A stretch of DNA of 64,000 bases, taken from positions 124,001 to 188,000 of the forward strand of contig NZ_QKNY01000004.1 in NCBI RefSeq assembly GCF_003605575.1. The letters run 5' to 3'. Made by a program: the position numbers and the translations under genes. The DNA is from Halonotius aquaticus. GTDB taxonomy: Archaea; Halobacteriota; Halobacteria; Halobacteriales; Haloferacaceae. The notes below the pieces were generated by a model. The model saw nothing but the letters and a program-made list of their open reading frames with translations. It searched no databases and was not told where the DNA came from. Position 1 is the stretch's first letter. Each line of letters starts with the position of its first letter. This document shows, one piece after another, positions 1 through 64,000 of this stretch.

Positions 1-569
1 TTGTGCTCCGTGGATTTGCCGATGGGTCGCTCCGCCCTGATTTCGCTGGCCTGCCGCGACTGCCGGAGGCGGTCATGGTCGAAGTGACTGATACGGGCGT
101 TCGAGACACCGCCTCGTTGTCGACTGGGGCTGTCGAAACGGGGCCATTCAACGTCACCCAACTGCGGCTTCCCGATCGTGTCGACCCCGGCCAGTCCGTG
201 ACGATGTCGGCGACGATCACCAACGAGTGGCCCGGCAGCGACACGCAGGCTGTAACGTTCGAACTCGCCGGGCAGCGACAAACAGTCAGAACGCAGTTGG
301 CCGGTGGGGCGTCGACAGAGATCACAGCGACGTTTACCGCTCCTGAAGAGCCGGGGGACAAACGCTATGCCGTCGGTGCCGGCGGCGAATCGGCAACCGG
401 GACGCTCACTGTTGTTGCTCCCGAACCAGAAACTGGGTCGGAGTCTGTTTCTGGTGATGATGGTAGTACATCTGACAGCGGGGGAACCGGATTGATCGGT
501 CCGATTGGCGTGGGCGGGATCATGACGACACTCTCGTTGCTGACGGTGTTGTTGTTCCGTCGTCGATGA
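1..569 (+). CDS. C-terminal part of a secreted surface protein with a CARDB-like domain (5' end outside window)
   Basis: The reading frame is open from the window edge (first full codon at base 3) to a TGA at 567-569, so only the last 188 or so residues are seen. Roughly residues 45-140 form a beta-rich CARDB-like module ending in ATGTLTVVAPEPE. A Ser/Gly/Asp-rich stretch follows, then one hydrophobic helix and the terminal FRRR. That tripartite tail resembles haloarchaeal surface proteins anchored or processed at the C-terminus, but no clear PGF motif is present. The same module, ending in ATGQLTVTAPESG, closes the next large surface gene at 1063-4482, so the two are neighbouring relatives. 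The role is unknown; a cell-envelope location is inferred from the tail. Confidence 0.7.
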   Translation, partial: VLRGFADGSLRPDFAGLPRLPEAVMVEVTDTGVRDTASLSTGAVETGPFNVTQLRLPDRVDPGQSVTMSATITNEWPGSDTQAVTFELAGQRQTVRTQLAGGASTEITATFTAPEEPGDKRYAVGAGGESATGTLTVVAPEPETGSESVSGDDGSTSDSGGTGLIGPIGVGGIMTTLSLLTVLLFRRR

Positions 570-608
570 TGACTGACCCGCATCTCAATAATTGGTTCCG
601 GCGGCTGG

Positions 609-938
609 TTACAACAGATAGATGAGGAGTCCGCCAACTAGGACGAAGAGAAGCGCGAACACAGCGTTTGCCCAGACCTTTGGTGGGCGGCCGAATACGC
701 GGCCGAGCAGTTGTCGACTTGGTGGGAATAGCTGGATTCCGCCATACACAACCGGAATGCCACCAAGATTATCTGGAAGCACTGAGAGCCCGCCGACGAT
801 GATGAGGAAGCCAACGGCGTAGCTCACCCGGCCAATTATCACCTTTCGTTTGGTGTCTGAGTCCTGTGGCTTACCACAGTTCGGGCAGAACGTGGCTGTG
901 TTGTCGACCTCGGTGCCACAGTTATCACACGCCGGCAT
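609..938 (-). CDS. Zinc-ribbon membrane protein
   Basis: A 109-residue protein. Residues 4-22 carry two CxxC pairs (CDNC and CPNC), a zinc ribbon of the kind fused to many small prokaryotic membrane proteins. Two hydrophobic segments follow, around residues 38-60 and 90-108. The ribbon would sit in the cytoplasm at the membrane face. It lies convergent to the surface-protein fragment upstream and divergent from the large surface gene downstream, so it is probably transcribed alone. The substrate or partner is unknown; family identity beyond zinc-ribbon membrane protein cannot be given. Confidence 0.75.
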   Translation of the reverse strand: MPACDNCGTEVDNTATFCPNCGKPQDSDTKRKVIIGRVSYAVGFLIIVGGLSVLPDNLGGIPVVYGGIQLFPPSRQLLGRVFGRPPKVWANAVFALLFVLVGGLLIYLL

Positions 939-1033
939 GGTCGTTGGTAGATGAATAGCTGGTCAGCATATCAATTCTTTCATATTGGAGATATACCGAT
1001 CTGATAATCGGGCCGATGAATATATTACTGTTC

Positions 1034-1045
1034 GTTACATAAATT
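1034..1045 (+). promoter_or_regulatory. TATA-like box for the surface gene at 1063
   Basis: AT-rich element (cgttacataaat) centred about 25 bases before the ATG at 1063. This is the spacing expected for a leaderless haloarchaeal transcript and favours 1063 over the upstream ATG at 985. Confidence 0.5.
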
Positions 1046-1062
1046 TCTTAACGTTGGTATCC

Positions 1063-4000
1063 ATGGATAAGTCCTATATTGGCGATGCAGTCGGATTACT
1101 TGCGGTTTTAATCATTAGCATTGTCTTTATTTCAGTCGTGTTTACCGGTGGTGTTGCTGCAGACTCACATCTTGGTATTGACGAGGTTCAATGGCCAAAC
1201 GAGCTTGATGAAGGAGATTCACTTGGAATCCTTGTTGACGTATCGAACTCACGTAGTCAAGATGCAACTACTGATGTTCGATTGATTGCTAACGGTGAAG
1301 AACAAGATATTATTCGAAACGCAACTATTCCAGCTGGTGGAACCCAGCTTTCGTTATTTTGGAGTTCAGTTCCGTCTCGTCCGACTGAGGAGATCAATCC
1401 AACAGTTGAGATTCGTGGTGATGCAGAGAGTGAAGAAATTCCGATACGATGGTCGGAATTTGTTGTTGTAGACGGCACATTCAGTGTCGAACCTGATTTT
1501 AGCGATATCAGCGAGACCAGTGGGACTCGTGTTAATCTATCAGCTACGGTTAGAAACAGGGGTACAGATAGTGACACACAACGAGTTTTCCTTAACCGAA
1601 CTCCACGAGACTCCTACGAGGAGACGATCCAACTTGATGGTGGCAACCAAACAAAAATATATCATAATGAGACCTTCTTGCTCCCTGGCGAGTACACATT
1701 TGACGCCGTAACGCAAAATGAGAGCGTCTCAGAAACCGTGACGATTCCAAGAACGGGTGAGGTCAGCATTACTGAAACCTCTTATGAGGATGGGAGACTG
1801 CACGTTGGGGCTGATATTGAAAATAATGCTGATCAGCCAGTGACGCAAAAAATAATCAGCAATGTTTCCGGGGTCTCCTACAAAACCAAATCAATTCTAA
1901 TTGACCGACAATCGACACGCCGTGTAGAATTTAGCCATGTTGTTTCGGATCAAAGGAGAAATATCACGGTGAATTCTACACAGCCGGATGTTGCGACTGA
2001 AATGTATTCTCCGAGCCCTGCAAGAGCAGAAATCCTCTCAGTCACGAATAATTATGTGCGAGGTGAGGAAGATGTCCTCGTTGAATACGAGGCAAATAAT
2101 ACGAATCCGCCTACTTCTGGAAGCGGTAGTGTCGCTGTAACCGATGCTCGTCTTATTGTTATTGATCCGAACGGAGAACAATTTATTTCTCAAGATGTAC
2201 CTCTCACCTCACCTCCGGGTTCGGAAGATACTGAAACTGCAAGAATCACGATGCCAACGCGAGATGATCTCATTGATGGCGAGTACGATGTTCGACTTAT
2301 TGTTAAAGACGCTAATGGTGGCACTGGCTCCGATACCGTCCGAAATGCATTCACGGTTGCCGATATTCGACGAACTGATGAGACAAACGAATTTTCTCAA
2401 GATTCCTATCGGTCACCTGCAGGCGACTTTGTTGAGGTCGATCTGACGCATCAAAGTTTTGATGAGGCATACATACTCGTTGGTGGTGACAAGGAAGATG
2501 GAGAAGCAAACATACAGAACCATCTTGATATCCTCCATGTCACTGGCGACGCTAGATTCGTGATCAATACCCGTCTTGTTGGAACAAATCGACCTTCCAG
2601 TGATGTGTACATTCCTATTGAAGGGGACGTTACTAGTTATGCACATCCCAGCCCAAGTGGAGATACTGATGACCCTATAACTGCTGTTGATCCTCCACAA
2701 AATGAGTTTAGCGGTGTCTCATTTGTTGATCAAAACGGAAACCAAGTCGCAAACACCCTTGCAGAATTCAGGGAACAGGTCGGTATTACTCCACGAGGGG
2801 CACCGCTACAAGCCGATCGATTCCGGCTTGTTGCTGGCGGAACTGGAACGGTAATGCTTCGCGATCAGAATATCCCTGATCTCCGGCGACCATTTGATCG
2901 ATCAAACATTGTCCTCACCCAGCCTGAGTTGAGAGCAGTCAACACGTATGTTCTGCCCGCTGGATCAGCGAACGAACTTGATCAGTTTGAGGAGGATCAA
3001 GAGCCACTCTCCACAGAGGATCTCGGAGAGTTACAATCTCTCGCAACTGAAAGTGACTATATTTCACTCGGTGATCGACTTCTCGTTGAGGTGAAGGCAA
3101 CGGGAATGTACGGGGCAAGCCTGGATGGTATTGCAAACAACGGGGTTATCGATGAGAATTCTGATGATCCTGGTAACATTCCTGCTGACAAGATCGCACA
3201 GTTGAACAACCGACGCGAAGGGGTTGAAATCAGTCTCGACGCCGAACGATATGGGGGTGCCAATCACGGAGGTTCTGAACTCCAATTCGGGGGGATGAGC
3301 GACAGTGAGATCTATGTCCTGCCTGACGATACGGCCGATCAGTGGTCGACCGAGAATGAAAGCCTCGTTGGAGACACACCAACGATCGGTGGTGCGTATT
3401 TCATTATTGACACCCGTGGAACGAACCCGTTCGATAATCGGCCTAAAGAAAACGACATCCTCAATTTCGAGGTGGAGTACCAGTCTCCGGACGGCGAACG
3501 ATTCCAATACAATGACTACTCAATAGCGAACGGTGAACAGCCGAATCCGTTCAATCCAGGCGCAGTTGAACCTGAAGAGGGCATTGAACATTATCCATAC
3601 TTTGGTGATCGCGATACCACTATTCGTGCAAACAGTTCGTTTGAAGTGTTAGAGCCTACCGTCGAGTACGATCGAACGACACCAGATGGTGATCTAGTTG
3701 TTCCAGCTGAGTCTGATGGTAAAGTGACTGGCTTCACAACCATCGCACCCGGATCAGATGTCTCGATTCAATTTATTGAGAGCGAAGGTCCCAATCAAGA
3801 GCTTGTGACGATCGAGGATGTCGAAATAGAGGATGATCGACTGTTCACTGCTGAGGCTGATTTCTCACAACTTGATCCCGAACAGCGTGTCGAGGTCGAA
3901 TTCTACTCCAATGGTCGTCTCGTTGACAACCGTGTCATTGACAAACGTGGAGCAACTGTCGTCGAGAATTTTGAGAGTCCAGCTCGATTTAATATTACTT

Positions 4001-4482
4001 CGGCACCGGAGTCGGTGACAGTTGAACAGCGAAGTTCACTCGCTGGAATTAACGCGACCATCAACAATACCGGAAGTATTTCTGATCGCAAACTTGTTGA
4101 ATTCAGAATTAACAATGAAACTATCAGCGAAGATGCTGTTTTTCTCTCTGCTGGAACAAACACCACACGCGATCTTTCTGATCGGTTTGTTACACTTGCA
4201 GTCGGAGAGTATCCTTACACTATCAGCACCGAAGATGACACTGCAACCGGTCAACTCACCGTGACAGCACCGGAAAGCGGAACTGATATCACTGATAGTC
4301 AAAACGTCACGTCGGGCACAAACCCTAGTCCTGTTGATCAGTCTAGCGATCCTACCGATACTGATGGTGGCGACACCGATTCTGACCCCAGTATTTTCGG
4401 GGCTATCGGTCTTCGTAGCCGGGATGTTGTCGCCGCCACCGTTATTACCGGTCTTGCCCATGTTCTCGGATTCTGGAGCTAA
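1063..4482 (+). CDS. Large S-layer-like surface protein with CARDB-like domains
   Basis: A 1139-residue exported protein. The start at 1063 is chosen because it puts a signal peptide (about residues 9-33, ending near GGVAA) at the N-terminus and matches a TATA-like box. Residues about 40-440 are beta-sandwich repeats. Residues about 450-915 parallel the S-layer glycoprotein at 60083-63058 block by block: INTRLVG against FNTRLIG, VLTQPEL against ELTQPEI, LLVEVKATGMYGA against VVVQVEATGIFGS, and TTIAPGSDVSI against TNVAPGTDAEI. Residues about 970-1070 are a CARDB-like module shared with the gene at 1-569. Many N-x-S/T sequons are present. The C-terminus has a hydrophobic segment but no PGF motif and no terminal Arg cluster. 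Base composition is visibly more AT-rich than its neighbours. It is probably a cell-surface structural or accessory protein; function not established. Confidence 0.8.
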   Translation: MDKSYIGDAVGLLAVLIISIVFISVVFTGGVAADSHLGIDEVQWPNELDEGDSLGILVDVSNSRSQDATTDVRLIANGEEQDIIRNATIPAGGTQLSLFWSSVPSRPTEEINPTVEIRGDAESEEIPIRWSEFVVVDGTFSVEPDFSDISETSGTRVNLSATVRNRGTDSDTQRVFLNRTPRDSYEETIQLDGGNQTKIYHNETFLLPGEYTFDAVTQNESVSETVTIPRTGEVSITETSYEDGRLHVGADIENNADQPVTQKIISNVSGVSYKTKSILIDRQSTRRVEFSHVVSDQRRNITVNSTQPDVATEMYSPSPARAEILSVTNNYVRGEEDVLVEYEANNTNPPTSGSGSVAVTDARLIVIDPNGEQFISQDVPLTSPPGSEDTETARITMPTRDDLIDGEYDVRLIVKDANGGTGSDTVRNAFTVADIRRTDETNEFSQDSYRSPAGDFVEVDLTHQSFDEAYILVGGDKEDGEANIQNHLDILHVTGDARFVINTRLVGTNRPSSDVYIPIEGDVTSYAHPSPSGDTDDPITAVDPPQNEFSGVSFVDQNGNQVANTLAEFREQVGITPRGAPLQADRFRLVAGGTGTVMLRDQNIPDLRRPFDRSNIVLTQPELRAVNTYVLPAGSANELDQFEEDQEPLSTEDLGELQSLATESDYISLGDRLLVEVKATGMYGASLDGIANNGVIDENSDDPGNIPADKIAQLNNRREGVEISLDAERYGGANHGGSELQFGGMSDSEIYVLPDDTADQWSTENESLVGDTPTIGGAYFIIDTRGTNPFDNRPKENDILNFEVEYQSPDGERFQYNDYSIANGEQPNPFNPGAVEPEEGIEHYPYFGDRDTTIRANSSFEVLEPTVEYDRTTPDGDLVVPAESDGKVTGFTTIAPGSDVSIQFIESEGPNQELVTIEDVEIEDDRLFTAEADFSQLDPEQRVEVEFYSNGRLVDNRVIDKRGATVVENFESPARFNITSAPESVTVEQRSSLAGINATINNTGSISDRKLVEFRINNETISEDAVFLSAGTNTTRDLSDRFVTLAVGEYPYTISTEDDTATGQLTVTAPESGTDITDSQNVTSGTNPSPVDQSSDPTDTDGGDTDSDPSIFGAIGLRSRDVVAATVITGLAHVLGFWS

Positions 4483-4530
4483 CTACGGCTGAATCCACGG
4501 TCTTTTGAATATCTCAAACGAAACTATCCT

Positions 4531-4974
4531 ATGGCAGTCCACAGCGACGTTGCCCCCCGAACACTCGGTGTTGAACTCCGTCCCGAAGGCGTCGTCGTCA
4601 CCTACGCTGACGACCGAACGACGATGTACCGCGGAGCCCCAACAAAGGTCAGTGGCTCGCTCACCACCAACCCAGGCAAAGAAACGCATCTGCTTGTCAC
4701 TGATCCGACCGAAACGGAGGGCGTCATGCTCTACGTCAACGATCTGAAAACACACGATGACATTCTTGAAGACACCGGAGTCGGCCGCATTTTGTTAGAT
4801 GACGGCGACGAAGAGGAGGTCTTCCCGGGTGTTACGGTACGCCGGAGCGGCGATCATCGAACGACGATTGACGCTGATCCTGAGACCGCCCGCGGCCGTG
4901 TCTTCGTCTTCGTTGAGGACGATTGGGGCGAGGAGAGCTATGAGTTCGTCCCAGAATCGGAGCTGGATACATGA
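4531..4974 (+). CDS. Conserved haloarchaeal protein, DUF5796-like
   Basis: A 147-residue acidic soluble protein with no signal peptide or membrane segment. The pattern of an N-terminal APRTLGVEL, a central HLLVTDPTETEGVMLYVND and a following FPGVTV matches my recollection of the haloarchaeal DUF5796 family, whose function is unknown. Its stop overlaps the start of the next gene (ATGA at 4971-4974), so the two are translationally coupled. Family assignment is from memory and should be checked by profile search. Confidence 0.7.
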   Translation: MAVHSDVAPRTLGVELRPEGVVVTYADDRTTMYRGAPTKVSGSLTTNPGKETHLLVTDPTETEGVMLYVNDLKTHDDILEDTGVGRILLDDGDEEEVFPGVTVRRSGDHRTTIDADPETARGRVFVFVEDDWGEESYEFVPESELDT

Positions 4975-5255
4975 GCCTCCGCAAACCATGGCGTGAGCTT
5001 GATCGCTCGCTCGTTTCTCAGGTGCCGGATCGGTACGCGCTGTATGAGCTTGGCGATGCTGCGGGCACCACAATCGGCTTTGGGATCGGGGCGTTACCGG
5101 ACGAACTGAGAGAAGTTTTGGCCTATGGCGAGGGAACAGAGTTCCACTATACGACTGACGCGGCCGATGTCGGCGATCCAGCGCAGATCCGATGGGAACT
5201 GGCGAACAACAAGCCCCATGCCGAGCAACTGCTCGCCGAACAGCTTGATGACTAA
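4971..5255 (+). CDS. Small conserved haloarchaeal protein (DUF7508-like)
   Basis: A 94-residue soluble protein beginning MSLRKPWRELDRS and overlapping the preceding gene by four bases (ATGA), which indicates a two-gene operon. It has a short beta-rich middle (YALYELGD, TTIGFGIG) and a helical acidic C-terminus. I recall similar short haloarchaeal proteins grouped as DUF7508, but this is not certain and no activity is known. It ends ten bases before the stop of the convergent hydrolase gene. Confidence 0.6.
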   Translation: MSLRKPWRELDRSLVSQVPDRYALYELGDAAGTTIGFGIGALPDELREVLAYGEGTEFHYTTDAADVGDPAQIRWELANNKPHAEQLLAEQLDD

Positions 5256-5265
5256 CCGCTCGGGA

Positions 5266-6204
5266 TCAGCGATCGCTGCTGAGCTGTTCGTCAACGAGTG
5301 GGACGAACTCTTCGGGGAACTCGACGTGCGGTAGCAGTTTGCTGTCATCGAAGACAACAAGCGGGACGTCCGCCTCGGCTGCTAGCTTTCGACCCTGTGA
5401 CAGCGGTGTGATCTCGGCGTCACGACCCCACAGAACCGTTGTTGGAATCGCAAGCTCAGACAGTGCCTCTGCGAGATCGATGTCCGCGTTAAGATAGCCG
5501 CTAATGAACGACGCTGGCGCGAAGCGAGCGTTCGGCTGGTGGGCTGTCTGCCACTCGTAGTCTAGCCAGTCCTCGGTGACGGTGGCCATATCGTAATAGC
5601 CGTGATCGGCGTTGAAATACCGAATCGAGGGTTTCGACGCGACGAGATTGAACAGCCCGGTGCCGACCACCGGGAGTCGAAACAGCTCCCGAAGCCACTG
5701 GTTCGGCGGTTCCGGGCCAGCGATGGCGGTCGGACAGATGAGGAGCAGTTCGGACACTGCTGTCTCGGTTGCTGTCAGCGCGTCCAGCGTGTACGCTGCC
5801 GACAGCGACGAAGCGACGACAGCGGGGTCATCGTACTCGGCGAGGAAGTCGGCGACGAACCCCTCGTACAGCGTCGCGGAGTATCGCAGCGGTGGCCGGT
5901 CAGAACAACCAAAGCCAGGGAGCTCCGGCGCGACGACGTGGTACTCTTCGGCAAGGTCGTCAAAGACCTCGCGGAACTCACCGCTTGAGCCGGCGGCGTT
6001 GATCCCGTGGAGTAAGATTAGCGTCTGATTTTCGGGGTCGCCAGCCTCGGTGTAGGCAATATCTATCTCGCGCCATCGGTAGGTATGGTGGGCACCGTCG
6101 AGTGGCGGTTGGAGGTCGGTTGCGGTCGCCTGCAGCCACCGGTTGAGTGCCGTAATGGCTCCCCCACCGACTGCAGCGGACGCGAGGAGTTTGCGGATCG
6201 ACAT
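5266..6204 (-). CDS. Alpha/beta-fold hydrolase
   Basis: A 312-residue protein with the alpha/beta hydrolase layout. The oxyanion HG pair is at residues 66-67 (LLHGIN). The nucleophile elbow is ASSLS with Ser133, a variant of GxSxG. The likely catalytic acid is Asp262 (WGRDAEITP) and the catalytic base His293 (LLPHVEF). The first 20 or so residues are hydrophobic with a basic start, so it may be membrane-associated or exported. Substrate cannot be predicted; the family includes esterases, lipases and C-C hydrolases. It is convergent to the DUF7508-like gene and has a tRNA gene upstream. Confidence 0.85.
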   Translation of the reverse strand: MSIRKLLASAAVGGGAITALNRWLQATATDLQPPLDGAHHTYRWREIDIAYTEAGDPENQTLILLHGINAAGSSGEFREVFDDLAEEYHVVAPELPGFGCSDRPPLRYSATLYEGFVADFLAEYDDPAVVASSLSAAYTLDALTATETAVSELLLICPTAIAGPEPPNQWLRELFRLPVVGTGLFNLVASKPSIRYFNADHGYYDMATVTEDWLDYEWQTAHQPNARFAPASFISGYLNADIDLAEALSELAIPTTVLWGRDAEITPLSQGRKLAAEADVPLVVFDDSKLLPHVEFPEEFVPLVDEQLSSDR

Positions 6205-6288
6205 ACCAGTGGTTGGGCAGCGAGATAGTTATATCCGCCACTTCGCTGATGCTGTAGCTTGGTGTGTGGGTGCAGAGAAGTTTTGCGA

Positions 6289-6316
6289 GGGAAGAACGCT
6301 CAAGAGCGGTCTTCCC
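6289..6316 (-). other. Strong hairpin between tRNA-Leu and the hydrolase gene
   Basis: Two 12-base arms (6289-6300 and 6305-6316) match at 11 of 12 positions around a four-base CAAG loop. On the minus strand it lies between the tRNA 3' end and the hydrolase start, so it could end or process the tRNA transcript or sit in the hydrolase leader. No U-tract follows it on the minus strand. Confidence 0.45.
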
Positions 6317-6340
6317 GCATCACGGGAGTGACCCCGGCGA

Positions 6341-6424
6341 TGCGAGGGGAGGGATTTGAACCCACGGACCTCTACAGGAGCGGATCTTGAGTCCGCCGCC
6401 GTTTCCCGGCTTGGCTACCCTCGC
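6341..6424 (-). tRNA. tRNA-Leu (anticodon CAA)
   Basis: Read on the minus strand: a 7-bp acceptor stem GCGAGGG/CCCTCGC with discriminator A, a D-arm closed by GCC/GGC, anticodon stem GCGGA/TCCGC around loop CTCAAGA (anticodon CAA at 6387-6389), a long variable arm with CCT/AGG pairing typical of a class II tRNA, and a TTCAAAT T-loop. CCA is not encoded and no intron is seen. The T-stem has one apparent U-U mismatch. It decodes UUG. Confidence 0.92.
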
Positions 6425-6513
6425 ACGCGAGCGACAGTACCAGCGCGGCCCTGTTTAACGCGTCGGTTTTCTCCAGCAGCCACGCCTTTGTCCGTCGGCA
6501 GCAAAGCAGCGGT

Positions 6514-6996
6514 ATGGACGACCACACCCGCGATCCGGGCGTCGCCCCGCCGCTCGGCAACCCAACTGGGTGGCGACACTCCGACCGCCAGTGGGAACAC
6601 GCCACGCTCCGGCGGGCGGTCGAACACGGGATTCGGCTGTTCAACGACGGCGCGTACCACGAATCCCACGACTGTTTCGAGGATGAGTGGTACAACTACG
6701 GCAGCGGTACCACCGAAAGTGCGTTTCTCCACGGGATGGTGCAGGTCGCCGCCGGCGTCTACAAACACGTCGATTTCGAGGATGATGACGGGATGCGGTC
6801 GTTGTTTCGCACGGCCGATCAGTATCTCCATGGCGTCCCGGATGATTTCTACGGTGTCGCTGTCGACGATATCCGAGCGACGATCAACGCGGCCCAAAGC
6901 GAGCCAGCGCTCGTTGAAGATTGGCAGCTCACCGTCGACGGCGAGAGTTCGACTGCCTACCCGGCTGACTACGCGTACGCCGAGGAACTGGAGTAG
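6514..6996 (+). CDS. DUF309 domain protein
   Basis: A 160-residue soluble protein. Residues about 36-70 hold the DUF309 hallmark, a helical hairpin with a His and acidic residues followed by Trp ([14 protein letters not shown]), and a second helix with [18 protein letters not shown]309 proteins are small all-helical proteins of unknown activity; the conserved His/Glu set suggests a metal or ligand site, which is inference. It starts just beyond the tRNA gene on the opposite strand and precedes the aspartoacylase-like gene. Confidence 0.85.
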
Positions 6997-7059
6997 TCCG
7001 CTGATCGATGGCTCTCGGATATCGGGGAGATAAAATAGCCCGGTGGCGTGAGACCGACA

Positions 7060-7878
7060 ATGAAGGTCTACGAGCTCGGTGAGGGGACTCCCGAGGTCGC
7101 GGTCATCGGCGGGATCCACGGCGACGAGCCCTGTGGCCCGCTGGCGATCAAACGATTGCTTGCCGAGGAACCGACCGTCGAGCGACCGGTCAAGCTGATC
7201 ATCGCCAACGAGGAGGCGCTCGAAGCCGGCCAGCGGTATCTCGAAGCCGATCTCAACCGCGTGTTCCCCGGTGATCCGGCTGCCGACGACCACGAACGCC
7301 GACTCGCCGCCGACCTGCTGGCTGAGATCGAAGACTGCACGACGCTCGCGTTACACTCCACGCAGTCGTACGCCGAGCCGATCGGCGCGGTCAAAGCCGT
7401 CGACACGGTCGCCCGCGAGATCGTCCCGCAGCTCCCGGTGTCGGTGATCACCGAAACCGACGACAACACCGATGGCCGACTGATCAAATACCCAAACGTC
7501 ATCGAGGTCGAATGTGGGCTTCAGGGCACCGATGACGCCGCCAAAAACGGCTACGAACTCGTCAGAGCATTCTTAGCAGCAACCGGGGTGCTCCCGCTTG
7601 ACGATGCGATGGATCGGCTTACGGTTCCCGATCCCGAGACCATCCCTGTCTTTCGGGTCGAGGGCCCGATCCCGAAAGCCGAGGGGACGGAGTATGAGGT
7701 GTTTGTCGACAACTTTGAACTTGTGTCCGCGGGCACCGCCTTCGCCGCCGTCGACGGCGAGGCGATCCACGCCGAGACGGATTTCTACCCGGTGTTGCTC
7801 TCGCCGTATGGCTACGCCGACATCTTTGGCTACCGCTCCGAGCGGGTCGGGACGGTCGCCGAGTGGGAAACGGTCTAA
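7060..7878 (+). CDS. Succinylglutamate desuccinylase/aspartoacylase family hydrolase
   Basis: A zinc carboxypeptidase-like amidohydrolase of 272 residues. The start at 7060 (MKVYELGEG) is preferred to the GTG at 7048, which only adds three residues. The zinc-site motif GGIHGDEP lies near residue 20 (His and Glu ligands), the third ligand is likely the His in LALHSTQSY near residue 104, and the acidic VIEVECG is the expected catalytic Glu region. The family removes acyl groups from amino acids such as N-acetylaspartate or succinylglutamate; the actual substrate here is unknown. It ends overlapping the convergent UPF0179 gene by four bases. Confidence 0.85.
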   Translation: MKVYELGEGTPEVAVIGGIHGDEPCGPLAIKRLLAEEPTVERPVKLIIANEEALEAGQRYLEADLNRVFPGDPAADDHERRLAADLLAEIEDCTTLALHSTQSYAEPIGAVKAVDTVAREIVPQLPVSVITETDDNTDGRLIKYPNVIEVECGLQGTDDAAKNGYELVRAFLAATGVLPLDDAMDRLTVPDPETIPVFRVEGPIPKAEGTEYEVFVDNFELVSAGTAFAAVDGEAIHAETDFYPVLLSPYGYADIFGYRSERVGTVAEWETV

Positions 7879-8321
7879 TCCTCGGTTTCAAGCTCGACGA
7901 GCGTGAGATCACGGTCGAGTTCACAGTAGTCGTGTGGTGGCTCCCCGACGACCTCGGCGATGCGGTACTCCGTCTCGAAGTCGGCCCCGTCCGGGACGCA
8001 GAACTCGTGGCTCGGACACTCGGTGTACGGACAGGGCCCCTCCAGTTCGGCTTTGCTGCCCGCATACGCTCCCCGAGAGGCGACGTTGGCGCGTACCGGT
8101 GCGGGTTCGACCTCGACGGCGCGCACCCCGCTGTCATGCATGGCACAGTCAAGCAGTTGGGCGTTGTCGCGGATCGTGGTCACGCGGTAGCGACGGCCCT
8201 CGGTGAGATTGAGACATTGGCTTCGGTAGGGACAGCCCTCACAGCCCCCTGCCTCGCCACCGTAGACGAACTCTTGGCCCTCCTCGGCGAGGCGGTCGCC
8301 GATCAGCGTGACGGTAGTCAT
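7875..8321 (-). CDS. UPF0179 family protein
   Basis: A 148-residue soluble archaeal protein with two clusters of cysteines: GGCEGCPYRSQC near residue 25-37 and GPCPYTECPSHEFC near residue 94-107. The spacing suggests binding of metal or an iron-sulfur cluster, as expected for UPF0179, whose function is not known. It overlaps the convergent aspartoacylase-like gene by four bases at the stop codons. Confidence 0.85.
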   Translation of the reverse strand: MTTVTLIGDRLAEEGQEFVYGGEAGGCEGCPYRSQCLNLTEGRRYRVTTIRDNAQLLDCAMHDSGVRAVEVEPAPVRANVASRGAYAGSKAELEGPCPYTECPSHEFCVPDGADFETEYRIAEVVGEPPHDYCELDRDLTLVELETED

Positions 8322-8370
8322 GGCTGCCCCTACAGGATCAAGCCAGATTACCGTTCCCCTCGATCGACCG

Positions 8371-8751
8371 CTACCCGCTTTCGCCGATCAGCTCGTCAAG
8401 TCGGTCGAAGTAGGCCTCCCGCGGCACCTGATACAGGGCTCTGTAGTCGATCTTGCCGGCGGCAAACCGCTCGGCGTGGTCGATCGCGCCGTCGATCGCG
8501 GCTGATCGATCCTCGTAGCTCTCGTTGGCTGCTTCGATCTCTGGCTCTAAGAAGAGTGTCACCTGCCAGGTATCGGTGGGGGTACCGCCGGGTCGCCGCC
8601 GCGGGGTACCACTGGTCACGTAGATCGTCGGCAGACACGGCGCAGGAAACGCCTCGGAGTCGAAGACATCGGGCCGGTAGGCGAGGATCACCCGGCCGTC
8701 GCGTTCCTCGTGCCAACACTGCCAGCCGGCCGGGAGCGATGACGCGTCCAT
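8371..8751 (-). CDS. Conserved haloarchaeal protein, DUF5820-like
   Basis: A 126-residue soluble protein. The start at 8751 (MDASSLPAGWQCW) is chosen because conserved sequence begins there and a TATA-like TTAG element lies about 27 bases upstream; the longer frame adds 31 low-complexity Arg-rich residues. The strongly patterned middle, AYRPDVFDSEAFPAPCLPTI, matches what I recall of haloarchaeal DUF5820. No activity is known. It follows the phosphoribosyltransferase on the same strand after a 73-base gap. Confidence 0.7.
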   Translation of the reverse strand: MDASSLPAGWQCWHEERDGRVILAYRPDVFDSEAFPAPCLPTIYVTSGTPRRRPGGTPTDTWQVTLFLEPEIEAANESYEDRSAAIDGAIDHAERFAAGKIDYRALYQVPREAYFDRLDELIGESG

Positions 8752-8824
8752 GGGTGTGGGTTGGCTCCGACCCACTAAGCGGTCGCGGTTGTCGGCGACG
8801 TTCTCGTTGTCGCGTCGTTGTCGG

Positions 8825-9529
8825 TCACGCCTCGTCGTCGACAAGCATCCACTCGTCGTCGCCGACTGACTCGATGACCTCGCGGCGATTCATCTCGTCG
8901 AGTACCTCATCGAGACGGTCGGGCTGGGCGATCTCCATTTCGATTCTATCGATCCCGTGGACGGCGGCGAGTTCCGCCCGGATCGCCTCCCGCGAAAACG
9001 TCTCGCTGTCGGCGTCGGCCATCACGCCGCTGATCAGATCGACCATATCCTCGATGAAGTTCCAGGGGTAGACGACCCATGTCCACTCGGCGAGGCGTTC
9101 GCCGACGAAATCGGGTTCAAACTCGCTGGTATCCAGCAGCTGGAGGGTCGCAGTGCGCACCTCGCCAACGTCGCGGTCGGTCACATACTCGTAGGCGCGG
9201 CTGATCGAGCCGCCGGTGTCGGCGATGTCGTCGATGATGAGCACGTCCTTGTCGGCGACACTGCCCTCCGGCAGCGGATAGCGTATCTCCGCGTCCGCGC
9301 CCTTCTCGGCCGCGCCGACGTAGTGTTCCATCTTCAGGCTCGTCAGGTCGTCGAGCCCGAGGAAATCACAGAGGCATCGCCCGGCAAACCAGCCGCCGCG
9401 GGCGAGGGCGACGACGATATCCGGCTCGAAGTCGGCTTCCTTCACCGCGGTACTCACGTCTCGACACAGCCCGTAGATGTACTCCCAGTTCGTGATCGTA
9501 CAATCGAAGTCTGCTGGGGGGCCGCTCAT
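8825..9529 (-). CDS. Phosphoribosyltransferase (nucleobase salvage type)
   Basis: A 234-residue type I PRTase. The PRPP-binding loop is DVLIIDDIADTGGS, with two acidic residues followed by the DTGGS phosphate loop. The N-terminal part holds DIVVALARGGWFAGR, the PPi loop. Such enzymes move ribose-5-phosphate from PRPP to a purine base. Residues about 175-234 form a short winged-helix-like C-terminal extension (SREAIRAELAAVHG, EVLDEMNRREVIE). The start at 9529 is fixed by a TATA-like box 27 bases upstream. It is divergent from a nucleobase deaminase-type gene, which fits a salvage role. The exact base is not predictable. Confidence 0.85.
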   Translation of the reverse strand: MSGPPADFDCTITNWEYIYGLCRDVSTAVKEADFEPDIVVALARGGWFAGRCLCDFLGLDDLTSLKMEHYVGAAEKGADAEIRYPLPEGSVADKDVLIIDDIADTGGSISRAYEYVTDRDVGEVRTATLQLLDTSEFEPDFVGERLAEWTWVVYPWNFIEDMVDLISGVMADADSETFSREAIRAELAAVHGIDRIEMEIAQPDRLDEVLDEMNRREVIESVGDDEWMLVDDEA

Positions 9530-9550
9530 CTTGTCTCGGCGTCGACCGCC

Positions 9551-9563
9551 GTGGTATATAAAA
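9551..9563 (-). promoter_or_regulatory. TATA-like box of the phosphoribosyltransferase gene
   Basis: The minus strand reads a TTTTATATACC element about 27 bases before the ATG at 9529, giving an essentially leaderless transcript. Confidence 0.55.
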
Positions 9564-9634
9564 CGCTCGTGAGGCCACAAGCGGTGTTCAGCGATCCCCA
9601 AACGTCCATTGCTGTCGCCGCCGTCTGTCTCGAT

Positions 9635-10144
9635 ATGTCCGTCATCCGCGTCGCCGATCCAACCGATCTTGATGCGACGACTCCCGGGCCGCCGTTTGCC
9701 GACTTCGATCACGAGAGCCATATCCGCCGTGCGCTGACGCTGGCCCGAGAGGCGGCCGACCGCGGCGACGAACCATTTGGCTCGGTGCTCGTTCAGGACG
9801 ACACCGTTGTCGCCGAAGCGAGAAACGCCGTTGTCACCGAAAACGACGTGGCTGAACATCCCGAACTCACGCTCGCTCGCCGGGCGGCCGCCGAGTTCGA
9901 CGAGCCTACCGACCTCGTGTTGTACACCTCAACTGAGCCGTGTCCGATGTGTGCCGGCGGGCTGTATCACGCCGGCGTGCGCGCGGTCGTGTATGCAACG
10001 AGTGCGGAACGGTTCGGCGAACTCCGGGACGCCGAGATGGTCTGTCCGTCGCCGACGGTCTTCGAGCGCGGCAGCGACTCGGTCGTCGTTGCCGGCCCGG
10101 TGCTGCCCGATGACGGCGACGCGGTACACCGGGAGTGTTGGTGA
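9635..10144 (+). CDS. Cytidine/deoxycytidylate deaminase-fold nucleobase deaminase
   Basis: A 169-residue zinc deaminase. The catalytic motif appears as EHPEL (zinc His followed by the proton-shuttling Glu; the usual HAE is HPE here) and PCPMC supplies the two zinc cysteines. This is the layout of guanine deaminase and tRNA-adenosine deaminase-like proteins. The start at 9635 (MSVIRVADPTD) is inside a much longer open frame that is only the shadow of the divergent PRTase gene. Pairing with that PRTase suggests purine-base salvage; substrate undetermined. Confidence 0.85.
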   Translation: MSVIRVADPTDLDATTPGPPFADFDHESHIRRALTLAREAADRGDEPFGSVLVQDDTVVAEARNAVVTENDVAEHPELTLARRAAAEFDEPTDLVLYTSTEPCPMCAGGLYHAGVRAVVYATSAERFGELRDAEMVCPSPTVFERGSDSVVVAGPVLPDDGDAVHRECW

Positions 10145-10197
10145 TCGACCGCCGGCTGGAACCCGGGGTTTGAACTCGTTGGTTCCGTAGGGTGGGT

Positions 10198-11115
10198 ATG
10201 GACACACGCCGCACGCTGCTCGTCGATGCCTTCACCGACGAACCCTTCGCCGGCAACGCCGCGGGGGTCGTCCCCGAGGCCGATGGGCTCTCGGCGACAC
10301 AGATGCAAGCGATCGCCCGCGAACTGTCGGCGAGTGAAACCGCCTTTCTCTCGACGACTGACGACGCCGACCGTCGGATCCGGTATTTCACGCCGACCCA
10401 GGAGGTCGATCTCTGTGGCCACGCAACGATCGCCAGCCACGCGTTGCTGGCGGCCGATGGGGCCATCGAGCCCGGCACCCACAGCTTAGAAACGAACGTT
10501 GGTGTCCTCGATATCGAACTCCAAGACGACGGCGTCGTCTGGATGACCCAATCCCGCCCTGAGGTCGAGACCGTCGAGGTTGACTACGACCGGGTGGCCG
10601 ACGCGCTCGGACTCGATCCCGCGACGCTCCGGGATGTCGGTGCCGACCTCCCGATCGCGCGGGCGACGACCGGCCTCCCCTTCCTCATCGTCCCGGTCAA
10701 CTTCCTCGAAGCACTCAGCGGCGTCCAGCCGGATCTGGCGGCGATCGAAGCCCTCGCCGACGAGTATGACGCGACCGGGATCTACGCCTTCACGTTCGAT
10801 ACCCTCGACGCAGAATCGACGTTGCACGCCCGGATGTTTGCCCCCGGGGCTGGCGTCGACGAAGATCCCGTGACCGGCACCGCAAGCGGTGCCTGCGGCG
10901 CGTATCTCGACGCCTACGAGGCCTTCGACGAGCTGCCGGACGACCTCAGATTTGAACAGGGGCATTTTGTCGACCGCGGCGGGATCGTCCGGGTCGATGT
11001 GGGCGTCGACGATCGTGGTCGCAAGGAGGTTCGGGTCGGCGGCGAGGCCGCTGTCGCCCTTGACGGGACACTCACGGTGCCACCCGCCGAGGACGACGAG
11101 ATCATCGAAGCCTGA
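10198..11115 (+). CDS. PhzF family isomerase/epimerase-like protein
   Basis: A 305-residue protein of the PhzF fold, two similar diaminopimelate-epimerase-like halves. Family marks are PFAGNAAGVV near residue 15, the catalytic Glu in SASETAFL near residue 48, DLCGHATIASHALL around residue 68-80, and DEDPVTGTASGACGAY near residue 220. The start at ATG 10198 is preferred to a GTG two codons earlier. Most archaeal PhzF proteins have no known substrate. Because the fold is shared with DapF, it deserves mention beside the missing dapF in the lysine cluster, but it has none of the paired Cys active site of DapF. Confidence 0.88.
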   Translation: MDTRRTLLVDAFTDEPFAGNAAGVVPEADGLSATQMQAIARELSASETAFLSTTDDADRRIRYFTPTQEVDLCGHATIASHALLAADGAIEPGTHSLETNVGVLDIELQDDGVVWMTQSRPEVETVEVDYDRVADALGLDPATLRDVGADLPIARATTGLPFLIVPVNFLEALSGVQPDLAAIEALADEYDATGIYAFTFDTLDAESTLHARMFAPGAGVDEDPVTGTASGACGAYLDAYEAFDELPDDLRFEQGHFVDRGGIVRVDVGVDDRGRKEVRVGGEAAVALDGTLTVPPAEDDEIIEA

Positions 11116-11171
11116 TTCCGCCGGCGCGGACGTGAATGGACGATCCTGAACTACCGGATCGAACACAACGG

Positions 11172-11199
11172 CTAAACGTCTTTCGCCGTTATGAGGTGG
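11172..11199 (+). promoter_or_regulatory. TATA-like box and purine-rich stretch before mfnA
   Basis: A gctaaac element is centred about 27 bases before ATG 11202, and GAGGTGG lies 3 bases before it. Both support 11202 rather than the in-frame ATG at 11136. Confidence 0.5.
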
Positions 11200-11201
11200 T
11201 A

Positions 11202-12287
11202 ATGCAGCGCGTACGGCAGCGGCAACCACAGGCGTTCGACCGGGTGCTCTCCTCGATGTGTACCGAGCCCCATCCTCGCGCTCACGAGGCTGCCGTCGAG
11301 TTCTTGGCGACAAATCCGGGCGATCCCGCGACCTACCAGACTGTCGCCGACCTCGAGACGGACGCCGTCGATCAGTTGGGCGAGATCGCTGGCCTCGACG
11401 ATGCCTACGGCTATGTCGCCAGCGGTGGCACCGAGGCCAACATTCAGGCCGTCCACGCCGCCCGCAATCTTGCCGACGGGGCACAGACGACTGGCGGCGA
11501 CACGCCGAACATCGTCGCCCCAACAAGCGTCCATTTCAGCGTGACCAAGGCCGCCGAAATGCTCGGCGTGGAACTCCGCACGGTTCCCGTCGACGACGAC
11601 TACCGCGCCGACCTCGACGCTGTCTCGGCGGCCGTCGACGACGACACCCTGCTGGTGATCGGCGTCGCCGGCTCAACCGAGTACGGTCGCGTTGATCCGA
11701 TCCCCGCGATGACTGACCTCGCCCACGATGCCGACGCGCGCATGCACGTCGACGCCTCGTGGGGTGGCTTCATCCTCCCGTTCACCGACTACGAATGGTC
11801 GTTTGCCGACGCGCCGATTGACTCGATGGCGATTGATCCCCACAAGTTCGGGCAGGCCGCCGTCCCGGCTGGCGGCCTCCTCGCCCGCGACCGCGAAACC
11901 GTCGATGCCCTCGCTGTCGATACGCCATATCTGGAAACCACGTCGCAGGCGACACTCACCGGCACCCGAAGCGGCGCTGGCGTCGCCGGCGCGGTCGCTG
12001 CGATGGACGAACTCTGGCCGGCGGGCTACCGCCAGCAGTACCACGACCAGCAGGCCAACGCCGAGTTTCTGGCCGAGGAATTTGTTGATCGCGGGATCAA
12101 TGTTGTCGAGCCGACGCTGCCGCTGGTGACGGCGTCGGTGTCGCCGGCGACGTTCGAGGCCCTGCGCGACGAAGAGTGGCGAATCGCCCGCACGGCCGAT
12201 GGCGACCTCCGGATCGTCTGTATGCCCCACGTGAGTCGGGCGTCGCTGGAGGCATTTCTCGCCGATCTGGATCGCGTGCGGTCGTAA
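11202..12287 (+). CDS. mfnA: PLP-dependent decarboxylase (L-aspartate/L-tyrosine decarboxylase, MfnA)
   Basis: A 361-residue group II decarboxylase. The PLP lysine is Lys215 in [10 protein letters not shown] and the PLP-ring Asp is Asp184 in [15 protein letters not shown] near residue 75-80 binds the cofactor phosphate. In methanogens MfnA makes tyramine; in haloarchaea the family is expected to act as aspartate 1-decarboxylase, giving beta-alanine for CoA. That substrate assignment is by family, not from this sequence. The start at 11202 is supported by promoter spacing and begins with the conserved [12 protein letters not shown] region soon after. Confidence 0.88.
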
Positions 12288-12369
12288 CACGAGCCAGTGT
12301 TGTTGTTGATGCCGAAAGCGACGCCGACGAATCAGCGGCTTTTAGGCTCTCATCGCCAACACGTAGCCA

Positions 12370-14511
12370 ATGAGTCACGAAGAGTTCCCAACCGACCGTC
12401 CCGCGGTGGTGACCTGCGGGCTGCCGTACGCAAACGGCGACCTGCACGTCGGCCATCTGCGAACCTACGTCGGCGGCGACGTGTATGCCCGCGCACTCGA
12501 AACGCTCGGCCAAGAGACCGCCTTTGTCTCCGGCTCGGACATGCACGGCACACCCGTCGCCGTCAACGCCGACAAGGAGGGTGTCTCTCCCGAGGAATTC
12601 GCCTTGGAGTGGCATGAAACCTACAAGGAGACGTTCCCGCAGTTCGACATCGAGTTCGACAACTACGGCCACACTCACGACGAGACGAACACCGAAACCA
12701 CCGAAGAGATCGTCCGCGAACTCGCCGCCAACGGCCACATCTACGAGAAGGAGATCATGGTGGCCTACGACCCCATCGAGGATCAGCATCTTCCGGATCG
12801 CTACGTCGAGGGCACCTGCCCGTACTGCGGCGAAACGGCCCGCGGCGACGAATGCGATGACGGCTGTCAACGCCATCTCGAACCCGGCGAGATCGAAGAT
12901 CCCGTCTCCTCGATCACCGGCAACCCTGCGGAGTACCACGAACGGACGCACAAGTTCTTCGAGGTCTCCGAATTTGCGGACTATCTCACCGAGTTCCTCG
13001 ACCGACTGGAAGGCACATCGAACGCCCAAAACCAGCCGCGGGAATGGATCGAATCCGGCCTCCAGGACTGGTGTATCACCCGTGATCTCGATTGGGGGAT
13101 CGACTACCCCGAGGACGCCCCCGACGCTGACGGCGACGATGCCGATGACCTCGTTCTGTACGTCTGGGTCGACGCGCCAATCGAGTATATCTCCTCGACG
13201 AAACAGTACACCGACCGCGTTGGCAGCGACACCTACGACTGGGAGCAGCCATGGAAAGACGACGGAGAGATCGTCCATGTGATCGGCCGCGACATCATCC
13301 AGCACCACGCCATCTTCTGGCCGGCGATGCTCAACGGCGCGGGCTACGTCGAGCCACGGGCGATCATGGCTTCCGGATTCGTCACCCTCGGCGGGAAAGG
13401 CTTCTCGACCAGCCGCGACCGTGCGGTCTGGGCCGACGAGTATCTCGATGAGGGGTTCCATCCTGACCTCCTGCGCTACTATCTCGCCACCAACGGCGGC
13501 TTCCAGCAGGACGTTGACTTCTCGTGGGACAAGTTCCGCGACCGCGTTAATACCGAACTTGTCGGGACGCTCGGCAACTTCGTCTACCGGTCGCTGCTGT
13601 TCGCCGCGCGCAACTACGGCGGCGCGCCCGACGCAACCGTCTCCGATGAAGTCGACGAGCGAATCAGCGAGGCCGTCGCCGACTTCGAGGCCGCGATCAA
13701 CGACTACTCGATCCGCAAGGCCGGCAACGCCGCCATCGACCTCGCACAGTTTGGCAACGAGTACATCCAGCGCAACGAGCCCTGGAAGCTCACTGATGAC
13801 GACCCCGAGCGCGCCGAACAGGTCATCTACGACTGCGTCCAACTCTCGAAGGCGCTGGCCGTCCTCTTCCAGCCGGTTGCCCCCGAGACCTGCCAGCGAC
13901 TCTGGGCCCAACTCGGTGAGGACGGCGATGTCGCCGACGCGACCGTTGCCGTTGCCCGTGAGGCCCCGCAGGGCGAGTTCGACGAGCCCGACGAACTGTT
14001 CGCCAAAATCGAGCCCGAACGCGTCGAAGAACTCAATGAAAAGCTCGAACAGCGCGTCGAGGCCGCGACCGACGACGAAGCGGATGATGACGACGCGGAC
14101 GACACAGACGATACCGACAACGATACCATGACCGACGACACCACTGACGCCGACACCGACGCACAGGCTGCCGACCTCGAATCCCTCACTGAGGAGCGAA
14201 TCAGCTTCGAGGACTTCCAAGACCTTGATATTCGAGTCGGCGAGATCATTGACGCCGAGGGCGTCGAAGACGCTGATAAACTCGCCAAGCTACAGGTCGA
14301 TATCGGCCACGAGGAACGCCAACTCGTTGCAGGGATCAAGCAACTCCACGACCTCAGCGACCTGCCGGGAACCCGCGTCATTATCGTCGCCAACCTCGAA
14401 AAAGCGGAGCTCTTCGGTGTCGAATCCAACGGCATGCTGCTGGCCGCTGGCGATGAGGCTGACTTGTTGACGACCCACGGCGACGCTCCGATCGGGACGC
14501 GAATTCAGTAG
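12370..14511 (+). CDS. metG: Methionyl-tRNA synthetase with C-terminal tRNA-binding domain
   Basis: A 713-residue class I synthetase charging tRNA-Met. The HIGH motif is HVGH at residues 26-29. A zinc knuckle has Cys150, Cys153, Cys162 and Cys166. The KMSKS loop is replaced by GFSTSR around residues 344-349. The anticodon-binding helical domain follows to about residue 570, then a strongly Asp-rich linker (about 585-605) and an EMAP/Trbp111-type tRNA-binding OB domain (about 612-713). A TATA-like cttttagg lies 27 bases before the ATG. The salt-adapted acidic linker is typical of haloarchaea. Confidence 0.95.
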   Translation: MSHEEFPTDRPAVVTCGLPYANGDLHVGHLRTYVGGDVYARALETLGQETAFVSGSDMHGTPVAVNADKEGVSPEEFALEWHETYKETFPQFDIEFDNYGHTHDETNTETTEEIVRELAANGHIYEKEIMVAYDPIEDQHLPDRYVEGTCPYCGETARGDECDDGCQRHLEPGEIEDPVSSITGNPAEYHERTHKFFEVSEFADYLTEFLDRLEGTSNAQNQPREWIESGLQDWCITRDLDWGIDYPEDAPDADGDDADDLVLYVWVDAPIEYISSTKQYTDRVGSDTYDWEQPWKDDGEIVHVIGRDIIQHHAIFWPAMLNGAGYVEPRAIMASGFVTLGGKGFSTSRDRAVWADEYLDEGFHPDLLRYYLATNGGFQQDVDFSWDKFRDRVNTELVGTLGNFVYRSLLFAARNYGGAPDATVSDEVDERISEAVADFEAAINDYSIRKAGNAAIDLAQFGNEYIQRNEPWKLTDDDPERAEQVIYDCVQLSKALAVLFQPVAPETCQRLWAQLGEDGDVADATVAVAREAPQGEFDEPDELFAKIEPERVEELNEKLEQRVEAATDDEADDDDADDTDDTDNDTMTDDTTDADTDAQAADLESLTEERISFEDFQDLDIRVGEIIDAEGVEDADKLAKLQVDIGHEERQLVAGIKQLHDLSDLPGTRVIIVANLEKAELFGVESNGMLLAAGDEADLLTTHGDAPIGTRIQ

Positions 14512-14589
14512 CAGTCGGGCGACAGCGTCGCAATAGTAGGCTTTTCATAGCGGTGGCCCGTGGGACGGCTATACAGCCGCTGCCATCCC

Positions 14590-16044
14590 ATGGATTCCGA
14601 TACCGACGTGTCGAACACCGTCCTCATCACGGTCGACTCGCTGCGCGCCGACGCCATCAGCCCCTACGGCGAGGTCGGCCAGACGCCAACGCTGGCGTCG
14701 CTGGCTGATCGGGGGACGGTCTTCGAGAACGCCTTTGCAACCGGCAACTGGACGCCGTTTTCGTTTCCCTCGATGCTTGCCTCACGGCCGGTGTTCGCTG
14801 ACAGCGGCCGCATCGGCGTCGAGGACTCGCCGACGCTGCCGCGCGTCCTCGCCGACGCTGACATCGCCACCGGCGGGTACAACGCCGCCAACGGCTTTCT
14901 GACCTCGCATTGGGGGTACGACGACGGCTTCGATGAGTTCGAACCCTTCGTCGCCAGCGTCGGATCGAGCATCTACAGCCGGTATCTCGCGACCCACCCG
15001 ACACTTGAGGCGTGGGTACAGTTGGCAACCTCGCCGATTCGCCGCGTCAAATCGTGGCTCAGCGGCGACGCCGACGACCGACCCTTCCTCGATACCTCTC
15101 GCATGTTCGATATCGAGCAGGGCGCAACCGAGTTCATCGAGGCCCGCGAGGACGACGACCAGCCGTTTTTCCTGTGGATCCACTACATGGATCCCCACAC
15201 GCCGTACGTCCCTGCCCCCCGATATATCCGCGCGGTCTCCGATGACACGGTTGGCACCCACCGCATGCTGCGGGCCCACGCCCGTACCGCGTTCGGGTTG
15301 GAGGTCGGCCCGCAGACTCTAGACGACCTCCGCATGTTGTACCAAGCTGCCGTCACCCAGGTTGACGCCAGTATCGGTCGCCTGCTGGAGACGCTGTCGG
15401 AAACCGGCCACGACGACGATACCGCCGTCATCGTCGCCGGCGACCACGGCGAAGAGTTCCAGGAACACGGCCATCTCGCCCACTACCCAAAGCTCTACGA
15501 TGAACTGATCACCGTGCCACTCATCGTCGACCTCCCTGGCAGCGACGCCCGCCGAATCGACCAGCCTGTAGGGCTTGACGCGCTCCCGCCGACGATCGCC
15601 GACTGCTTCGGGGTTGCGGCCCCCGACGCGTGGACTGGCGAGTCGCTGCTGCCGACCGTTCGGGATGGGGCGGCTCCAGCTGACACGCCGATCGTCTCGG
15701 TCGCCGTCCGCGGCGAGGAGGTCACCACCCAGCCGATCCCGCGATCGCTTGACGACGGTGATCTCTTGGTCAGTGTCCGCGATGAGCGGTGGATCTATAT
15801 CGAGAACACTGAAACCGGCGAGATCGAACTCTACGACCGACAGCGGGATCCAACCCAGCAGGATGATATGGTCGCTCAGCAGGGTGATTTGGCTGCCGAC
15901 GCCCAGCAGGCATACGACCGGTTCGGCGAGCTCGCCGCCGAACACGCCGCGATGCTGTCGGCCGCAGCCGACGCCGACACCACCGACGACGACGCTGTCG
16001 ACGAGGAACTCGAAACACGACTCGCCGCGCTGGGGTACAAATAG
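14590..16044 (+). CDS. Sulfatase/alkaline-phosphatase superfamily protein
   Basis: A 484-residue protein. Metal-site marks are VDSLRAD (Asp16) near the N-terminus, WIHYMDPHTPY in the middle and AGDHGEEFQEHG near residue 282. The usual C/S-x-P-x-R nucleophile motif is not intact: the region reads NWTPFSFPSM (Thr55, Ser58, Ser61), so classic formylglycine chemistry is doubtful and a Thr/Ser-based phospho- or sulfo-transfer is possible. Start 14590 gives the conserved VLITVDS at the right place; the frame opens at 14560. The next gene, GtrA, begins on the base after its stop, suggesting surface glycan or lipid modification. Confidence 0.82.
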   Translation: MDSDTDVSNTVLITVDSLRADAISPYGEVGQTPTLASLADRGTVFENAFATGNWTPFSFPSMLASRPVFADSGRIGVEDSPTLPRVLADADIATGGYNAANGFLTSHWGYDDGFDEFEPFVASVGSSIYSRYLATHPTLEAWVQLATSPIRRVKSWLSGDADDRPFLDTSRMFDIEQGATEFIEAREDDDQPFFLWIHYMDPHTPYVPAPRYIRAVSDDTVGTHRMLRAHARTAFGLEVGPQTLDDLRMLYQAAVTQVDASIGRLLETLSETGHDDDTAVIVAGDHGEEFQEHGHLAHYPKLYDELITVPLIVDLPGSDARRIDQPVGLDALPPTIADCFGVAAPDAWTGESLLPTVRDGAAPADTPIVSVAVRGEEVTTQPIPRSLDDGDLLVSVRDERWIYIENTETGEIELYDRQRDPTQQDDMVAQQGDLAADAQQAYDRFGELAAEHAAMLSAAADADTTDDDAVDEELETRLAALGYK

Positions 16045-16467
16045 GTGCTTCGTTCGTTTCTCCGTGCCCTCCTGTATGGCCCGCTGGCCGTCCAGCTTCG
16101 GCGGTTTGTCGCTGTCGGCGCGTTCACTGCTGGCATCCAGATGGCGTTGCTGTGGCTCTTTGTCGACAGCGCTGGGGTGAACTATCTGTTGGGGGCGACA
16201 ATCGCCATCGAGATCACGATCATCCTCTCGTATATTCTCAACAATGCCTGGACGTTTCAGGACTCACAGAACACCGGCCGGGTCGACTACCTCGTCGGGC
16301 TGCTGAAAACAAACATCGTCCGCGGGACGGCGATCCCACTGCAGTTGGCCATCCTCTACGCACTCGTTGAGTGGCTCGGGCTGCTGTATCTTGTCGGCAA
16401 CGCCGTCGCCATCCTCATCAGCGGGCTGTATCGGTACGTGCTTGATGCGAAATGGACGTGGGGCTGA
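16045..16467 (+). CDS. GtrA family membrane protein
   Basis: A 140-residue integral membrane protein with four predicted helices and the GtrA marks FVAVGAFTAG near residue 20, LSYILNNAWTF in the middle and RYVLDAKWTWG at the end. GtrA-like proteins are thought to help move lipid-linked sugars across the membrane. The GTG start immediately follows the sulfatase stop, so the two are co-translated. A role in envelope glycoconjugates is inferred from this pairing. Confidence 0.85.
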   Translation: MLRSFLRALLYGPLAVQLRRFVAVGAFTAGIQMALLWLFVDSAGVNYLLGATIAIEITIILSYILNNAWTFQDSQNTGRVDYLVGLLKTNIVRGTAIPLQLAILYALVEWLGLLYLVGNAVAILISGLYRYVLDAKWTWG

Positions 16468-16476
16468 GATGGCTGC

Positions 16477-17178
16477 TCAAAACGGCAGCCGCGGCTCCAG
16501 TCGCGTTACCAGATCACGCACGGCATTTTGTTTGTAGTAGCCGACCGCCGAGATCGTGATGATGAGCCCGACAAGTGCTATGCCTTCGGTGAACCGCCCG
16601 CTGGCGAACTCACCGCCCGCGTAGACGGTGATGACGTACGCCGGGAGCCGGCCGACCGCGATGACGGCCAGAAACGTCCGGAGTCGCCAGGTCGTCAGCC
16701 CGCTCAGAAAGCAGATCGCATCATCAGGCAACCCGGGAATGATGACGAACGCAAACAGGCCGGGCGCACCGACCCGCTCGACAAAGGCGTCGAACCGATC
16801 GATCACGTCGTCGGCGATGACCCGCTCGACAAACGATCGGCCGTACCGCTTGGCGAGGCTGAAGGCGATCGCGCTGCCGATCAGCACCCCTGTCAGGCTG
16901 TAGATCGTCCCATAGACCGGCCCGAAGAGGTAGCCGGCAACGAGGGCGACGACCTGTCCGGGGATCGGCGCGAGGACGACCTGAGCGGCTTGCAGGAACA
17001 CAAACACCAACGGTGCGAAGATGCCGAAGCCGGCGATCCACGCCCGGAGGGCTTGGGCATTGAACACGAAGGGGGCATACCGACGGGCTCCAACGTAGAG
17101 GCCGACAAACGCGGCGATGACGGCGACGATAAGCAGGAGCGTCCGCCATCGATCCGCCCGCGAGGCAAACACCTTCAT
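16477..17178 (-). CDS. TVP38/TMEM64 (VTT domain) membrane protein
   Basis: A 233-residue protein with about six membrane segments. The VTT core contains APIPGQVVALVAGYLFGPVY and the RYGRSFVERV stretch, followed by PGLPDDAICFLSGL. VTT/DedA-type proteins are implicated in lipid scrambling and membrane homeostasis; the exact role in haloarchaea is not known. It is convergent with GtrA (nine-base gap) and divergent from the CheY-like gene. Confidence 0.85.
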   Translation of the reverse strand: MKVFASRADRWRTLLLIVAVIAAFVGLYVGARRYAPFVFNAQALRAWIAGFGIFAPLVFVFLQAAQVVLAPIPGQVVALVAGYLFGPVYGTIYSLTGVLIGSAIAFSLAKRYGRSFVERVIADDVIDRFDAFVERVGAPGLFAFVIIPGLPDDAICFLSGLTTWRLRTFLAVIAVGRLPAYVITVYAGGEFASGRFTEGIALVGLIITISAVGYYKQNAVRDLVTRLEPRLPF

Positions 17179-17330
17179 CTGCTCACAGGTGATGCCGGGA
17201 GATGCTTGAACCTACCCGTTTTTGTTGTCGACCGCGCTGTTTTTCGCGTCAACTGAACAGTCAGGCTGACCATCCCGAAACCGACGGCCCAGAGACCAAC
17301 TGTTATGCGCGCGCCGTCCGTACAGTGGCT

Positions 17331-17705
17331 ATGCCACCCCGAGCAGTTGTTGTTGATGACTCCGCGTTTCAGCGGACGGTCGTCTCCGAGGCGATCGACG
17401 ACCACGTCGAGATCGTCGGTACCGCCGAAAACGGCCGTGAGGCGATCAAGGTCTTTGCTGAGACCGAACCGGATCTGCTGACGATGGATATCATGATGCC
17501 GAAACTCAACGGGATCGAGGCGCTTTCGGCGATCAAAGACCGGTCGCCGTCGACAACCGTTGTCATGGTCACCAGCGTCTCTCAAACCGAGAAGATGCGA
17601 CAGGCCGCGAAAGCCGGCGCCGACGGCTACGTGACAAAACCCTTCGAAGGCCCGGAGCTAACCGCCGAACTCGACGACGCACTCGACGGATCGTTGGCCG
17701 GCTGA
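17331..17705 (+). CDS. CheY-like single-domain response regulator
   Basis: A 124-residue receiver domain with all key residues: acidic pair Asp9/Asp10, phospho-acceptor Asp53 (LTMDIMMPKLNG), Thr81 and Lys103 (VTKPF). There is no output domain, so it should signal by docking, as CheY does. No chemotaxis genes lie nearby, so its kinase is unknown. The start at 17331 (MPPRAVVVDDSA) is chosen over an upstream frame extension of low-complexity sequence. Confidence 0.88.
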   Translation: MPPRAVVVDDSAFQRTVVSEAIDDHVEIVGTAENGREAIKVFAETEPDLLTMDIMMPKLNGIEALSAIKDRSPSTTVVMVTSVSQTEKMRQAAKAGADGYVTKPFEGPELTAELDDALDGSLAG

Positions 17706-17758
17706 GTCACGATCATTCCAGTCCGCCGGCAGGCGTCGTTGACGGGCGGATCGTGGGG

Positions 17759-17768
17759 CTTTTTTAAG
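17759..17768 (+). promoter_or_regulatory. TATA-like box of pyk
   Basis: A cttttttaag element lies about 26 bases before ATG 17790, as for a leaderless haloarchaeal transcript. Confidence 0.6.
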
Positions 17769-17789
17769 CCGCCTGACGTACGCCGAGCC

Positions 17790-19541
17790 ATGCGAAACGC
17801 GAAAATCGTCTGTACGCTCGGGCCAGCCTCCAGCGACACGGAGACAATTCGTGCGCTGAACGAGGCGGGAATGTCCGTCGCCCGGCTCAACGCGAGCCAC
17901 GGTTCGACGGAGCACCGAGCGACAGTCATCGACCGCGTCCGGGAGGTCGACGCCGAGGGCGACCGCTCGCTCGCGCTGATGGTCGATCTCAAAGGGCCGG
18001 AAGTGCGAACCGCCGAGATCGACGGCCACGTCGAGCTCGAAGCGGGCTCGGAGGTCGTCTTCGCGCCGGGCGATACCGCGACCCCCGAGCGGGTCGGCCT
18101 CTCGGTATCGATCAAAGGCGTCGGCGAAGGCGATCGGATCCTGCTGGACGACGGCCGGATCGAAGCCACCGTCACCAACGTCGACGGCGAGGAGGTCACC
18201 GCCAAGATCGCCAACGGCGGCAAGCTCCAAAGTCGAAAGGGCGTCAACATCCCGGGTGTCGACCTCGATATCAATCTCATCACCCCCGGCGACAAACAGG
18301 AGCTCAAACTCGCCGCCGACAAGGAGGCCGACTTCGTCGCCGCTAGCTTCGTCCGCGACGGCGAGGACGTGTATGCTATCGCCGACAAACTCGAAGAGTT
18401 TGGCGCGGACATCCCTGTCGTTGCCAAGATCGAACGCGCCGGCGCGGTCGAAAACCTCGATTCGATCATCAGCGCGGCCGACGGCGTCATGGTCGCCCGC
18501 GGCGATCTCGGGGTTGAGTGCCCGCTTGAGGATATCCCGATGATCCAGAAACGGATCATCAAGAAATGCGTCAACAACGGCGTGCCGGTTATCACGGCAA
18601 CCGAGATGCTGGACTCGATGATCGGCAACCGGCGGCCGACACGAGCCGAGGCTTCCGACGTTGCCAACGCCGTGCTCGATGGCACCGACGCGGTCATGCT
18701 CTCCGGGGAAACTGCTATCGGCGACCACCCGGTTCGAGTTGTCGAGACGATGGCCAACATCGTCAGCCGCGTCGAGTCAACCGACGAGTACGCCGAAACT
18801 GTCGAACAGCGCGTCCCTGCCGCCAGTGATCGCTCCCGCACCGAGCCGCTGGCGCGGTCGGCCCGCTATCTCGCCCGTGATATCGGTGCGGCCGCCATCG
18901 TCGCCGCCAGTGAATCCGGCTACACTGCCCGGAAGGCCGCGAAGTTCCGACCACCAGTACCCGTCGTCGCCACCACGCCGAACGATCGGGTGCGTCGCCA
19001 ACTCGCCTTGGTCTGGGGCGTCACCCCACAGTATCACCAGTACGAAGCGGACGCCGACACCATCCTCGAAAGCAGCGTCCAGGCGGCGATCAGTGCTGGG
19101 GCGGCCAAAAGCGGCGAGACCGTTGTCGCCATCTCCGGGCTGTTCTCGGAGGTCGAAGGGGCCAACACAACCAACATGCTGAAAGTCCACATCGCCGCCG
19201 AGAAGGTCGCCAGCGGCAAATCCATCACTGGTGGCCGAGCGTCGGGCCCGCTGGCGCGGATCACCGACGGCGATCTCTCGACTGTTCCCGAGGGCGCGAT
19301 TCTCTCGCTTTCGGCTGATTTCGACGGCGAGTTCACCGGCGATGTCAAGCAGATCGCCGGCATCATCGATGGCCGCGGTGGACTCACCGGCTACCCCGCC
19401 GTCGTCGCCCGCGAGTTGGGGATTCCGATGCTCAGCGATGCCACCGTTCCGGACTCAATCGCTGACGGCGAGACGATCAGCATCGATGCCGAACGCGGGA
19501 TCGTCTTCGATGGCGATGTGCTGCAGTCGACGCCGCGCTAA
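17790..19541 (+). CDS. pyk: Pyruvate kinase with C-terminal PEP-utiliser-like domain
   Basis: A 583-residue glycolytic enzyme converting PEP and ADP to pyruvate and ATP. Signature features are IVCTLGPAS at the N-terminus, the substrate-Mg region AKIERAGAVENLD and MVARGDLGVE, and the ITATEMLDSM stretch. Residues about 480-583 form an added PEP-synthase/PPDK-like mobile domain. Its normally phosphorylated His is missing: the usual TSH is TGY here (Tyr535), so the extension cannot carry out phospho-histidine transfer and is probably structural or regulatory. The start at 17790 is fixed by promoter spacing and the conserved N-terminus. Confidence 0.95.
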   Translation: MRNAKIVCTLGPASSDTETIRALNEAGMSVARLNASHGSTEHRATVIDRVREVDAEGDRSLALMVDLKGPEVRTAEIDGHVELEAGSEVVFAPGDTATPERVGLSVSIKGVGEGDRILLDDGRIEATVTNVDGEEVTAKIANGGKLQSRKGVNIPGVDLDINLITPGDKQELKLAADKEADFVAASFVRDGEDVYAIADKLEEFGADIPVVAKIERAGAVENLDSIISAADGVMVARGDLGVECPLEDIPMIQKRIIKKCVNNGVPVITATEMLDSMIGNRRPTRAEASDVANAVLDGTDAVMLSGETAIGDHPVRVVETMANIVSRVESTDEYAETVEQRVPAASDRSRTEPLARSARYLARDIGAAAIVAASESGYTARKAAKFRPPVPVVATTPNDRVRRQLALVWGVTPQYHQYEADADTILESSVQAAISAGAAKSGETVVAISGLFSEVEGANTTNMLKVHIAAEKVASGKSITGGRASGPLARITDGDLSTVPEGAILSLSADFDGEFTGDVKQIAGIIDGRGGLTGYPAVVARELGIPMLSDATVPDSIADGETISIDAERGIVFDGDVLQSTPR

Positions 19542-19613
19542 CCCTGTCGATCACCACGCCGGTACTGTCACCGTTGAGACAAGGGTTATTATTCTCCCAC
19601 CCGTTGTCACGAT

Positions 19614-19817
19614 ATGGCCGATCCCGTCGACAGCGATGTCGAGTCTCCAGCCGACGACGACAGCGAGTGGCAGTTTTCGATCGATGCTGTCGGCCCCGAT
19701 GCTGAGGACGATCCCGACGACACCATCATCGAACCCGAATCGATCTCACTGGAGCATGCAACCTTCGTCGTGCTTGGTGTGCTGTTGACACTTGGCGTCG
19801 TCGTTACCGGCTTGTAA
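19614..19817 (+). CDS. Small acidic single-pass membrane protein
   Basis: A 67-residue protein with an acidic N-terminal half (about residues 1-46) and one C-terminal transmembrane helix (about 48-66, FVVLGVLLTLGVVVTGL). An AT-rich ggttattatt element precedes it. Similar short haloarchaeal proteins exist (I recall a DUF7312 group), but I cannot confirm the family. Function unknown. Confidence 0.6.
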   Translation: MADPVDSDVESPADDDSEWQFSIDAVGPDAEDDPDDTIIEPESISLEHATFVVLGVLLTLGVVVTGL

Positions 19818-19904
19818 GACTGTCATCGCCTGTTTTCGGTGTGTGCTGGTGGCGTCCACGTGGCCGTGTTCAAGGGTTAAATCCGTTGAACACATATGGG
19901 GTGT

Positions 19905-20513
19905 ATGGTCGTGTTGATCACGGAGTTCATCAGCCCGGAGGCGGTGCCGCTACTGTTGGTGACCGCCGGGCTGTTGCTCTCGTTGGCGGAAGCCCTCGCG
20001 CCGGGTGCGAACTTCGTTGTCGTCGGCATCGGGCTCCTCGGCGCGGGGCTGGTCGGGTTGTTGTTCCCGTTTCTTGGGCCGTTTGCGCTCGGCTTGTTCG
20101 TGCTGTTGTTCGGGATTATTGCCTTCTACGTCTACCACGAACTCGATCTCTACGGTGGGAAGGGCCAAGCCCAGACGAGTGACTCCGAGACGCTGCAGGG
20201 GATGACCGGCCGGGTTACCGAACGGGTGACGCCGACCGGCGGCGAGGTCAAACTCCAAGGCGGCGGCTTCAACCCCTTTTATTCGGCGCGGTCGATGGAC
20301 GGCGAGATCCCTGAAGGGGCCGACGTGATGGTGATTGACCCCGGCGGCGGTAACGTCGTCACCGTTGAATCGCTCGAAACCATCGAGGATGACATTGACC
20401 GGCAGTTGGCTGCGGGCCGCGAAGAGGGTGTGCAGGATGAGTCCGCCGCGGCGGCGTTTGCGGCTGAACACGCCGACAGCGCGGCCGCCACAGAGACTGA
20501 CGCTGAGCGGTAA
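19905..20513 (+). CDS. NfeD family membrane protein
   Basis: A protein of about 202 residues. An N-terminal membrane region with three to four helices (to about residue 80) is followed by an NfeD-type OB-fold (TGRVTERVTPTGGEVKLQGG to about residue 150) and an acidic tail. NfeD proteins partner with stomatin/SPFH proteins in membrane microdomains, and the very next gene is an SPFH protein. An aagggttaaatc box about 27 bases upstream favours the ATG at 19905 over 19896. Confidence 0.85.
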   Translation: MVVLITEFISPEAVPLLLVTAGLLLSLAEALAPGANFVVVGIGLLGAGLVGLLFPFLGPFALGLFVLLFGIIAFYVYHELDLYGGKGQAQTSDSETLQGMTGRVTERVTPTGGEVKLQGGGFNPFYSARSMDGEIPEGADVMVIDPGGGNVVTVESLETIEDDIDRQLAAGREEGVQDESAAAAFAAEHADSAAATETDAER

Positions 20514-20572
20514 TCCTCCCAGATAGGGCCACGAAGCCAACCCTTATTGGGGTCTCAACCCAACGTCATGTT

Positions 20573-21727
20573 ATGGATCCGCTTGTCCTCCAACTGCAGT
20601 TGACGACCCTTGCTGTCGGGCTGTTGTTCCTGACAGTCGTCGCTGTGACGATCTGGCAGACCGTCGAGATCGTCGACGCCTACGAGAAAGAGGCGCTCAC
20701 GGTCTTCGGCGAGTACCGGAAGCTGCTTGAACCGGGGTTCAACCTCATTCCGCCGTTTGTCTCCCGTACCTACGCGTTCGATATGCGTACCCAAACGCTG
20801 GACGTGCCGCGACAGGAGGCGATCACCCGGGACAACTCACCCGTCACCGCCGACGCCGTCGTCTACATCAAGGTGATGGACGCCAAGAAGGCGTTCCTCG
20901 AAGTGGACAACTACAAGAAGGCGGTCTCCAACCTCGCCCAGACGACACTGCGGGCCGTGCTGGGCGATATGGAACTTGACGACACGCTCAACAAACGCCA
21001 AGAGATCAACTCGAAGATCCGCAAAGAACTCGACGAACCCACCGACGAGTGGGGGATTCGTGTCGAGAGCGTCGAGGTGCGTGAGGTCAACCCCTCGAAG
21101 GACGTCCAGCAGGCGATGGAGCAACAGACCTCCGCCGAACGTCGCCGCCGTGCGATGATTCTTGAAGCACAGGGAGAACGCCGCAGTGCCGTCGAAACCG
21201 CCGAGGGTGACAAACAAAGCGACATCATCCGCGCCCAGGGTGAGAAACAAAGTCAGATCCTCGAAGCACAGGGTGATGCGATCTCGACTGTCCTGCGTGC
21301 AAAATCCGCCGAGGCGATGGGCGAACGCGCGATCATCGAACGCGGCATGGAATCGCTCGAACGCATCGGCCAAGGCGAGTCCTCGACGTTCATCCTCCCG
21401 CAGGAGCTCACCTCGCTGGTCGGTCGCTACGGCAAACAGCTTACCGGCAGCGATGTCCAAGAGAGCGAAGGGCTCGAAGGCAAGGAGTTCGACGCAGAGA
21501 CCCGGAAGATGCTCGGGCTCGACGATATCGACGAGATCCTCGGCGAGATCGATCAAGCCGCCGAGATGGATATCGAACAGCTCGAACAGGAGGCCGAACA
21601 GATCAAATCCGGCGAGGCTGACATCGCTGGCGGCGAGGCCGATGTTGGCGAGCCGGATATTCCGGAGCCGGATCTCGATGAACCGGTCGACGACGAGGAA
21701 CTCGTCACCGAAGAAGAGACCGAGTAG
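20573..21727 (+). CDS. Stomatin/prohibitin-like SPFH protein
   Basis: A 384-residue protein with one N-terminal membrane helix (about residues 10-30), an SPFH/Band 7 domain (about 35-210) and a long coiled region. That region contains an imperfect repeat of EAQGERRSA, RAQGEKQSQ and EAQGDAIST, as in stomatins that oligomerise on the membrane. The last 80 or so residues are Glu/Asp-rich with repeated GEADI, GEADV, EPDIPEPDLDEP units. It forms a conserved pair with the NfeD gene 59 bases upstream. Confidence 0.9.
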   Translation: MDPLVLQLQLTTLAVGLLFLTVVAVTIWQTVEIVDAYEKEALTVFGEYRKLLEPGFNLIPPFVSRTYAFDMRTQTLDVPRQEAITRDNSPVTADAVVYIKVMDAKKAFLEVDNYKKAVSNLAQTTLRAVLGDMELDDTLNKRQEINSKIRKELDEPTDEWGIRVESVEVREVNPSKDVQQAMEQQTSAERRRRAMILEAQGERRSAVETAEGDKQSDIIRAQGEKQSQILEAQGDAISTVLRAKSAEAMGERAIIERGMESLERIGQGESSTFILPQELTSLVGRYGKQLTGSDVQESEGLEGKEFDAETRKMLGLDDIDEILGEIDQAAEMDIEQLEQEAEQIKSGEADIAGGEADVGEPDIPEPDLDEPVDDEELVTEEETE

Positions 21728-21757
21728 CGCGGATTGACGCCTGCTCGTCGGTATTTT

Positions 21758-22492
21758 TCACGACTGATTCGGATACAGCCGTTGTGAAAGCAACTCAATC
21801 CCATCGATCAGTTTGGGGCTCGGCTGATTCAGCAGTGAGTCGTCGACAACGTGGACTTCAGCATCTAGTGACCACCCGCGCTCTTGCAGTCGATCAGCGG
21901 ACACGCTGTCGCCGGTGCCACAGATATGCAACACAGCGTGGTCGGGGTCGGTCTCGGCGACAGCCTCATGATCGACCTCCTGTGAGCGATCACCCGGGTC
22001 GACGAAGGGGTAGCGACCACCCGCGGCGTCGACCGCATCGGGCACCCAGTTGCCGGCGGCCATCGGCGGGTCTGACCACTCCTCGCAGTAGACAACCGGC
22101 CCGTCGTCGCTACCGACGGTTTCGGAAACAGCGTCGAGTCGCTGTCGGCAGTCGGCGACCAACTGCTCGCCGGCGTCGTCGACACCGGCAGCCGCGGCTA
22201 GCGATTTGAAGCCCGCCAGCACCGCATCAAGTCGGCTCGGCTCGTGGTGGTGGACGCGATGGCCGCGTTCCTGTAGCGCATCGCGGATCTCTCGTTGGAG
22301 GCCGTCGCTGGTACAGACGAGATCAGGGTCAAGGTCGGCGACTGTTTCGTAATCGGGGTTTAGCCAGCCGCCGACTGTTGGTCGGTCGAGTTCGCAGTGT
22401 GCGGTGACACCAACGACACGATCGGCGACGCCGAGAGCTGCAAGTGTGGCCGTTGCGCTCGGCGCCAGCGAGACGATCCGCGGCTGTTCCAT
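21758..22492 (-). CDS. btuF: Periplasmic-binding-protein-fold cobalamin/heme-type ABC binding protein (BtuF-like)
   Basis: A 244-residue protein starting MEQPRIVSLAPSATATLAALG, the characteristic N-terminus of BtuF/FhuD-type class III binding proteins. ADLDPDLVCTSDG and EWSDPPMAAGNWVPDAV are further family marks; the latter matches archaeal BtuF-like proteins. There is no signal peptide or lipobox from this start, so it may act in the cytoplasm or be misassigned as a transporter component; no permease or ATPase is adjacent. A TATA-like box 27 bases upstream confirms the start at 22492. Confidence 0.82.
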   Translation of the reverse strand: MEQPRIVSLAPSATATLAALGVADRVVGVTAHCELDRPTVGGWLNPDYETVADLDPDLVCTSDGLQREIRDALQERGHRVHHHEPSRLDAVLAGFKSLAAAAGVDDAGEQLVADCRQRLDAVSETVGSDDGPVVYCEEWSDPPMAAGNWVPDAVDAAGGRYPFVDPGDRSQEVDHEAVAETDPDHAVLHICGTGDSVSADRLQERGWSLDAEVHVVDDSLLNQPSPKLIDGIELLSQRLYPNQS

Positions 22493-22512
22493 ACCCTTGT
22501 TGGGAGTGGAGG

Positions 22513-22524
22513 TTTCAAAATATG
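22513..22524 (-). promoter_or_regulatory. TATA-like box of the btuF-like gene
   Basis: The minus strand reads GCATATTTTGAA about 27 bases before ATG 22492, consistent with leaderless expression. Confidence 0.5.
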
Positions 22525-22637
22525 CTCGCTTTGTGAGTCGCTGCCATCCGTCGGACTCATATTGTGTTTCTGATACCAAACTATCAGGGTCATTCACCCA
22601 AATTCGGCCGGTAGCGATGCTGTCGCAAAACAATACC

Positions 22638-22650
22638 ACACTGCTTAAGT
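22638..22650 (+). promoter_or_regulatory. Possible TATA-like box of tfb
   Basis: A gcttaagtatc element about 70 bases before the tfb ATG would give a leader of roughly 45 bases. This is the best candidate in the 225-base gap. Confidence 0.35.
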
Positions 22651-22717
22651 ATCGGTCTGTCATTGTGTAGGAGACGATAGCTCCCCCGTTCGTCATCTCG
22701 CAGGGGGCCCTTAGACA

Positions 22718-23713
22718 ATGAGTGATCAAACCTTTACCAAGACGACCGATCGATCGCCCTCCAGAGAGCGGCAGCGTGGCACCGAGTCGACAACCGAAAC
22801 CGAGGACGAACAAGCCGGCCTGCGGTGCCCTGAGTGCAGCGGTAACGTCATCACCGACGACGAACACGGTGAAACCGTCTGTGACGACTGCGGGCTCGTC
22901 ATCACCGAAGACTCCGTCGACCGCGGCCCCGAGTGGCGGGCCTTCGATAGCGCCGAAAAAGACCAGAAGTCCCGCGTCGGCGCGCCGACAACGAACACGA
23001 TGCACGACAAGGGCCTGTCGACCAACATCGACTGGCGAAACAAGGACGCCTACGGCCGTTCGCTGGGCGCGCGACAACGCCAGAAGATGCAGCGGCTCCG
23101 CAAATGGAACGAGCGGTTCCGCACCCGCGACAGCAAGGAGCGCAACCTCAAACAGGCCCTCGGCGAGATCGACCGGATGGCGTCGGCGGTCGGCCTCCCC
23201 GACAACGTTCGTGAGACGGCGTCGGTCATCTACCGGCGCGCACTCGACGAGGATCTGCTGCCGGGTCGCTCAATCGAGGGCGTCTCGACCTCCTGTGTGT
23301 ACGCCGCCGCGCGGATGGCTGGCGTCCCGCGTAGCCTCGATGAGATCGCTGACGTGTCGCGAGTTGAGAAAAGCGAGATCGCACGTACCTACCGCTACGT
23401 GGTTCGGGAACTCTCACTTGAGGTGCGGCCCGCCGATCCCGAGCAGTACGTCCCACGGTTTGCCTCCTCGCTGGAGCTTTCCGAGGAATCCGAAATGCGA
23501 GCAAAACAGCTGCTGAAAAACGCCAAAGAGCAGGGCGTCCACAGCGGCAAATCGCCGGTTGGCCTGGCTGCCGCCGCGGTGTATGCGGCCGCGCTCCTGA
23601 CGAACGAAAAGACGACCCAGGCCGCGGTTTCGGAGGTTGCTGATATCTCCGAGGTTACGATCCGCAACCGGTATCACGAGCTGCTGGAAGCTGAAGAAGA
23701 GATGCTGGTCTAA
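22718..23713 (+). CDS. tfb: Transcription initiation factor TFB
   Basis: A 331-residue TFIIB homologue recruiting RNA polymerase to TBP-bound promoters. An N-terminal zinc ribbon has Cys37, Cys40, Cys55 and Cys58. The B-reader/linker region is around residues 75-105 (GPEWRAF). Two cyclin-fold repeats follow (about 130-210 and 225-315); a C-terminal recognition helix (TIRNRYHEL) would contact the BRE. Haloarchaea carry several tfb genes, so this is one of a set and its specialisation is not predictable. Confidence 0.95.
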   Translation: MSDQTFTKTTDRSPSRERQRGTESTTETEDEQAGLRCPECSGNVITDDEHGETVCDDCGLVITEDSVDRGPEWRAFDSAEKDQKSRVGAPTTNTMHDKGLSTNIDWRNKDAYGRSLGARQRQKMQRLRKWNERFRTRDSKERNLKQALGEIDRMASAVGLPDNVRETASVIYRRALDEDLLPGRSIEGVSTSCVYAAARMAGVPRSLDEIADVSRVEKSEIARTYRYVVRELSLEVRPADPEQYVPRFASSLELSEESEMRAKQLLKNAKEQGVHSGKSPVGLAAAAVYAAALLTNEKTTQAAVSEVADISEVTIRNRYHELLEAEEEMLV

Positions 23714-23766
23714 GCGGTCTGTCGTCCCGATCAGCGGTCGGTCGTCAGTGCTGTGATTGCTGGTGT

Positions 23767-23783
23767 GTTATTTTTCAGTTTTG
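23767..23783 (+). terminator. T-rich terminator after tfb
   Basis: A gttatttttcagttttg tract lies about 55 bases after the tfb stop, between two convergent genes; archaeal termination typically uses such T-runs. Confidence 0.4.
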
Positions 23784-23805
23784 ACGAGCGCATCGAGTGG
23801 CCTCG

Positions 23806-24537
23806 TTACGGTGCAACCGTGAGATACGTTCTGTCGAGGTGGTCGCCGATGCTATCGACGATCTCGGGATCATCGCTCCAGAAGCCATAAAAATAGTTTG
23901 GCGCCTGCTCGGTCGCCAGTAACGCCGTTTTGTAGCTGTCATCGCCGTTGCCATCGAAGACGACAAACCACGACTCGCCGATCTCGGTAGTCGCTTCGGT
24001 GTGATGGGTAAGCCCATCAATTTCGACAGGCTTGCCCGGCATAGCGAAGGTGTGGATATCCAGCGACTGTGCGGCCAGTCGCTCATAACGGTCGGCCTGC
24101 TCGGTGAGTTTCGTGGGTTCCTGAAAGCCGGCGAGGAGACGGCCGCCGCCGACGCGGAGCGCGCGATCCTCGATCTCATGGGAGATGGTCACCATCTCGG
24201 CTTTGTCATAGGAGGTAAACGTCGTCTCCTTGAGATGCTGGAGGATCTCATGGTAGTCGGTGTCATCGATCCCGATCCCTGTCTCGCGAAGGCCGCCACC
24301 GGCCAGTAGCTCTTGGAGCTGTGTAACCGGCACCGAGGCTAATACCTCGCCGTTGAGCCGGAGGACGGCGACGTTTTCGGGCTCGCCGGAATGTGTCTGT
24401 TTGCCCGTGACAGCGACGTTCTGTGTCGAAAAGTAGTCCCTGAGGTCGGTGATGAGTGTGCTCCCGGCCGGCGGATTGAAGACCACGAGGGTCTTCTCCT
24501 TGTCTTTAACATATGTGATAACGTCTGCCAGGGACAT
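23806..24537 (-). CDS. DICT sensory domain protein
   Basis: A 243-residue soluble protein. The N-terminal half (KTLVVFNPPAG, YFSTQNVAVTG, NVAVLRLNGEVLASVPV) and the middle MVTISHEIEDRALRVGGG fit the DICT domain, a predicted sensor found with light- and signal-responsive modules. In haloarchaea DICT proteins often stand alone like this one. No output domain is seen. It is divergent from the uncharacterised gene at 24656. Ligand unknown. Confidence 0.75.
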   Translation of the reverse strand: MSLADVITYVKDKEKTLVVFNPPAGSTLITDLRDYFSTQNVAVTGKQTHSGEPENVAVLRLNGEVLASVPVTQLQELLAGGGLRETGIGIDDTDYHEILQHLKETTFTSYDKAEMVTISHEIEDRALRVGGGRLLAGFQEPTKLTEQADRYERLAAQSLDIHTFAMPGKPVEIDGLTHHTEATTEIGESWFVVFDGNGDDSYKTALLATEQAPNYFYGFWSDDPEIVDSIGDHLDRTYLTVAP

Positions 24538-24655
24538 ATCGATACTCCACCACCCGCAAGTAAATAGATTGCTCTCAGCGTGGATCGTGGTTTGCGAACA
24601 TATGTCAAGCTAATATGCATATCACTTATTATCTTCTCGCCCGAAGTTTACGGGT

Positions 24656-25276
24656 ATGACACGCTCACGCGACCGGGTCGTGGAAACAGACGCGGAGAAC
24701 CGGGCTACAACCACAGACGAGAAGCCGGGGGAGTCGTCGTCGGTTGCGTGGCGTGATCTCTCCACGAAAGCAGGTGCCGATCCTGCGTCGTCGCCGGCTG
24801 CCGATACGACGGTTGTGGCCGAGCCGACGGTCACCGACCGGATTCGGTCGCATGCGGGGTCGGCGTTGACCATCGAGACCGACAGGCTAACGGCTACGCT
24901 GGTCGGCGTGCCGAAGGTGTCGATCGCGGATCTCGTCTACAGCCACCACCGCGATGCGGTCGCCGATACGGGGGCGGTACACCACTGCGCCATGTTCGAT
25001 GTCGAAAACACCAGCGATGAGCGGCTCCATTGGCTGAGCCGTCGTACCACGTTCATCGGCAGCGACGGCTACACCTACGACCGAGCCCCTATCGCGCTGA
25101 ACTCCGCGGAGCTGGCGCCGGGCTGTCACACCAACCATGTTGTGATCGAACCGCGGTGCAGTGCGCGCGTGATCACACCGGTCGAACAGTTACCGCAGGG
25201 GGTCGACGTGGCGAAGGTGATCCACACCGTCGCGCTGACGAACGCGCCGAACCAGCGACTGACATACACGCTGTAA
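24656..25276 (+). CDS. Uncharacterised haloarchaeal protein
   Basis: A 206-residue protein not recognised by family. The first 65 residues are charged and low in complexity; residues about 70-206 look beta-rich with alternating hydrophobics (LTATLVGV, HCAMFDVENTSDE, TTFIGSDGYTY, HVVIEPRCSARVITPV). The latter resembles the general shape of small Ig-like DUF4352 domains, but without a signal peptide; that comparison is only structural guesswork. It has its own divergent promoter region with the DICT gene. Confidence 0.65.
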   Translation: MTRSRDRVVETDAENRATTTDEKPGESSSVAWRDLSTKAGADPASSPAADTTVVAEPTVTDRIRSHAGSALTIETDRLTATLVGVPKVSIADLVYSHHRDAVADTGAVHHCAMFDVENTSDERLHWLSRRTTFIGSDGYTYDRAPIALNSAELAPGCHTNHVVIEPRCSARVITPVEQLPQGVDVAKVIHTVALTNAPNQRLTYTL

Positions 25277-25312
25277 ACCGGCGTTGCACGGCGAGTTGCT
25301 GCTGTGGCTGTC

Positions 25313-27148
25313 TCATTTTCCGCTGCGATCGCTGTCAGTTGTGGTATCGACCGCATCGGTGTCTGTTGTGGTGTCGACCACATCGGTGTCGGCGGATGGT
25401 GCGTCATCGGTGTTTGCGTCGTCGCTGTCGATAATAATCTCGAAGCGCGCGCCGCCGGTTGAACTCTCCGCGAGAGTGATCCGCCAGTTGTGGGCGGCAA
25501 CGATCTCCGAGACGATACTCAGCCCAAAGCCGGTTCCCTCGCGGTTGGTCGTGTAGCCGGATTCAAAGACGTTGTCGCGTTTATCCGCCGGGATTCCGGG
25601 GCCGTCGTCTTCGACATAGAAGCCTGTCTCGGTGTCGAGTGCCCCGATCCGGATCGTCACGTCGCGTCCCCCGTGTTCGATCGCGTTCCGAAACAGATTC
25701 TCCAACAGCTGTTGGAGCCGGTCGGGATCGGCCTCGACGGTGAGGTCGTCGTCGACGACAAACGTGGCCGCTTTCCCCTCGACCATCGCCCAGCAGTTCT
25801 CGCCGATGGCTGCCAGCGAGACGCGCTCAAGTTCGTCGATCTCTTGGCCCTCCCGTGCTAACACGAGCAGGTCGTCGATCAGCGACTCCATTCGCTGTAA
25901 GGTTCGACTGAGTGTCTCGGCGGCGGTGTCGATGGTTTCCAGTGTGTCAGGAGTGAGCGGTTCGTAGCGGCCGTCGTCAGTTTGTGCCGCTGTCAGCAGC
26001 TCGTGGATGATCTCGCTGTTGCCCTGGGCGACGTTTAGGGGGTTTCGGAGGTCATGGGAGACCATGCCGGTGAACTGTTCGAGCCGTTCGTTTTGGGCTT
26101 CGAGCTGCCGGCGGTAGCGTTCTTGGGCGGTTACGTCGGTCAACACCAGGAGCCTGCCGAGTTGGACGCGGCTCGCGCTGAAGGGACTCGTTGTCGATTG
26201 GAAGTACCGCGTTTCGCCGTCGATCTCCAGTTCGATCACCGCCTCGTTGTTGGGGCACTGCGACAGCGTTGGTACCACGGTGGCAAGCTCCTCGCCCAGC
26301 CCGTCTTTGAGGGCCGGAAACAGCTCGGCGGCCCGGCGGTTGTAATCTCTGATCTCGTCGTCGTCACCGAGGACGACCACCGGGCTGTCGTACTGGCCGG
26401 CCAGCTGGATCGTCTCGAAGCGGTCGGTGTAGACGAACAGCACGCCGACCGCGAAGGCCGCGACGCCGAGTGCGGAGTAGGACATATCGATAACGTTCGG
26501 GCTGATCGAGCCAAGGATATCAAGGGCGACCGGCAGGGCCGTCAGGCCGACGAGGCCGACGAACGGGCGGGTGTCGTAATCGACCTGTGCGAACAGCTCG
26601 AAGAGCATGAAGATGCCCACCGTCGCCAGCGCGTAAGCCAATCCCATCGCCAGCCAGTGTAGCGTGCCGTGGTCGATCATCAGGTGGATAAACGGCGTTG
26701 TCGTCGGCGTTGCGGTGAAATATAGCCCGTGGATCGGGTTGGTGACCTTGATCGACACGATCACTAGATAGACGGCGATGGCGATCCGCCGGTAGGTCGG
26801 GTTATCGTGCAGCGAGCGGCCGGTGTAGGCCGAACAGAAGTACAGCCAGGGGCCAACCGTGCTGAGCCCGACGACAAGGCCGGCGATATAGAAGCCATAC
26901 TGGAGGCTCAGCGTCGGCGCGGCGAGATAGCCGACCTGTAGGGCGGCCCATACGCCGCTGATGGCGACGAGCGCGACCAGCCCGTTGCGGGTGTCATCGG
27001 CCGCGTTGATCGCCCGCGCTCGCGGGATAGCGGCAAAACAGATGACGGCAGCAAGGCTGAACGCGAGCACGTACGTCAAAAACGTAGGTGTCGGGAGCCC
27101 TGATCCGGCCAGCAGGCTCCCGCCTGCTCCAAGCAACTGAATCATCAA
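25313..27148 (-). CDS. Sensor histidine kinase with 7TM N-terminal domain and PAS
   Basis: A 611-residue kinase. Residues 1-245 contain seven hydrophobic segments of the His-kinase 7TM type. A PAS-like domain spans about 252-345. The dimerisation domain carries the phospho-acceptor His365 (VSHDLRNPLN). The ATPase domain has Asn488 (FRNAIEHG), DDGPGIP (514-520) and GTGFGLS (538-544). The C-terminus is low-complexity with repeats of VDTTTDTDA. No response regulator is directly adjacent; the HalX regulator at 30288 is the nearest on the other strand. The catalytic core closely resembles the kinase at 49382. Confidence 0.92.
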   Translation of the reverse strand: MMIQLLGAGGSLLAGSGLPTPTFLTYVLAFSLAAVICFAAIPRARAINAADDTRNGLVALVAISGVWAALQVGYLAAPTLSLQYGFYIAGLVVGLSTVGPWLYFCSAYTGRSLHDNPTYRRIAIAVYLVIVSIKVTNPIHGLYFTATPTTTPFIHLMIDHGTLHWLAMGLAYALATVGIFMLFELFAQVDYDTRPFVGLVGLTALPVALDILGSISPNVIDMSYSALGVAAFAVGVLFVYTDRFETIQLAGQYDSPVVVLGDDDEIRDYNRRAAELFPALKDGLGEELATVVPTLSQCPNNEAVIELEIDGETRYFQSTTSPFSASRVQLGRLLVLTDVTAQERYRRQLEAQNERLEQFTGMVSHDLRNPLNVAQGNSEIIHELLTAAQTDDGRYEPLTPDTLETIDTAAETLSRTLQRMESLIDDLLVLAREGQEIDELERVSLAAIGENCWAMVEGKAATFVVDDDLTVEADPDRLQQLLENLFRNAIEHGGRDVTIRIGALDTETGFYVEDDGPGIPADKRDNVFESGYTTNREGTGFGLSIVSEIVAAHNWRITLAESSTGGARFEIIIDSDDANTDDAPSADTDVVDTTTDTDAVDTTTDSDRSGK

Positions 27149-27232
27149 GATGGCTTACCAGAGGTGGACAGCAGGAATAAGCATAGTGGTCATCGTTCGG
27201 TCGGTGTCGACGGCGGCGGTTGGTGTCGGTCG

Positions 27233-27955
27233 TTAGCTCGCCTGCTGTTCGTCAAGCCACTCGTTGTACTCGGCTTGGTCGACGACCTCAATCGTGAAGT
27301 ACATCTGGGAGTGGGCGACGCCACAGTATTCAGTGCAGTAGCCCTGATACGTCCCCGTCTCGCTGACGTTCGTTTTGATGTAGTTCGTCTGATCCGGGAT
27401 GGCATCGGATTTCATCCCCAGCTCCGGCACGTGGAAGCCATGGATCACGTCCCGCGAGCTCACGTTGACATAGATGTCCTGATTCGCCGGGACGACGATT
27501 GTCGGCCCCTCACCGGCCCCGCTGACCGTCACATCCTGCTCAGGGTAGGTCATATCCCAGCCCCACTGGTAGGCTTGGGCTTGGATCAGCACGTCGTTTT
27601 CGTCGGGGGCGACCTCTTCTTCGCCGCCGGTGAATTCGACGCTGTCGTCGGCCATCACGCCGTAGGAGGCAACCCCGACAAACAGGAGGATGACCGCCGT
27701 CGCGACCGTCCAGGTGATCTCAAGCCGCCGGTTCTCCTTGGTCTCCTTTGGCTCGTCGTTGCTTTTGAACTTGAGGACAGCATACAGCAGAATCCCTTCG
27801 ACTAACAGCGTGATCGGGATCGCAACGATCAGGAGTTGCTCGTTGAGCCCATAGATCAACTCCGCCGAGGTCGATTGGGCGGCAACTGGGTCGGCAAGCA
27901 GCGTCACCAACACTGCTGCGACCGTCGAGACCGCCGCGAGACGCCTTGCGTTCAT
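27233..27955 (-). CDS. coxB: Cytochrome c oxidase subunit II
   Basis: A 240-residue CuA subunit of a haem-copper terminal oxidase. A signal sequence (about residues 1-26) and two membrane helices (about 37-60 and 80-100) precede an extracellular cupredoxin domain. CuA ligands are visible as His172 (VIHGFH) and the C-x3-C-x3-H-x2-M set Cys207, Cys211, His215 and Met218 (YCTEYCGVAHSQM). It accepts electrons from the small donor protein, probably halocyanin in haloarchaea. It is divergent from the heme O synthase gene; the catalytic subunit I gene is not in this window. Confidence 0.95.
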   Translation of the reverse strand: MNARRLAAVSTVAAVLVTLLADPVAAQSTSAELIYGLNEQLLIVAIPITLLVEGILLYAVLKFKSNDEPKETKENRRLEITWTVATAVILLFVGVASYGVMADDSVEFTGGEEEVAPDENDVLIQAQAYQWGWDMTYPEQDVTVSGAGEGPTIVVPANQDIYVNVSSRDVIHGFHVPELGMKSDAIPDQTNYIKTNVSETGTYQGYCTEYCGVAHSQMYFTIEVVDQAEYNEWLDEQQAS

Positions 27956-27980
27956 CGTTGTCCCCTGTTGGTGTGGCGTG

Positions 27981-27990
27981 TGTAAATACC
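27981..27990 (-). promoter_or_regulatory. TATA-like box of coxB
   Basis: The minus strand reads GGTATTTACA about 27-35 bases before ATG 27955. It shares the intergenic gap with the ctaB box. Confidence 0.5.
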
Positions 27991-28047
27991 TGCTGACTCC
28001 ACAGTATCGGCTCCCCGTTGGGTCGCCGGATAGCGTGAATCCGGACG

Positions 28048-28057
28048 CATATATACG
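28048..28057 (+). promoter_or_regulatory. TATA-like box of ctaB
   Basis: A catatatacg element about 26 bases before GTG 28079 supports that GTG as a leaderless start. Confidence 0.55.
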
Positions 28058-28078
28058 TCGATACCCAACCATCCTGTA

Positions 28079-29482
28079 GTGAGTTCCAGCGTTCGCCTTC
28101 CGGATCGGGTGCCGCTCCTCTTGGCGGCGACAACGATGGGCGTGTACCTGCTCCTCGTTGTCGGCGTGGCGACGGCGTTGACCGACGCCGCCGCGGCCTG
28201 TACGGCCTGGCCAGCCTGTGGCTCCGGCTGGTCGCTGCCAACGACTCTCGACGGCTGGGTCGCCTTCGGCCACCGAATTGTCGCCGTTGTCGTCGGGTTC
28301 GGCGTTCTCGCGTCGGCGGTGGCGGTCGTCCGCACCGACGCCGCTCGCCGCGTCAAACTCGCGGTCGCCGTCGCGATCTTCGCCTATCCAGCCCAGGCTG
28401 GACTGGGCGCGGTGGTGGCAACGACCGGCGGTACCGACCGCATCTCGGCGATCCACCTGCTGGCTGGCGTGACAATCTTCGGGGGGCTGTTGGCTGCCCT
28501 CACATGGTGGCTGGAAGCCGAAACCGGTGATCCAGACGATGTGCCGAGTGGGCCACCGGAGCCATCCGAACCGCTCGATCCTGAGAGTCGTCCACCGATC
28601 CCGACCGACCCCGTAGAGCGGACAAAAGCGACACTGTTTGCGTACTTCCGGCTGATGAAGCCACGGCTGATGTGGCTGCTGTGTCTCGTTGCGGCGGCGG
28701 CGATGGCTCTGGCTGGCGGGTCAGGGTTGACGCCCTACACGGTCGGCGCAACCCTCGCCGGCGGCGCGGTTGCGATCGGTGCCTCGGGGACGTTCAACCA
28801 CATTCTCGAACGCGACGTGGATCGACGGATGGCCCGTACCAGCGATCGCCCGCTGGCGACGGATCTGGTACCGCTCCGCAACGCCGTCGCCTTCGGGCTG
28901 GCGTTGACGACGCTGTCGATCGCCCTCTTTGCGACGGTGAATCTGCTGACGGCTGCCCTCGGCGTCGTCGCCATCCTGTTTTACAGCGTGATCTACACGC
29001 TGATCCTGAAACCAAACACCGTCCAAAACACCGTCCTCGGCGGTGCGGCCGGCGCGCTGCCGGCGTTGATCGGCTGGGCGGCGGTCACCGGCTCGATCGG
29101 CGTTGGTGGCCTGTTGCTTGCGGCGTTCATCTTCTGTTGGACGCCGGCGCACTTCTACAGTCTCGCCTTGGCCTACAAGGACGACTACGAGCGCGGCGGG
29201 TTCCCGATGCTGCCGGTCGTCTACGGTGAAACCGCAACGCGGCGACACATCCTGTGGTACTTCGGGGCAACGCTGATCGCCGGCGCGGCGTTAGCCGCTG
29301 CTGATGTCCTCGGCTGGATCTACGTCGCTGTCGCCGTCGGCTTCGGCGCGCTGTTCCTCTGGTTTGTCATCCGTCTGCACTACGAACAGACCGAGGCGGC
29401 GGCGTTCCGGTCGTTCCACGCCTCGAATGCCTATCTTGGCACCGTCCTGTTGGCCATCGTCATCGAGGGCTTGGTGCTGTAG
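28079..29482 (+). CDS. ctaB: Fused CtaA-like membrane domain and protoheme IX farnesyltransferase (heme O synthase)
   Basis: A 467-residue integral membrane protein that farnesylates heme B to heme O. Residues 1-150 are a four-helix half-CtaA-like region (ACTAWPACG, FGHRIVAVVVG, IHLLAG), joined by a Pro-rich linker to a UbiA prenyltransferase (about 190-467). The UbiA Asp-rich motif is NHILERDVDRRM and the second loop carries YKDDYERGGFPMLP. A CtaA-CtaB fusion is known in haloarchaea and suggests one polypeptide handling heme O and perhaps heme A steps. The GTG start is supported by promoter spacing. Confidence 0.93.
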   Translation: MSSSVRLPDRVPLLLAATTMGVYLLLVVGVATALTDAAAACTAWPACGSGWSLPTTLDGWVAFGHRIVAVVVGFGVLASAVAVVRTDAARRVKLAVAVAIFAYPAQAGLGAVVATTGGTDRISAIHLLAGVTIFGGLLAALTWWLEAETGDPDDVPSGPPEPSEPLDPESRPPIPTDPVERTKATLFAYFRLMKPRLMWLLCLVAAAAMALAGGSGLTPYTVGATLAGGAVAIGASGTFNHILERDVDRRMARTSDRPLATDLVPLRNAVAFGLALTTLSIALFATVNLLTAALGVVAILFYSVIYTLILKPNTVQNTVLGGAAGALPALIGWAAVTGSIGVGGLLLAAFIFCWTPAHFYSLALAYKDDYERGGFPMLPVVYGETATRRHILWYFGATLIAGAALAAADVLGWIYVAVAVGFGALFLWFVIRLHYEQTEAAAFRSFHASNAYLGTVLLAIVIEGLVL

Positions 29483-29485
29483 CCG

Positions 29486-30184
29486 ATGGCTGCGACGACC
29501 GGCGGGCTCTCGATCCCCGTGCCGACCGGTCGCCGGCTCTACTGGGCGCTGTTTCTAAACAGCCAACTGCTGGCTGCCGTTCTCTACGTGCTGCTGACGG
29601 CTGCGAGCTTTGCCTCACTCCGCCTGGTCGCCTACGCCGCCGTCTGGATCAACGTGAGCGTGTGGGTCGTTTTCAACAGCCGGCCAGCGGCGACCGTGGC
29701 GACCCGGGTTCGTCGTCGCGCGCTGGCGGTCGGTGGCGGCTACTTCGCGCTGTTGGCGGTCGCTGGCGGGCTCATCACGGTCGGTGTCGGCGAGGCGGCG
29801 ACCGGATTACGGATCGCTCCGTTGCCGCCGGGGTATGGGCCAGCCCTGTTGTACAGCGGCCAGCGGGTGACGATCACGTTGATGCCGAACTATCTCGTTG
29901 GCTACGCCGCGCTCGCGTATCTGGTCTACGTGACCGTTATCGACGCTGCTGGTTCGGCGGCCGCCGGGCTGATCGGCCTGTTTTCGTGTGTCTCCTGTTC
30001 GTGGCCGATTCTCGCCTCGCTCATCTCGGCGCTCACGGGCGGTGGCTCCCTGCTTGTCACCTCGGCGCTGCAGGTCTCCTACGGGCTGTCGACGGCTGTG
30101 TTTCTGGTAACGGCTGGGCTGCTCTACTGGCGGCCGACCGTGGTGCCGTGGCTGCAGCGATGGCGGTCAGCGTCCCTCTGGTAG
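29486..30184 (+). CDS. Polytopic membrane protein next to ctaB (DUF7546-like)
   Basis: A 232-residue protein with about six membrane helices and a short loop with SCVSC followed by SWPILASL near residue 170. It begins three bases after the ctaB stop, so it is probably co-transcribed and linked to oxidase or heme biogenesis. I recall haloarchaeal proteins at this position being grouped as DUF7546. The Cys pair near a membrane segment could bind copper or heme; that is speculation. Confidence 0.65.
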   Translation: MAATTGGLSIPVPTGRRLYWALFLNSQLLAAVLYVLLTAASFASLRLVAYAAVWINVSVWVVFNSRPAATVATRVRRRALAVGGGYFALLAVAGGLITVGVGEAATGLRIAPLPPGYGPALLYSGQRVTITLMPNYLVGYAALAYLVYVTVIDAAGSAAAGLIGLFSCVSCSWPILASLISALTGGGSLLVTSALQVSYGLSTAVFLVTAGLLYWRPTVVPWLQRWRSASLW

Positions 30185-30249
30185 GCCGGTCGCGGTGACG
30201 CGGGAGGCGGGCACGCTCGGTCATGCGCGGCGTCGCCATCGTTTCGTGT

Positions 30250-30260
30250 GCGAAATAGTT
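30250..30260 (+). promoter_or_regulatory. TATA-like box of the HalX regulator gene
   Basis: A cgaaatagttt element about 30 bases before ATG 30288 supports this start rather than the earlier GTG at 30195. Confidence 0.4.
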
Positions 30261-30287
30261 TTGATGGGTGCTGTTGAAGCATCGACA

Positions 30288-30860
30288 ATGGATTCCGAGC
30301 GTGAGCGAACGATCCTCATCGTCGAGGACGAACAATCCCTCGCTGCACTGCATGCCCATCACCTGCAGGACGATTACGAGGCGCGGGTGGCGTTCACCGG
30401 CGGCGAGGCATTGGTTGAACTTACCTCGGATATCGATCTCGTCTTGCTCGACCGCCGGATGCCGGGGATGTCGGGTGACGAACTCCTCGATCACATCGAC
30501 GACTGGGAATCCGACTGTCAGGTGATTATGGTCACCGCCGTCGACCCGGATCTCGACATCATCGACATGCCGCTGGCAGGCTATCTCACCAAACCCGTCT
30601 CAAAAGAGGAGCTGTTGACCGCGGTCGAACAGGCCTTCCTGATCGACGACTACGAGGAGCTGGTCTCCGAGTATTACGAGACACACAAAAAGTACGCCAC
30701 CTTGACCGCGGAGTTCTCGCCCACCGAGATCGACGACGAGCGGTTCGACGACCTCGAAGGGCGGATCGACGAGTTGGAAACCGAGATGAACGAGATTCTC
30801 GAGCAGTTCCCCGACGATGACCTCCGCGATGCGTTCCGTGGGATCCACGAAAGCGAATAA
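30288..30860 (+). CDS. Response regulator with HalX C-terminal domain
   Basis: A 190-residue protein. The receiver has Asp55 as phospho-acceptor (LVLLDRRMPG), Thr83 and Lys102 (YLTKPVS). Residues about 118-185 form a Glu-rich helical HalX domain (YEELVSEYYETHKKYA, RIDELETEMNEIL), a haloarchaea-specific output module whose action is not settled. It could pair with one of the histidine kinases here, but no kinase is adjacent on the same strand. Confidence 0.88.
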   Translation: MDSERERTILIVEDEQSLAALHAHHLQDDYEARVAFTGGEALVELTSDIDLVLLDRRMPGMSGDELLDHIDDWESDCQVIMVTAVDPDLDIIDMPLAGYLTKPVSKEELLTAVEQAFLIDDYEELVSEYYETHKKYATLTAEFSPTEIDDERFDDLEGRIDELETEMNEILEQFPDDDLRDAFRGIHESE

Positions 30861-30923
30861 ACCGACGCAACGTCGTTCCACCAGCAACCCACAGCTTTTG
30901 CCGCCACCGTCCGTCTCCCCCGT

Positions 30924-31163
30924 ATGTCGACGATTGAAATCGAATACTGTGTTCCGTGTGGCTTTCTTGATCGCGCACTCACCGTCGAAGAAGCGATCTG
31001 CCGGCAGTTCGCCGACCAGCTTGATCGAATCTCCCTGGTGATGGGCGATCACGGCGTGTTCATCGTCCGTGTCGACGACGAGGTCGTGTTCGACAAAGCA
31101 GACGACCCCCTCGATGTCGACGATATCGTTCGCCGGGTTCGCCCGTACGTCGTTGGTCGCTAA
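30924..31163 (+). CDS. Rdx/SelW-like thioredoxin-fold protein
   Basis: A 79-residue protein of the SelT/SelW/SelH (Rdx) family. The redox motif is CVPC (Cys9 and Cys12) after a first beta strand, with a second strand GVFIVRVDDEVVFDK and a final helix. Family members are thought to be thiol redox regulators. It is a short single gene; partner unknown. Confidence 0.85.
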   Translation: MSTIEIEYCVPCGFLDRALTVEEAICRQFADQLDRISLVMGDHGVFIVRVDDEVVFDKADDPLDVDDIVRRVRPYVVGR

Positions 31164-31185
31164 TCGCCTGCAGAAGCGGTGTCGC

Positions 31186-32202
31186 TCAGTGGCCCCACCG
31201 TACGCCGTCCTCGTTGAACCGAGCGTCGGTGATGCGGTCGTGTTGGTCGTCGGTGATCGACACCTCGGCGGCGGCGACGTTCTCCTCCAGTTGCTCGACC
31301 GTCCGCGCGCCGATGATCGGCACGCAGGTGAAGGCGTCCTGATCCATCAGCCAGCGCAGCGACACCTGGGCTGGTGTGGAGTCGACCTCGTCGGCGACCG
31401 CACGGATCTCATCGAGCACCTTCCAGCCGCGCTCGGAGAGATAGAATCGCTCGAAGCGGTCGTCGAAGCTGGCCCGGGAGCCGTCAGGTGCCTGCACCGA
31501 TTTCGGGTCATCCGGATCTTTACGAGTGTATTTTCCGGTGAGAAAGCCGCCGGCCAGCGGCGAGTACGGACAGACGGCGAGCTCCTGATCGGCTGCCACC
31601 GAGAGGTAGTCCTCGACGTCCTTGTAGTAGCCAGCGTGGAACAACGGCTGGACAACATCGAACCGCTGGTAGTCGTTGACGTCAGCTTTCCAGAGAGCCT
31701 TCGTGAGCTGCCAGGCCGCCATCGTTGAGGCACCGAGGTAGTTCACCCGGCCGTCCTCGACGAGGCCGGTCAGCGCCGAGAGCGTCTCTTCGATCGGCGT
31801 GTTCTCGTCCCAGCGGTGGATGTAATAGAGGTCGAGATAGTCGGTGCCGAGATTGTCAAGCGTTTTGTCGATCTGATTGCGGATATGCGTTCGCGAGAGC
31901 CCCGACCCGTTGGGGTTGTCCTCGTCGTACTCGAAGTACACCTTCGAGGTGAGGACGAACTTCTCGCGGTCGCGGTTTTCGAGCCAACTGCCGATGTAGG
32001 ACTCGCTGGTGCCGTTGGGGTCGCCGTAAATATTCGCTGAATCGATGAAGTTGCCGCCGTGATCGGCGAAGGCATCCAGCAGTTCGTGGGCGTCGTCCTC
32101 GTCAGTTTCCAGCACCCCGTTGGTTCGGCGGCCGAACCGCCACGTGCCAAAACAGAGTTCCGAGACGCGGGTTCCAGTCGCACCGAGTTGTCGATAGTCC
32201 AT
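31186..32202 (-). CDS. Aldo/keto reductase
   Basis: A 338-residue (beta/alpha)8 NADPH-dependent oxidoreductase of the potassium-channel beta-subunit-like subgroup. The catalytic tetrad is Asp54, Tyr59 (FIDSANIYG), Lys87 (TSKVYF) and His129 (LYYIHRWD). The cofactor-binding end carries VPIIGARTVEQLEENV. Substrate unknown. It is convergent with the SelW-like gene. A second, shorter family member lies at 41216. Confidence 0.92.
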   Translation of the reverse strand: MDYRQLGATGTRVSELCFGTWRFGRRTNGVLETDEDDAHELLDAFADHGGNFIDSANIYGDPNGTSESYIGSWLENRDREKFVLTSKVYFEYDEDNPNGSGLSRTHIRNQIDKTLDNLGTDYLDLYYIHRWDENTPIEETLSALTGLVEDGRVNYLGASTMAAWQLTKALWKADVNDYQRFDVVQPLFHAGYYKDVEDYLSVAADQELAVCPYSPLAGGFLTGKYTRKDPDDPKSVQAPDGSRASFDDRFERFYLSERGWKVLDEIRAVADEVDSTPAQVSLRWLMDQDAFTCVPIIGARTVEQLEENVAAAEVSITDDQHDRITDARFNEDGVRWGH

Positions 32203-32257
32203 GCAGGCAGGTGATTCTATCGCGTGAAAAGCGTATCCACCTGCGGCGGTAGAACTG

Positions 32258-32395
32258 TTATAAGAAGACAGCCATGCCTGTTGTCAGACTGATCGCCACA
32301 CAGATGACGAACATCATGACGAGTGCAACCGTCGATAGGTAGCCCCTGTCAACGCGACAGGTGTCGCCACTACCCCCCCATAGCCCCCCGGCCAT
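32258..32395 (-). CDS. Possible 45-residue single-pass membrane protein
   Basis: A short minus-strand frame, ATG at 32395 to TAA at 32258-32260. A Gly-rich N-terminus (MAGGLWGGSGD) is followed by a clear membrane helix (STVALVMMFVICVAISLTTG) and a very short tail. It lies alone in the gap between the aldo/keto reductase and the ABC operon. A perfect six-base hairpin (cctgtc/gacagg) falls inside its N-terminal codons. No family is recognised; the evidence is composition only, so it may not be translated. Confidence 0.45.
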   Translation of the reverse strand: MAGGLWGGSGDTCRVDRGYLSTVALVMMFVICVAISLTTGMAVFL

Positions 32396-32493
32396 ACGTG
32401 TATGTTTGTGACTCCCCCATCTTAGCTGTTGGGCTCGACAACCCGGGAGCGGTGAAACGGAATCCTTAGGCCGAAACCGCGCCGAGTGCGGAT

Positions 32494-33477
32494 ATGAACG
32501 AGGCTGTTGTCGCCGCCGGTGTCAGCAAACGCTACGGCGAGACGGTCGCCGTCGACGATGTCGATCTCTCGGTCGCCGACGGCGAGGTCTTCGGGCTGAT
32601 CGGCCCCAACGGCGCGGGGAAAACGACACTCGTCCGCGCGCTCACCGGAACAACGCCGGTCGACGGCGAGATCACTGTCCACGGCGAGGCCCCAACCGCG
32701 GTCGACGCCGATCGGATCGGACTGCTCCCCCAGTCGTTTTCGCCCCCTGCTCGGCTGACCGCCCGCGAGCTGATCGACTACTACGGCGGACTCTACGAGA
32801 CGGCCCGCGACACAGACGAAGTGCTTTCGGCCGTCGGGATGGCTGCTGCTGCAGATAGCTGGTATGAGACGCTTTCTGGTGGCCAGCAACGCCGCGTCTG
32901 CGTCGGGATCGCGCTGGTCAACGACCCCGACCTCCTCTTTCTTGATGAGCCGACGACCGGTATCGACCCCGCGGGCCGACAGTCATTGTGGTCGCTGCTT
33001 GAGGAGTTGGCCGACGGCGGCACCACGATCGTCCTCACAAGCCACTCGATGACAGAGATTCAGCGGCTCGCTGATCGGGTTGGGCTCCTCCAGGACGGCC
33101 GACTAGTCGCCGTCGGGACGCCAGCCGAGTTGATCGAGTCACACGGCGGCGAGAGCCAACTTGTTATCGACACCGACCAAGCGGCGGCCGCTGTCGACGC
33201 ACTCACCGACGCCGACTTCGCGGCCACTGCGGGATCGACTGAGGTCGTCGTCGACGGCGTTTCACCGGTCGAGATCGGCGACGCGGTCGCGGTGTTGTCG
33301 ACAGTCGGTATCGAGTATGGCTCGTTGGCGTGGAGTGAGCCCAGCCTGGAGGATGTTTACCTCCAGTTGACCGGTGAGACCTTCGCAACCGCTGGCAACG
33401 CCGACAGCACCACAGTCGCCACACCGACAGACGCACCCTCACCGACCGAAGCCGAGCCACAGGAGGGTGCCCAATGA
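32494..33477 (+). CDS. ABC transporter ATP-binding protein
   Basis: A 327-residue ABC-2-type (DrrA/CcmA-like) ATPase powering the permease in the next gene. Walker A is GPNGAGKTT (37-45), the signature is LSGGQ (127-131) and Walker B is LLFLDEP (147-153), with the switch His in LTSHSM. Residues about 215-300 are a regulatory C-terminal region and the last 30 residues are a Thr/Ala/Pro-rich tail. It overlaps the permease start by four bases (ATGA). Drug, lipid or polysaccharide export are all possible substrates. Confidence 0.93.
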   Translation: MNEAVVAAGVSKRYGETVAVDDVDLSVADGEVFGLIGPNGAGKTTLVRALTGTTPVDGEITVHGEAPTAVDADRIGLLPQSFSPPARLTARELIDYYGGLYETARDTDEVLSAVGMAAAADSWYETLSGGQQRRVCVGIALVNDPDLLFLDEPTTGIDPAGRQSLWSLLEELADGGTTIVLTSHSMTEIQRLADRVGLLQDGRLVAVGTPAELIESHGGESQLVIDTDQAAAAVDALTDADFAATAGSTEVVVDGVSPVEIGDAVAVLSTVGIEYGSLAWSEPSLEDVYLQLTGETFATAGNADSTTVATPTDAPSPTEAEPQEGAQ

Positions 33478-34238
33478 GCCGCCTTCGACGGATTCGTGCG
33501 GAGGCCGTTGCCGCGTGGCACTCCTTCCTCCGTCGCCGAACGGCGGTCTTCTTTACCTTCTTTTTCCCTGTCCTCCTGGTTGTGATCTTCGGCGCGCTTG
33601 TCCGCACCCAGCCGACCGACGGCGGGCTGTTTGCCGAGCCGGCAGCCTACTACATCCCCGGCTATCTGGCGACGGTGGTGCTGTTCACCCCGCTGTCCCG
33701 CGTCGGTAGTGAGATCGCCCGCCACCGCGACGACAACCGGTTTGAAAAGCTGGCGACGACACCGCTGGGACGTGGTGAGTGGCTACTTGCTCACACGCTT
33801 GTCAACGTCGCCATCATCGGTCTGGCCAGCCTGTTGATCCTTGGGTTGGTCGTCGTCTTAACGGGTGCTGCGGTACCGATCACTCCCCGGCTCGCGCTGT
33901 TGGGGCCGTTCATCGTGGGTGCGGTCGTGTTGTTCTGTGGCTTTGGGGCGATCCTCGGGCGGCTCTCCTCGACGCAGGACGGTGTCATCGCCGCCAGCAA
34001 CACGATCGCGTTTCCCCTGCTCTTTCTGTCAGATACATTCGTCACCCTCGAACTCCTCCCCGGTTGGTTTGCACCGCTTGTCGAACTCTCGCCGCTGACC
34101 TACTTCGCTCGCGGCGTTCGCGCACTCACGTACGGGCCGGCCATCGAGGAGTCATACGGGCTTGAACTGGCTGTGGTCGCGGTGCTGGCGGTTGCGTTCT
34201 TCGTCGCCGGTGCGTATGCGATCCCGCGAACTGACTGA
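33474..34238 (+). CDS. ABC-2 type transporter permease
   Basis: A 254-residue membrane protein with six predicted helices. Family marks are AWHSFLRRRTAVFFTFFFPVL at the first helix, RHRDDNRFEKLATTPLGRGE in the cytoplasmic loop, and LSPLTYFARGVRAL near the end. It forms the channel for the ATPase encoded just upstream, overlapping it by four bases. Export substrate is unknown. Confidence 0.9.
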   Translation: MSRLRRIRAEAVAAWHSFLRRRTAVFFTFFFPVLLVVIFGALVRTQPTDGGLFAEPAAYYIPGYLATVVLFTPLSRVGSEIARHRDDNRFEKLATTPLGRGEWLLAHTLVNVAIIGLASLLILGLVVVLTGAAVPITPRLALLGPFIVGAVVLFCGFGAILGRLSSTQDGVIAASNTIAFPLLFLSDTFVTLELLPGWFAPLVELSPLTYFARGVRALTYGPAIEESYGLELAVVAVLAVAFFVAGAYAIPRTD

Positions 34239-34318
34239 TCGATCCCAACCAGTTTTACTTGCTACAACGACTGCAACCGATCCAGTTGCGACCGCAAAAA
34301 CAGCCACGACGATCGTCG

Positions 34319-35899
34319 TCAGTTGAAGCTGAGTACGACGACGATGAGTAGGATCACCAGTATCGCCAGGGCAACGAGTCGCCCCATTGAGACGCCGGCC
34401 TCGGGCTCAGCGGTTGTCTCGGCTGCACTGTCAGCAGCTGCGTCGGCTGTGTCGGTGTCAGCCTCGCTTGCGCTGTCGCTGCCGCCTGCGTCGTCGGCGT
34501 CGTAGGTTCGTCGCGTGTCCCGAACCAGCGTGACTCGCACGTCGAGGTCGGCGGCGATCTCGGCGTTGGTTGCATCCGGATTCTCGGCGACGGCATCCAG
34601 AATCGACTCCTGGACGGCCGTCGGCTCGCCCGGGCCGGTGTCGATCGACGATTCGGTCGTCTCTTCGTCGGTGTCGTCGTCGAGATCCGAGCGCTCGAGA
34701 TCGGCGTAATCGTCGCGGGTGTCCCTGACAACCGGGATTCGGGCCCCCGTTTCGTCGGCGATCTCGGCGTTGGTCAACTCGGGATCCTCGAAGGCGAGTC
34801 GGAGGATCTCCGTCTGGAGGTCGCTTGGCTCGCCGGGCTCCCACTCCCTGTCATCGTCGCTGCTGGCACTGACTGTGCCGGCATCGTCGTCATCCGCATC
34901 GTCCTCCTCGATGGTACCTTGGCCACCGTAGTCGGCCGATTTGCCGGGCTCGTGTTCGACCCGAGTGTCCCGAACGATCGCCACGTGGGTGCCGGTTTTG
35001 GCAGCGATCTCGGCGTTGGTCAACTCGGGATCCTCTTGGGCGAGTTCGAGGATCGCCTGTTCGGTGTCGGTGAGCACACTCGCGTCGACGCCGGGCGGCA
35101 ACTCGCCGTCGTCGGCGGTTTCGATCCCGCCGCCGCTGCTGTAGTCGTAGTCGGCAAGCGTGTCCCGAACGAGCGGGACGCGTGCGCCGACCTCCGCGGC
35201 GATCTCACCGTACGTCCACTCGGGGTTGTCGGCGGCGACCTGTTGGATCTGTTCCTGAAGGTTACCGTCGGTCGAGCCGTCGTCGCTATCAGCCGACCCG
35301 CTGTCGTCGGCTGCTTCGCCCCCGAATTCGAAGCCGCCGTCGGCGTGTTCGCTGCGAGTATCCCGGACGAGTGTGACCCGCGCGCCGGTCTGTTCGGCGA
35401 TCTCAGCGTTGGTCAAGTCTGGATCCTCCTCGGCAAGCGCGAGAATCTCCTGTTGGCGGTCGCTGAGTTCGACCTCGTCGTTGCCGTCCGTCGCGTCACT
35501 GTCGTCCTCGTCGGCAGCCGGCTCGACGCCGACGTCGACTTGGTCTTCGTACTCGTTACGGACATCCCGGACGAAGGTGATTCGCTTGCCCGTTTTCTCG
35601 GCGATGTCGGCGTTTGTCGCGTCCGGATCGCGGGCTGCTGCTTCCAGCACCGCGAGCTGCGAGTCGGTGAGATCCGCGGCGTCGACATCGATATCAACCG
35701 CGTCGTCTGCGTCAGCGGCGTCGTCCGGGAGTTCGACCTGGTCTTCGTACTCCTCGCGGATATCCCGGACGAGGGCAACCCGTGTATCGGTCTGCTCGGC
35801 GATGTCGGCGTTTGTCGCCTCCGGGTCGCGCAGCGCGGCTTCGAGCACCGCCGATTCGGTGTCGCTGAAGGACGCTGAGTCGGTCGGTTTCTTCATCAT
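34319..35899 (-). CDS. Tail-anchored protein with seven tandem HTH-like repeats
   Basis: A 526-residue acidic protein with seven diverged copies of a 40-45 residue unit, at about residues 11-55, 78-120, 146-187, 213-252, 277-318, 360-400 and 428-467. The consensus is an opening helix (ILELAxEDP), then TNAEIAExTGxRV and VRDTRxEY. This matches a winged-helix/HTH pattern with TNAEIA as positioning helix and the following turn and VRDTR as recognition helix. Asp/Glu/Ser-rich linkers separate the units. The only membrane segment is at residues about 507-524 with two residues after it, so it is tail-anchored with the repeats in the cytoplasm. A GGGAGGGAG ribosome-binding site (minus strand, 35906-35914) supports the ATG at 35899. 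No known family name is recalled. DNA or nucleoid tethering to the membrane, or protein scaffolding, are inferences only. Confidence 0.8.
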   Translation of the reverse strand: MMKKPTDSASFSDTESAVLEAALRDPEATNADIAEQTDTRVALVRDIREEYEDQVELPDDAADADDAVDIDVDAADLTDSQLAVLEAAARDPDATNADIAEKTGKRITFVRDVRNEYEDQVDVGVEPAADEDDSDATDGNDEVELSDRQQEILALAEEDPDLTNAEIAEQTGARVTLVRDTRSEHADGGFEFGGEAADDSGSADSDDGSTDGNLQEQIQQVAADNPEWTYGEIAAEVGARVPLVRDTLADYDYSSGGGIETADDGELPPGVDASVLTDTEQAILELAQEDPELTNAEIAAKTGTHVAIVRDTRVEHEPGKSADYGGQGTIEEDDADDDDAGTVSASSDDDREWEPGEPSDLQTEILRLAFEDPELTNAEIADETGARIPVVRDTRDDYADLERSDLDDDTDEETTESSIDTGPGEPTAVQESILDAVAENPDATNAEIAADLDVRVTLVRDTRRTYDADDAGGSDSASEADTDTADAAADSAAETTAEPEAGVSMGRLVALAILVILLIVVVLSFN

Positions 35900-36194
35900 T
35901 GGTCGCTCCCTCCCGTTGCAGATGTGTTAGTTAGCTGGCTAGTCCGTCCGTCGCTGGCGGCCCCCACTCCGCCGACTCCACTGTTCATACGGGTTGTCAA
36001 CTCGAAGCAATAGTAATCAATCTAACGCCTTCATACACGATTGTTGCGCATAGACGGCGATATCCGCTTTGTGTCTCCGAAATCAGTTTTATCACCACTA
36101 TTCCGACAGTTCAATGAACTGATGTTGGGCTCCCCCTCGATTGCCTGTCGCTGCGAACCCGGTTTTTACTACCGTGGGTGACGCTACACCAATC
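35900..36194. other. Divergent intergenic region
   Basis: No coding signal is seen. It contains a ribosome-binding site for the HTH-repeat gene at 35906-35914 (minus) and the aldolase promoter at about 36161-36170 (plus). The middle is unusually AT-mixed for this genome (agtaatcaatctaacgcc) without clear repeats. Confidence 0.4.
36161..36170 (+). promoter_or_regulatory. TATA-like box of the aldolase gene
   Basis: A ggtttttact element about 29 bases before ATG 36195 gives a leaderless start and rejects the upstream ATG-like starts. Confidence 0.5.
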
Positions 36195-36842
36195 ATGCGC
36201 ACCAAACACGATGTGTTCCAACAGCTCCGGGACAGCGGTGTCGTCGCTGTCCTCAGGGGGGTTGACGCCGACACGCTGATCGAAATCACCGACGCGCTGC
36301 TGGCCGGCGGCGTCACCGGAATCGAACTCACCGCTGACACGCCTGGCATCGCCGGGATGGTCGAGGAGCTTGACAGCACCTTCGGCGACGAGATCGCCGT
36401 CGGCGTCGGCACCGTTCTCGACAGCGAGACTGCCCGGACGGTCATGCTCAGCGGCGCGGATTTCGTCGTTAGCCCAAGCCTGCATGAGGATGTGATCGAC
36501 ACCTGCAACCGCTACGGCACGCTCGTCGCACCGGGGATCATGACGCCGACGGAGGCGATCACGGGCTATGAGGCCGGCGCGGATCTGCTGAAAGTCTTCC
36601 CAGCCTCGTCGCTCGGGCCGGGTCATCTCGGTGCGATCAAGGGCCCACTCGGGCAGATTCCGCTGATGCCGACCGGCGGCGTCAGCCCCGACAATGCGGG
36701 CGACTACATCGAGGCTGGTGCGGAATGTGTCGGTGCTGGCGGCGCGCTTGTCGATTACGAGGCTGCAGCCCGCGGCGACTTTGAGATCATCACGGAGACT
36801 GCCAAGGAGTTCCGGGCCGTGATCGACGACGCTCGCACCTGA
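36195..36842 (+). CDS. eda: KDPG/KHG-type aldolase
   Basis: A class I aldolase of about 215 residues with a (beta/alpha)8 fold. The Schiff-base lysine is Lys133 (LLKVFPASS); Glu44 (GIELT) and Arg21 (VLRGV) complete the site. The family splits 2-keto-3-deoxy-6-phosphogluconate into pyruvate and glyceraldehyde-3-phosphate in the Entner-Doudoroff route, and can cleave 4-hydroxy-2-oxoglutarate. Haloarchaea degrade glucose by a semi-phosphorylative Entner-Doudoroff path, so that role is likely. Confidence 0.9.
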   Translation: MRTKHDVFQQLRDSGVVAVLRGVDADTLIEITDALLAGGVTGIELTADTPGIAGMVEELDSTFGDEIAVGVGTVLDSETARTVMLSGADFVVSPSLHEDVIDTCNRYGTLVAPGIMTPTEAITGYEAGADLLKVFPASSLGPGHLGAIKGPLGQIPLMPTGGVSPDNAGDYIEAGAECVGAGGALVDYEAAARGDFEIITETAKEFRAVIDDART

Positions 36843-36884
36843 TCCGGCGTGTGAGTGGTTCTTTTTCGCCTTGAACCGCACTGT

Positions 36885-36920
36885 CGAATTGTTTTCTATA
36901 ACGTAAAAATACAAAAATAA
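36885..36920. terminator. AT-rich bidirectional termination region
   Basis: A long run of A/T (ttgttttctataacg and taaaaatacaaaaataag) sits between two convergent genes, so T-rich stretches are present on both strands. Transcripts from either side could end here. Confidence 0.4.
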
Positions 36921-36951
36921 GCTACGTCGTTGGCGTCCTCCGGTTCACCGA

Positions 36952-37320
36952 CTACACTGTCGGTGGGGTTGTATCGTCCGAGCCGTGATGGAGCACGGGA
37001 TGGCTGATCTCTGTCGTCGCTGGGTCGTCAGTTCTCTGCGCTCGGGTCTCTAGCTGTAGTGGCGGATTGTGTGTGATGGTACACCCTTCGGGCGGCCGAT
37101 ACGCGACATACGCGTTCGCCCGTGTGCCGGCGCGCTCCAAGCCAATCGTGACGACGCTGCCGACATTCACGCCTGCGAGCCGATCGTGGAGTGCGTCGTC
37201 CTGATAACTCACCACCTGTAAGACGGTTCCCGCGGTCGGATCCGCGACCGTCATTCCATCCTGTGTCGTCATCTCGGAGAGCACACGATACCGCTGGGCG
37301 GTCGATCGTGGCGACTCCAT
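36952..37320 (-). CDS. Short haloarchaeal protein of unknown function (DUF7999-like)
   Basis: A 122-residue soluble protein starting at ATG 37320 (MESPRSTAQRYRVLSEM); a TTG two codons earlier is less likely. The core DGMTVADPTAGTVLQVVSY followed by VNVGSVVTIGLERAG suggests one small beta-rich domain, and the last 30 residues are low complexity. I recall similar short haloarchaeal proteins as DUF7999; this is unconfirmed. An AT-rich region upstream (ttaaacattg) could be its promoter. Confidence 0.55.
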   Translation of the reverse strand: MESPRSTAQRYRVLSEMTTQDGMTVADPTAGTVLQVVSYQDDALHDRLAGVNVGSVVTIGLERAGTRANAYVAYRPPEGCTITHNPPLQLETRAQRTDDPATTEISHPVLHHGSDDTTPPTV

Positions 37321-37407
37321 GCGCAACGTTCACATACACCACTACTTAAACATTGAGCAATCTGCAAGATATGAACGCGTGATTGTGGTGTTTTCTCTCA
37401 TTCAACG

Positions 37408-39093
37408 CTATTTACGACGATGCTCGTCGTCAGCCGTTGTGTTGGCCTCTCCTCCGGTCGATTCATTCGCGTCTGCAGTCGAGGTTGTACCACCAGGTTG
37501 CCCCTCCTCCTGTGCCACTGCTGACCATCCTGTCCGCTGGCGTCGCCGATCAGCCAGCGACGCTTGCAGGCGATCCCGCAACTCCGACCGGAGGCTGACG
37601 GCGTCGTCGACCTCGATGTCGACGGCGGCGGCGTCGTTGCCGAGCAGCGACAGCGAGCCTGCCGTATCGCCGATGACGGTGGCGACGCGCCATCGGCGTT
37701 GGAACAGCGTTCGACTATCGATAACGGTCTGCAGGCGGTGGTAGGGAACTCGTTTTGTCTCGCGGTTCCAGACGCCGTTTCGGGTGACGAAGTGGTCGGC
37801 ACCCAGCCGGTAGCCGCGATGGAGCCATTTGTAGTGGGCAGCGATCGGCGCGAGGAACACGCCCACTAGCGGGAGATACCACGGGAGGCCGGCGGCTGCG
37901 TCGATGACAACGCTGCCCGCATACAGCAGCCCGGTCACCGCAGCCAGTGCGATGAGATACCGCGCGAGATACCGCCGTCGAATCCGCTTTGGCGGCCGAT
38001 TGAACGCACCTGTCTCACAGCTGTCGATCTCCTCGGCCAACCGCCGGATCCGATCTTCGCCGGCGATCGGCACGGCGGCCTCGCTGCCGCGGTCGTTTGC
38101 CTGCCCTGGCGCGTAGCCCGCGGTTTCGACCGCCAGCGTCGCATACCCCGCCCGCCGCTTGAGGGGGTTGTCGCTGATCGTCACCGTCTGGATCTTCTCG
38201 AAGGGGATCGTTCCGCTGTATCGCTGGAGCAGGCCGCGCTCATACCGAAGCTCGGTTTCCGATCGCGTCAGTCGGAACCCCCAGTAGTTGACGACCGCCG
38301 AGATCGCGCCGACGACCCACGAGAGGACGACCAAGCCGACGAGCAACACCACACCCATGACGAACAACACGAGCGTCGGATCGAGCCCGGTGGTTGCGAC
38401 GGCTGCCGGTTCGGGAACGACCGGCGAGACAAACGGGATCGATCCCGTAAAGACCGCAAACAACAGCCCCGGGACGCGTGGATCAAACGAAAGGATCCCA
38501 GCCAACGCCAACTCGCTCGGCGAAATCTCAAACAGCAACTCCTCGTCGGGTTCGTCGAACTCGCGTGTCGCCGCGCTGTCGGTCGTTTCGCTGCCACCGT
38601 CAGCGGTGTCTCCCTCTGTGTCGTCGGCTGCCTTGGTGGCTGTGCGTCGCCGTTGGTTCTCTCTGCGCTTCCGTCGGCGGATCTCGTCTTGAATCGTTGT
38701 CGCCGCATCGGCGGTCACGTATCTGATCGCCGCCTCCGTCGAGCCGCCGCCGGCGGTTTCGAGGTTGATCGCCGACAGCCCGAGCAGCCGCTGGATGACG
38801 TTTCGGCTGATGTCGACGTTCTGCACCCGGCCGTAGGGGATCTCCCGCTCTCGGCGGTTGAGGACGCCGGATTCGATGTCGAAGGTGTCGTCGGTGAATG
38901 TGTACTGATACCGCTGGTAGTAGGCGAACTCGTAGGCGAGTGCCAGTGCGATGGCACCGCCGATCCCGGCAGCCACCAGCGCGCCACCAAAGCCGACGCC
39001 GGTGCCGACAGAGCCAAGAACGACAAGCGTAATCGCCAGCCGGCCGGCCTTCTGGAGGGCCCGATACGGCACCGACAGCGGGGCTAACTTCAC
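37408..39093 (-). CDS. Membrane protein with three bacterial PH (bPH2/YdbT-like) domains
   Basis: A 561-residue membrane protein. Three bPH2 modules are seen, each preceded by a hydrophobic pair: about 62-140 (YTFTDDTFDIESGVLNRRER, PYGRVQNVDIS), about 280-355 (RYERGLLQRYSGTIPFEKIQ) and about 440-500 (VTRNGVWNRETKRVPYHRLQ). It belongs with YdbS/YdbT proteins, which occur as pairs in many prokaryotes. Start overlaps the stop of the small PH gene upstream by four bases, so the two are a coupled operon. Function is not established; membrane or envelope homeostasis is suspected. Confidence 0.88.
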   Translation of the reverse strand: MKLAPLSVPYRALQKAGRLAITLVVLGSVGTGVGFGGALVAAGIGGAIALALAYEFAYYQRYQYTFTDDTFDIESGVLNRREREIPYGRVQNVDISRNVIQRLLGLSAINLETAGGGSTEAAIRYVTADAATTIQDEIRRRKRRENQRRRTATKAADDTEGDTADGGSETTDSAATREFDEPDEELLFEISPSELALAGILSFDPRVPGLLFAVFTGSIPFVSPVVPEPAAVATTGLDPTLVLFVMGVVLLVGLVVLSWVVGAISAVVNYWGFRLTRSETELRYERGLLQRYSGTIPFEKIQTVTISDNPLKRRAGYATLAVETAGYAPGQANDRGSEAAVPIAGEDRIRRLAEEIDSCETGAFNRPPKRIRRRYLARYLIALAAVTGLLYAGSVVIDAAAGLPWYLPLVGVFLAPIAAHYKWLHRGYRLGADHFVTRNGVWNRETKRVPYHRLQTVIDSRTLFQRRWRVATVIGDTAGSLSLLGNDAAAVDIEVDDAVSLRSELRDRLQASLADRRRQRTGWSAVAQEEGQPGGTTSTADANESTGGEANTTADDEHRRK

Positions 39094-39548
39094 ACCGCGT
39101 CCTCCCCGTCGGCGTCGATGGCCAGCCCCTTGAGTCGCTCGCGGAGGTCGCTTGCGTCGTCGGGTGTCAGCCCCGGAATCGTCACGTCCGCGCCGCGGGA
39201 GCCGGCGGTGTAGACGACGGTGCTGGCGAGACCGACGAGTCGCTCGAAGGCCGACCGCCGGGAGTCGACGTGTTGGATCCGGACAAGCGGGACTTCGGTG
39301 CGAACCTGTGTGAGCACGCCGCGTTCGAGATAGAGGGCGTCATCGTTGACGACGTATCGCCAGTTGCGATACCGCAAGATTGCGTGGACAACGCCGAGAA
39401 TGACAAACAGCGCGGTGAGGCCGGCCGGGATCGACAGCGACGCCGAGCGGTAGACGGCGACCCCGGTGGCGGCACCGCCAAGGATGAGCGCGCCGACCAG
39501 CGATCGGAGCACCCAGATGATTCGGATCCGTGAGTTGAGCGCGTTCAT
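39090..39548 (-). CDS. PH domain (bPH2/YdbS-like) membrane protein
   Basis: A 152-residue protein. Two hydrophobic helices (about residues 12-32 and 40-58) precede one bPH2 domain with ALYLERGVLTQVRTEVPLVRIQHVD, matching the three modules in its downstream neighbour. Overlap of four bases with that gene shows they are translated together, the common YdbS-YdbT arrangement. Confidence 0.88.
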   Translation of the reverse strand: MNALNSRIRIIWVLRSLVGALILGGAATGVAVYRSASLSIPAGLTALFVILGVVHAILRYRNWRYVVNDDALYLERGVLTQVRTEVPLVRIQHVDSRRSAFERLVGLASTVVYTAGSRGADVTIPGLTPDDASDLRERLKGLAIDADGEDAV

Positions 39549-39636
39549 CGCCAGGCCTCCTGTCGGCGACGCCCAGTATGCATACCGATCAGTACGTGTG
39601 GTGGGTGTATAAGTCTCAATATCACCCGCCCGCCGG

Positions 39637-39709
39637 TCAGGAATCTGTCTGTCCGTGGATCGACGTGCTGGGGATCAGGAATCTGCCTGTCCGTGGGTTG
39701 ACTTGCTGG
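39637..39709. repeat. 38-base tandem duplication at the 3' end of the lipoprotein gene
   Basis: A 35-base unit at 39637-39671 recurs at 39675-39709 with three to four changes (both begin tcaggaatctg and contain ctgtccgtgg). The second copy encodes the last residues and stop of the lipoprotein gene; the first lies just beyond the stop, so the gene end has been duplicated into the spacer. Confidence 0.75.
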
Positions 39710-40241
39710 CGTCGTAGCGCACGTACCACCCGTCGTCTTCGACGGTGTAGTCGACCGTGTTGGCCTCGTAGGATTGCTCTTCGTCCGGCTTTGTGACGTA
39801 GAATGTTGTGTGGACGTACTGCACGCTATCGGCGTCCATCGCCTCCTTCCAGTCGCCCAGCTGTGTCGGGTTCCCGAGCCGCTGGACGACCAGATCTTGC
39901 ACTGAGACTTCCTCGACGCTGGCGATCTGTACGTCCTCAAATTCGGTGAACGCCGCTGGTGGGACGTGCTCAGATTCCACCGGGTAGGTCGGCGATTTGG
40001 AGTGGACGATGGTCGCGTTCAGCGCGTCGACGTTCTCGGCGAGCAGCGCGCGGTAAAACTGCCGCACTGTTCCGGTTGGCCCACGTCTCGGCTCGACGAG
40101 CCCCTCATCGTCGTTGCCTGTCGCCGACTGGTCAGTCGTTTCGTTGGGGGCTGCCGACGCCGGTCGGTTGCGCCCGGCGGTACAGCCCGCGAGCGTGGCG
40201 ATACCACCGACTGCAGCAATAAACGCACGACGACTCGGCAT
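39675..40241 (-). CDS. Tat-exported lipoprotein with NTF2-like C-terminal domain
   Basis: A 188-residue secreted protein. The N-terminus has the twin-arginine motif PSRRAFIAAVGG followed by a lipobox TLAGC (lipidated Cys20), so it is a haloarchaeal Tat lipoprotein. After a low-complexity linker, residues about 55-180 (TVRQFYRALLAENVDALN, YVHTTFYVTKPDEEQSYE, DDGWYVRYD) resemble a small NTF2/SnoaL-like sensor or binding fold. Ligand unknown. Its 3' end is duplicated in the adjacent spacer. Confidence 0.8.
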   Translation of the reverse strand: MPSRRAFIAAVGGIATLAGCTAGRNRPASAAPNETTDQSATGNDDEGLVEPRRGPTGTVRQFYRALLAENVDALNATIVHSKSPTYPVESEHVPPAAFTEFEDVQIASVEEVSVQDLVVQRLGNPTQLGDWKEAMDADSVQYVHTTFYVTKPDEEQSYEANTVDYTVEDDGWYVRYDASKSTHGQADS

Positions 40242-40296
40242 ACCTGTTCGATGGTCTCGATCGTACTAAACCGTTTCTAAGCGCGTTGTGGCATCT

Positions 40297-41118
40297 CTAA
40301 GTACTACACTGGTCGTTGGTGGTGTCGTCTTCGAGCGTGAGGACGTCGTTAACAACCTCTCGTACCACCGCGGTCACCTCACGATCCGGGCTCCCGACGT
40401 AGCGGCCGTCCTCGCTGACTGTGTCGTCTGCGACGACACCGCTTTCGGCAGCCAGCAGGCTCCCGGCGTGCTGTTCGTAGATGTCGGGCTGGACACAGAC
40501 AAGTCCCTCAATCGAGCCCCGAGCTAGTAGCCCCCAGTCGACACAGGGGGCCCAGGTTGTCACGACGCGTTTGCACTCCTCTCGGAGGGCTGCTTCGAGT
40601 GCCCGTATCTGTGTGAGTCCGTCAGGATCGGTCACAACCGAGAGGCCGACGACGAGCGCGACCGTCCCGTGTTCCAGCGGGAGCGACGTGGTGGCCGACA
40701 GCGGTTCGCCGTTGAGCGTTGCTCCGACGTCGCGATCGGCGAGATACAGATCCTCAGTTAGGGGTTCGTAGATCGCTGTCGCCACCGGCGTCTCCTCGTA
40801 GAGCACCGCAACCGCGGTGGCGAACTTCGGGTAGCCACTGGCGAAGTTGTTGGTGCCATCGAGCGGATCGACGACCCACCGGTAGTCGCTGTCGCCGATG
40901 CGACCCGCTTCCTCGCCGTGAAACGCGTGGTCGGGGTAGTGGTCGTCGATCACCGCTTGGATTCGGGTCTCCGATTCGCGGTCGGCAGCGGCCTTGACGT
41001 CGATACTGCTGAATTCGCCGTCGACACGGCCGTTTCTGAACACCTCTTGGAGATACTGGCCCCCAGCCTTGACGGCCTCCGCGGCGACCGCAGTGAGGTC
41101 ATCGGTCGCGTGTTCCAT
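40297..41118 (-). CDS. Inositol monophosphatase family protein
   Basis: A 273-residue sugar phosphatase-fold protein. Metal-site motifs are GEEA (Glu70) and WVVDPLDGTNNF (Asp84, Asp87). The late motif, usually WDxAAG, is YEQHAG here with Glu215 in place of Asp, so one metal ligand is conservatively changed. Family members act on inositol-phosphate, fructose-1,6-bisphosphate or NADP; which applies is unknown. It is divergent from an aldo/keto reductase gene. Confidence 0.85.
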   Translation of the reverse strand: MEHATDDLTAVAAEAVKAGGQYLQEVFRNGRVDGEFSSIDVKAAADRESETRIQAVIDDHYPDHAFHGEEAGRIGDSDYRWVVDPLDGTNNFASGYPKFATAVAVLYEETPVATAIYEPLTEDLYLADRDVGATLNGEPLSATTSLPLEHGTVALVVGLSVVTDPDGLTQIRALEAALREECKRVVTTWAPCVDWGLLARGSIEGLVCVQPDIYEQHAGSLLAAESGVVADDTVSEDGRYVGSPDREVTAVVREVVNDVLTLEDDTTNDQCST

Positions 41119-41215
41119 ACCGACCGCATGGGCGGCGACTGTTTCAGATCATCGGTAGCACCTGTCGATTATCCCCGCCCTTGCTGTTTTGTCGACGGCG
41201 GTCGAACGCGCAGAT

Positions 41216-42085
41216 ATGACTACACCATCCAACGACAGCGACCGATTCGAGATCAGCGGTGACCTCACCGTCAACCGCCTCGGGTTCGGCGCGATGCGGC
41301 TCACCGGCGACGACATCATCGGTTCGCCCGCCGACGAGCCAGCAGCGCGCGGGGTGATCCGCCGGGCGGTCGACTGCGGCGTCGACTTCATCGATACGGC
41401 CGACTCCTACGGCCCCGGTGTCAGCGAGCGACTGCTTGGCGCGGAACTCGATCACGACGGCACGGATTCAGCTGTCGTCGTCGCCTCGAAAGCCGGGCTG
41501 CTACGGACGCGCAACGGCGACTGGCTTCCGCATGGCGATCCAGACTTCCTGCAGAATCAAGTTCTCTGTAGTCTTGATCGGCTCGGCGTCGACGAGATCG
41601 ATCTCTATCAGTTCCACCGGCCCGATCCCGACACGCCGTTTGTGGACTCGGTGCATGCCTTCGCCGAGATGAAAGATGCCGGCCAGATCCGCCACGTCGG
41701 TCTCTCAAATGTGAGCGTCGAGCAGTTGGAGGAAGCCCAAGAGATCGTCGACGTTGCGACCGTCCAGAACCGCTACAACGTCGCCAACCGCGAGCAGGAA
41801 GCCGTTCTGCGGGCGTGTGAATCCGCTGGTGTTGGCTTCATTCCGTGGGGCCCGCTGTACGGCGTCGACGACGACGGGGCCCACGATGTGCTTGCCGAGA
41901 TCGCCGACGCCCACGACGCCTCGGCCCACCAGATCGCGCTGGCGTGGCTGTTGGAGCACTCAGATGTGACGCTCCCGATCCCCGGCACGTCGAGTGTTGA
42001 GCATCTGGAAGCGAATGTCGCCGCGTCGCAGTTGTCGCTGAGTGATGCAGAGATGGATCGGCTCAACTCGATTGACCCTCGATAA
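41216..42085 (+). CDS. Aldo/keto reductase
   Basis: A 289-residue oxidoreductase of the (beta/alpha)8 AKR fold. The tetrad is Asp60, Tyr65 (FIDTADSYG), Lys92 (ASKAGL) and His134 (LYQFHRP). The NADPH end has LPIPGTSSVEHLEANV. The start at 41216 (MTTPSND) is chosen; the frame opens 27 bases earlier. It is divergent from the IMPase-like gene; the palindromic element begins 42 bases after its stop. Confidence 0.9.
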   Translation: MTTPSNDSDRFEISGDLTVNRLGFGAMRLTGDDIIGSPADEPAARGVIRRAVDCGVDFIDTADSYGPGVSERLLGAELDHDGTDSAVVVASKAGLLRTRNGDWLPHGDPDFLQNQVLCSLDRLGVDEIDLYQFHRPDPDTPFVDSVHAFAEMKDAGQIRHVGLSNVSVEQLEEAQEIVDVATVQNRYNVANREQEAVLRACESAGVGFIPWGPLYGVDDDGAHDVLAEIADAHDASAHQIALAWLLEHSDVTLPIPGTSSVEHLEANVAASQLSLSDAEMDRLNSIDPR

Positions 42086-42126
42086 TCGGTCGTCGGTGTC
42101 GACTCTGCTGTTTCTGCAAATGGGTA

Positions 42127-42293
42127 GAAAGCCCTCGGCGTGCTGGACTCCCGGGACTCGCTGCGCTCCTCACCGCTCGCTTCGCTCGCGGTTGCGGTGC
42201 TTGCATCGTCACCAGAAATCGGAGATTTCTGGTTGGCTCACGAGAGCTTGCTCTCGTGAACGTCCGGGTTCGCCCAGCACGCCTCGCCCTTTC
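42127..42293. repeat. 167-base palindromic element with terminal inverted repeats (MITE-like or structured RNA)
   Basis: The ends pair as gaaag-n5-ggcgtgctgg (42127-42146) and its complement (42274-42293), including a perfect ten-base block. Inside are a ten-base perfect hairpin at 42211-42233 with three-base loop, a ten-base near-continuous palindrome at 42238-42259 (tcacgagagc/gctctcgtga), and a caccgc/gcggtg pair. It has no reading frame. This organisation fits a miniature transposable or dispersed palindromic element; I believe similar sequence occurs in other haloarchaea, but cannot test it. Confidence 0.7.
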
Positions 42294-42521
42294 ATTCCGC
42301 CAGGGCGTGGTTTGGTCGGCTGGCTGATTCGGGCCCGATGCCCGGTGTTTCTCGCTGTGAGGTTGCAGACACAACGCCTAAGTTCGGTTACTGCACATAC
42401 TTCGGTGTGAACCATACTGCTATCATCGCGGTCGACGCCGATCCGATAGCAGTGCGTCCCGCTCGTCCGAAGAAGCGCGCAGTCTGATCGCTCGTTCCGG
42501 GCGTGGCACCCCCGTTTCGGG

Positions 42522-42531
42522 CCTTTTTACT
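42522..42531 (+). promoter_or_regulatory. TATA-like box of the dapA operon
   Basis: A cctttttact element 49-58 bases before the ATG of dapA would start a transcript with a leader of about 30 bases, the main promoter candidate for dapA-dapB. Confidence 0.5.
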
Positions 42532-42579
42532 CATCTCGCATAGTCTTCCGACCATACGACTCCCAGCGACACCACAACC

Positions 42580-43494
42580 ATGACACAAATCGACTTCAGC
42601 GGGGTCTTCCCGGCGATGGTGACCCCCTTTACCGAGAACAACGAGATCGACACAGAAACGCTCCGCGAGGACGCCCAGCGGCTCGAAAAAGCGGGCGTCG
42701 ATGGCCTCGTCCCCATGGGCTCGACCGGCGAGTCGGCGACGCTCTCGCATGCCGAACACGTCGAGGTCGTCGAGGCCGTCGTCGACGCAGTTGAGGACGT
42801 GCCCGTCATCGCGGGCACCGGCTCGAACAACACCGCCGAAGCCCTCGACCTCTCTCAGCAGGCCGCCGACGCCGGTGCCGACGCCCTGCTGCTCATCTCT
42901 CCCTACTACAACAAACCCGAACCACAGGGGATGTACGAGCACTACGAGGAGATCGCCGACACGGTTGACCTCCCGCAGATCATCTATAACGTCCCGAGCC
43001 GGACGGGTCGCAACATCGCCGTTGACACCGCTGTCGAACTCGCTGACCACCCCAATATCGCGGGCTACAAAGCCGCCTCGGGCGACCTCAACCGCATCTC
43101 GGAAGTCATCGAGCGCACCCGCGGGAAAGACTTCTCCATCCTCTCCGGCGACGATGGAATGACCCTGCCAATTCTCGCGGCCGGCGGCGATGGCGCGATC
43201 AGCGTCGTCGCCAACGTCGAACCCGAACGCGCCTGTGCGATGGTTGGGGCGGCCTTGGAGGGCGACTACGAGTTCGCCCGCGCGATCCACCACGAACTCG
43301 GGCCGCTCACCCGCCAGTTGTTCGTCGAGACCAACCCGATTCCGGTCAAAGCCGCGATGGCGATGCGTGGCTACGCTCCCGAGCGCATCCGCTCGCCGCT
43401 GACCGAACTCTCCGAGGAACACCGCGAGGAACTCCAAGCGCGACTAGACGAACTCGACAGTGACCTTGCTGAGGCGGAGGCGACGACCGAATGA
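42580..43494 (+). CDS. dapA: 4-hydroxy-tetrahydrodipicolinate synthase
   Basis: A 304-residue class I lyase condensing pyruvate with aspartate semialdehyde, the first committed step of lysine biosynthesis via diaminopimelate. Schiff-base Lys164 (IAGYKAASG), Tyr136 (IIYNVPSRTG) and the GSTGE loop at 47-51 mark the active site. It is the first gene of a coupled series and overlaps dapB by four bases. Confidence 0.95.
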   Translation: MTQIDFSGVFPAMVTPFTENNEIDTETLREDAQRLEKAGVDGLVPMGSTGESATLSHAEHVEVVEAVVDAVEDVPVIAGTGSNNTAEALDLSQQAADAGADALLLISPYYNKPEPQGMYEHYEEIADTVDLPQIIYNVPSRTGRNIAVDTAVELADHPNIAGYKAASGDLNRISEVIERTRGKDFSILSGDDGMTLPILAAGGDGAISVVANVEPERACAMVGAALEGDYEFARAIHHELGPLTRQLFVETNPIPVKAAMAMRGYAPERIRSPLTELSEEHREELQARLDELDSDLAEAEATTE

Positions 43495-44258
43495 TCGAGA
43501 TCGCCGTCACTGGCGCGGCCGGCCGGATGGGCCGAGAGGTGCTGGCGGCGGCTGCTGACCGCGAGGAGATCGATGTTGCCTTCGCGGTCAACCGCACCCC
43601 GGTCGACGAGCTGATCTCCGGGGTCGTTGTCGAATCGAGTGACAACTTCGATGAACTGCTGGCCGAATACGAGCCCGCTGTCGTCGTCGATTTTACTGGC
43701 CCTGAATCAGCCCTCGCGTACGCCGAGGCCTGCGCCGATCACGGCGTCGCCCTCGTCACCGGGACGACTGGCTTCGACGATGACGGCCTCAACGCCCTCG
43801 AAAGCGCAAGCGAGTCGACGGCGGTGCTGAAAGCCTCGAACTTCTCGCGCGGCGTTGCTGCCCTCCGGCTCGCCGTCCGGGAGGCGACCGCCGCCCTCCC
43901 CGATGCCGATATCGAACTCACCGAGACACACCACAACGCCAAGCGCGACGCCCCCAGCGGCACCGCCAAAACGCTGCTTGATGACATTGAAGACGTCCGC
44001 GACGACCTCAGCGAGCGCGTCCACGGCCGCGAGGGCGAGGCCCCTCGATCCGAGGATGAGATCGGCGTTCACGCGCGCCGCGCTGGCGACATCGCCGGCG
44101 AACACGAGGTGCTCCTCGGCGGCAGCAACGAGACGCTGTCGCTGACGCATCGCGCCGGCGATCGGAGTATCTTCGCCGAAGGCGCGTTGGATGCCGCCGA
44201 GTGGTTGGCTGGTCGGGACGCCGGCTGGTACGACTTCTTCGAGGTTATCGAAGGCTAG
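43491..44258 (+). CDS. dapB: 4-hydroxy-tetrahydrodipicolinate reductase
   Basis: A 255-residue NAD(P)H-dependent reductase, second step of the DAP route. The dinucleotide-binding loop is TGAAGRMGRE (residues 7-16). The catalytic region is ETHHNAKRDAPSGTAK with His147/His148 and Lys151. The ATG overlaps the dapA stop (ATGA at 43491-43494), so dapAB are translationally coupled. Confidence 0.95.
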   Translation: MIEIAVTGAAGRMGREVLAAAADREEIDVAFAVNRTPVDELISGVVVESSDNFDELLAEYEPAVVVDFTGPESALAYAEACADHGVALVTGTTGFDDDGLNALESASESTAVLKASNFSRGVAALRLAVREATAALPDADIELTETHHNAKRDAPSGTAKTLLDDIEDVRDDLSERVHGREGEAPRSEDEIGVHARRAGDIAGEHEVLLGGSNETLSLTHRAGDRSIFAEGALDAAEWLAGRDAGWYDFFEVIEG

Positions 44259-44325
44259 TATCCAACCGGCGTACCCTTCCTCTACGATTTAACAGGATCT
44301 CTCGCTGTTCCACCTGAAACCATCG

Positions 44326-44336
44326 GATACAAATCA
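44326..44336 (+). promoter_or_regulatory. Possible TATA-like box before dapD
   Basis: A gatacaaatc element about 27 bases before ATG 44357 suggests dapD can also be transcribed from its own leaderless promoter. Confidence 0.4.
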
Positions 44337-44356
44337 TTCAGTGAGAGAGTCATCCT

Positions 44357-45196
44357 ATGACACTCGAATCCGAAATCACCGACCTGTGGAACCGCTATGA
44401 TGACGGCCTCACCGCCGACGAGGCCACTGACGACGACCTCGCGACGCTTGAGGTCTTCCTCGAAGCACTCGAAGCCGGCGAGGTACGCGCCGCAGAGAAA
44501 ACGGGCGACGACGTGACCTCGTGGGAAGCCAACGGCTGGGTCAAACAGGGTATTCTGCTCAACTTCGGCCTGCGACACAACCAAACACAGGAGTACGGCG
44601 GTGTCGACTACAACGACGTGCTCCCGCTGCGCCGCACCGACGACCTCGCCGACCGCGGCACCCGCAACACGCCCGACGGAACGACGATCCGCCGCGGTGC
44701 CTACCTTGGCGAGGACTGCATCATGATGAGCCCCTCCTTCATCAACATCGGCGCGTACGTCGGCGACGGCACGCTCGTCGATTCCTGTGATACGGTCGGA
44801 TCCTGCGCACAACTCGGCGCAAACGTCAAACTTGGCGCGAACACGTTGATCGGCGGTGTCCTCGAACCAGTCGAGGGCGCGCCGGTCATCATCGAAGACG
44901 GCGTCTCGCTGGGTGCGGGCTGCCGGGTCACCTCGGGCTTCAAGATCGGTGAAAACTCGATTGTTGGCGAAAACACCCTCCTCACCCCGCGCATTCCGGT
45001 CTACGATCTTGTCGACGACGAGGTTATCTACGGCCACCTACCGTCTGAGCGGCGGGCGTTCACGCGGTTCGTCGAATCCTCTGTCAGCGACCACGACCTC
45101 TTCGACGGCGGCGCGTACAAGCCAGCCGTCGTCGCGACCGACGTGGAGGAAGAGACGCTGGAAGCAACGCAGCAGGAAGACGCTCTGCGAGAGTAA
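44357..45196 (+). CDS. dapD: 2,3,4,5-tetrahydropyridine-2,6-dicarboxylate N-succinyltransferase
   Basis: A 279-residue trimeric left-handed beta-helix succinyltransferase of the DAP path. A helical N-terminal part precedes hexapeptide repeats from about residue 110 (IRRGAYLGEDCIMMSPSFIN, NIGAYVGDGTLVDSCDTVGS, VKLGANTLIGG). This fixes the pathway as the succinylase branch, which also needs an aminotransferase and dapE. It lies 98 bases after dapB and 39 bases before the unknown membrane protein gene. Confidence 0.95.
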   Translation: MTLESEITDLWNRYDDGLTADEATDDDLATLEVFLEALEAGEVRAAEKTGDDVTSWEANGWVKQGILLNFGLRHNQTQEYGGVDYNDVLPLRRTDDLADRGTRNTPDGTTIRRGAYLGEDCIMMSPSFINIGAYVGDGTLVDSCDTVGSCAQLGANVKLGANTLIGGVLEPVEGAPVIIEDGVSLGAGCRVTSGFKIGENSIVGENTLLTPRIPVYDLVDDEVIYGHLPSERRAFTRFVESSVSDHDLFDGGAYKPAVVATDVEEETLEATQQEDALRE

Positions 45197-45235
45197 TCTG
45201 TCTGATAACTCTGGTAAAGTAGAAAGCCTCAACAG

Positions 45236-46909
45236 GTGGGTCGGCCAACCCCTGTTGTGAACGAACGCTTTGGTCTCCGCTTCGCGGATGTTGACCTCCA
45301 ACGACATCTCGGCACACGGCTTGCTGGCTTTCTGGTGATCGTCGCCGTCGCCTACGTGGTGCGACCGCTGTTGCATGGCCTCGTGTATCAAACGCTCTAC
45401 AGCCCCTTCGGGCTCATCGTCATCGGGACGACAGCGGTCGCTGCGACCGTGTTGTGGTTCCTCCCACCGCTCGCGGGCGCGCCAGTCGATGGGATGTCGA
45501 CGACTGTTTCTCCGTTGTTGCCGGCATCGGCCAACCAGAAACTCGGGCTCCTTGTCGTCGTCTTCACCGTTGGCTTGCTCGTCGGCTTCGTCTACTCGGT
45601 GCCGGCGGGGATGGTAACCGAGCGCAGCCTAGCGCAAGATACGATGGGCGAGGCCGACCAAATCCAGGAGTTCCCCCGTGTCAACGCTGAGAACCCACGG
45701 ATCGCGCCACGGGCCGTCGCCGATGTCCAGACCCGCGGATCGGTGTCCTACCGCACCCACCGACTCGGCCCCAGCGACATCGCCCGCGCGGAGGACGGCT
45801 CTCTGGCGTGGTCGTACGCCATCGAACCCGACGGCTTCCGCAACAAGCTGTTGAGCAACCAACGCGGCGTCTTGCTCTCGGATATGACGCGGATGGAGGA
45901 TCGACAGATCACCGCCTACGACAATCAGACGTTCGCCATCGGCGAGGGGATGTACCTCCAGCGTGGCGCGGCGTGGAACCTCCGGACAACCGACTACTTC
46001 GCCCAGTATTTCGATGATGCCGTCGAGTTCACCCACGACGGGCAGGCGTACATGTACTACCCCAAGACGACCCACGAGTGGCGGCTGACGCCGATCCCGC
46101 ATACCGTGCCGGTCTGGGACGGCGGCGCGCTGCTGCACACGAACGGGACTATTGATCTCCTCTCACCTGAGGAAGCCCAAGCCAGCGAGATACTCGAGGG
46201 ACAGCGGCTCTATCCACTATACAACAGCCGTCGACAGATGGCTTCGCTCGGCTACCGCAACGGGATCATCAACCAACTCGACATCGTCGGCGAACACGCC
46301 GGCCAAGTCGAGGTCGCCACGCTGCCGGCCGGCGCGGGTAACAGTCAGCCGTTCGTGATCGACTTGGAGGGCGAACAGATGAGCTACGTGACCGCGATGG
46401 AGCCCTACGGCGAGGACACCCGCGGGCTTGATGAGGTCTGGTTCATCGACGCCGCGACCGGCGACCTCCGCTACTTCGGCTCGGAAGGCGAGACGCTGAC
46501 CGGTCCCGAGCGCGCAATGGGGATCGTCCGCAGCGAGGACTCCCAAACCGGGTGGGGCGATAACTTCCAAGTCGTCGAACCGATCCCGGTGTTCATCAAC
46601 GACGAACTCTGGTGGCACAGCAAGGTCGTCCCGATCGACAACACGGATATCAGCCGCAGCGTCTTCGTCAGCGCGTCCAGCGGCGAGGCGGTCGAACTCG
46701 GCGACACCGAATCAGTGCGGGAGTTCCTCGCTGGTGGTGATGTCGACGCTGTCGACAACGTCGACACCGAGCCTGCACCCGGCGAGGCAAACGTCGACTA
46801 CTACATCGTCATTACCGACTCTGACGGCACGGTGATCGAACGCATCCCGGTCGAACCGGGCCAAGAGCCCTCGATCAGCTACGAACCCGCGGGTAACGCT
46901 TCTGCGTAA
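45236..46909 (+). CDS. Membrane protein of unknown function inside the lysine operon
   Basis: A 557-residue protein with three N-terminal membrane segments (about residues 28-48, 55-75, 100-122) and a long extracytoplasmic region of 430 residues. That region is beta-rich with recurring Trp/Tyr motifs (WNLRTTDYFAQYF, HEWRLTPIPHTVPVWDGG, DELWWHSKVVPIDN) and ends in an acidic Pro-containing tail. The start is the GTG at 45236, matched by a gtaaagtag box about 25 bases upstream; a GTG at 45257 is the alternative. No family is recognised. Position between dapD and lysA suggests an amino-acid or envelope link but may be coincidental. Confidence 0.7.
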   Translation: MGRPTPVVNERFGLRFADVDLQRHLGTRLAGFLVIVAVAYVVRPLLHGLVYQTLYSPFGLIVIGTTAVAATVLWFLPPLAGAPVDGMSTTVSPLLPASANQKLGLLVVVFTVGLLVGFVYSVPAGMVTERSLAQDTMGEADQIQEFPRVNAENPRIAPRAVADVQTRGSVSYRTHRLGPSDIARAEDGSLAWSYAIEPDGFRNKLLSNQRGVLLSDMTRMEDRQITAYDNQTFAIGEGMYLQRGAAWNLRTTDYFAQYFDDAVEFTHDGQAYMYYPKTTHEWRLTPIPHTVPVWDGGALLHTNGTIDLLSPEEAQASEILEGQRLYPLYNSRRQMASLGYRNGIINQLDIVGEHAGQVEVATLPAGAGNSQPFVIDLEGEQMSYVTAMEPYGEDTRGLDEVWFIDAATGDLRYFGSEGETLTGPERAMGIVRSEDSQTGWGDNFQVVEPIPVFINDELWWHSKVVPIDNTDISRSVFVSASSGEAVELGDTESVREFLAGGDVDAVDNVDTEPAPGEANVDYYIVITDSDGTVIERIPVEPGQEPSISYEPAGNASA

Positions 46910-46973
46910 CCAGTCGGCAGCGACGACGCCCCGAACCAAAGGATTGAATCGCTGACCGCCCCCACAATGGGTA

Positions 46974-48209
46974 ATGGCTGTACCCGATCTCGCTGACTCT
47001 CCGCCCGTTCGCCGGCTGGCCGACTGGGACGACCAGCAGCTTCGCTCGCTGGCTGCAACTCACGACACACCGCTGTACGTCATCGATCTCGATCGCGTGC
47101 AGGCGAACTATCAGCGGTTTTCGGCGGCGTTTCCCGACGCCCACGTGATGTACGCCGCGAAGGCCCACACCGGCCAGTCTGTCCTCTCGGCCCTGTTGGA
47201 CGTTGGTGCGGACATCGAGTGTGCGGCCTGGGGCGAACTCGAACGCTCGATTCAGGCGGGTGCCGACCCCAACACGCTCCAGTACACCGCGGTCAACCCG
47301 CCGGCTCACGATCTCGATTACGCCGTTGATCTCGCCGAGGATGCGCCGGGACTGACGATCACGATCGGCGCAACCGACACCCTCGACCGCCTCGCCGAGC
47401 GCGGCTACGATGGCCGCATCGCCATCCGAATTAACCCTGGAATCGGGACGGGCCACCACGAGAAGGTCGCCACCGGCAACGACGCCAAGTTCGGGATTCC
47501 CTACGAGCAAGTGCCGGATGTCGCCGAACGCGTCCGCGCGGAGTTCGATCTCGTCGGCCTACACTCCCATGCCGGTAGCGGCGTCCTCACCGACGACCTC
47601 GAAGATCACTGCGAGGCCATCGAACGCGTCGGCGAGATGGCCCGCCGCGTCGGCGACCTCGAATTCGTCGACATCGGCGGCGGGTTCGGGGTGCCGTACC
47701 ACGAGGATGAACCGCCGCTTGATCTTGCAAAAACAAGCGAGATGGTCAGAGACGCAGTCGGCGACATCGACGCGCAACTCAAATTGGAGCCAGGCCGCTA
47801 CATCGTTGCCGACGCCGGCCTCATCCTGACGACTGTCAACACAATCAAAGAAACCCCGACAGCAACGGTCGTCGGCGTCGACGCCAGCCTTGCGACCCTC
47901 ATTCGCCCGGCGATGTTCGGCTCCTACCATCCGATGCGAAACGTCACCGCACCCGATCGCGAGCCCGAACCGGTCACCGTCGGCGGCCCGGTCTGTACGA
48001 GCGCGGACGTGTTTGCCACTGACCGCCCCATTGCGCGCCCCGAGCGCAACGATATCCTCGCAATCGGCAACGCGGGCTCCTATGGCTACGAACTCGCCAG
48101 CCAGTTCCACTCCCAGCCGCGACCCGCCGAGGTCGCCCTCGAAGACGGCGACGACCGCGTCGTTCGGCGGCGCGAAACACTCGACGACGTAACCCGGGTC
48201 GAACAGTGA
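46974..48209 (+). CDS. lysA: Diaminopimelate decarboxylase
   Basis: A 411-residue fold-III PLP enzyme converting meso-DAP to lysine, the last step of the path. PLP Lys63 (YAAKAHTGQS), the HAGSG loop, IGGGFG, EPGRYIVAD and the C-terminal GPVCTSADVF (active-site Cys) are all present. The dapE gene starts at GTG 48206 overlapping its stop. There is no dapF between the two, although the family normally requires meso-DAP. Confidence 0.95.
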   Translation: MAVPDLADSPPVRRLADWDDQQLRSLAATHDTPLYVIDLDRVQANYQRFSAAFPDAHVMYAAKAHTGQSVLSALLDVGADIECAAWGELERSIQAGADPNTLQYTAVNPPAHDLDYAVDLAEDAPGLTITIGATDTLDRLAERGYDGRIAIRINPGIGTGHHEKVATGNDAKFGIPYEQVPDVAERVRAEFDLVGLHSHAGSGVLTDDLEDHCEAIERVGEMARRVGDLEFVDIGGGFGVPYHEDEPPLDLAKTSEMVRDAVGDIDAQLKLEPGRYIVADAGLILTTVNTIKETPTATVVGVDASLATLIRPAMFGSYHPMRNVTAPDREPEPVTVGGPVCTSADVFATDRPIARPERNDILAIGNAGSYGYELASQFHSQPRPAEVALEDGDDRVVRRRETLDDVTRVEQ

Positions 48210-49315
48210 CCGCGGCAGCGACGGGGTTCGATATCGAGGCGTTTCACGCCAAGGCCGTTCAAACGCCTTCTCACGAGGCTGTCGACGACATGCGCGAGTT
48301 GCTGGTCGAGACACTGACTAATGCTGGCCATCTGCCACGCGTCGACGACGGGAACGTGGTCGTCAGTCGCGGTGCGGGTGATAGTATCGACGACGGCGAC
48401 CCAGCAAGCCCGCATATCGTCCTCAACACCCACATCGACACCGTCGCCCCACACATCCCCTATGAGCGCGACGGCGACACCGTCCGCGGGCGAGGCGCTT
48501 GCGACGCAAAGGGGCCGCTGGCGGCGTTGCTCGCGGCGTTTTTACGAACTGATCCCGGCGAGGGCACACTCACGCTGGCGATCACACCTGACGAGGAGAC
48601 CACCCAACTCGGCGCGGCCGCGCTTGCCGACCGACTGTCCGCCGACGGCTTCATCGTCGGCGAGCCGACCGACCTCGATGTCTGTATCGCCGCCCGCGGG
48701 CAGTGTGAAGCCGAGATCACGGTGTCTGGCGCCGGCGGCCACGCCGCCAGCGTTTCAGCCGACGACAATCCCGTTTTCGGCCTCAAACACGTGTTGGCGG
48801 GGCTTGCGAGCTACGACGACGCGGTTGGCCCCGACAGACATGAGCTCCTCGGCGACCCAAAACTCACCCCGACGATCGTCGCTGGCGGCGACACGCCAAA
48901 CCGCGTGCCGGATCAGTGTCGACTCACCGTTGATCGCCGAAGTGTTCCGCCGGAAACGAGCGAGGCGTTTGCGTCGTCACTGACAACACATCTCGCCGAG
49001 CAGGTACCCGACGAGCAGACCGTTGCGGTCGACCTCATTGACCCAGAGACACCGTTTCCTGATCCCTTTGTCACCGACAGCGACGCCGCCATCGTCGACG
49101 CGCTCCAGACTGCCAGCGGCGGCGACGTGCGAGCCTTTGGGGCGGCAACGGAGGCCTCTCATTTCGCGCCGACCGCGCCGACGGTCGTCTTCGGCCCTGG
49201 TGTGTTAGCCGACGACGAGGGCGCGGTCGCCCACGCAGACCGGGAATATGTCCGCCTCGCCGATGTGCGGGCGGCCGCCGATGCCGTGACGGCTGCTCTC
49301 GACGCGCTGTACTGA
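48206..49315 (+). CDS. dapE: Succinyl-diaminopimelate desuccinylase-type M20 peptidase
   Basis: A 369-residue di-zinc M20 amidohydrolase. Metal sites are visible in NTHIDTVAPH, GRGACDAKG and TPDEETTQLG (Glu pair), with the lid dimerisation domain around residues 170-285 (GQCEAEITVSGAGGHAA). It should release succinate from N-succinyl-LL-DAP. The GTG start overlaps the lysA stop, so it belongs to the same operon; that context separates it from related M20 acetylases. Confidence 0.88.
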   Translation: MTAAATGFDIEAFHAKAVQTPSHEAVDDMRELLVETLTNAGHLPRVDDGNVVVSRGAGDSIDDGDPASPHIVLNTHIDTVAPHIPYERDGDTVRGRGACDAKGPLAALLAAFLRTDPGEGTLTLAITPDEETTQLGAAALADRLSADGFIVGEPTDLDVCIAARGQCEAEITVSGAGGHAASVSADDNPVFGLKHVLAGLASYDDAVGPDRHELLGDPKLTPTIVAGGDTPNRVPDQCRLTVDRRSVPPETSEAFASSLTTHLAEQVPDEQTVAVDLIDPETPFPDPFVTDSDAAIVDALQTASGGDVRAFGAATEASHFAPTAPTVVFGPGVLADDEGAVAHADREYVRLADVRAAADAVTAALDALY

Positions 49316-49381
49316 GACCGTCGCGATCATCGCGTCGTTCGTGTAGACACGCTTATTAGTAATCATTCAATAATTCCGACA

Positions 49382-50938
49382 ATGTCAACGCTTCGCGTGC
49401 TACATGTCGGGCCGGCCAATCCACCCGACACGCTCACCAACGGGGCTGAGCCGGCGGCGGCCGACACCGAGTTCTCGGTCGCCAGTGCCGACACGGCTGA
49501 CGCGGGATTGCGTGCCTACGAGGCCGAGCATGCGGACTGTCTCGTCGTCGAACCACCGCTTGAGAACGATATCGTCGACTTTCTCTCTCGGATCCGCGAG
49601 CGGGATCCGGAGCTTCCGATTCTCCTCTTTGCGTCACCGGATGATATCGATGTTGTGAGCCAGGTGCTGGCTGCTGGGGCTGACTACGTGCCGAAAACTG
49701 ACGGCGACAGCGAAGCCGAGTTGTTGGCCGCCCGCATCGAGACGCTCGGCGGTGTCGGCGGCGAACATCACTCCTCGGATCCATGGCGACAGTCGACGGC
49801 AGCTATCTCGCGGCTGTACTCGATCACGAACCAATCGGAGCTGTCCTTTTCAGAGAAGCTTAACCGCGCCCTTGAGGTCGGCACCGCTGAACTCGGCTAC
49901 CCGTTTGCGTATGCGACCCGGATCGAAAACAGCGATGTCGAGGTGTTGGCCGTCGCCGGGGATCACGACGACATCGCTGTTGGGCAGACGACCGCGTTGT
50001 CCGACAACTACTGCCAACTTACGATCGCCGAAAATGAGCCCGTTGCCATCGGTAACGCCGGCACCGACGACGCACTCTCAGAACTCCCCGTGTACACCGA
50101 AATGGGGTTGGCATGCTACGTCGGCGCGCCGATCACCGTCGACGGCGAGGTGTATGGCTCGCTGTGCTTTGCCGGCAACGAACCCCGCGATCCGGAGCTG
50201 ATCGAGGCCCAGAAGCTGACGGTGAAGACGCTGGCCCAATGGGTTGGTTACGAGCTCGAACGCAGCCAGCGCGAACAGGAGCTCAAACGCCAAATCGAGC
50301 GCCTCGAAGAGTTTTCCCACATCGTCTCGCATGACCTCCGAAATCCGCTCAATGTCGCCCAGGGGCGGCTTGAGATCGCCCAATCTGAGTGCAACAGTCC
50401 ACATCTCGACACTGTGGTTGACGCGCTTGATCGGATGGAGGACATCATTGAGGATACGCTCATGCTTGCCCGACAGGGGCAATCTGTCGACAACATGGAG
50501 CCAGTTGAGATCCCTGACCTCGTCGACGACTGCTGGGATGTTATCGAAAGCCCCAACGCTGAACTCCGTGTCGTCGATGACTTCACCGTCCACGGCGACC
50601 CCAACCGGCTCTCACACGTCTTCGAGAACCTCTTTCGGAACGCGATCGACCACAACGAGGGGCCGATCACGATCCGTGTCGGCCTGAAAAATGTCATGTA
50701 CACGAACACGCGTGCACCCGACAGCGGCACCTTCGGCTTTTTTGTTGAGGACGACGGTCGCGGGGTGCCGGAAGGCCGACGGGAATCCGTCTTCGATGCC
50801 GGTGAGACGACCCGGAAGGACGGCACCGGGTTCGGCCTCCCGATTGTCAAACAGATCGCCGAAGCCCACGGCTGGGAGGTTGAACTCACCGATAGCTTCG
50901 ATGGTGGAGCGCGCTTCGAGTTTACAAACGTCAGATAA
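49382..50938 (+). CDS. Hybrid-like histidine kinase: degenerate receiver, GAF, HisKA, HATPase
   Basis: A 518-residue cytoplasmic kinase. Residues 1-120 are a receiver-like domain whose phospho-acceptor position is Glu57 (DCLVVEPPL), not Asp, so it is probably a pseudo-receiver (Lys105 is kept). A GAF domain spans about 145-295. The phospho-acceptor His317 lies in VSHDLRNPLNVAQG, and the ATPase domain carries FRNAIDHN, DDGRGVP and GTGFGLPIV. No regulator is adjacent. Its catalytic half is close to that of the 7TM kinase at 25313. Confidence 0.92.
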   Translation: MSTLRVLHVGPANPPDTLTNGAEPAAADTEFSVASADTADAGLRAYEAEHADCLVVEPPLENDIVDFLSRIRERDPELPILLFASPDDIDVVSQVLAAGADYVPKTDGDSEAELLAARIETLGGVGGEHHSSDPWRQSTAAISRLYSITNQSELSFSEKLNRALEVGTAELGYPFAYATRIENSDVEVLAVAGDHDDIAVGQTTALSDNYCQLTIAENEPVAIGNAGTDDALSELPVYTEMGLACYVGAPITVDGEVYGSLCFAGNEPRDPELIEAQKLTVKTLAQWVGYELERSQREQELKRQIERLEEFSHIVSHDLRNPLNVAQGRLEIAQSECNSPHLDTVVDALDRMEDIIEDTLMLARQGQSVDNMEPVEIPDLVDDCWDVIESPNAELRVVDDFTVHGDPNRLSHVFENLFRNAIDHNEGPITIRVGLKNVMYTNTRAPDSGTFGFFVEDDGRGVPEGRRESVFDAGETTRKDGTGFGLPIVKQIAEAHGWEVELTDSFDGGARFEFTNVR

Positions 50939-50942
50939 GAAG

Positions 50943-51410
50943 CTACGCTGCCGGCTCGCCAGCGTCGTCAGCGGTGTCGTCGCTATCCTGTTTGTCTGTT
51001 GTCTCGCTGTCAGCGTCGCCGCCGTCACTGTCGTTGCCCTCGTCGTTGTCAACTTCCTCGCCGTCGTTGCCGTCGGCAGCCGCGTCGCTAGCGTCGGTAG
51101 TCTCGTCGGGTGTGTGGTCATCGTCGCCGTGATGTTCCGGTTCGGCTTCCTCAAGGCCGGCTTGCCCCTGGGCGTACACCGGCTTTGTCTTTTCATCGCC
51201 AGCGATCGCCTTCGCTGAAAGATACGTCAGGATCGCCAAGGCGACGAATGGGACGATCATCAGTCCAAGCATCACGCCGGAGGTTCTGACGTTGAAGCCC
51301 CACGGTGTGACCACGACGAAGAGCGCGATGAAAAACAGAATAATCCCCAGTGGGATGAAGTTGACCACCAGATCGAGCATCGTTTCTCGATCAAAGATCT
51401 TGGCTTCCAT
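50943..51410 (-). CDS. DUF6684-like small membrane protein
   Basis: A 155-residue protein. Two membrane helices (about residues 14-36 and 43-64) with the sequence FDRETMLDLVVNFIPLGIIL at the N-terminus match what I recall of DUF6684. The C-terminal half is an Asp/Glu/Ser/Thr-rich disordered tail. In haloarchaea these proteins lie next to cytochrome oxidase genes, and the neighbour on the same strand is a DUF7541-like protein, also oxidase-linked. Subunit I itself is absent here. Confidence 0.72.
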   Translation of the reverse strand: MEAKIFDRETMLDLVVNFIPLGIILFFIALFVVVTPWGFNVRTSGVMLGLMIVPFVALAILTYLSAKAIAGDEKTKPVYAQGQAGLEEAEPEHHGDDDHTPDETTDASDAAADGNDGEEVDNDEGNDSDGGDADSETTDKQDSDDTADDAGEPAA

Positions 51411-51459
51411 ATCACGGGATACTTCAGGGCGCACAAATAGGTTTCCGGTTCGGATCGGC

Positions 51460-51837
51460 TCAGGCTGGCTGTTGTCGTTTCGGGACGAGCAGCGTGCCGG
51501 CAACGACACCGGCGATGATGACGGCCGCGCTGGCCAACACGGCATAGGCCCGCATCGTCATGTCAGCCCCGACCTGCGGGTTGACATAGAGGATCGCGCC
51601 ACCGAGGCCGCCCAACAGCAAGGCCATTACCCCGAGGGCACGCCACGGCGCGTCGATGTAGCCGGCCTCTTGGAGCATCCCGGCGAGACAGCCACAGAAC
51701 AACAGCAGCCCCCCGACAGCGATCGGCAACACGTTGAACACGAGGCCGATCTCGGAGATCGGGACGCCGAGGGCGATAAACAGCGGCCACGGGCTTGCCT
51801 TGCGGTACTGCTCGCTGAGTCCCGGCGTCTCATCCAT
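51460..51837 (-). CDS. DUF7541-like membrane protein
   Basis: A 125-residue protein with four membrane helices starting near residue 18. The N-terminus GLSEQYRKASPWPLFIALG and loop YIDAPWRALG are patterns I recall from the haloarchaeal DUF7541 family, found in oxidase gene clusters with DUF6684. The pair probably has a role in assembly or as accessory subunits of a haem-copper oxidase; this is by context in other genomes, not from this sequence. Confidence 0.72.
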   Translation of the reverse strand: MDETPGLSEQYRKASPWPLFIALGVPISEIGLVFNVLPIAVGGLLLFCGCLAGMLQEAGYIDAPWRALGVMALLLGGLGGAILYVNPQVGADMTMRAYAVLASAAVIIAGVVAGTLLVPKRQQPA

Positions 51838-51896
51838 AGGTGTATTAGGAGGTGCAGGCTAAAACGCGCTTCGGAAGCAACAATGAGTGAGTGGCG

Positions 51897-52100
51897 CTAC
51901 GGCAGTGTGACGCCGTGTCGACTCAGGAAGTTGCTGGCGGCTTTGATCTCGATGGGGCTGCCGATGATCCGGCACTGTTGGCCCTCGGGTTGAACGACAG
52001 TGACCGTGTGTTCGGCTTCGAGATCATCTTGAATCCCCTCGAGGGAGCGACAGGGGAGTTCGATCTGCGTACTGTCACGCAGTCGGGTTGGGTTCGGCAT
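51897..52100 (-). CDS. Short conserved haloarchaeal protein (VNG_1110C-like)
   Basis: A 67-residue soluble protein: RDSTQIELP, HTVTVVQPEGQQCRIIGSPIEIKAASNFLSRHGV in parts. The compact beta-beta-alpha outline ending in FLSRHGVTLP is recalled as the VNG_1110C family of unknown function. It is divergent from the DRG gene with 183 bases between. Confidence 0.65.
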   Translation of the reverse strand: MPNPTRLRDSTQIELPCRSLEGIQDDLEAEHTVTVVQPEGQQCRIIGSPIEIKAASNFLSRHGVTLP

Positions 52101-52142
52101 ATCAGTCCACCTGAATGTCCGGCGGGATAGCGTATAATGATA

Positions 52143-52180
52143 TCGAAGTCCCCCTTCGAGGGATGAAAACTGATTTCATC
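52143..52180. other. Twin hairpins upstream of the DRG GTPase gene
   Basis: Two adjacent perfect inverted repeats: tcgaag/cttcga (52143-52159, five-base loop) and gatgaaa/tttcatc (52162-52180, five-base loop). They lie in the divergent gap, about 100 bases before the DRG start, and could be an operator or part of a leader RNA. Confidence 0.4.
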
Positions 52181-52283
52181 GTCGTTCTTCGCTCAGCACA
52201 TGGCTGTTTTCGAACCCTATCTGGGTCGATTAGAACCACGTGAATGGACAGCCTTTTCGACGGCGATGGCCCACTGACCGATA

Positions 52284-53393
52284 ATGGGACTGGAGGAGGA
52301 GATCGAATCGATTCGCGAGGAGATCGCCGAAACCCCGTACAACAAGTCGACGGAGGCCCATATCGGTCGGCTGAAGGCGAAACTCGCCGAGAAGAAAGAA
52401 AAACTCGAAAACCAGTCCTCCGCCGGCGGCGGTGGCGGCTATGCCGTCGAAAAACACGGTGACGCCACTGTCGCCCTCGTCGGTTTTCCCAGCGTCGGCA
52501 AATCGACGCTGATCAACGCGCTGACCAACGCCGACAGCGAAACCGGCTCCTACGAATTTACCACGCTGGATGTCAACCCCGGGATGCTCAAATATCGCGG
52601 CGCGAACATCCAGATCCTCGATGTACCGGGCCTAATTGAGGGTGCCGCCGACGGTCGTGGTGGCGGCCAAGAAGTGCTCTCTGTCGTCCGCACGGCCGAT
52701 CTCGCGGTGTTCATGCTTTCTGTCTTCGAGATCGACCAGTACGAACGCCTCCGTGAGGAACTCTACAACAACAACATCCGCCTCGATACGGAGCCACCGA
52801 GCATCCACATCCGCCAGCGACACAAAAACGGGATTCAGGTTAACAAAAGCGACAGTGTCAGCCTCGATGAAAATACCATCAAAGAGGTGCTCCGGCAGAA
52901 CGGCTATGTCAACGCCGAGATCACCGTCCGCGGCGACCCCTCGATCGACGAGTTGGTCGACGGGATGATGGACAACCGCGTTTACATCCCGTCGATGGTC
53001 ACGGTCAACAAGGCCGATCTGATCGACGAGGACTACCTGCCGACCGTCCACGAGAACCTTCGGGAGCACGACATTGATCCCGAGGAGTGTATTTTCATCA
53101 GTGCCGAAGAGGAGAAAGGCCTTGATGGCTTGACCGAGCGCATCTGGGATGAACTCGGACTTGTTCGTATTTACATGGACAAACCCAGCCGGGGCGTCGA
53201 CTACGACGAACCACTGGTGTTGCGAGAGGGCGATACTATCGGCGACGCCCTCACCAAACTCGGCGGCGAGTTCGAGGATCGCTTTCGGTTTGCTCGCGTC
53301 AGCGGCCCAAGTGCAAAACATGACGAGCAGCAGGTGGGAACCGACCACGAACTGGCCGACGAGGACGTGTTGCGGATCATCAAGAGCCGGTAA
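52284..53393 (+). CDS. DRG-family (Obg-HflX superfamily) GTP-binding protein
   Basis: A 369-residue GTPase conserved in archaea and eukaryotes (DRG), associated with ribosomes or translation. A Lys-rich coiled N-terminus (about 1-45), the P-loop GFPSVGKST (67-75), the switch DVPGLIEGAADGRGGG, the NKAD specificity motif, and a C-terminal TGS domain (about 290-369, YDEPLVLREGDTIGDAL) are seen. The Gly-rich spacer before the G domain is short. Strong conservation makes this a firm call. Confidence 0.95.
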   Translation: MGLEEEIESIREEIAETPYNKSTEAHIGRLKAKLAEKKEKLENQSSAGGGGGYAVEKHGDATVALVGFPSVGKSTLINALTNADSETGSYEFTTLDVNPGMLKYRGANIQILDVPGLIEGAADGRGGGQEVLSVVRTADLAVFMLSVFEIDQYERLREELYNNNIRLDTEPPSIHIRQRHKNGIQVNKSDSVSLDENTIKEVLRQNGYVNAEITVRGDPSIDELVDGMMDNRVYIPSMVTVNKADLIDEDYLPTVHENLREHDIDPEECIFISAEEEKGLDGLTERIWDELGLVRIYMDKPSRGVDYDEPLVLREGDTIGDALTKLGGEFEDRFRFARVSGPSAKHDEQQVGTDHELADEDVLRIIKSR

Positions 53394-53395
53394 CC

Positions 53396-53863
53396 GTGGC
53401 TCGCTCGTCACCGGCCGCCGTGACCGCCATTCTCACGCTGGCTGTCGTTCCGTGGGTTCTCCAACTCAACGGTACCGGCGATCTCACAGCGGTGATGAGT
53501 TGGGGACTGGTCAATACGAACCCGTGGCATGCCCTGCCGCTACCGTCGTATCTCGATGCGACACAGGGGTTTTCGACGCTCCCACAGTCGCTACAGGTGT
53601 GGCCGCTTGGGCTCGGGTTCTACTGTGGCGCGCTCCTGAGTGCGGCCAGCGGTGTCGTCTTCGAGCGGGAGGATGTGCGGGTAACCGTGGGTCTGCTCGC
53701 GCTGTCGACGATCACGTCCGTCATCGTCTGGTGGGGACTGCTCGGTCGTGGAGCCGCTGGGACGATCCCCGTCGGCGCGATTGCGGCGGCGATGGTTGGC
53801 TGGTGGTTCTATTATCCGGTACTGGATTCATTCGGCGCGCCACCGATCTCGCCACAGGAGTAG
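53396..53863 (+). CDS. Four-helix membrane protein (TIGR04206-like)
   Basis: A 155-residue integral membrane protein with about four helices. Features such as VPWVLQLNG, YLDATQGFSTLPQSLQVWPLG and a helix GLLALSTITSVIVWWGLLGRG fit the haloarchaea-specific TIGR04206 group as I recall it. The GTG start is two bases after the DRG stop, so it may be co-transcribed. Function unknown. Confidence 0.68.
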   Translation: MARSSPAAVTAILTLAVVPWVLQLNGTGDLTAVMSWGLVNTNPWHALPLPSYLDATQGFSTLPQSLQVWPLGLGFYCGALLSAASGVVFEREDVRVTVGLLALSTITSVIVWWGLLGRGAAGTIPVGAIAAAMVGWWFYYPVLDSFGAPPISPQE

Positions 53864-53907
53864 CCGTCCCGGTATCCTTTTCGCGTTGGCGACCCCACTT
53901 CCGGTGT

Positions 53908-54702
53908 ATGACTGGGACACTCGATCACGTCATGATGCGGGTCGCGGATCTGGAAACGTCACTTGACTGGTACCAGACCCATCTCGACTACGAGGAGAAG
54001 GAACGCTACGAGGGCGACGGCTTCACCATCGCCTATCTCGGCCCCGAGGACATGCACGACGACGGAGCGATGCTCGAACTCACGGAAAACGACGACGAGG
54101 TAGAGTACGAGGTCGGCGACGCGTGGGGTCACATCGCGGTTCGAGTGCCCGAAGGCGAGCTTGAGGACCACTATGAGCAACTGATGGACGAGGGTGTCGA
54201 CGACTATCGCGACCCTGAATCCTGCGGCGGCTCCTATGCGTTCGTCAAGGATCCCGACGGCCACGAGGTCGAGATCGTTCAGCGCGATTACGGCGCGCTG
54301 TGGTCGCTGGATCACACGATGATCCGCGTCGAGGACGCCGACGAGGCGCTCGGCTTCTGGACGCGAAAATTCGAATACGTCGAGCCGCGCTCTCGCTGGG
54401 AGGCCAGCTCCTTTGCGAACTACTTCATGGCGCCCGAAGACGACGCTAAAGAGGCGATGTGGCTTGAATTGACCTACAATTACGATGGCAGAGAGTACAC
54501 GATGGGCGACGCGTGGGGCCATCTCGCTGTCCGCGTCGACGACCTCAACGACGACTGGGAGCAGTTGATGCTCCGGGAGGCCGACGACTACCGTAGTCCC
54601 GAGGAGTGTGACGATCTCTATGCCTTCACCCGCGATCAGGACGGCCACGAGATCGAGCTGATCGACCGCGATCCCGATAGCGACTCGCTGTTCCCATTCT
54701 GA
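53908..54702 (+). CDS. Tandem VOC (glyoxalase/dioxygenase-fold) protein
   Basis: A 264-residue protein with two VOC modules. Module 1 (about 1-130) begins MTGTLDHVMMRVADLETSLDW with FVKDPDGHEVEI; module 2 (about 133-258) has SLDHTMIRVEDADEAL, WGHLAVRVDDL and QDGHEIELI. The paired His/Glu residues are those used for a divalent metal in this superfamily. Members act as glyoxalases, ring-cleavage dioxygenases or resistance proteins; here no specific substrate is predictable. It starts at 53908 within a longer shadow frame. Confidence 0.88.
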   Translation: MTGTLDHVMMRVADLETSLDWYQTHLDYEEKERYEGDGFTIAYLGPEDMHDDGAMLELTENDDEVEYEVGDAWGHIAVRVPEGELEDHYEQLMDEGVDDYRDPESCGGSYAFVKDPDGHEVEIVQRDYGALWSLDHTMIRVEDADEALGFWTRKFEYVEPRSRWEASSFANYFMAPEDDAKEAMWLELTYNYDGREYTMGDAWGHLAVRVDDLNDDWEQLMLREADDYRSPEECDDLYAFTRDQDGHEIELIDRDPDSDSLFPF

Positions 54703-54785
54703 TCGTTTCGCTCGGCCGTCGACGTGGTGGCGGCGACCGATTCCCCGAGCGTATTCTTTTTGCGGTGTCGCTGTGAGCACTCCGT

Positions 54786-55892
54786 ATGCAACTGACCGTC
54801 TGTGGGGTCGGCGGCGCGGGCTGTCGGATCGCCGACCGTCTCGTCGCGGCCGACGCCAGCCGTTCGCGGTCGTTCGTTGTTGACAGCGTCGCCCTCGATA
54901 CCGACCAGCGTGATCTCTCCAGTTTGGAGTCGATCCCGGACGATCGACGCCATCTTTACGGAGTCATCGAGGCCGAGGGGGCTGGCGTCGAGGGCGACCG
55001 TAGCGTCGGCGCGGCGGCGGCCGACTCCGAGGCGACCGAACTGGGTAACGCTGTTGACGACGCTGTTTCCTCGCAGGCTGACGCGATCCTCTGTTGTGTC
55101 GGCCTCGCCGGCGGCAGCGGTGCAACCGCCCTGCCGCGACTGGCCGATGAACTACGCCGGGTCTACGATATCCCGGTGTATGGGCTTGGGATCCTGCCAG
55201 CGGTTGCGGCTACCCCCGATGATGGGTCGACGCCGACAGCCGCACGCAACACCGGTCGTGCGCTTGCTAATTTGACCACGACGACAGACGCCTTGCTGCT
55301 GTTCGACAACGAGCTGTGGCTCGGTTCCAGCGACAGCGCGACCGACCCAGAGGTGCAAGCCGACCTCAACGAGACGCTGACAACGCGGGTTGCCGCGCTG
55401 TTTGCGGCCGGCGAGGGCGATCACGACCGCCAGATCGCCGAACGCGTTGTCGACGCCTCGGAGGTACAGAACACCTTCGGGGCCGGCGGGATCGCCACCA
55501 TCGGCTACGCCAGCCAGACGATCGAGCGGCCAACCAGCTCACGGTTCGGGCTTGGGATCCTCGAAGAGGAAGGCGAGATCGACGACACAACCGCGATCAA
55601 AGCTATCGAGACAACGTCCCGGCGAGCGGTTCGCGGCAAGCTCACTGTCGAGATCGAACGTGAGTCAGTTGAACGCGGGTTGTTGATCGTTGGTGGGCCG
55701 CCCGACTGGCTCAATCGCCGCGCAGTCTCGGATGCCCGCTCGTGGCTGGCCCAAGAAACCGGCAGCGTCGAGATCCGCGGCGGCGATATGCCCGAGCCTG
55801 ACGGCGATGCGATCACGATGATCGCGCTATTAACAGGTGTTGGATCGTGCCCGCGCGTGCGGGCGTTCCGTGCAGCGGCCGATCGCGGGTAG
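54786..55892 (+). CDS. Divergent FtsZ/tubulin-family protein
   Basis: A 368-residue protein with the tubulin/FtsZ GTP-binding plan: an N-terminal GVGGAGCRIADRL, an Asn/Asp loop (VALDTDQRDL), and the phosphate loop in which the FtsZ GGGTGTG is replaced by GLAGGSGAT, then LPRLADELRRVYDIPVYGLG. The T7 synergy loop, NLDFAD in FtsZ, reads VVDASE here, so the catalytic Asp pair is changed to Asp/Glu. It is therefore neither FtsZ1/2 nor a typical CetZ, but a non-canonical group I associate with haloarchaea. Altered or lost GTPase and a role in cell shape or envelope organisation are inferences. Confidence 0.8.
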   Translation: MQLTVCGVGGAGCRIADRLVAADASRSRSFVVDSVALDTDQRDLSSLESIPDDRRHLYGVIEAEGAGVEGDRSVGAAAADSEATELGNAVDDAVSSQADAILCCVGLAGGSGATALPRLADELRRVYDIPVYGLGILPAVAATPDDGSTPTAARNTGRALANLTTTTDALLLFDNELWLGSSDSATDPEVQADLNETLTTRVAALFAAGEGDHDRQIAERVVDASEVQNTFGAGGIATIGYASQTIERPTSSRFGLGILEEEGEIDDTTAIKAIETTSRRAVRGKLTVEIERESVERGLLIVGGPPDWLNRRAVSDARSWLAQETGSVEIRGGDMPEPDGDAITMIALLTGVGSCPRVRAFRAAADRG

Positions 55893-55896
55893 CTGA

Positions 55897-58398
55897 TCAG
55901 TCTTCGTGGCTAGCGAACTGCGGCGTGCTGTTCGTCTGTTCCCACAGCCAATCTCTGAATGACCTGCCTTGATCGTATCGCGCCCAGACGTAGGCTGCCG
56001 AGGGGAAGACGACGATCGCGGTGACAAACGAATAGAACACGCTGACCGCCATCAGCAACCCAAACTGCCCGAGGATCGGGGAGATGGCAAGCACGAGCGC
56101 GCCGGTACCGATCGAGGTGGTCAGCATGCTGCCGACGAGCGCGCCACCAGTACCCTGTAAGGTAATCCTGAGGCTCTTGTCGGTGCTTGCGCCGCCGGTG
56201 TACTCGTCGATAAACCGGTGGGTCATATGCACCGAGTAGGCGACGCCGACGCCGACAGTGATCGAGAGAATCGTCGCGGTGACGGCATTGAGTGATAAGC
56301 CAAGCACCCGCATCGTTGCCAGCAGCACCGCGACTGTCACGAGGATCGGCAAGACGTTGACAACCCCCAACAGCGGTTTCCGATCAAGCAGCCAGTAGAC
56401 GCCGATAAGAAAGACCCCGGTCAGCCCGATGGCGAGAAACAGACTCTGGAACGCCGACTGGAAGATGAGATCGGTGACCGCCTGGAAGACGACGATCGTT
56501 CCGGTTGCGGTGGCGGTATACCGGAAGTCTTCGGTGTACTCCCTGGAGTCGGCGGTGATCTCGCCCTGTGAGGCGTCGGATTCGACAGCGAACTCAACGC
56601 GGATCGCTCGCCGGTCATCGGTGAGATACTCGTCGGCGCGGTCACCTGCCGGCGAGGCTTCGAGGGCGTCGTAGATCTGTTCGAGGTTGCGGTCGGGGAC
56701 GCCGTTGCCATCGCGGTCATTGCGGGCGACGAGGGCGGCGAACTCGGGATCACGGTCGGCGTAGCTCTGGATGACGGTGATGATGCTCGTCGTCTCAGCG
56801 CGGTTGCCGGTTGTCAGATAGGTGTCCGGCGGCTCCTTGGTTGTTCGATACACCGACTCAAGGGCCGAATCACGGGTGAACGGCCCCTCGATGTACATCG
56901 TGATCTGGTCGTCGTTGCCGGCGGCGAAGTTGTCCTCGATGAAATTGATGCTGCCGGCGGCGGTGTACTCACTCGGCGCAAATGGCTCGGGGAGGTTCTC
57001 GATGTAGTCCGGCAGGTCTTCGGGTGGGAGGAAGTCCTCCTGTTCGAAGCTTCGGTCGACGCCGGCCCCGTAGGCGGCGGCCCCACCAGAGACGACCAGG
57101 AAGATGAGGAGCAGCGTGACCGGCGCGCGCTTTGATACGCTTGCCACGGCCGGCAACGCGCGTCCAAGTATCGATTCCTCGGTTGCCAGCGGCGAGGAAC
57201 CAAAGCTCGGGATGTTGAACCGCTTGCGGTTGCGGTCGGCGATGATCTTCGCCGACGGCAGGAAGAAGCTGAAGATGAGGAACGTGAAGATGATGCCGAC
57301 GCTGGCGACGATCGCAAAGTTGCGGGTCGGCTCAAAGTTGCTTGTCAGATTTGCGCCAAAGCCGAAGACGGTGGTGACGGTGACGATCAAAAAGGCAACC
57401 GCCAGTTGGCTGTTGGTGATCGTCATCGCCTCGCGGACATCGAACCCACGGCCTTTCTCTTCCCGATAGCGGTTGACAATGTGGATGCCGAAGTCGATGC
57501 CAACCGCCAACAGCAGGATCGGCACCGAGATCATGTTCTGGTCGAATGGGATCCCGGCATAGCCGATGAAGCCGAACGTCCACAGCAGCGATAACAGCAG
57601 TGCGACCAACCCGAGGATCAGATCGAACGGATCGCGGTAGGCGACGATCAAAAACAGCAGGATCAGGCCGAGGACAGCCGGCATGACAATTCCAAGGGAG
57701 TCGCCGATGACGTTGGCAGTCTCGCTGTTGGTGATCCCCAGCCCGAAGACCCGGATGTCGCCGTCACTTCGATCGGCGATCTCTTTGACGCCGAGTTGGA
57801 CTTCTTGGAGGTTGTCGCCTTGCGGTGGGAATGAATGGGTGAGGACAGTTATCGACGCGCTGGCACTCGCTGATCGACGGTTGAAATCCTCCGAGACAAG
57901 TGCCTGAAAGCCGGGTCTATCCGCGCTCTGGCGCACAGCGGTCTTGAGTTCTGTATCGCTCGCACGGCTGATCGCTCGGCGTTGGGCCGCATAGCTCTCG
58001 GCGGTTGGATCAATCTCCTGGGCGATGATCGTCGCCGGCCCGGTGGCGTCTGTCAGTCGGAGTTCAGCCCGCTCGTTCGTGCGTTTGATCACATCTAATG
58101 AGCGGAGTAATGCTGGCTTGCTGAGGGTGTTTTGGCTGTCTTGGAGTAGTTGGGTCGACTCTTCGTCGTCGCCAAAGGTCGCACCAAACTCCTCGTTGAC
58201 AGCGTCGAGGGCCTCTTGGGCGTCGATGTCCTCTGAGAAGGCGTCTGATTGATCCTCGACCGTCTGGATCATTCCAATCCCACCCATCAGGAAGGCGGTG
58301 ACCGCAAGAAACGCGACGACAACGGCCACTGGTCGCCCAAGAATGAGGCTGTTAAGCGCGTTCAGCGACGGTTCGAGGTCGAGGCCTCGATCGGCCAT
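55897..58398 (-). CDS. RND superfamily (MMPL-type) membrane transporter
   Basis: An 833-residue protein with 12 predicted membrane helices in two halves. Each half has one helix, a large extracytoplasmic domain and a group of five helices. Transmembrane acidic/charged signatures are VGIDFGIHIVNRYREE in the first half and VGVAYSVHMTHRFIDE in the second, as in MMPL/HpnN-type exporters. It lies directly after a COG1361 surface protein gene on the same strand, which begins where this gene's upstream partner ends; together they may move lipids or envelope components. Substrate unknown. Confidence 0.9.
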   Translation of the reverse strand: MADRGLDLEPSLNALNSLILGRPVAVVVAFLAVTAFLMGGIGMIQTVEDQSDAFSEDIDAQEALDAVNEEFGATFGDDEESTQLLQDSQNTLSKPALLRSLDVIKRTNERAELRLTDATGPATIIAQEIDPTAESYAAQRRAISRASDTELKTAVRQSADRPGFQALVSEDFNRRSASASASITVLTHSFPPQGDNLQEVQLGVKEIADRSDGDIRVFGLGITNSETANVIGDSLGIVMPAVLGLILLFLIVAYRDPFDLILGLVALLLSLLWTFGFIGYAGIPFDQNMISVPILLLAVGIDFGIHIVNRYREEKGRGFDVREAMTITNSQLAVAFLIVTVTTVFGFGANLTSNFEPTRNFAIVASVGIIFTFLIFSFFLPSAKIIADRNRKRFNIPSFGSSPLATEESILGRALPAVASVSKRAPVTLLLIFLVVSGGAAAYGAGVDRSFEQEDFLPPEDLPDYIENLPEPFAPSEYTAAGSINFIEDNFAAGNDDQITMYIEGPFTRDSALESVYRTTKEPPDTYLTTGNRAETTSIITVIQSYADRDPEFAALVARNDRDGNGVPDRNLEQIYDALEASPAGDRADEYLTDDRRAIRVEFAVESDASQGEITADSREYTEDFRYTATATGTIVVFQAVTDLIFQSAFQSLFLAIGLTGVFLIGVYWLLDRKPLLGVVNVLPILVTVAVLLATMRVLGLSLNAVTATILSITVGVGVAYSVHMTHRFIDEYTGGASTDKSLRITLQGTGGALVGSMLTTSIGTGALVLAISPILGQFGLLMAVSVFYSFVTAIVVFPSAAYVWARYDQGRSFRDWLWEQTNSTPQFASHED

Positions 58399-59718
58399 TT
58401 AGTTGTCCCGAAGCCCGCCGAAGTCACCTATTTCGCCGCCCTTGCGCCGCCAGAGGAACGCACCGCCGGCGACGACGAGCACAACGAGCAGGAGTGGAAC
58501 AACTGGGAGGCCACCGCCGTCATCTGTGGGTTCGGTGACGCTGACCGCCAGCCGGTAGCTGTCGGTGAGCTTGCTGTCGCCGTCGGCGTCGGTGTACCGG
58601 AAGTCCATCGAGGCAGGGTAGTTTTTGATCGTCGCGCCGCTGGCCGCGCTCAGATCGACGGTGACCGTGGTGGTCTCACCGGGATCGAGTTCGGTGGTGA
58701 ACGTCTCGTCGTTAGAGCTATCGAGTGGGTCGTCGGCGAACAGCTTGCCCTCGATGTCGGAGACCGGCTCATCGAGGTTGTTGGTAACCTCGATGTCGAG
58801 GGCGCGGCTGCCGCCGGCCTCGATCGATGAATCGACAGGCTCGATGAGGAAGGCATCGCGCTGGCTGCCGATGTCGACGCGGAACTCAGGGTCGTCGTCG
58901 GACTGCCGGATTCCGTTGGTGTCGCGGAACGTGACAGGGAGGTCGAAACGTTTGGGTACCGCTTCGGCCTCGCTGGTGACCTCAACAGGGATGCTGAACG
59001 GGGCTGTTTCGCCGGCTTCGATGTCGCCGACAGCGACGTTGGATTCGAGGGCGACGACGGTTTCCGAGTCGGGTGCGAAGCTGACCTCGGCGTTGCGGGC
59101 ATCATCGCGGCCGATGTTTTCGAGTTGGCCCGTGATCTCTCCCTCTTCGCCGACCCGGAGGTTGCTGTCGAGTTCAGTGACCTCGAAGCGGGCGTCGTCA
59201 GTAACTCTGATCGGGACGGTTTCGGTTTCAGTGTCGATCTGTTCTTGATTGATCGTGATCGGGACTCCTGAGTCGACGTTCTGTGCTTTGGAGGTGTAGG
59301 AGTAGTCGAGTGTGACGCGGAAATCGGTGGTGCCCGGATCGACACCTTTGGGGACGGTCACATCGAAGGCGGCGGTTTTCGGGCTGCCGGCTTCGGTGAT
59401 CTCGCCCAGCGCGACAGCGTTCGTGTTGACCGAGATCGGCGAGTTCGGTGCGCGAAGTTTGACGACGACATCGCGGGCGGTTGTGACCGCACTCCGGTCG
59501 GCCTCGTTGCCGTCGATAAACGTCCCGTCATTGCTGATATCGACCTCAATTGTGGTCTCCGAGCCGGGGGTCACCTCGTTGTCGGAGACGTACGGCGAGA
59601 GGTTCGGTCGTCCCTGTGCGTCGAGTCCGGCGACGACCCCGGTTCCGACAGCGGTCGTACAGAGGGCGACGACGACGGCGATGAGCAACCAGTTTCGGGG
59701 TGAGCGACCGGTCGTCAT
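58399..59718 (-). CDS. COG1361-type secreted surface protein with CARDB domains
   Basis: A 439-residue exported protein. A signal-anchor segment (about residues 10-31) is followed by three or so beta-sandwich domains rich in CARDB/NPCBM-like patterns (TTIEVDISNDGT, GEITGQLENIGRDDARN, LDIEVTNNLDEPVSDIEG), a single C-terminal helix (LPVVPLLLVVLVVAGGAFLW) and a basic tail. It ends abutting the RND gene ATG, so they form a coupled unit. COG1361-RND pairs are common in archaea; the surface protein may be an extracellular adaptor. The start at 59718 gives a clear signal region. Confidence 0.85.
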   Translation of the reverse strand: MTTGRSPRNWLLIAVVVALCTTAVGTGVVAGLDAQGRPNLSPYVSDNEVTPGSETTIEVDISNDGTFIDGNEADRSAVTTARDVVVKLRAPNSPISVNTNAVALGEITEAGSPKTAAFDVTVPKGVDPGTTDFRVTLDYSYTSKAQNVDSGVPITINQEQIDTETETVPIRVTDDARFEVTELDSNLRVGEEGEITGQLENIGRDDARNAEVSFAPDSETVVALESNVAVGDIEAGETAPFSIPVEVTSEAEAVPKRFDLPVTFRDTNGIRQSDDDPEFRVDIGSQRDAFLIEPVDSSIEAGGSRALDIEVTNNLDEPVSDIEGKLFADDPLDSSNDETFTTELDPGETTTVTVDLSAASGATIKNYPASMDFRYTDADGDSKLTDSYRLAVSVTEPTDDGGGLPVVPLLLVVLVVAGGAFLWRRKGGEIGDFGGLRDN

Positions 59719-60082
59719 CGACGGCCTCCATCGACAGCCGCCGCCGTCGTCCGTTGACGCCCGGCTGTCGGCTGGTCGTGTCTCCGCTTCGACTGTTGAG
59801 GGCACCGAGTTGGCGGGGATCGATTCGGGGAGAAAATCTGTGTCGCGCCTGCGTGCATACTCAACTTCTGTATCCACCAGTGAAAATGGGTTGTGGAACA
59901 GAGTGCCAGTTTATTCGTGTTCATCCCCCGGCCGACAACCGAAGTACACAAAGTATTTACCAACCGTCTTGTACATTTCAATCGCCCCTACCCATAGTGC
60001 TTGCAATCGGCTGGCTGCCGCTGTCCGTCCTGGATAGTCGGCGCGGACGATGTGCGTACTGCTGCAGACAATACAACAACCT
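59719..60082. other. Divergent regulatory region between COG1361 and S-layer genes
   Basis: No coding signal. The right half contains the S-layer promoter (TATA-like aagtatttacc at 59951-59961) and a leader of about 95 bases with a strongly stacked GC-rich middle. The left half is GC-rich, with Arg-rich non-coding frames only. Confidence 0.5.
59951..59961 (+). promoter_or_regulatory. TATA-like box of the S-layer gene
   Basis: An aagtatttacc element predicts transcription near 59985 and a 5' leader of about 95-100 bases before ATG 60083. Long leaders are known for haloarchaeal S-layer genes and could help give high expression. Confidence 0.5.
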
Positions 60083-63058
<2,976 letters not shown>

Positions 63059-63097
63059 TCTGACACGCTGACGCCCACTGGGCTTCACCCATAACCA

Positions 63098-63131
63098 CCG
63101 ACCTCGTGTCGGCCCTCATTTTCGTATTTTT
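63098..63131 (+). terminator. Hairpin and T-rich terminator after the S-layer gene
   Basis: A five-base hairpin ccgac/gtcgg (63098-63112) is followed by two T-runs (cattttcg and tatttttc). It lies about 40 bases after the csg stop and fits transcription termination before aglB. Confidence 0.55.
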
Positions 63132-63208
63132 CACAACTGAGCCGCGGCACACGGCTGTTTTGCGCTATCGTTAGACGATAACATACCCTAACAGCCGCCG
63201 CTTCGAAT

Positions 63209-63218
63209 GATTTAATTC
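63209..63218 (+). promoter_or_regulatory. TATA-like box of aglB
   Basis: A tgatttaatt element about 27 bases before ATG 63241 gives aglB its own leaderless promoter, separate from csg. Confidence 0.5.
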
Positions 63219-63240
63219 GTCGGCTTTAGGATCAGTATCT

Positions 63241-64000
63241 ATGTCCAACGTCGAGTCGGCGACCGCTGAGTTGCTCGCCGATCGGCCCGAAATAGAGTCC
63301 GATCTTCGAACGCTTCTGGATGTTGATGCTGATGGATCGTGGACGTTCGACGATGTTCCGCTTGATTCCGGGACGTTCGGCGAAATTGTCTCGACAGGTA
63401 TTATTAAGTCCGTTGATGACGCTTACCGGGTTCGCGACCCAGAGGCCGTGCGGGCCGTTCTCAACGGTAGGACGACAGACGCCGCGGATAAGAGTTCTGT
63501 CTCACTATCTATCGATATCGCCGGTATCAGGGGCCGATTAGGATCGCTTGATCCGGTGGCTCTTGGGACCCTTGTTGTACTCCTGCTGTTCGTTGTTGTG
63601 ATGCGAACCGCCTTCTCGTGGTCAGCGGTGTTCCGCGGTGAAAATGTCGTCCTCCTCGGCAACGATCCCTACTTTTATCGCTTCTGGCTGGACGAGTTGA
63701 CGCGAACACCAGCGACACTCGGATCGCTTCCAGCTGCTGTCCGAAGTCACGACGTGTTCATGATTGCCACATTGTGGGTTGGAACATTGCTCCTCGGTGG
63801 GACACAGCAGGCCGTATCGAGCGTTCTGACATGGTACCCCGTGCTTGCTGCAGTAGCGACCGGAGGGCTTCTATACTGGATTGCCACCGCTTCATTCGCC
63901 GATCGTCGGATCGGATTCGCCGCTCTCGGTATTTATGCGACTACGCCAATTCTCGCCTACCGGTCAGCTCTCGGCTTTGGCGATCACCATGCGTTCGACT
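63241..64000 (+). CDS. aglB: Dolichyl-phosphooligosaccharide-protein glycotransferase AglB/STT3 (3' end outside window)
   Basis: The frame is open from ATG 63241 to the window edge, 253 codons. Residues about 105-125 form the first membrane helix. The first external loop carries LLGNDPYFYRFWLDE, where the GND...D residues are the STT3 metal/catalytic motif, and the DHH sequence (GFGDHHAFD) closes the visible part. It transfers lipid-linked glycan to Asn in N-x-S/T, with the S-layer protein just upstream as the obvious target. The form matches the archaeosortase-A-associated STT3 group. The first 100 residues are a soluble extension (DADGSWTFDDVPLDSGTFGE and VRDPEAVRAVLNG in parts) with a winged-helix-like look, unusual for AglB. 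Confidence 0.88.
   Translation, partial: MSNVESATAELLADRPEIESDLRTLLDVDADGSWTFDDVPLDSGTFGEIVSTGIIKSVDDAYRVRDPEAVRAVLNGRTTDAADKSSVSLSIDIAGIRGRLGSLDPVALGTLVVLLLFVVVMRTAFSWSAVFRGENVVLLGNDPYFYRFWLDELTRTPATLGSLPAAVRSHDVFMIATLWVGTLLLGGTQQAVSSVLTWYPVLAAVATGGLLYWIATASFADRRIGFAALGIYATTPILAYRSALGFGDHHAFD

Follow-up and report, generated by a model that had tools for sequence, protein, structure and literature searches.

A Predicted Tail-Anchored String of Seven Wingless Helix-Turn-Helix Modules in Halonotius, Possibly a Tether between DNA and the Membrane

The stretch of DNA considered here, referred to as the window (64,000 nucleotides), is part of a 2.47 Mb genome of the genus Halonotius that is 98% complete. 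Its reverse strand harbors an open reading frame with an ATG start that encodes a protein of 526 amino acids (Table 1). The protein is built from seven copies of a 44-residue unit, which a unit profile finds at residues 7−58, 73−124, 141−191, 207−258, 272−323, 354−405 and 422−473 with scores of 72−84 bits per unit (n = 7). The units follow each other at a spacing of 65−82 residues and are joined by linkers of 21−38 residues with a net charge of −5 to −13. The linker between units 5 and 6 contains the sequence KSADYGG.GTI.EDD, possibly a short motif, which is kept in 5/5 Halonotius. A single hydrophobic segment is found at the C-terminus (Kyte-Doolittle mean 3.13 for the 19 residues from residue 508), and only one residue follows the predicted membrane helix.

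Table 1. Features of the seven-module gene, in window positions
Feature	Position	Strand	Basis or remark
Gene for the tail-anchored seven-HTH-module protein	34319..35899	-	526 aa
HTH unit 1, residues 11-54	35738..35869	-	unit profile, alignment
HTH unit 2, residues 77-120	35540..35671	-	unit profile, alignment
HTH unit 3, residues 145-188	35336..35467	-	unit modeled singly by AF2
HTH unit 4, residues 211-254	35138..35269	-	unit profile, alignment
HTH unit 5, residues 276-319	34943..35074	-	unit profile, alignment
HTH unit 6, residues 358-401	34697..34828	-	unit profile, alignment
HTH unit 7, residues 426-469	34493..34624	-	unit profile, alignment
Predicted C-terminal membrane helix, residues 505-525	34325..34387	-	AF2, hydrophobicity; tail hydrophobic in 9/9 orthologues
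Longest inter-unit linker (units 5/6), 38 residues	34829..34942	-	Halonotius alignment
32-bp tract of unit 6 shared with 35004-35035	34758..34789		exact DNA match
32-bp tract of unit 5 shared with 34758-34789	35004..35035		exact DNA match

In Pfam, the whole protein matches HTH_24 (E 4.9e-27), the family to which its units are assigned, and an HTH_AsnC-type family (1.7e-12). An AF2 model of unit 3, obtained as a 52-residue piece with 61 homologous units, displays three helices (7−18, 24−31 and 35−46) at a mean pLDDT of 81.6, with the core at about 90 or higher. No strands that could form a β wing follow helix 3 in this model, nor are any found in the full-length AF2 model, where the three-helix unit recurs seven times between low-confidence linkers, a helix spans residues 505−525, and residues 469−505, which precede this tail helix, are disordered (pLDDT <50). 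The full-length run was based on five sequences only and reached a pTM of 0.20, i.e., its inter-unit geometry is meaningless. A Foldseek search with the unit model ranked Lrp/AsnC-type HTH DNA-binding domains first (TMq about 0.6−0.75, best E 0.068), with FapR, Mos1, TFE and LuxR-type domains among the lower matches; the E-values are weak because the unit is small (50 residues). Comparison of the unit sequence profile with solved structures yielded weak matches only (best E 0.006). As modeled, the module is a three-helix HTH that is closest to the HTHs of Lrp/AsnC proteins and is wingless.

An earlier, sequence-only reading of the locus had described seven tandem winged-helix or HTH-like units, joined by acidic linkers and ending in a single membrane helix, and had raised the possibility of a multivalent DNA- or protein-binding string at the membrane. 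The unit profile, the Kyte-Doolittle analysis and the AF2 model bear out this architecture, and the seven HTH units are in line with multivalency; the tail anchor is supported by prediction and by its hydrophobicity in all nine orthologues. The HTH fold is corroborated by Pfam, AF2 and Foldseek, and the model of one unit shows the HTH arrangement of three helices rather than a non-HTH one. The attribute “winged”, on the other hand, is unsupported by the unit model.

The unit profile was used to search 171 genomes of the family, and an order-wide sample of 196 genomes was screened in addition. A seven-unit protein with a tail helix is present in 5/5 Halonotius and in 4/4 genomes of the sister genus, g70, and the repeat count is exactly seven in each of these nine orthologues (named records include H. 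roseus, H. pteroides, H. terrestris and the uncultured archaeon A07HN63). Outside these two genera, none of the 171 family genomes harbors a seven-unit protein, each gives at most a single unit match at E 1e-8, and the order-wide sample contained no further example. A mobile or viral origin was considered and found no match among plasmids, phages and IMG/VR. A role in antiphage defense was likewise set aside, as only short HTH overlaps were seen (in PADLOC, 26 residues with a CARF model). Rfam gave nothing in the 30−40 kb part of the window.

When the units of Halonotius are compared with those of g70, the pairing of unit i with unit i is the best of 5,040 pairings. Because the units match by position across genera, the seven-unit array is ancestral and older than the genus split, which rules out a recent origin in the window's genome. 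The 32-bp identity between units 5 and 6 (Table 1) was confirmed as an exact match that extends no further on either side. Identical codons are used throughout DPELTNAEI in these two units (for a single comparison of this kind, p is about 2e-3). The unit pairs 1−2, 3−5 and 5−6 have more codons in common than codon usage predicts. Judged from the codons, the identity goes beyond the effect of protein constraint by itself. In H. pteroides the 32-bp identity is found at the same place; the tract is therefore not recent to the window's genome, and it reflects a local exchange of sequence that took place no later than the split from H. pteroides. In the g70 genome G246 (L123:4208-5965), unit 7, together with its linker, reproduces unit 6 almost exactly, including a 54-bp exact tract at a 225-bp offset, and the total stays at seven. 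A “recent duplication or conversion”, as proposed from the sequence alone, is wrong for the array, whose unit positions are orthologous between the genera; a younger age holds for short conversion-like tracts only, most clearly in G246.

The modules are under purifying selection (dN/dS 0.16−0.32; gapped codons 0−1/308). Between the genera, dN is about 0.35 for modules vs 0.88 for linkers. In the closest species the linkers are constrained to a similar extent as the modules; in distant comparisons gaps accumulate in them, and they diverge at two to three times the rate of the modules.

A soluble paralogue is found in Halonotius (L007:4365-5513; L037, L038, L039 and L040), beside folD in the window's genome. 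Three genomes encode a form with six units and a fourth encodes one with three, while the corresponding region of the MAG G002 is broken into two ORFs with four and three units, probably as a result of a frameshift or an assembly error. The number of units is accordingly variable in the soluble paralogue (about 3−7) and fixed in the membrane form. Relatives with a single module and a C-terminal membrane helix (about 85−150 aa) are scattered over several haloarchaeal families. A single related module in another haloarchaeon forms a fusion with an Mrr restriction nuclease domain (L096:1917-2750, E 1.1e-7), and a further relative is fused to a PAS/histidine kinase. One HTH unit of the same family also occurs in a 759-aa Halonotius protein (L081/L097; G000 contig C5, unit 33523-33669) that combines an N-terminal domain lacking a clear Pfam match, which has further paralogues in the genus, with a long C-terminal coiled coil.

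In the five Halonotius species the gene is flanked by an ABC-2 exporter and a divergent KDPG aldolase. Both are absent at the one g70 locus tested, and their position probably reflects inherited gene order rather than a functional link. Two adjacent genes for bPH2-domain membrane proteins lie at 37408−39548 of the window, and their order with the locus is kept in several Halonotius.

The surroundings in g70 are of another kind. In three of the four loci (L095:4250-5410, L122:6240-7400 and L123:5960-6990) the seven-unit gene is divergent from orc1/cdc6, and the intergenic region on the orc1/cdc6 side, about 1 kb in length, contains five to seven opposed ORB-like repeats, TGTTTCACCGGAAACACGGTGTG. 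By analogy with haloarchaeal origins, this ORB-rich region is likely to be a replication origin. A gene adjoining three g70 loci was read as that of TBP. A numerical correspondence between repeats and modules was dismissed as coincidence, since two g70 loci have seven repeats and the third has five within the stretch analyzed. Single-module relatives with a C-terminal membrane segment are also divergent from an orc1/cdc6-like gene in two other lineages (L047:1999-3582 and L126:4327-5861); the distance is within about 250 bp in G039 and G271, and in G323 an orc1-like gene is located about 3 kb away. The other single-module loci examined have no orc1 alongside. With up to about 16 orc1 matches per sampled genome, the adjacency looks somewhat above expectation, but genes of both types may travel on mobile replicons, and we take the adjacency as a lead. 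A link to the origin was rejected as the main explanation because the same orc1 type in five other genomes has no unit match nearby, the Halonotius gene has no orc1 close to it either in the window or at the four orthologue loci, and orc1 does not adjoin the majority of the single-module relatives. A narrower proposal, in which haloarchaea would have a dedicated seven-valent tether between chromosome and membrane that was ancestrally linked to replication origins, draws on the divergent orc1 at three of four g70 orthologues and at single-module relatives of two other lineages; we regard it as unlikely.

No signal peptide was seen by eye in the 526-aa protein and a single residue follows the helix, from which we infer that the N-terminus and the modules are cytoplasmic. 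The best explanation is, in our view, that the protein is a cytoplasm-facing, multivalent tether between DNA and the membrane, to which we assign a probability of roughly 0.45. Its cytoplasmic part would be a flexible string of seven three-helix HTH modules, Lrp-like and wingless, anchored by the tail helix; each recognition helix would bind DNA weakly by itself, and the seven modules would jointly hold DNA at the membrane by avidity. Since a sensor domain is lacking and no part of the protein would lie outside the cell, the likeliest form is a constitutive DNA−membrane tether or a membrane-placed nucleoid organizer, and a role as a classic signal-sensing regulator is disfavored. The soluble paralogue could act at the same sites as a bridge or as a competitor.

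The Mrr nuclease fusion, the HTH folds and the basic residues of the recognition helix count in favor of a DNA tether, as do the exact count of seven units plus tail helix in 9/9 genomes and the stronger constraint on modules than on linkers. In 90 units, the turn and recognition helix hold 237/334 basic residues (71%) in 40% of the residues, but these units were selected on the Arg-Asp motif and the counts are not independent evidence for its invariance; the Arg-Asp pair of the recognition helix (unit positions 35−36) is invariant in the 61-unit profile alignment. The mean net charge of a unit is −6.6. Lrp-type HTHs of the same genome are likewise net negative (−2 to −6), and acidity alone is therefore no bar to DNA binding in a halophile; binding of DNA by the modules is plausible despite their charge. 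Nevertheless, the net acidity of the modules and the lack, in the model, of the wing of Lrp-type winged HTHs count against DNA binding, as does the invariant Asp of the recognition helix, an unusual residue for a DNA contact. The weak E-values from Foldseek and from the profile comparison with solved structures belong on this side as well. The conserved neighbors, i.e., the ABC-2 exporter, KDPG aldolase and bPH2 genes, give no pointer to DNA.

These same properties lend themselves to a protein-binding scaffold, in which the modules would recruit several copies of a cytoplasmic or HTH protein to the membrane without DNA. Contacts with proteins are a known role of HTH-type domains, and the negative charge, the invariant Asp of helix 3, the missing wing and the conserved KSADYGG.GTI.EDD linker motif would all fit. 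We nonetheless consider such a scaffold somewhat doubtful, because basic residues cluster on the recognition helix, a relative of the module carries the Mrr nuclease and the top fold matches are DNA-binding domains.

Eukaryotic membrane-tethered factors that are released by proteolysis offer a model for a further possibility, a dormant membrane-held transcription regulator whose string is cut near the tail helix and freed to act on genes. The single-pass tail after a long disordered stretch and the soluble paralogue with the same modules in the same genus are consistent with this idea. It is rather improbable, however, as no protease is found among the annotated immediate neighbors, a sensor domain is absent, the upstream region 35890−36200 contains no operator-like repeat and seven modules are more than a regulator requires. 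A one-component sensor in which a membrane signal alters DNA binding would share with ArnR the order of an N-terminal HTH and a C-terminal membrane segment (PMC6396743), but the anatomy, with one membrane segment, no sensor domain found and no outside loop, speaks against it and leaves it a very low probability. Neutral repeat expansion without function, for which local copying between units (units 6−7 of G246) might be invoked, is contradicted by the low module dN/dS, the near absence of module indels and the seven units in 9/9 genomes, and can practically be disregarded.

To our knowledge, the placement of the archaeal chromosome relative to the membrane is poorly understood. A string of DNA-binding-type modules, fixed in number and held on a tail anchor, would, if the tether model is true, be a simple and testable device; if protein is bound instead, it would be an unusual scaffold made of HTH folds. 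The strict count of seven in spite of copying between units is a question in its own right.

Among known systems, the Lrp/AsnC regulators share the HTH_24/HTH_AsnC-type module and provide the closest PDB folds. The present protein differs from them in having no wing, no RAM ligand domain, seven copies of the module and a membrane tail. RAM (AsnC_trans_reg) is absent from its Pfam matches, whereas an Lrp control from the same genome has it at 5.7e-11, and the 526-aa protein is not a member of the Lrp/AsnC family. Tandem wingless three-helix modules are also found in Myb-type HTH proteins, and a single C-terminal anchor in membrane-anchored plant MYB/NAC factors. The likeness is one of mode of working; these factors are eukaryotic, no sequence relation was found and the unit alignment has no conserved Trp of the regularly spaced Myb type. 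ArnR and ArnR1 of Sulfolobus are membrane-bound one-component regulators with an N-terminal HTH and a C-terminal anchor (PMC6396743); in ArnR a single HTH is combined with HAMP and sensor domains and with two segments in the membrane. What is common to both is the HTH with a C-terminal membrane anchor, a predicted helix in the present case; Pfam gives no HAMP or sensor domain match in the 526-aa protein, and AF2 gives one membrane helix where ArnR has two segments. The haloarchaeal single-module tail-anchored proteins likewise have a related HTH and a C-terminal membrane helix, but one module instead of seven, a patchy distribution and a recognition helix that mostly differs (CSASYVS.V.NR). 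HTH modules of this kind and membrane-held HTH proteins as a concept are thus already known; what appears to be new, with no description of a tail-anchored multi-HTH protein found in the open-access literature searched, is the conserved string of seven wingless modules on a tail anchor.
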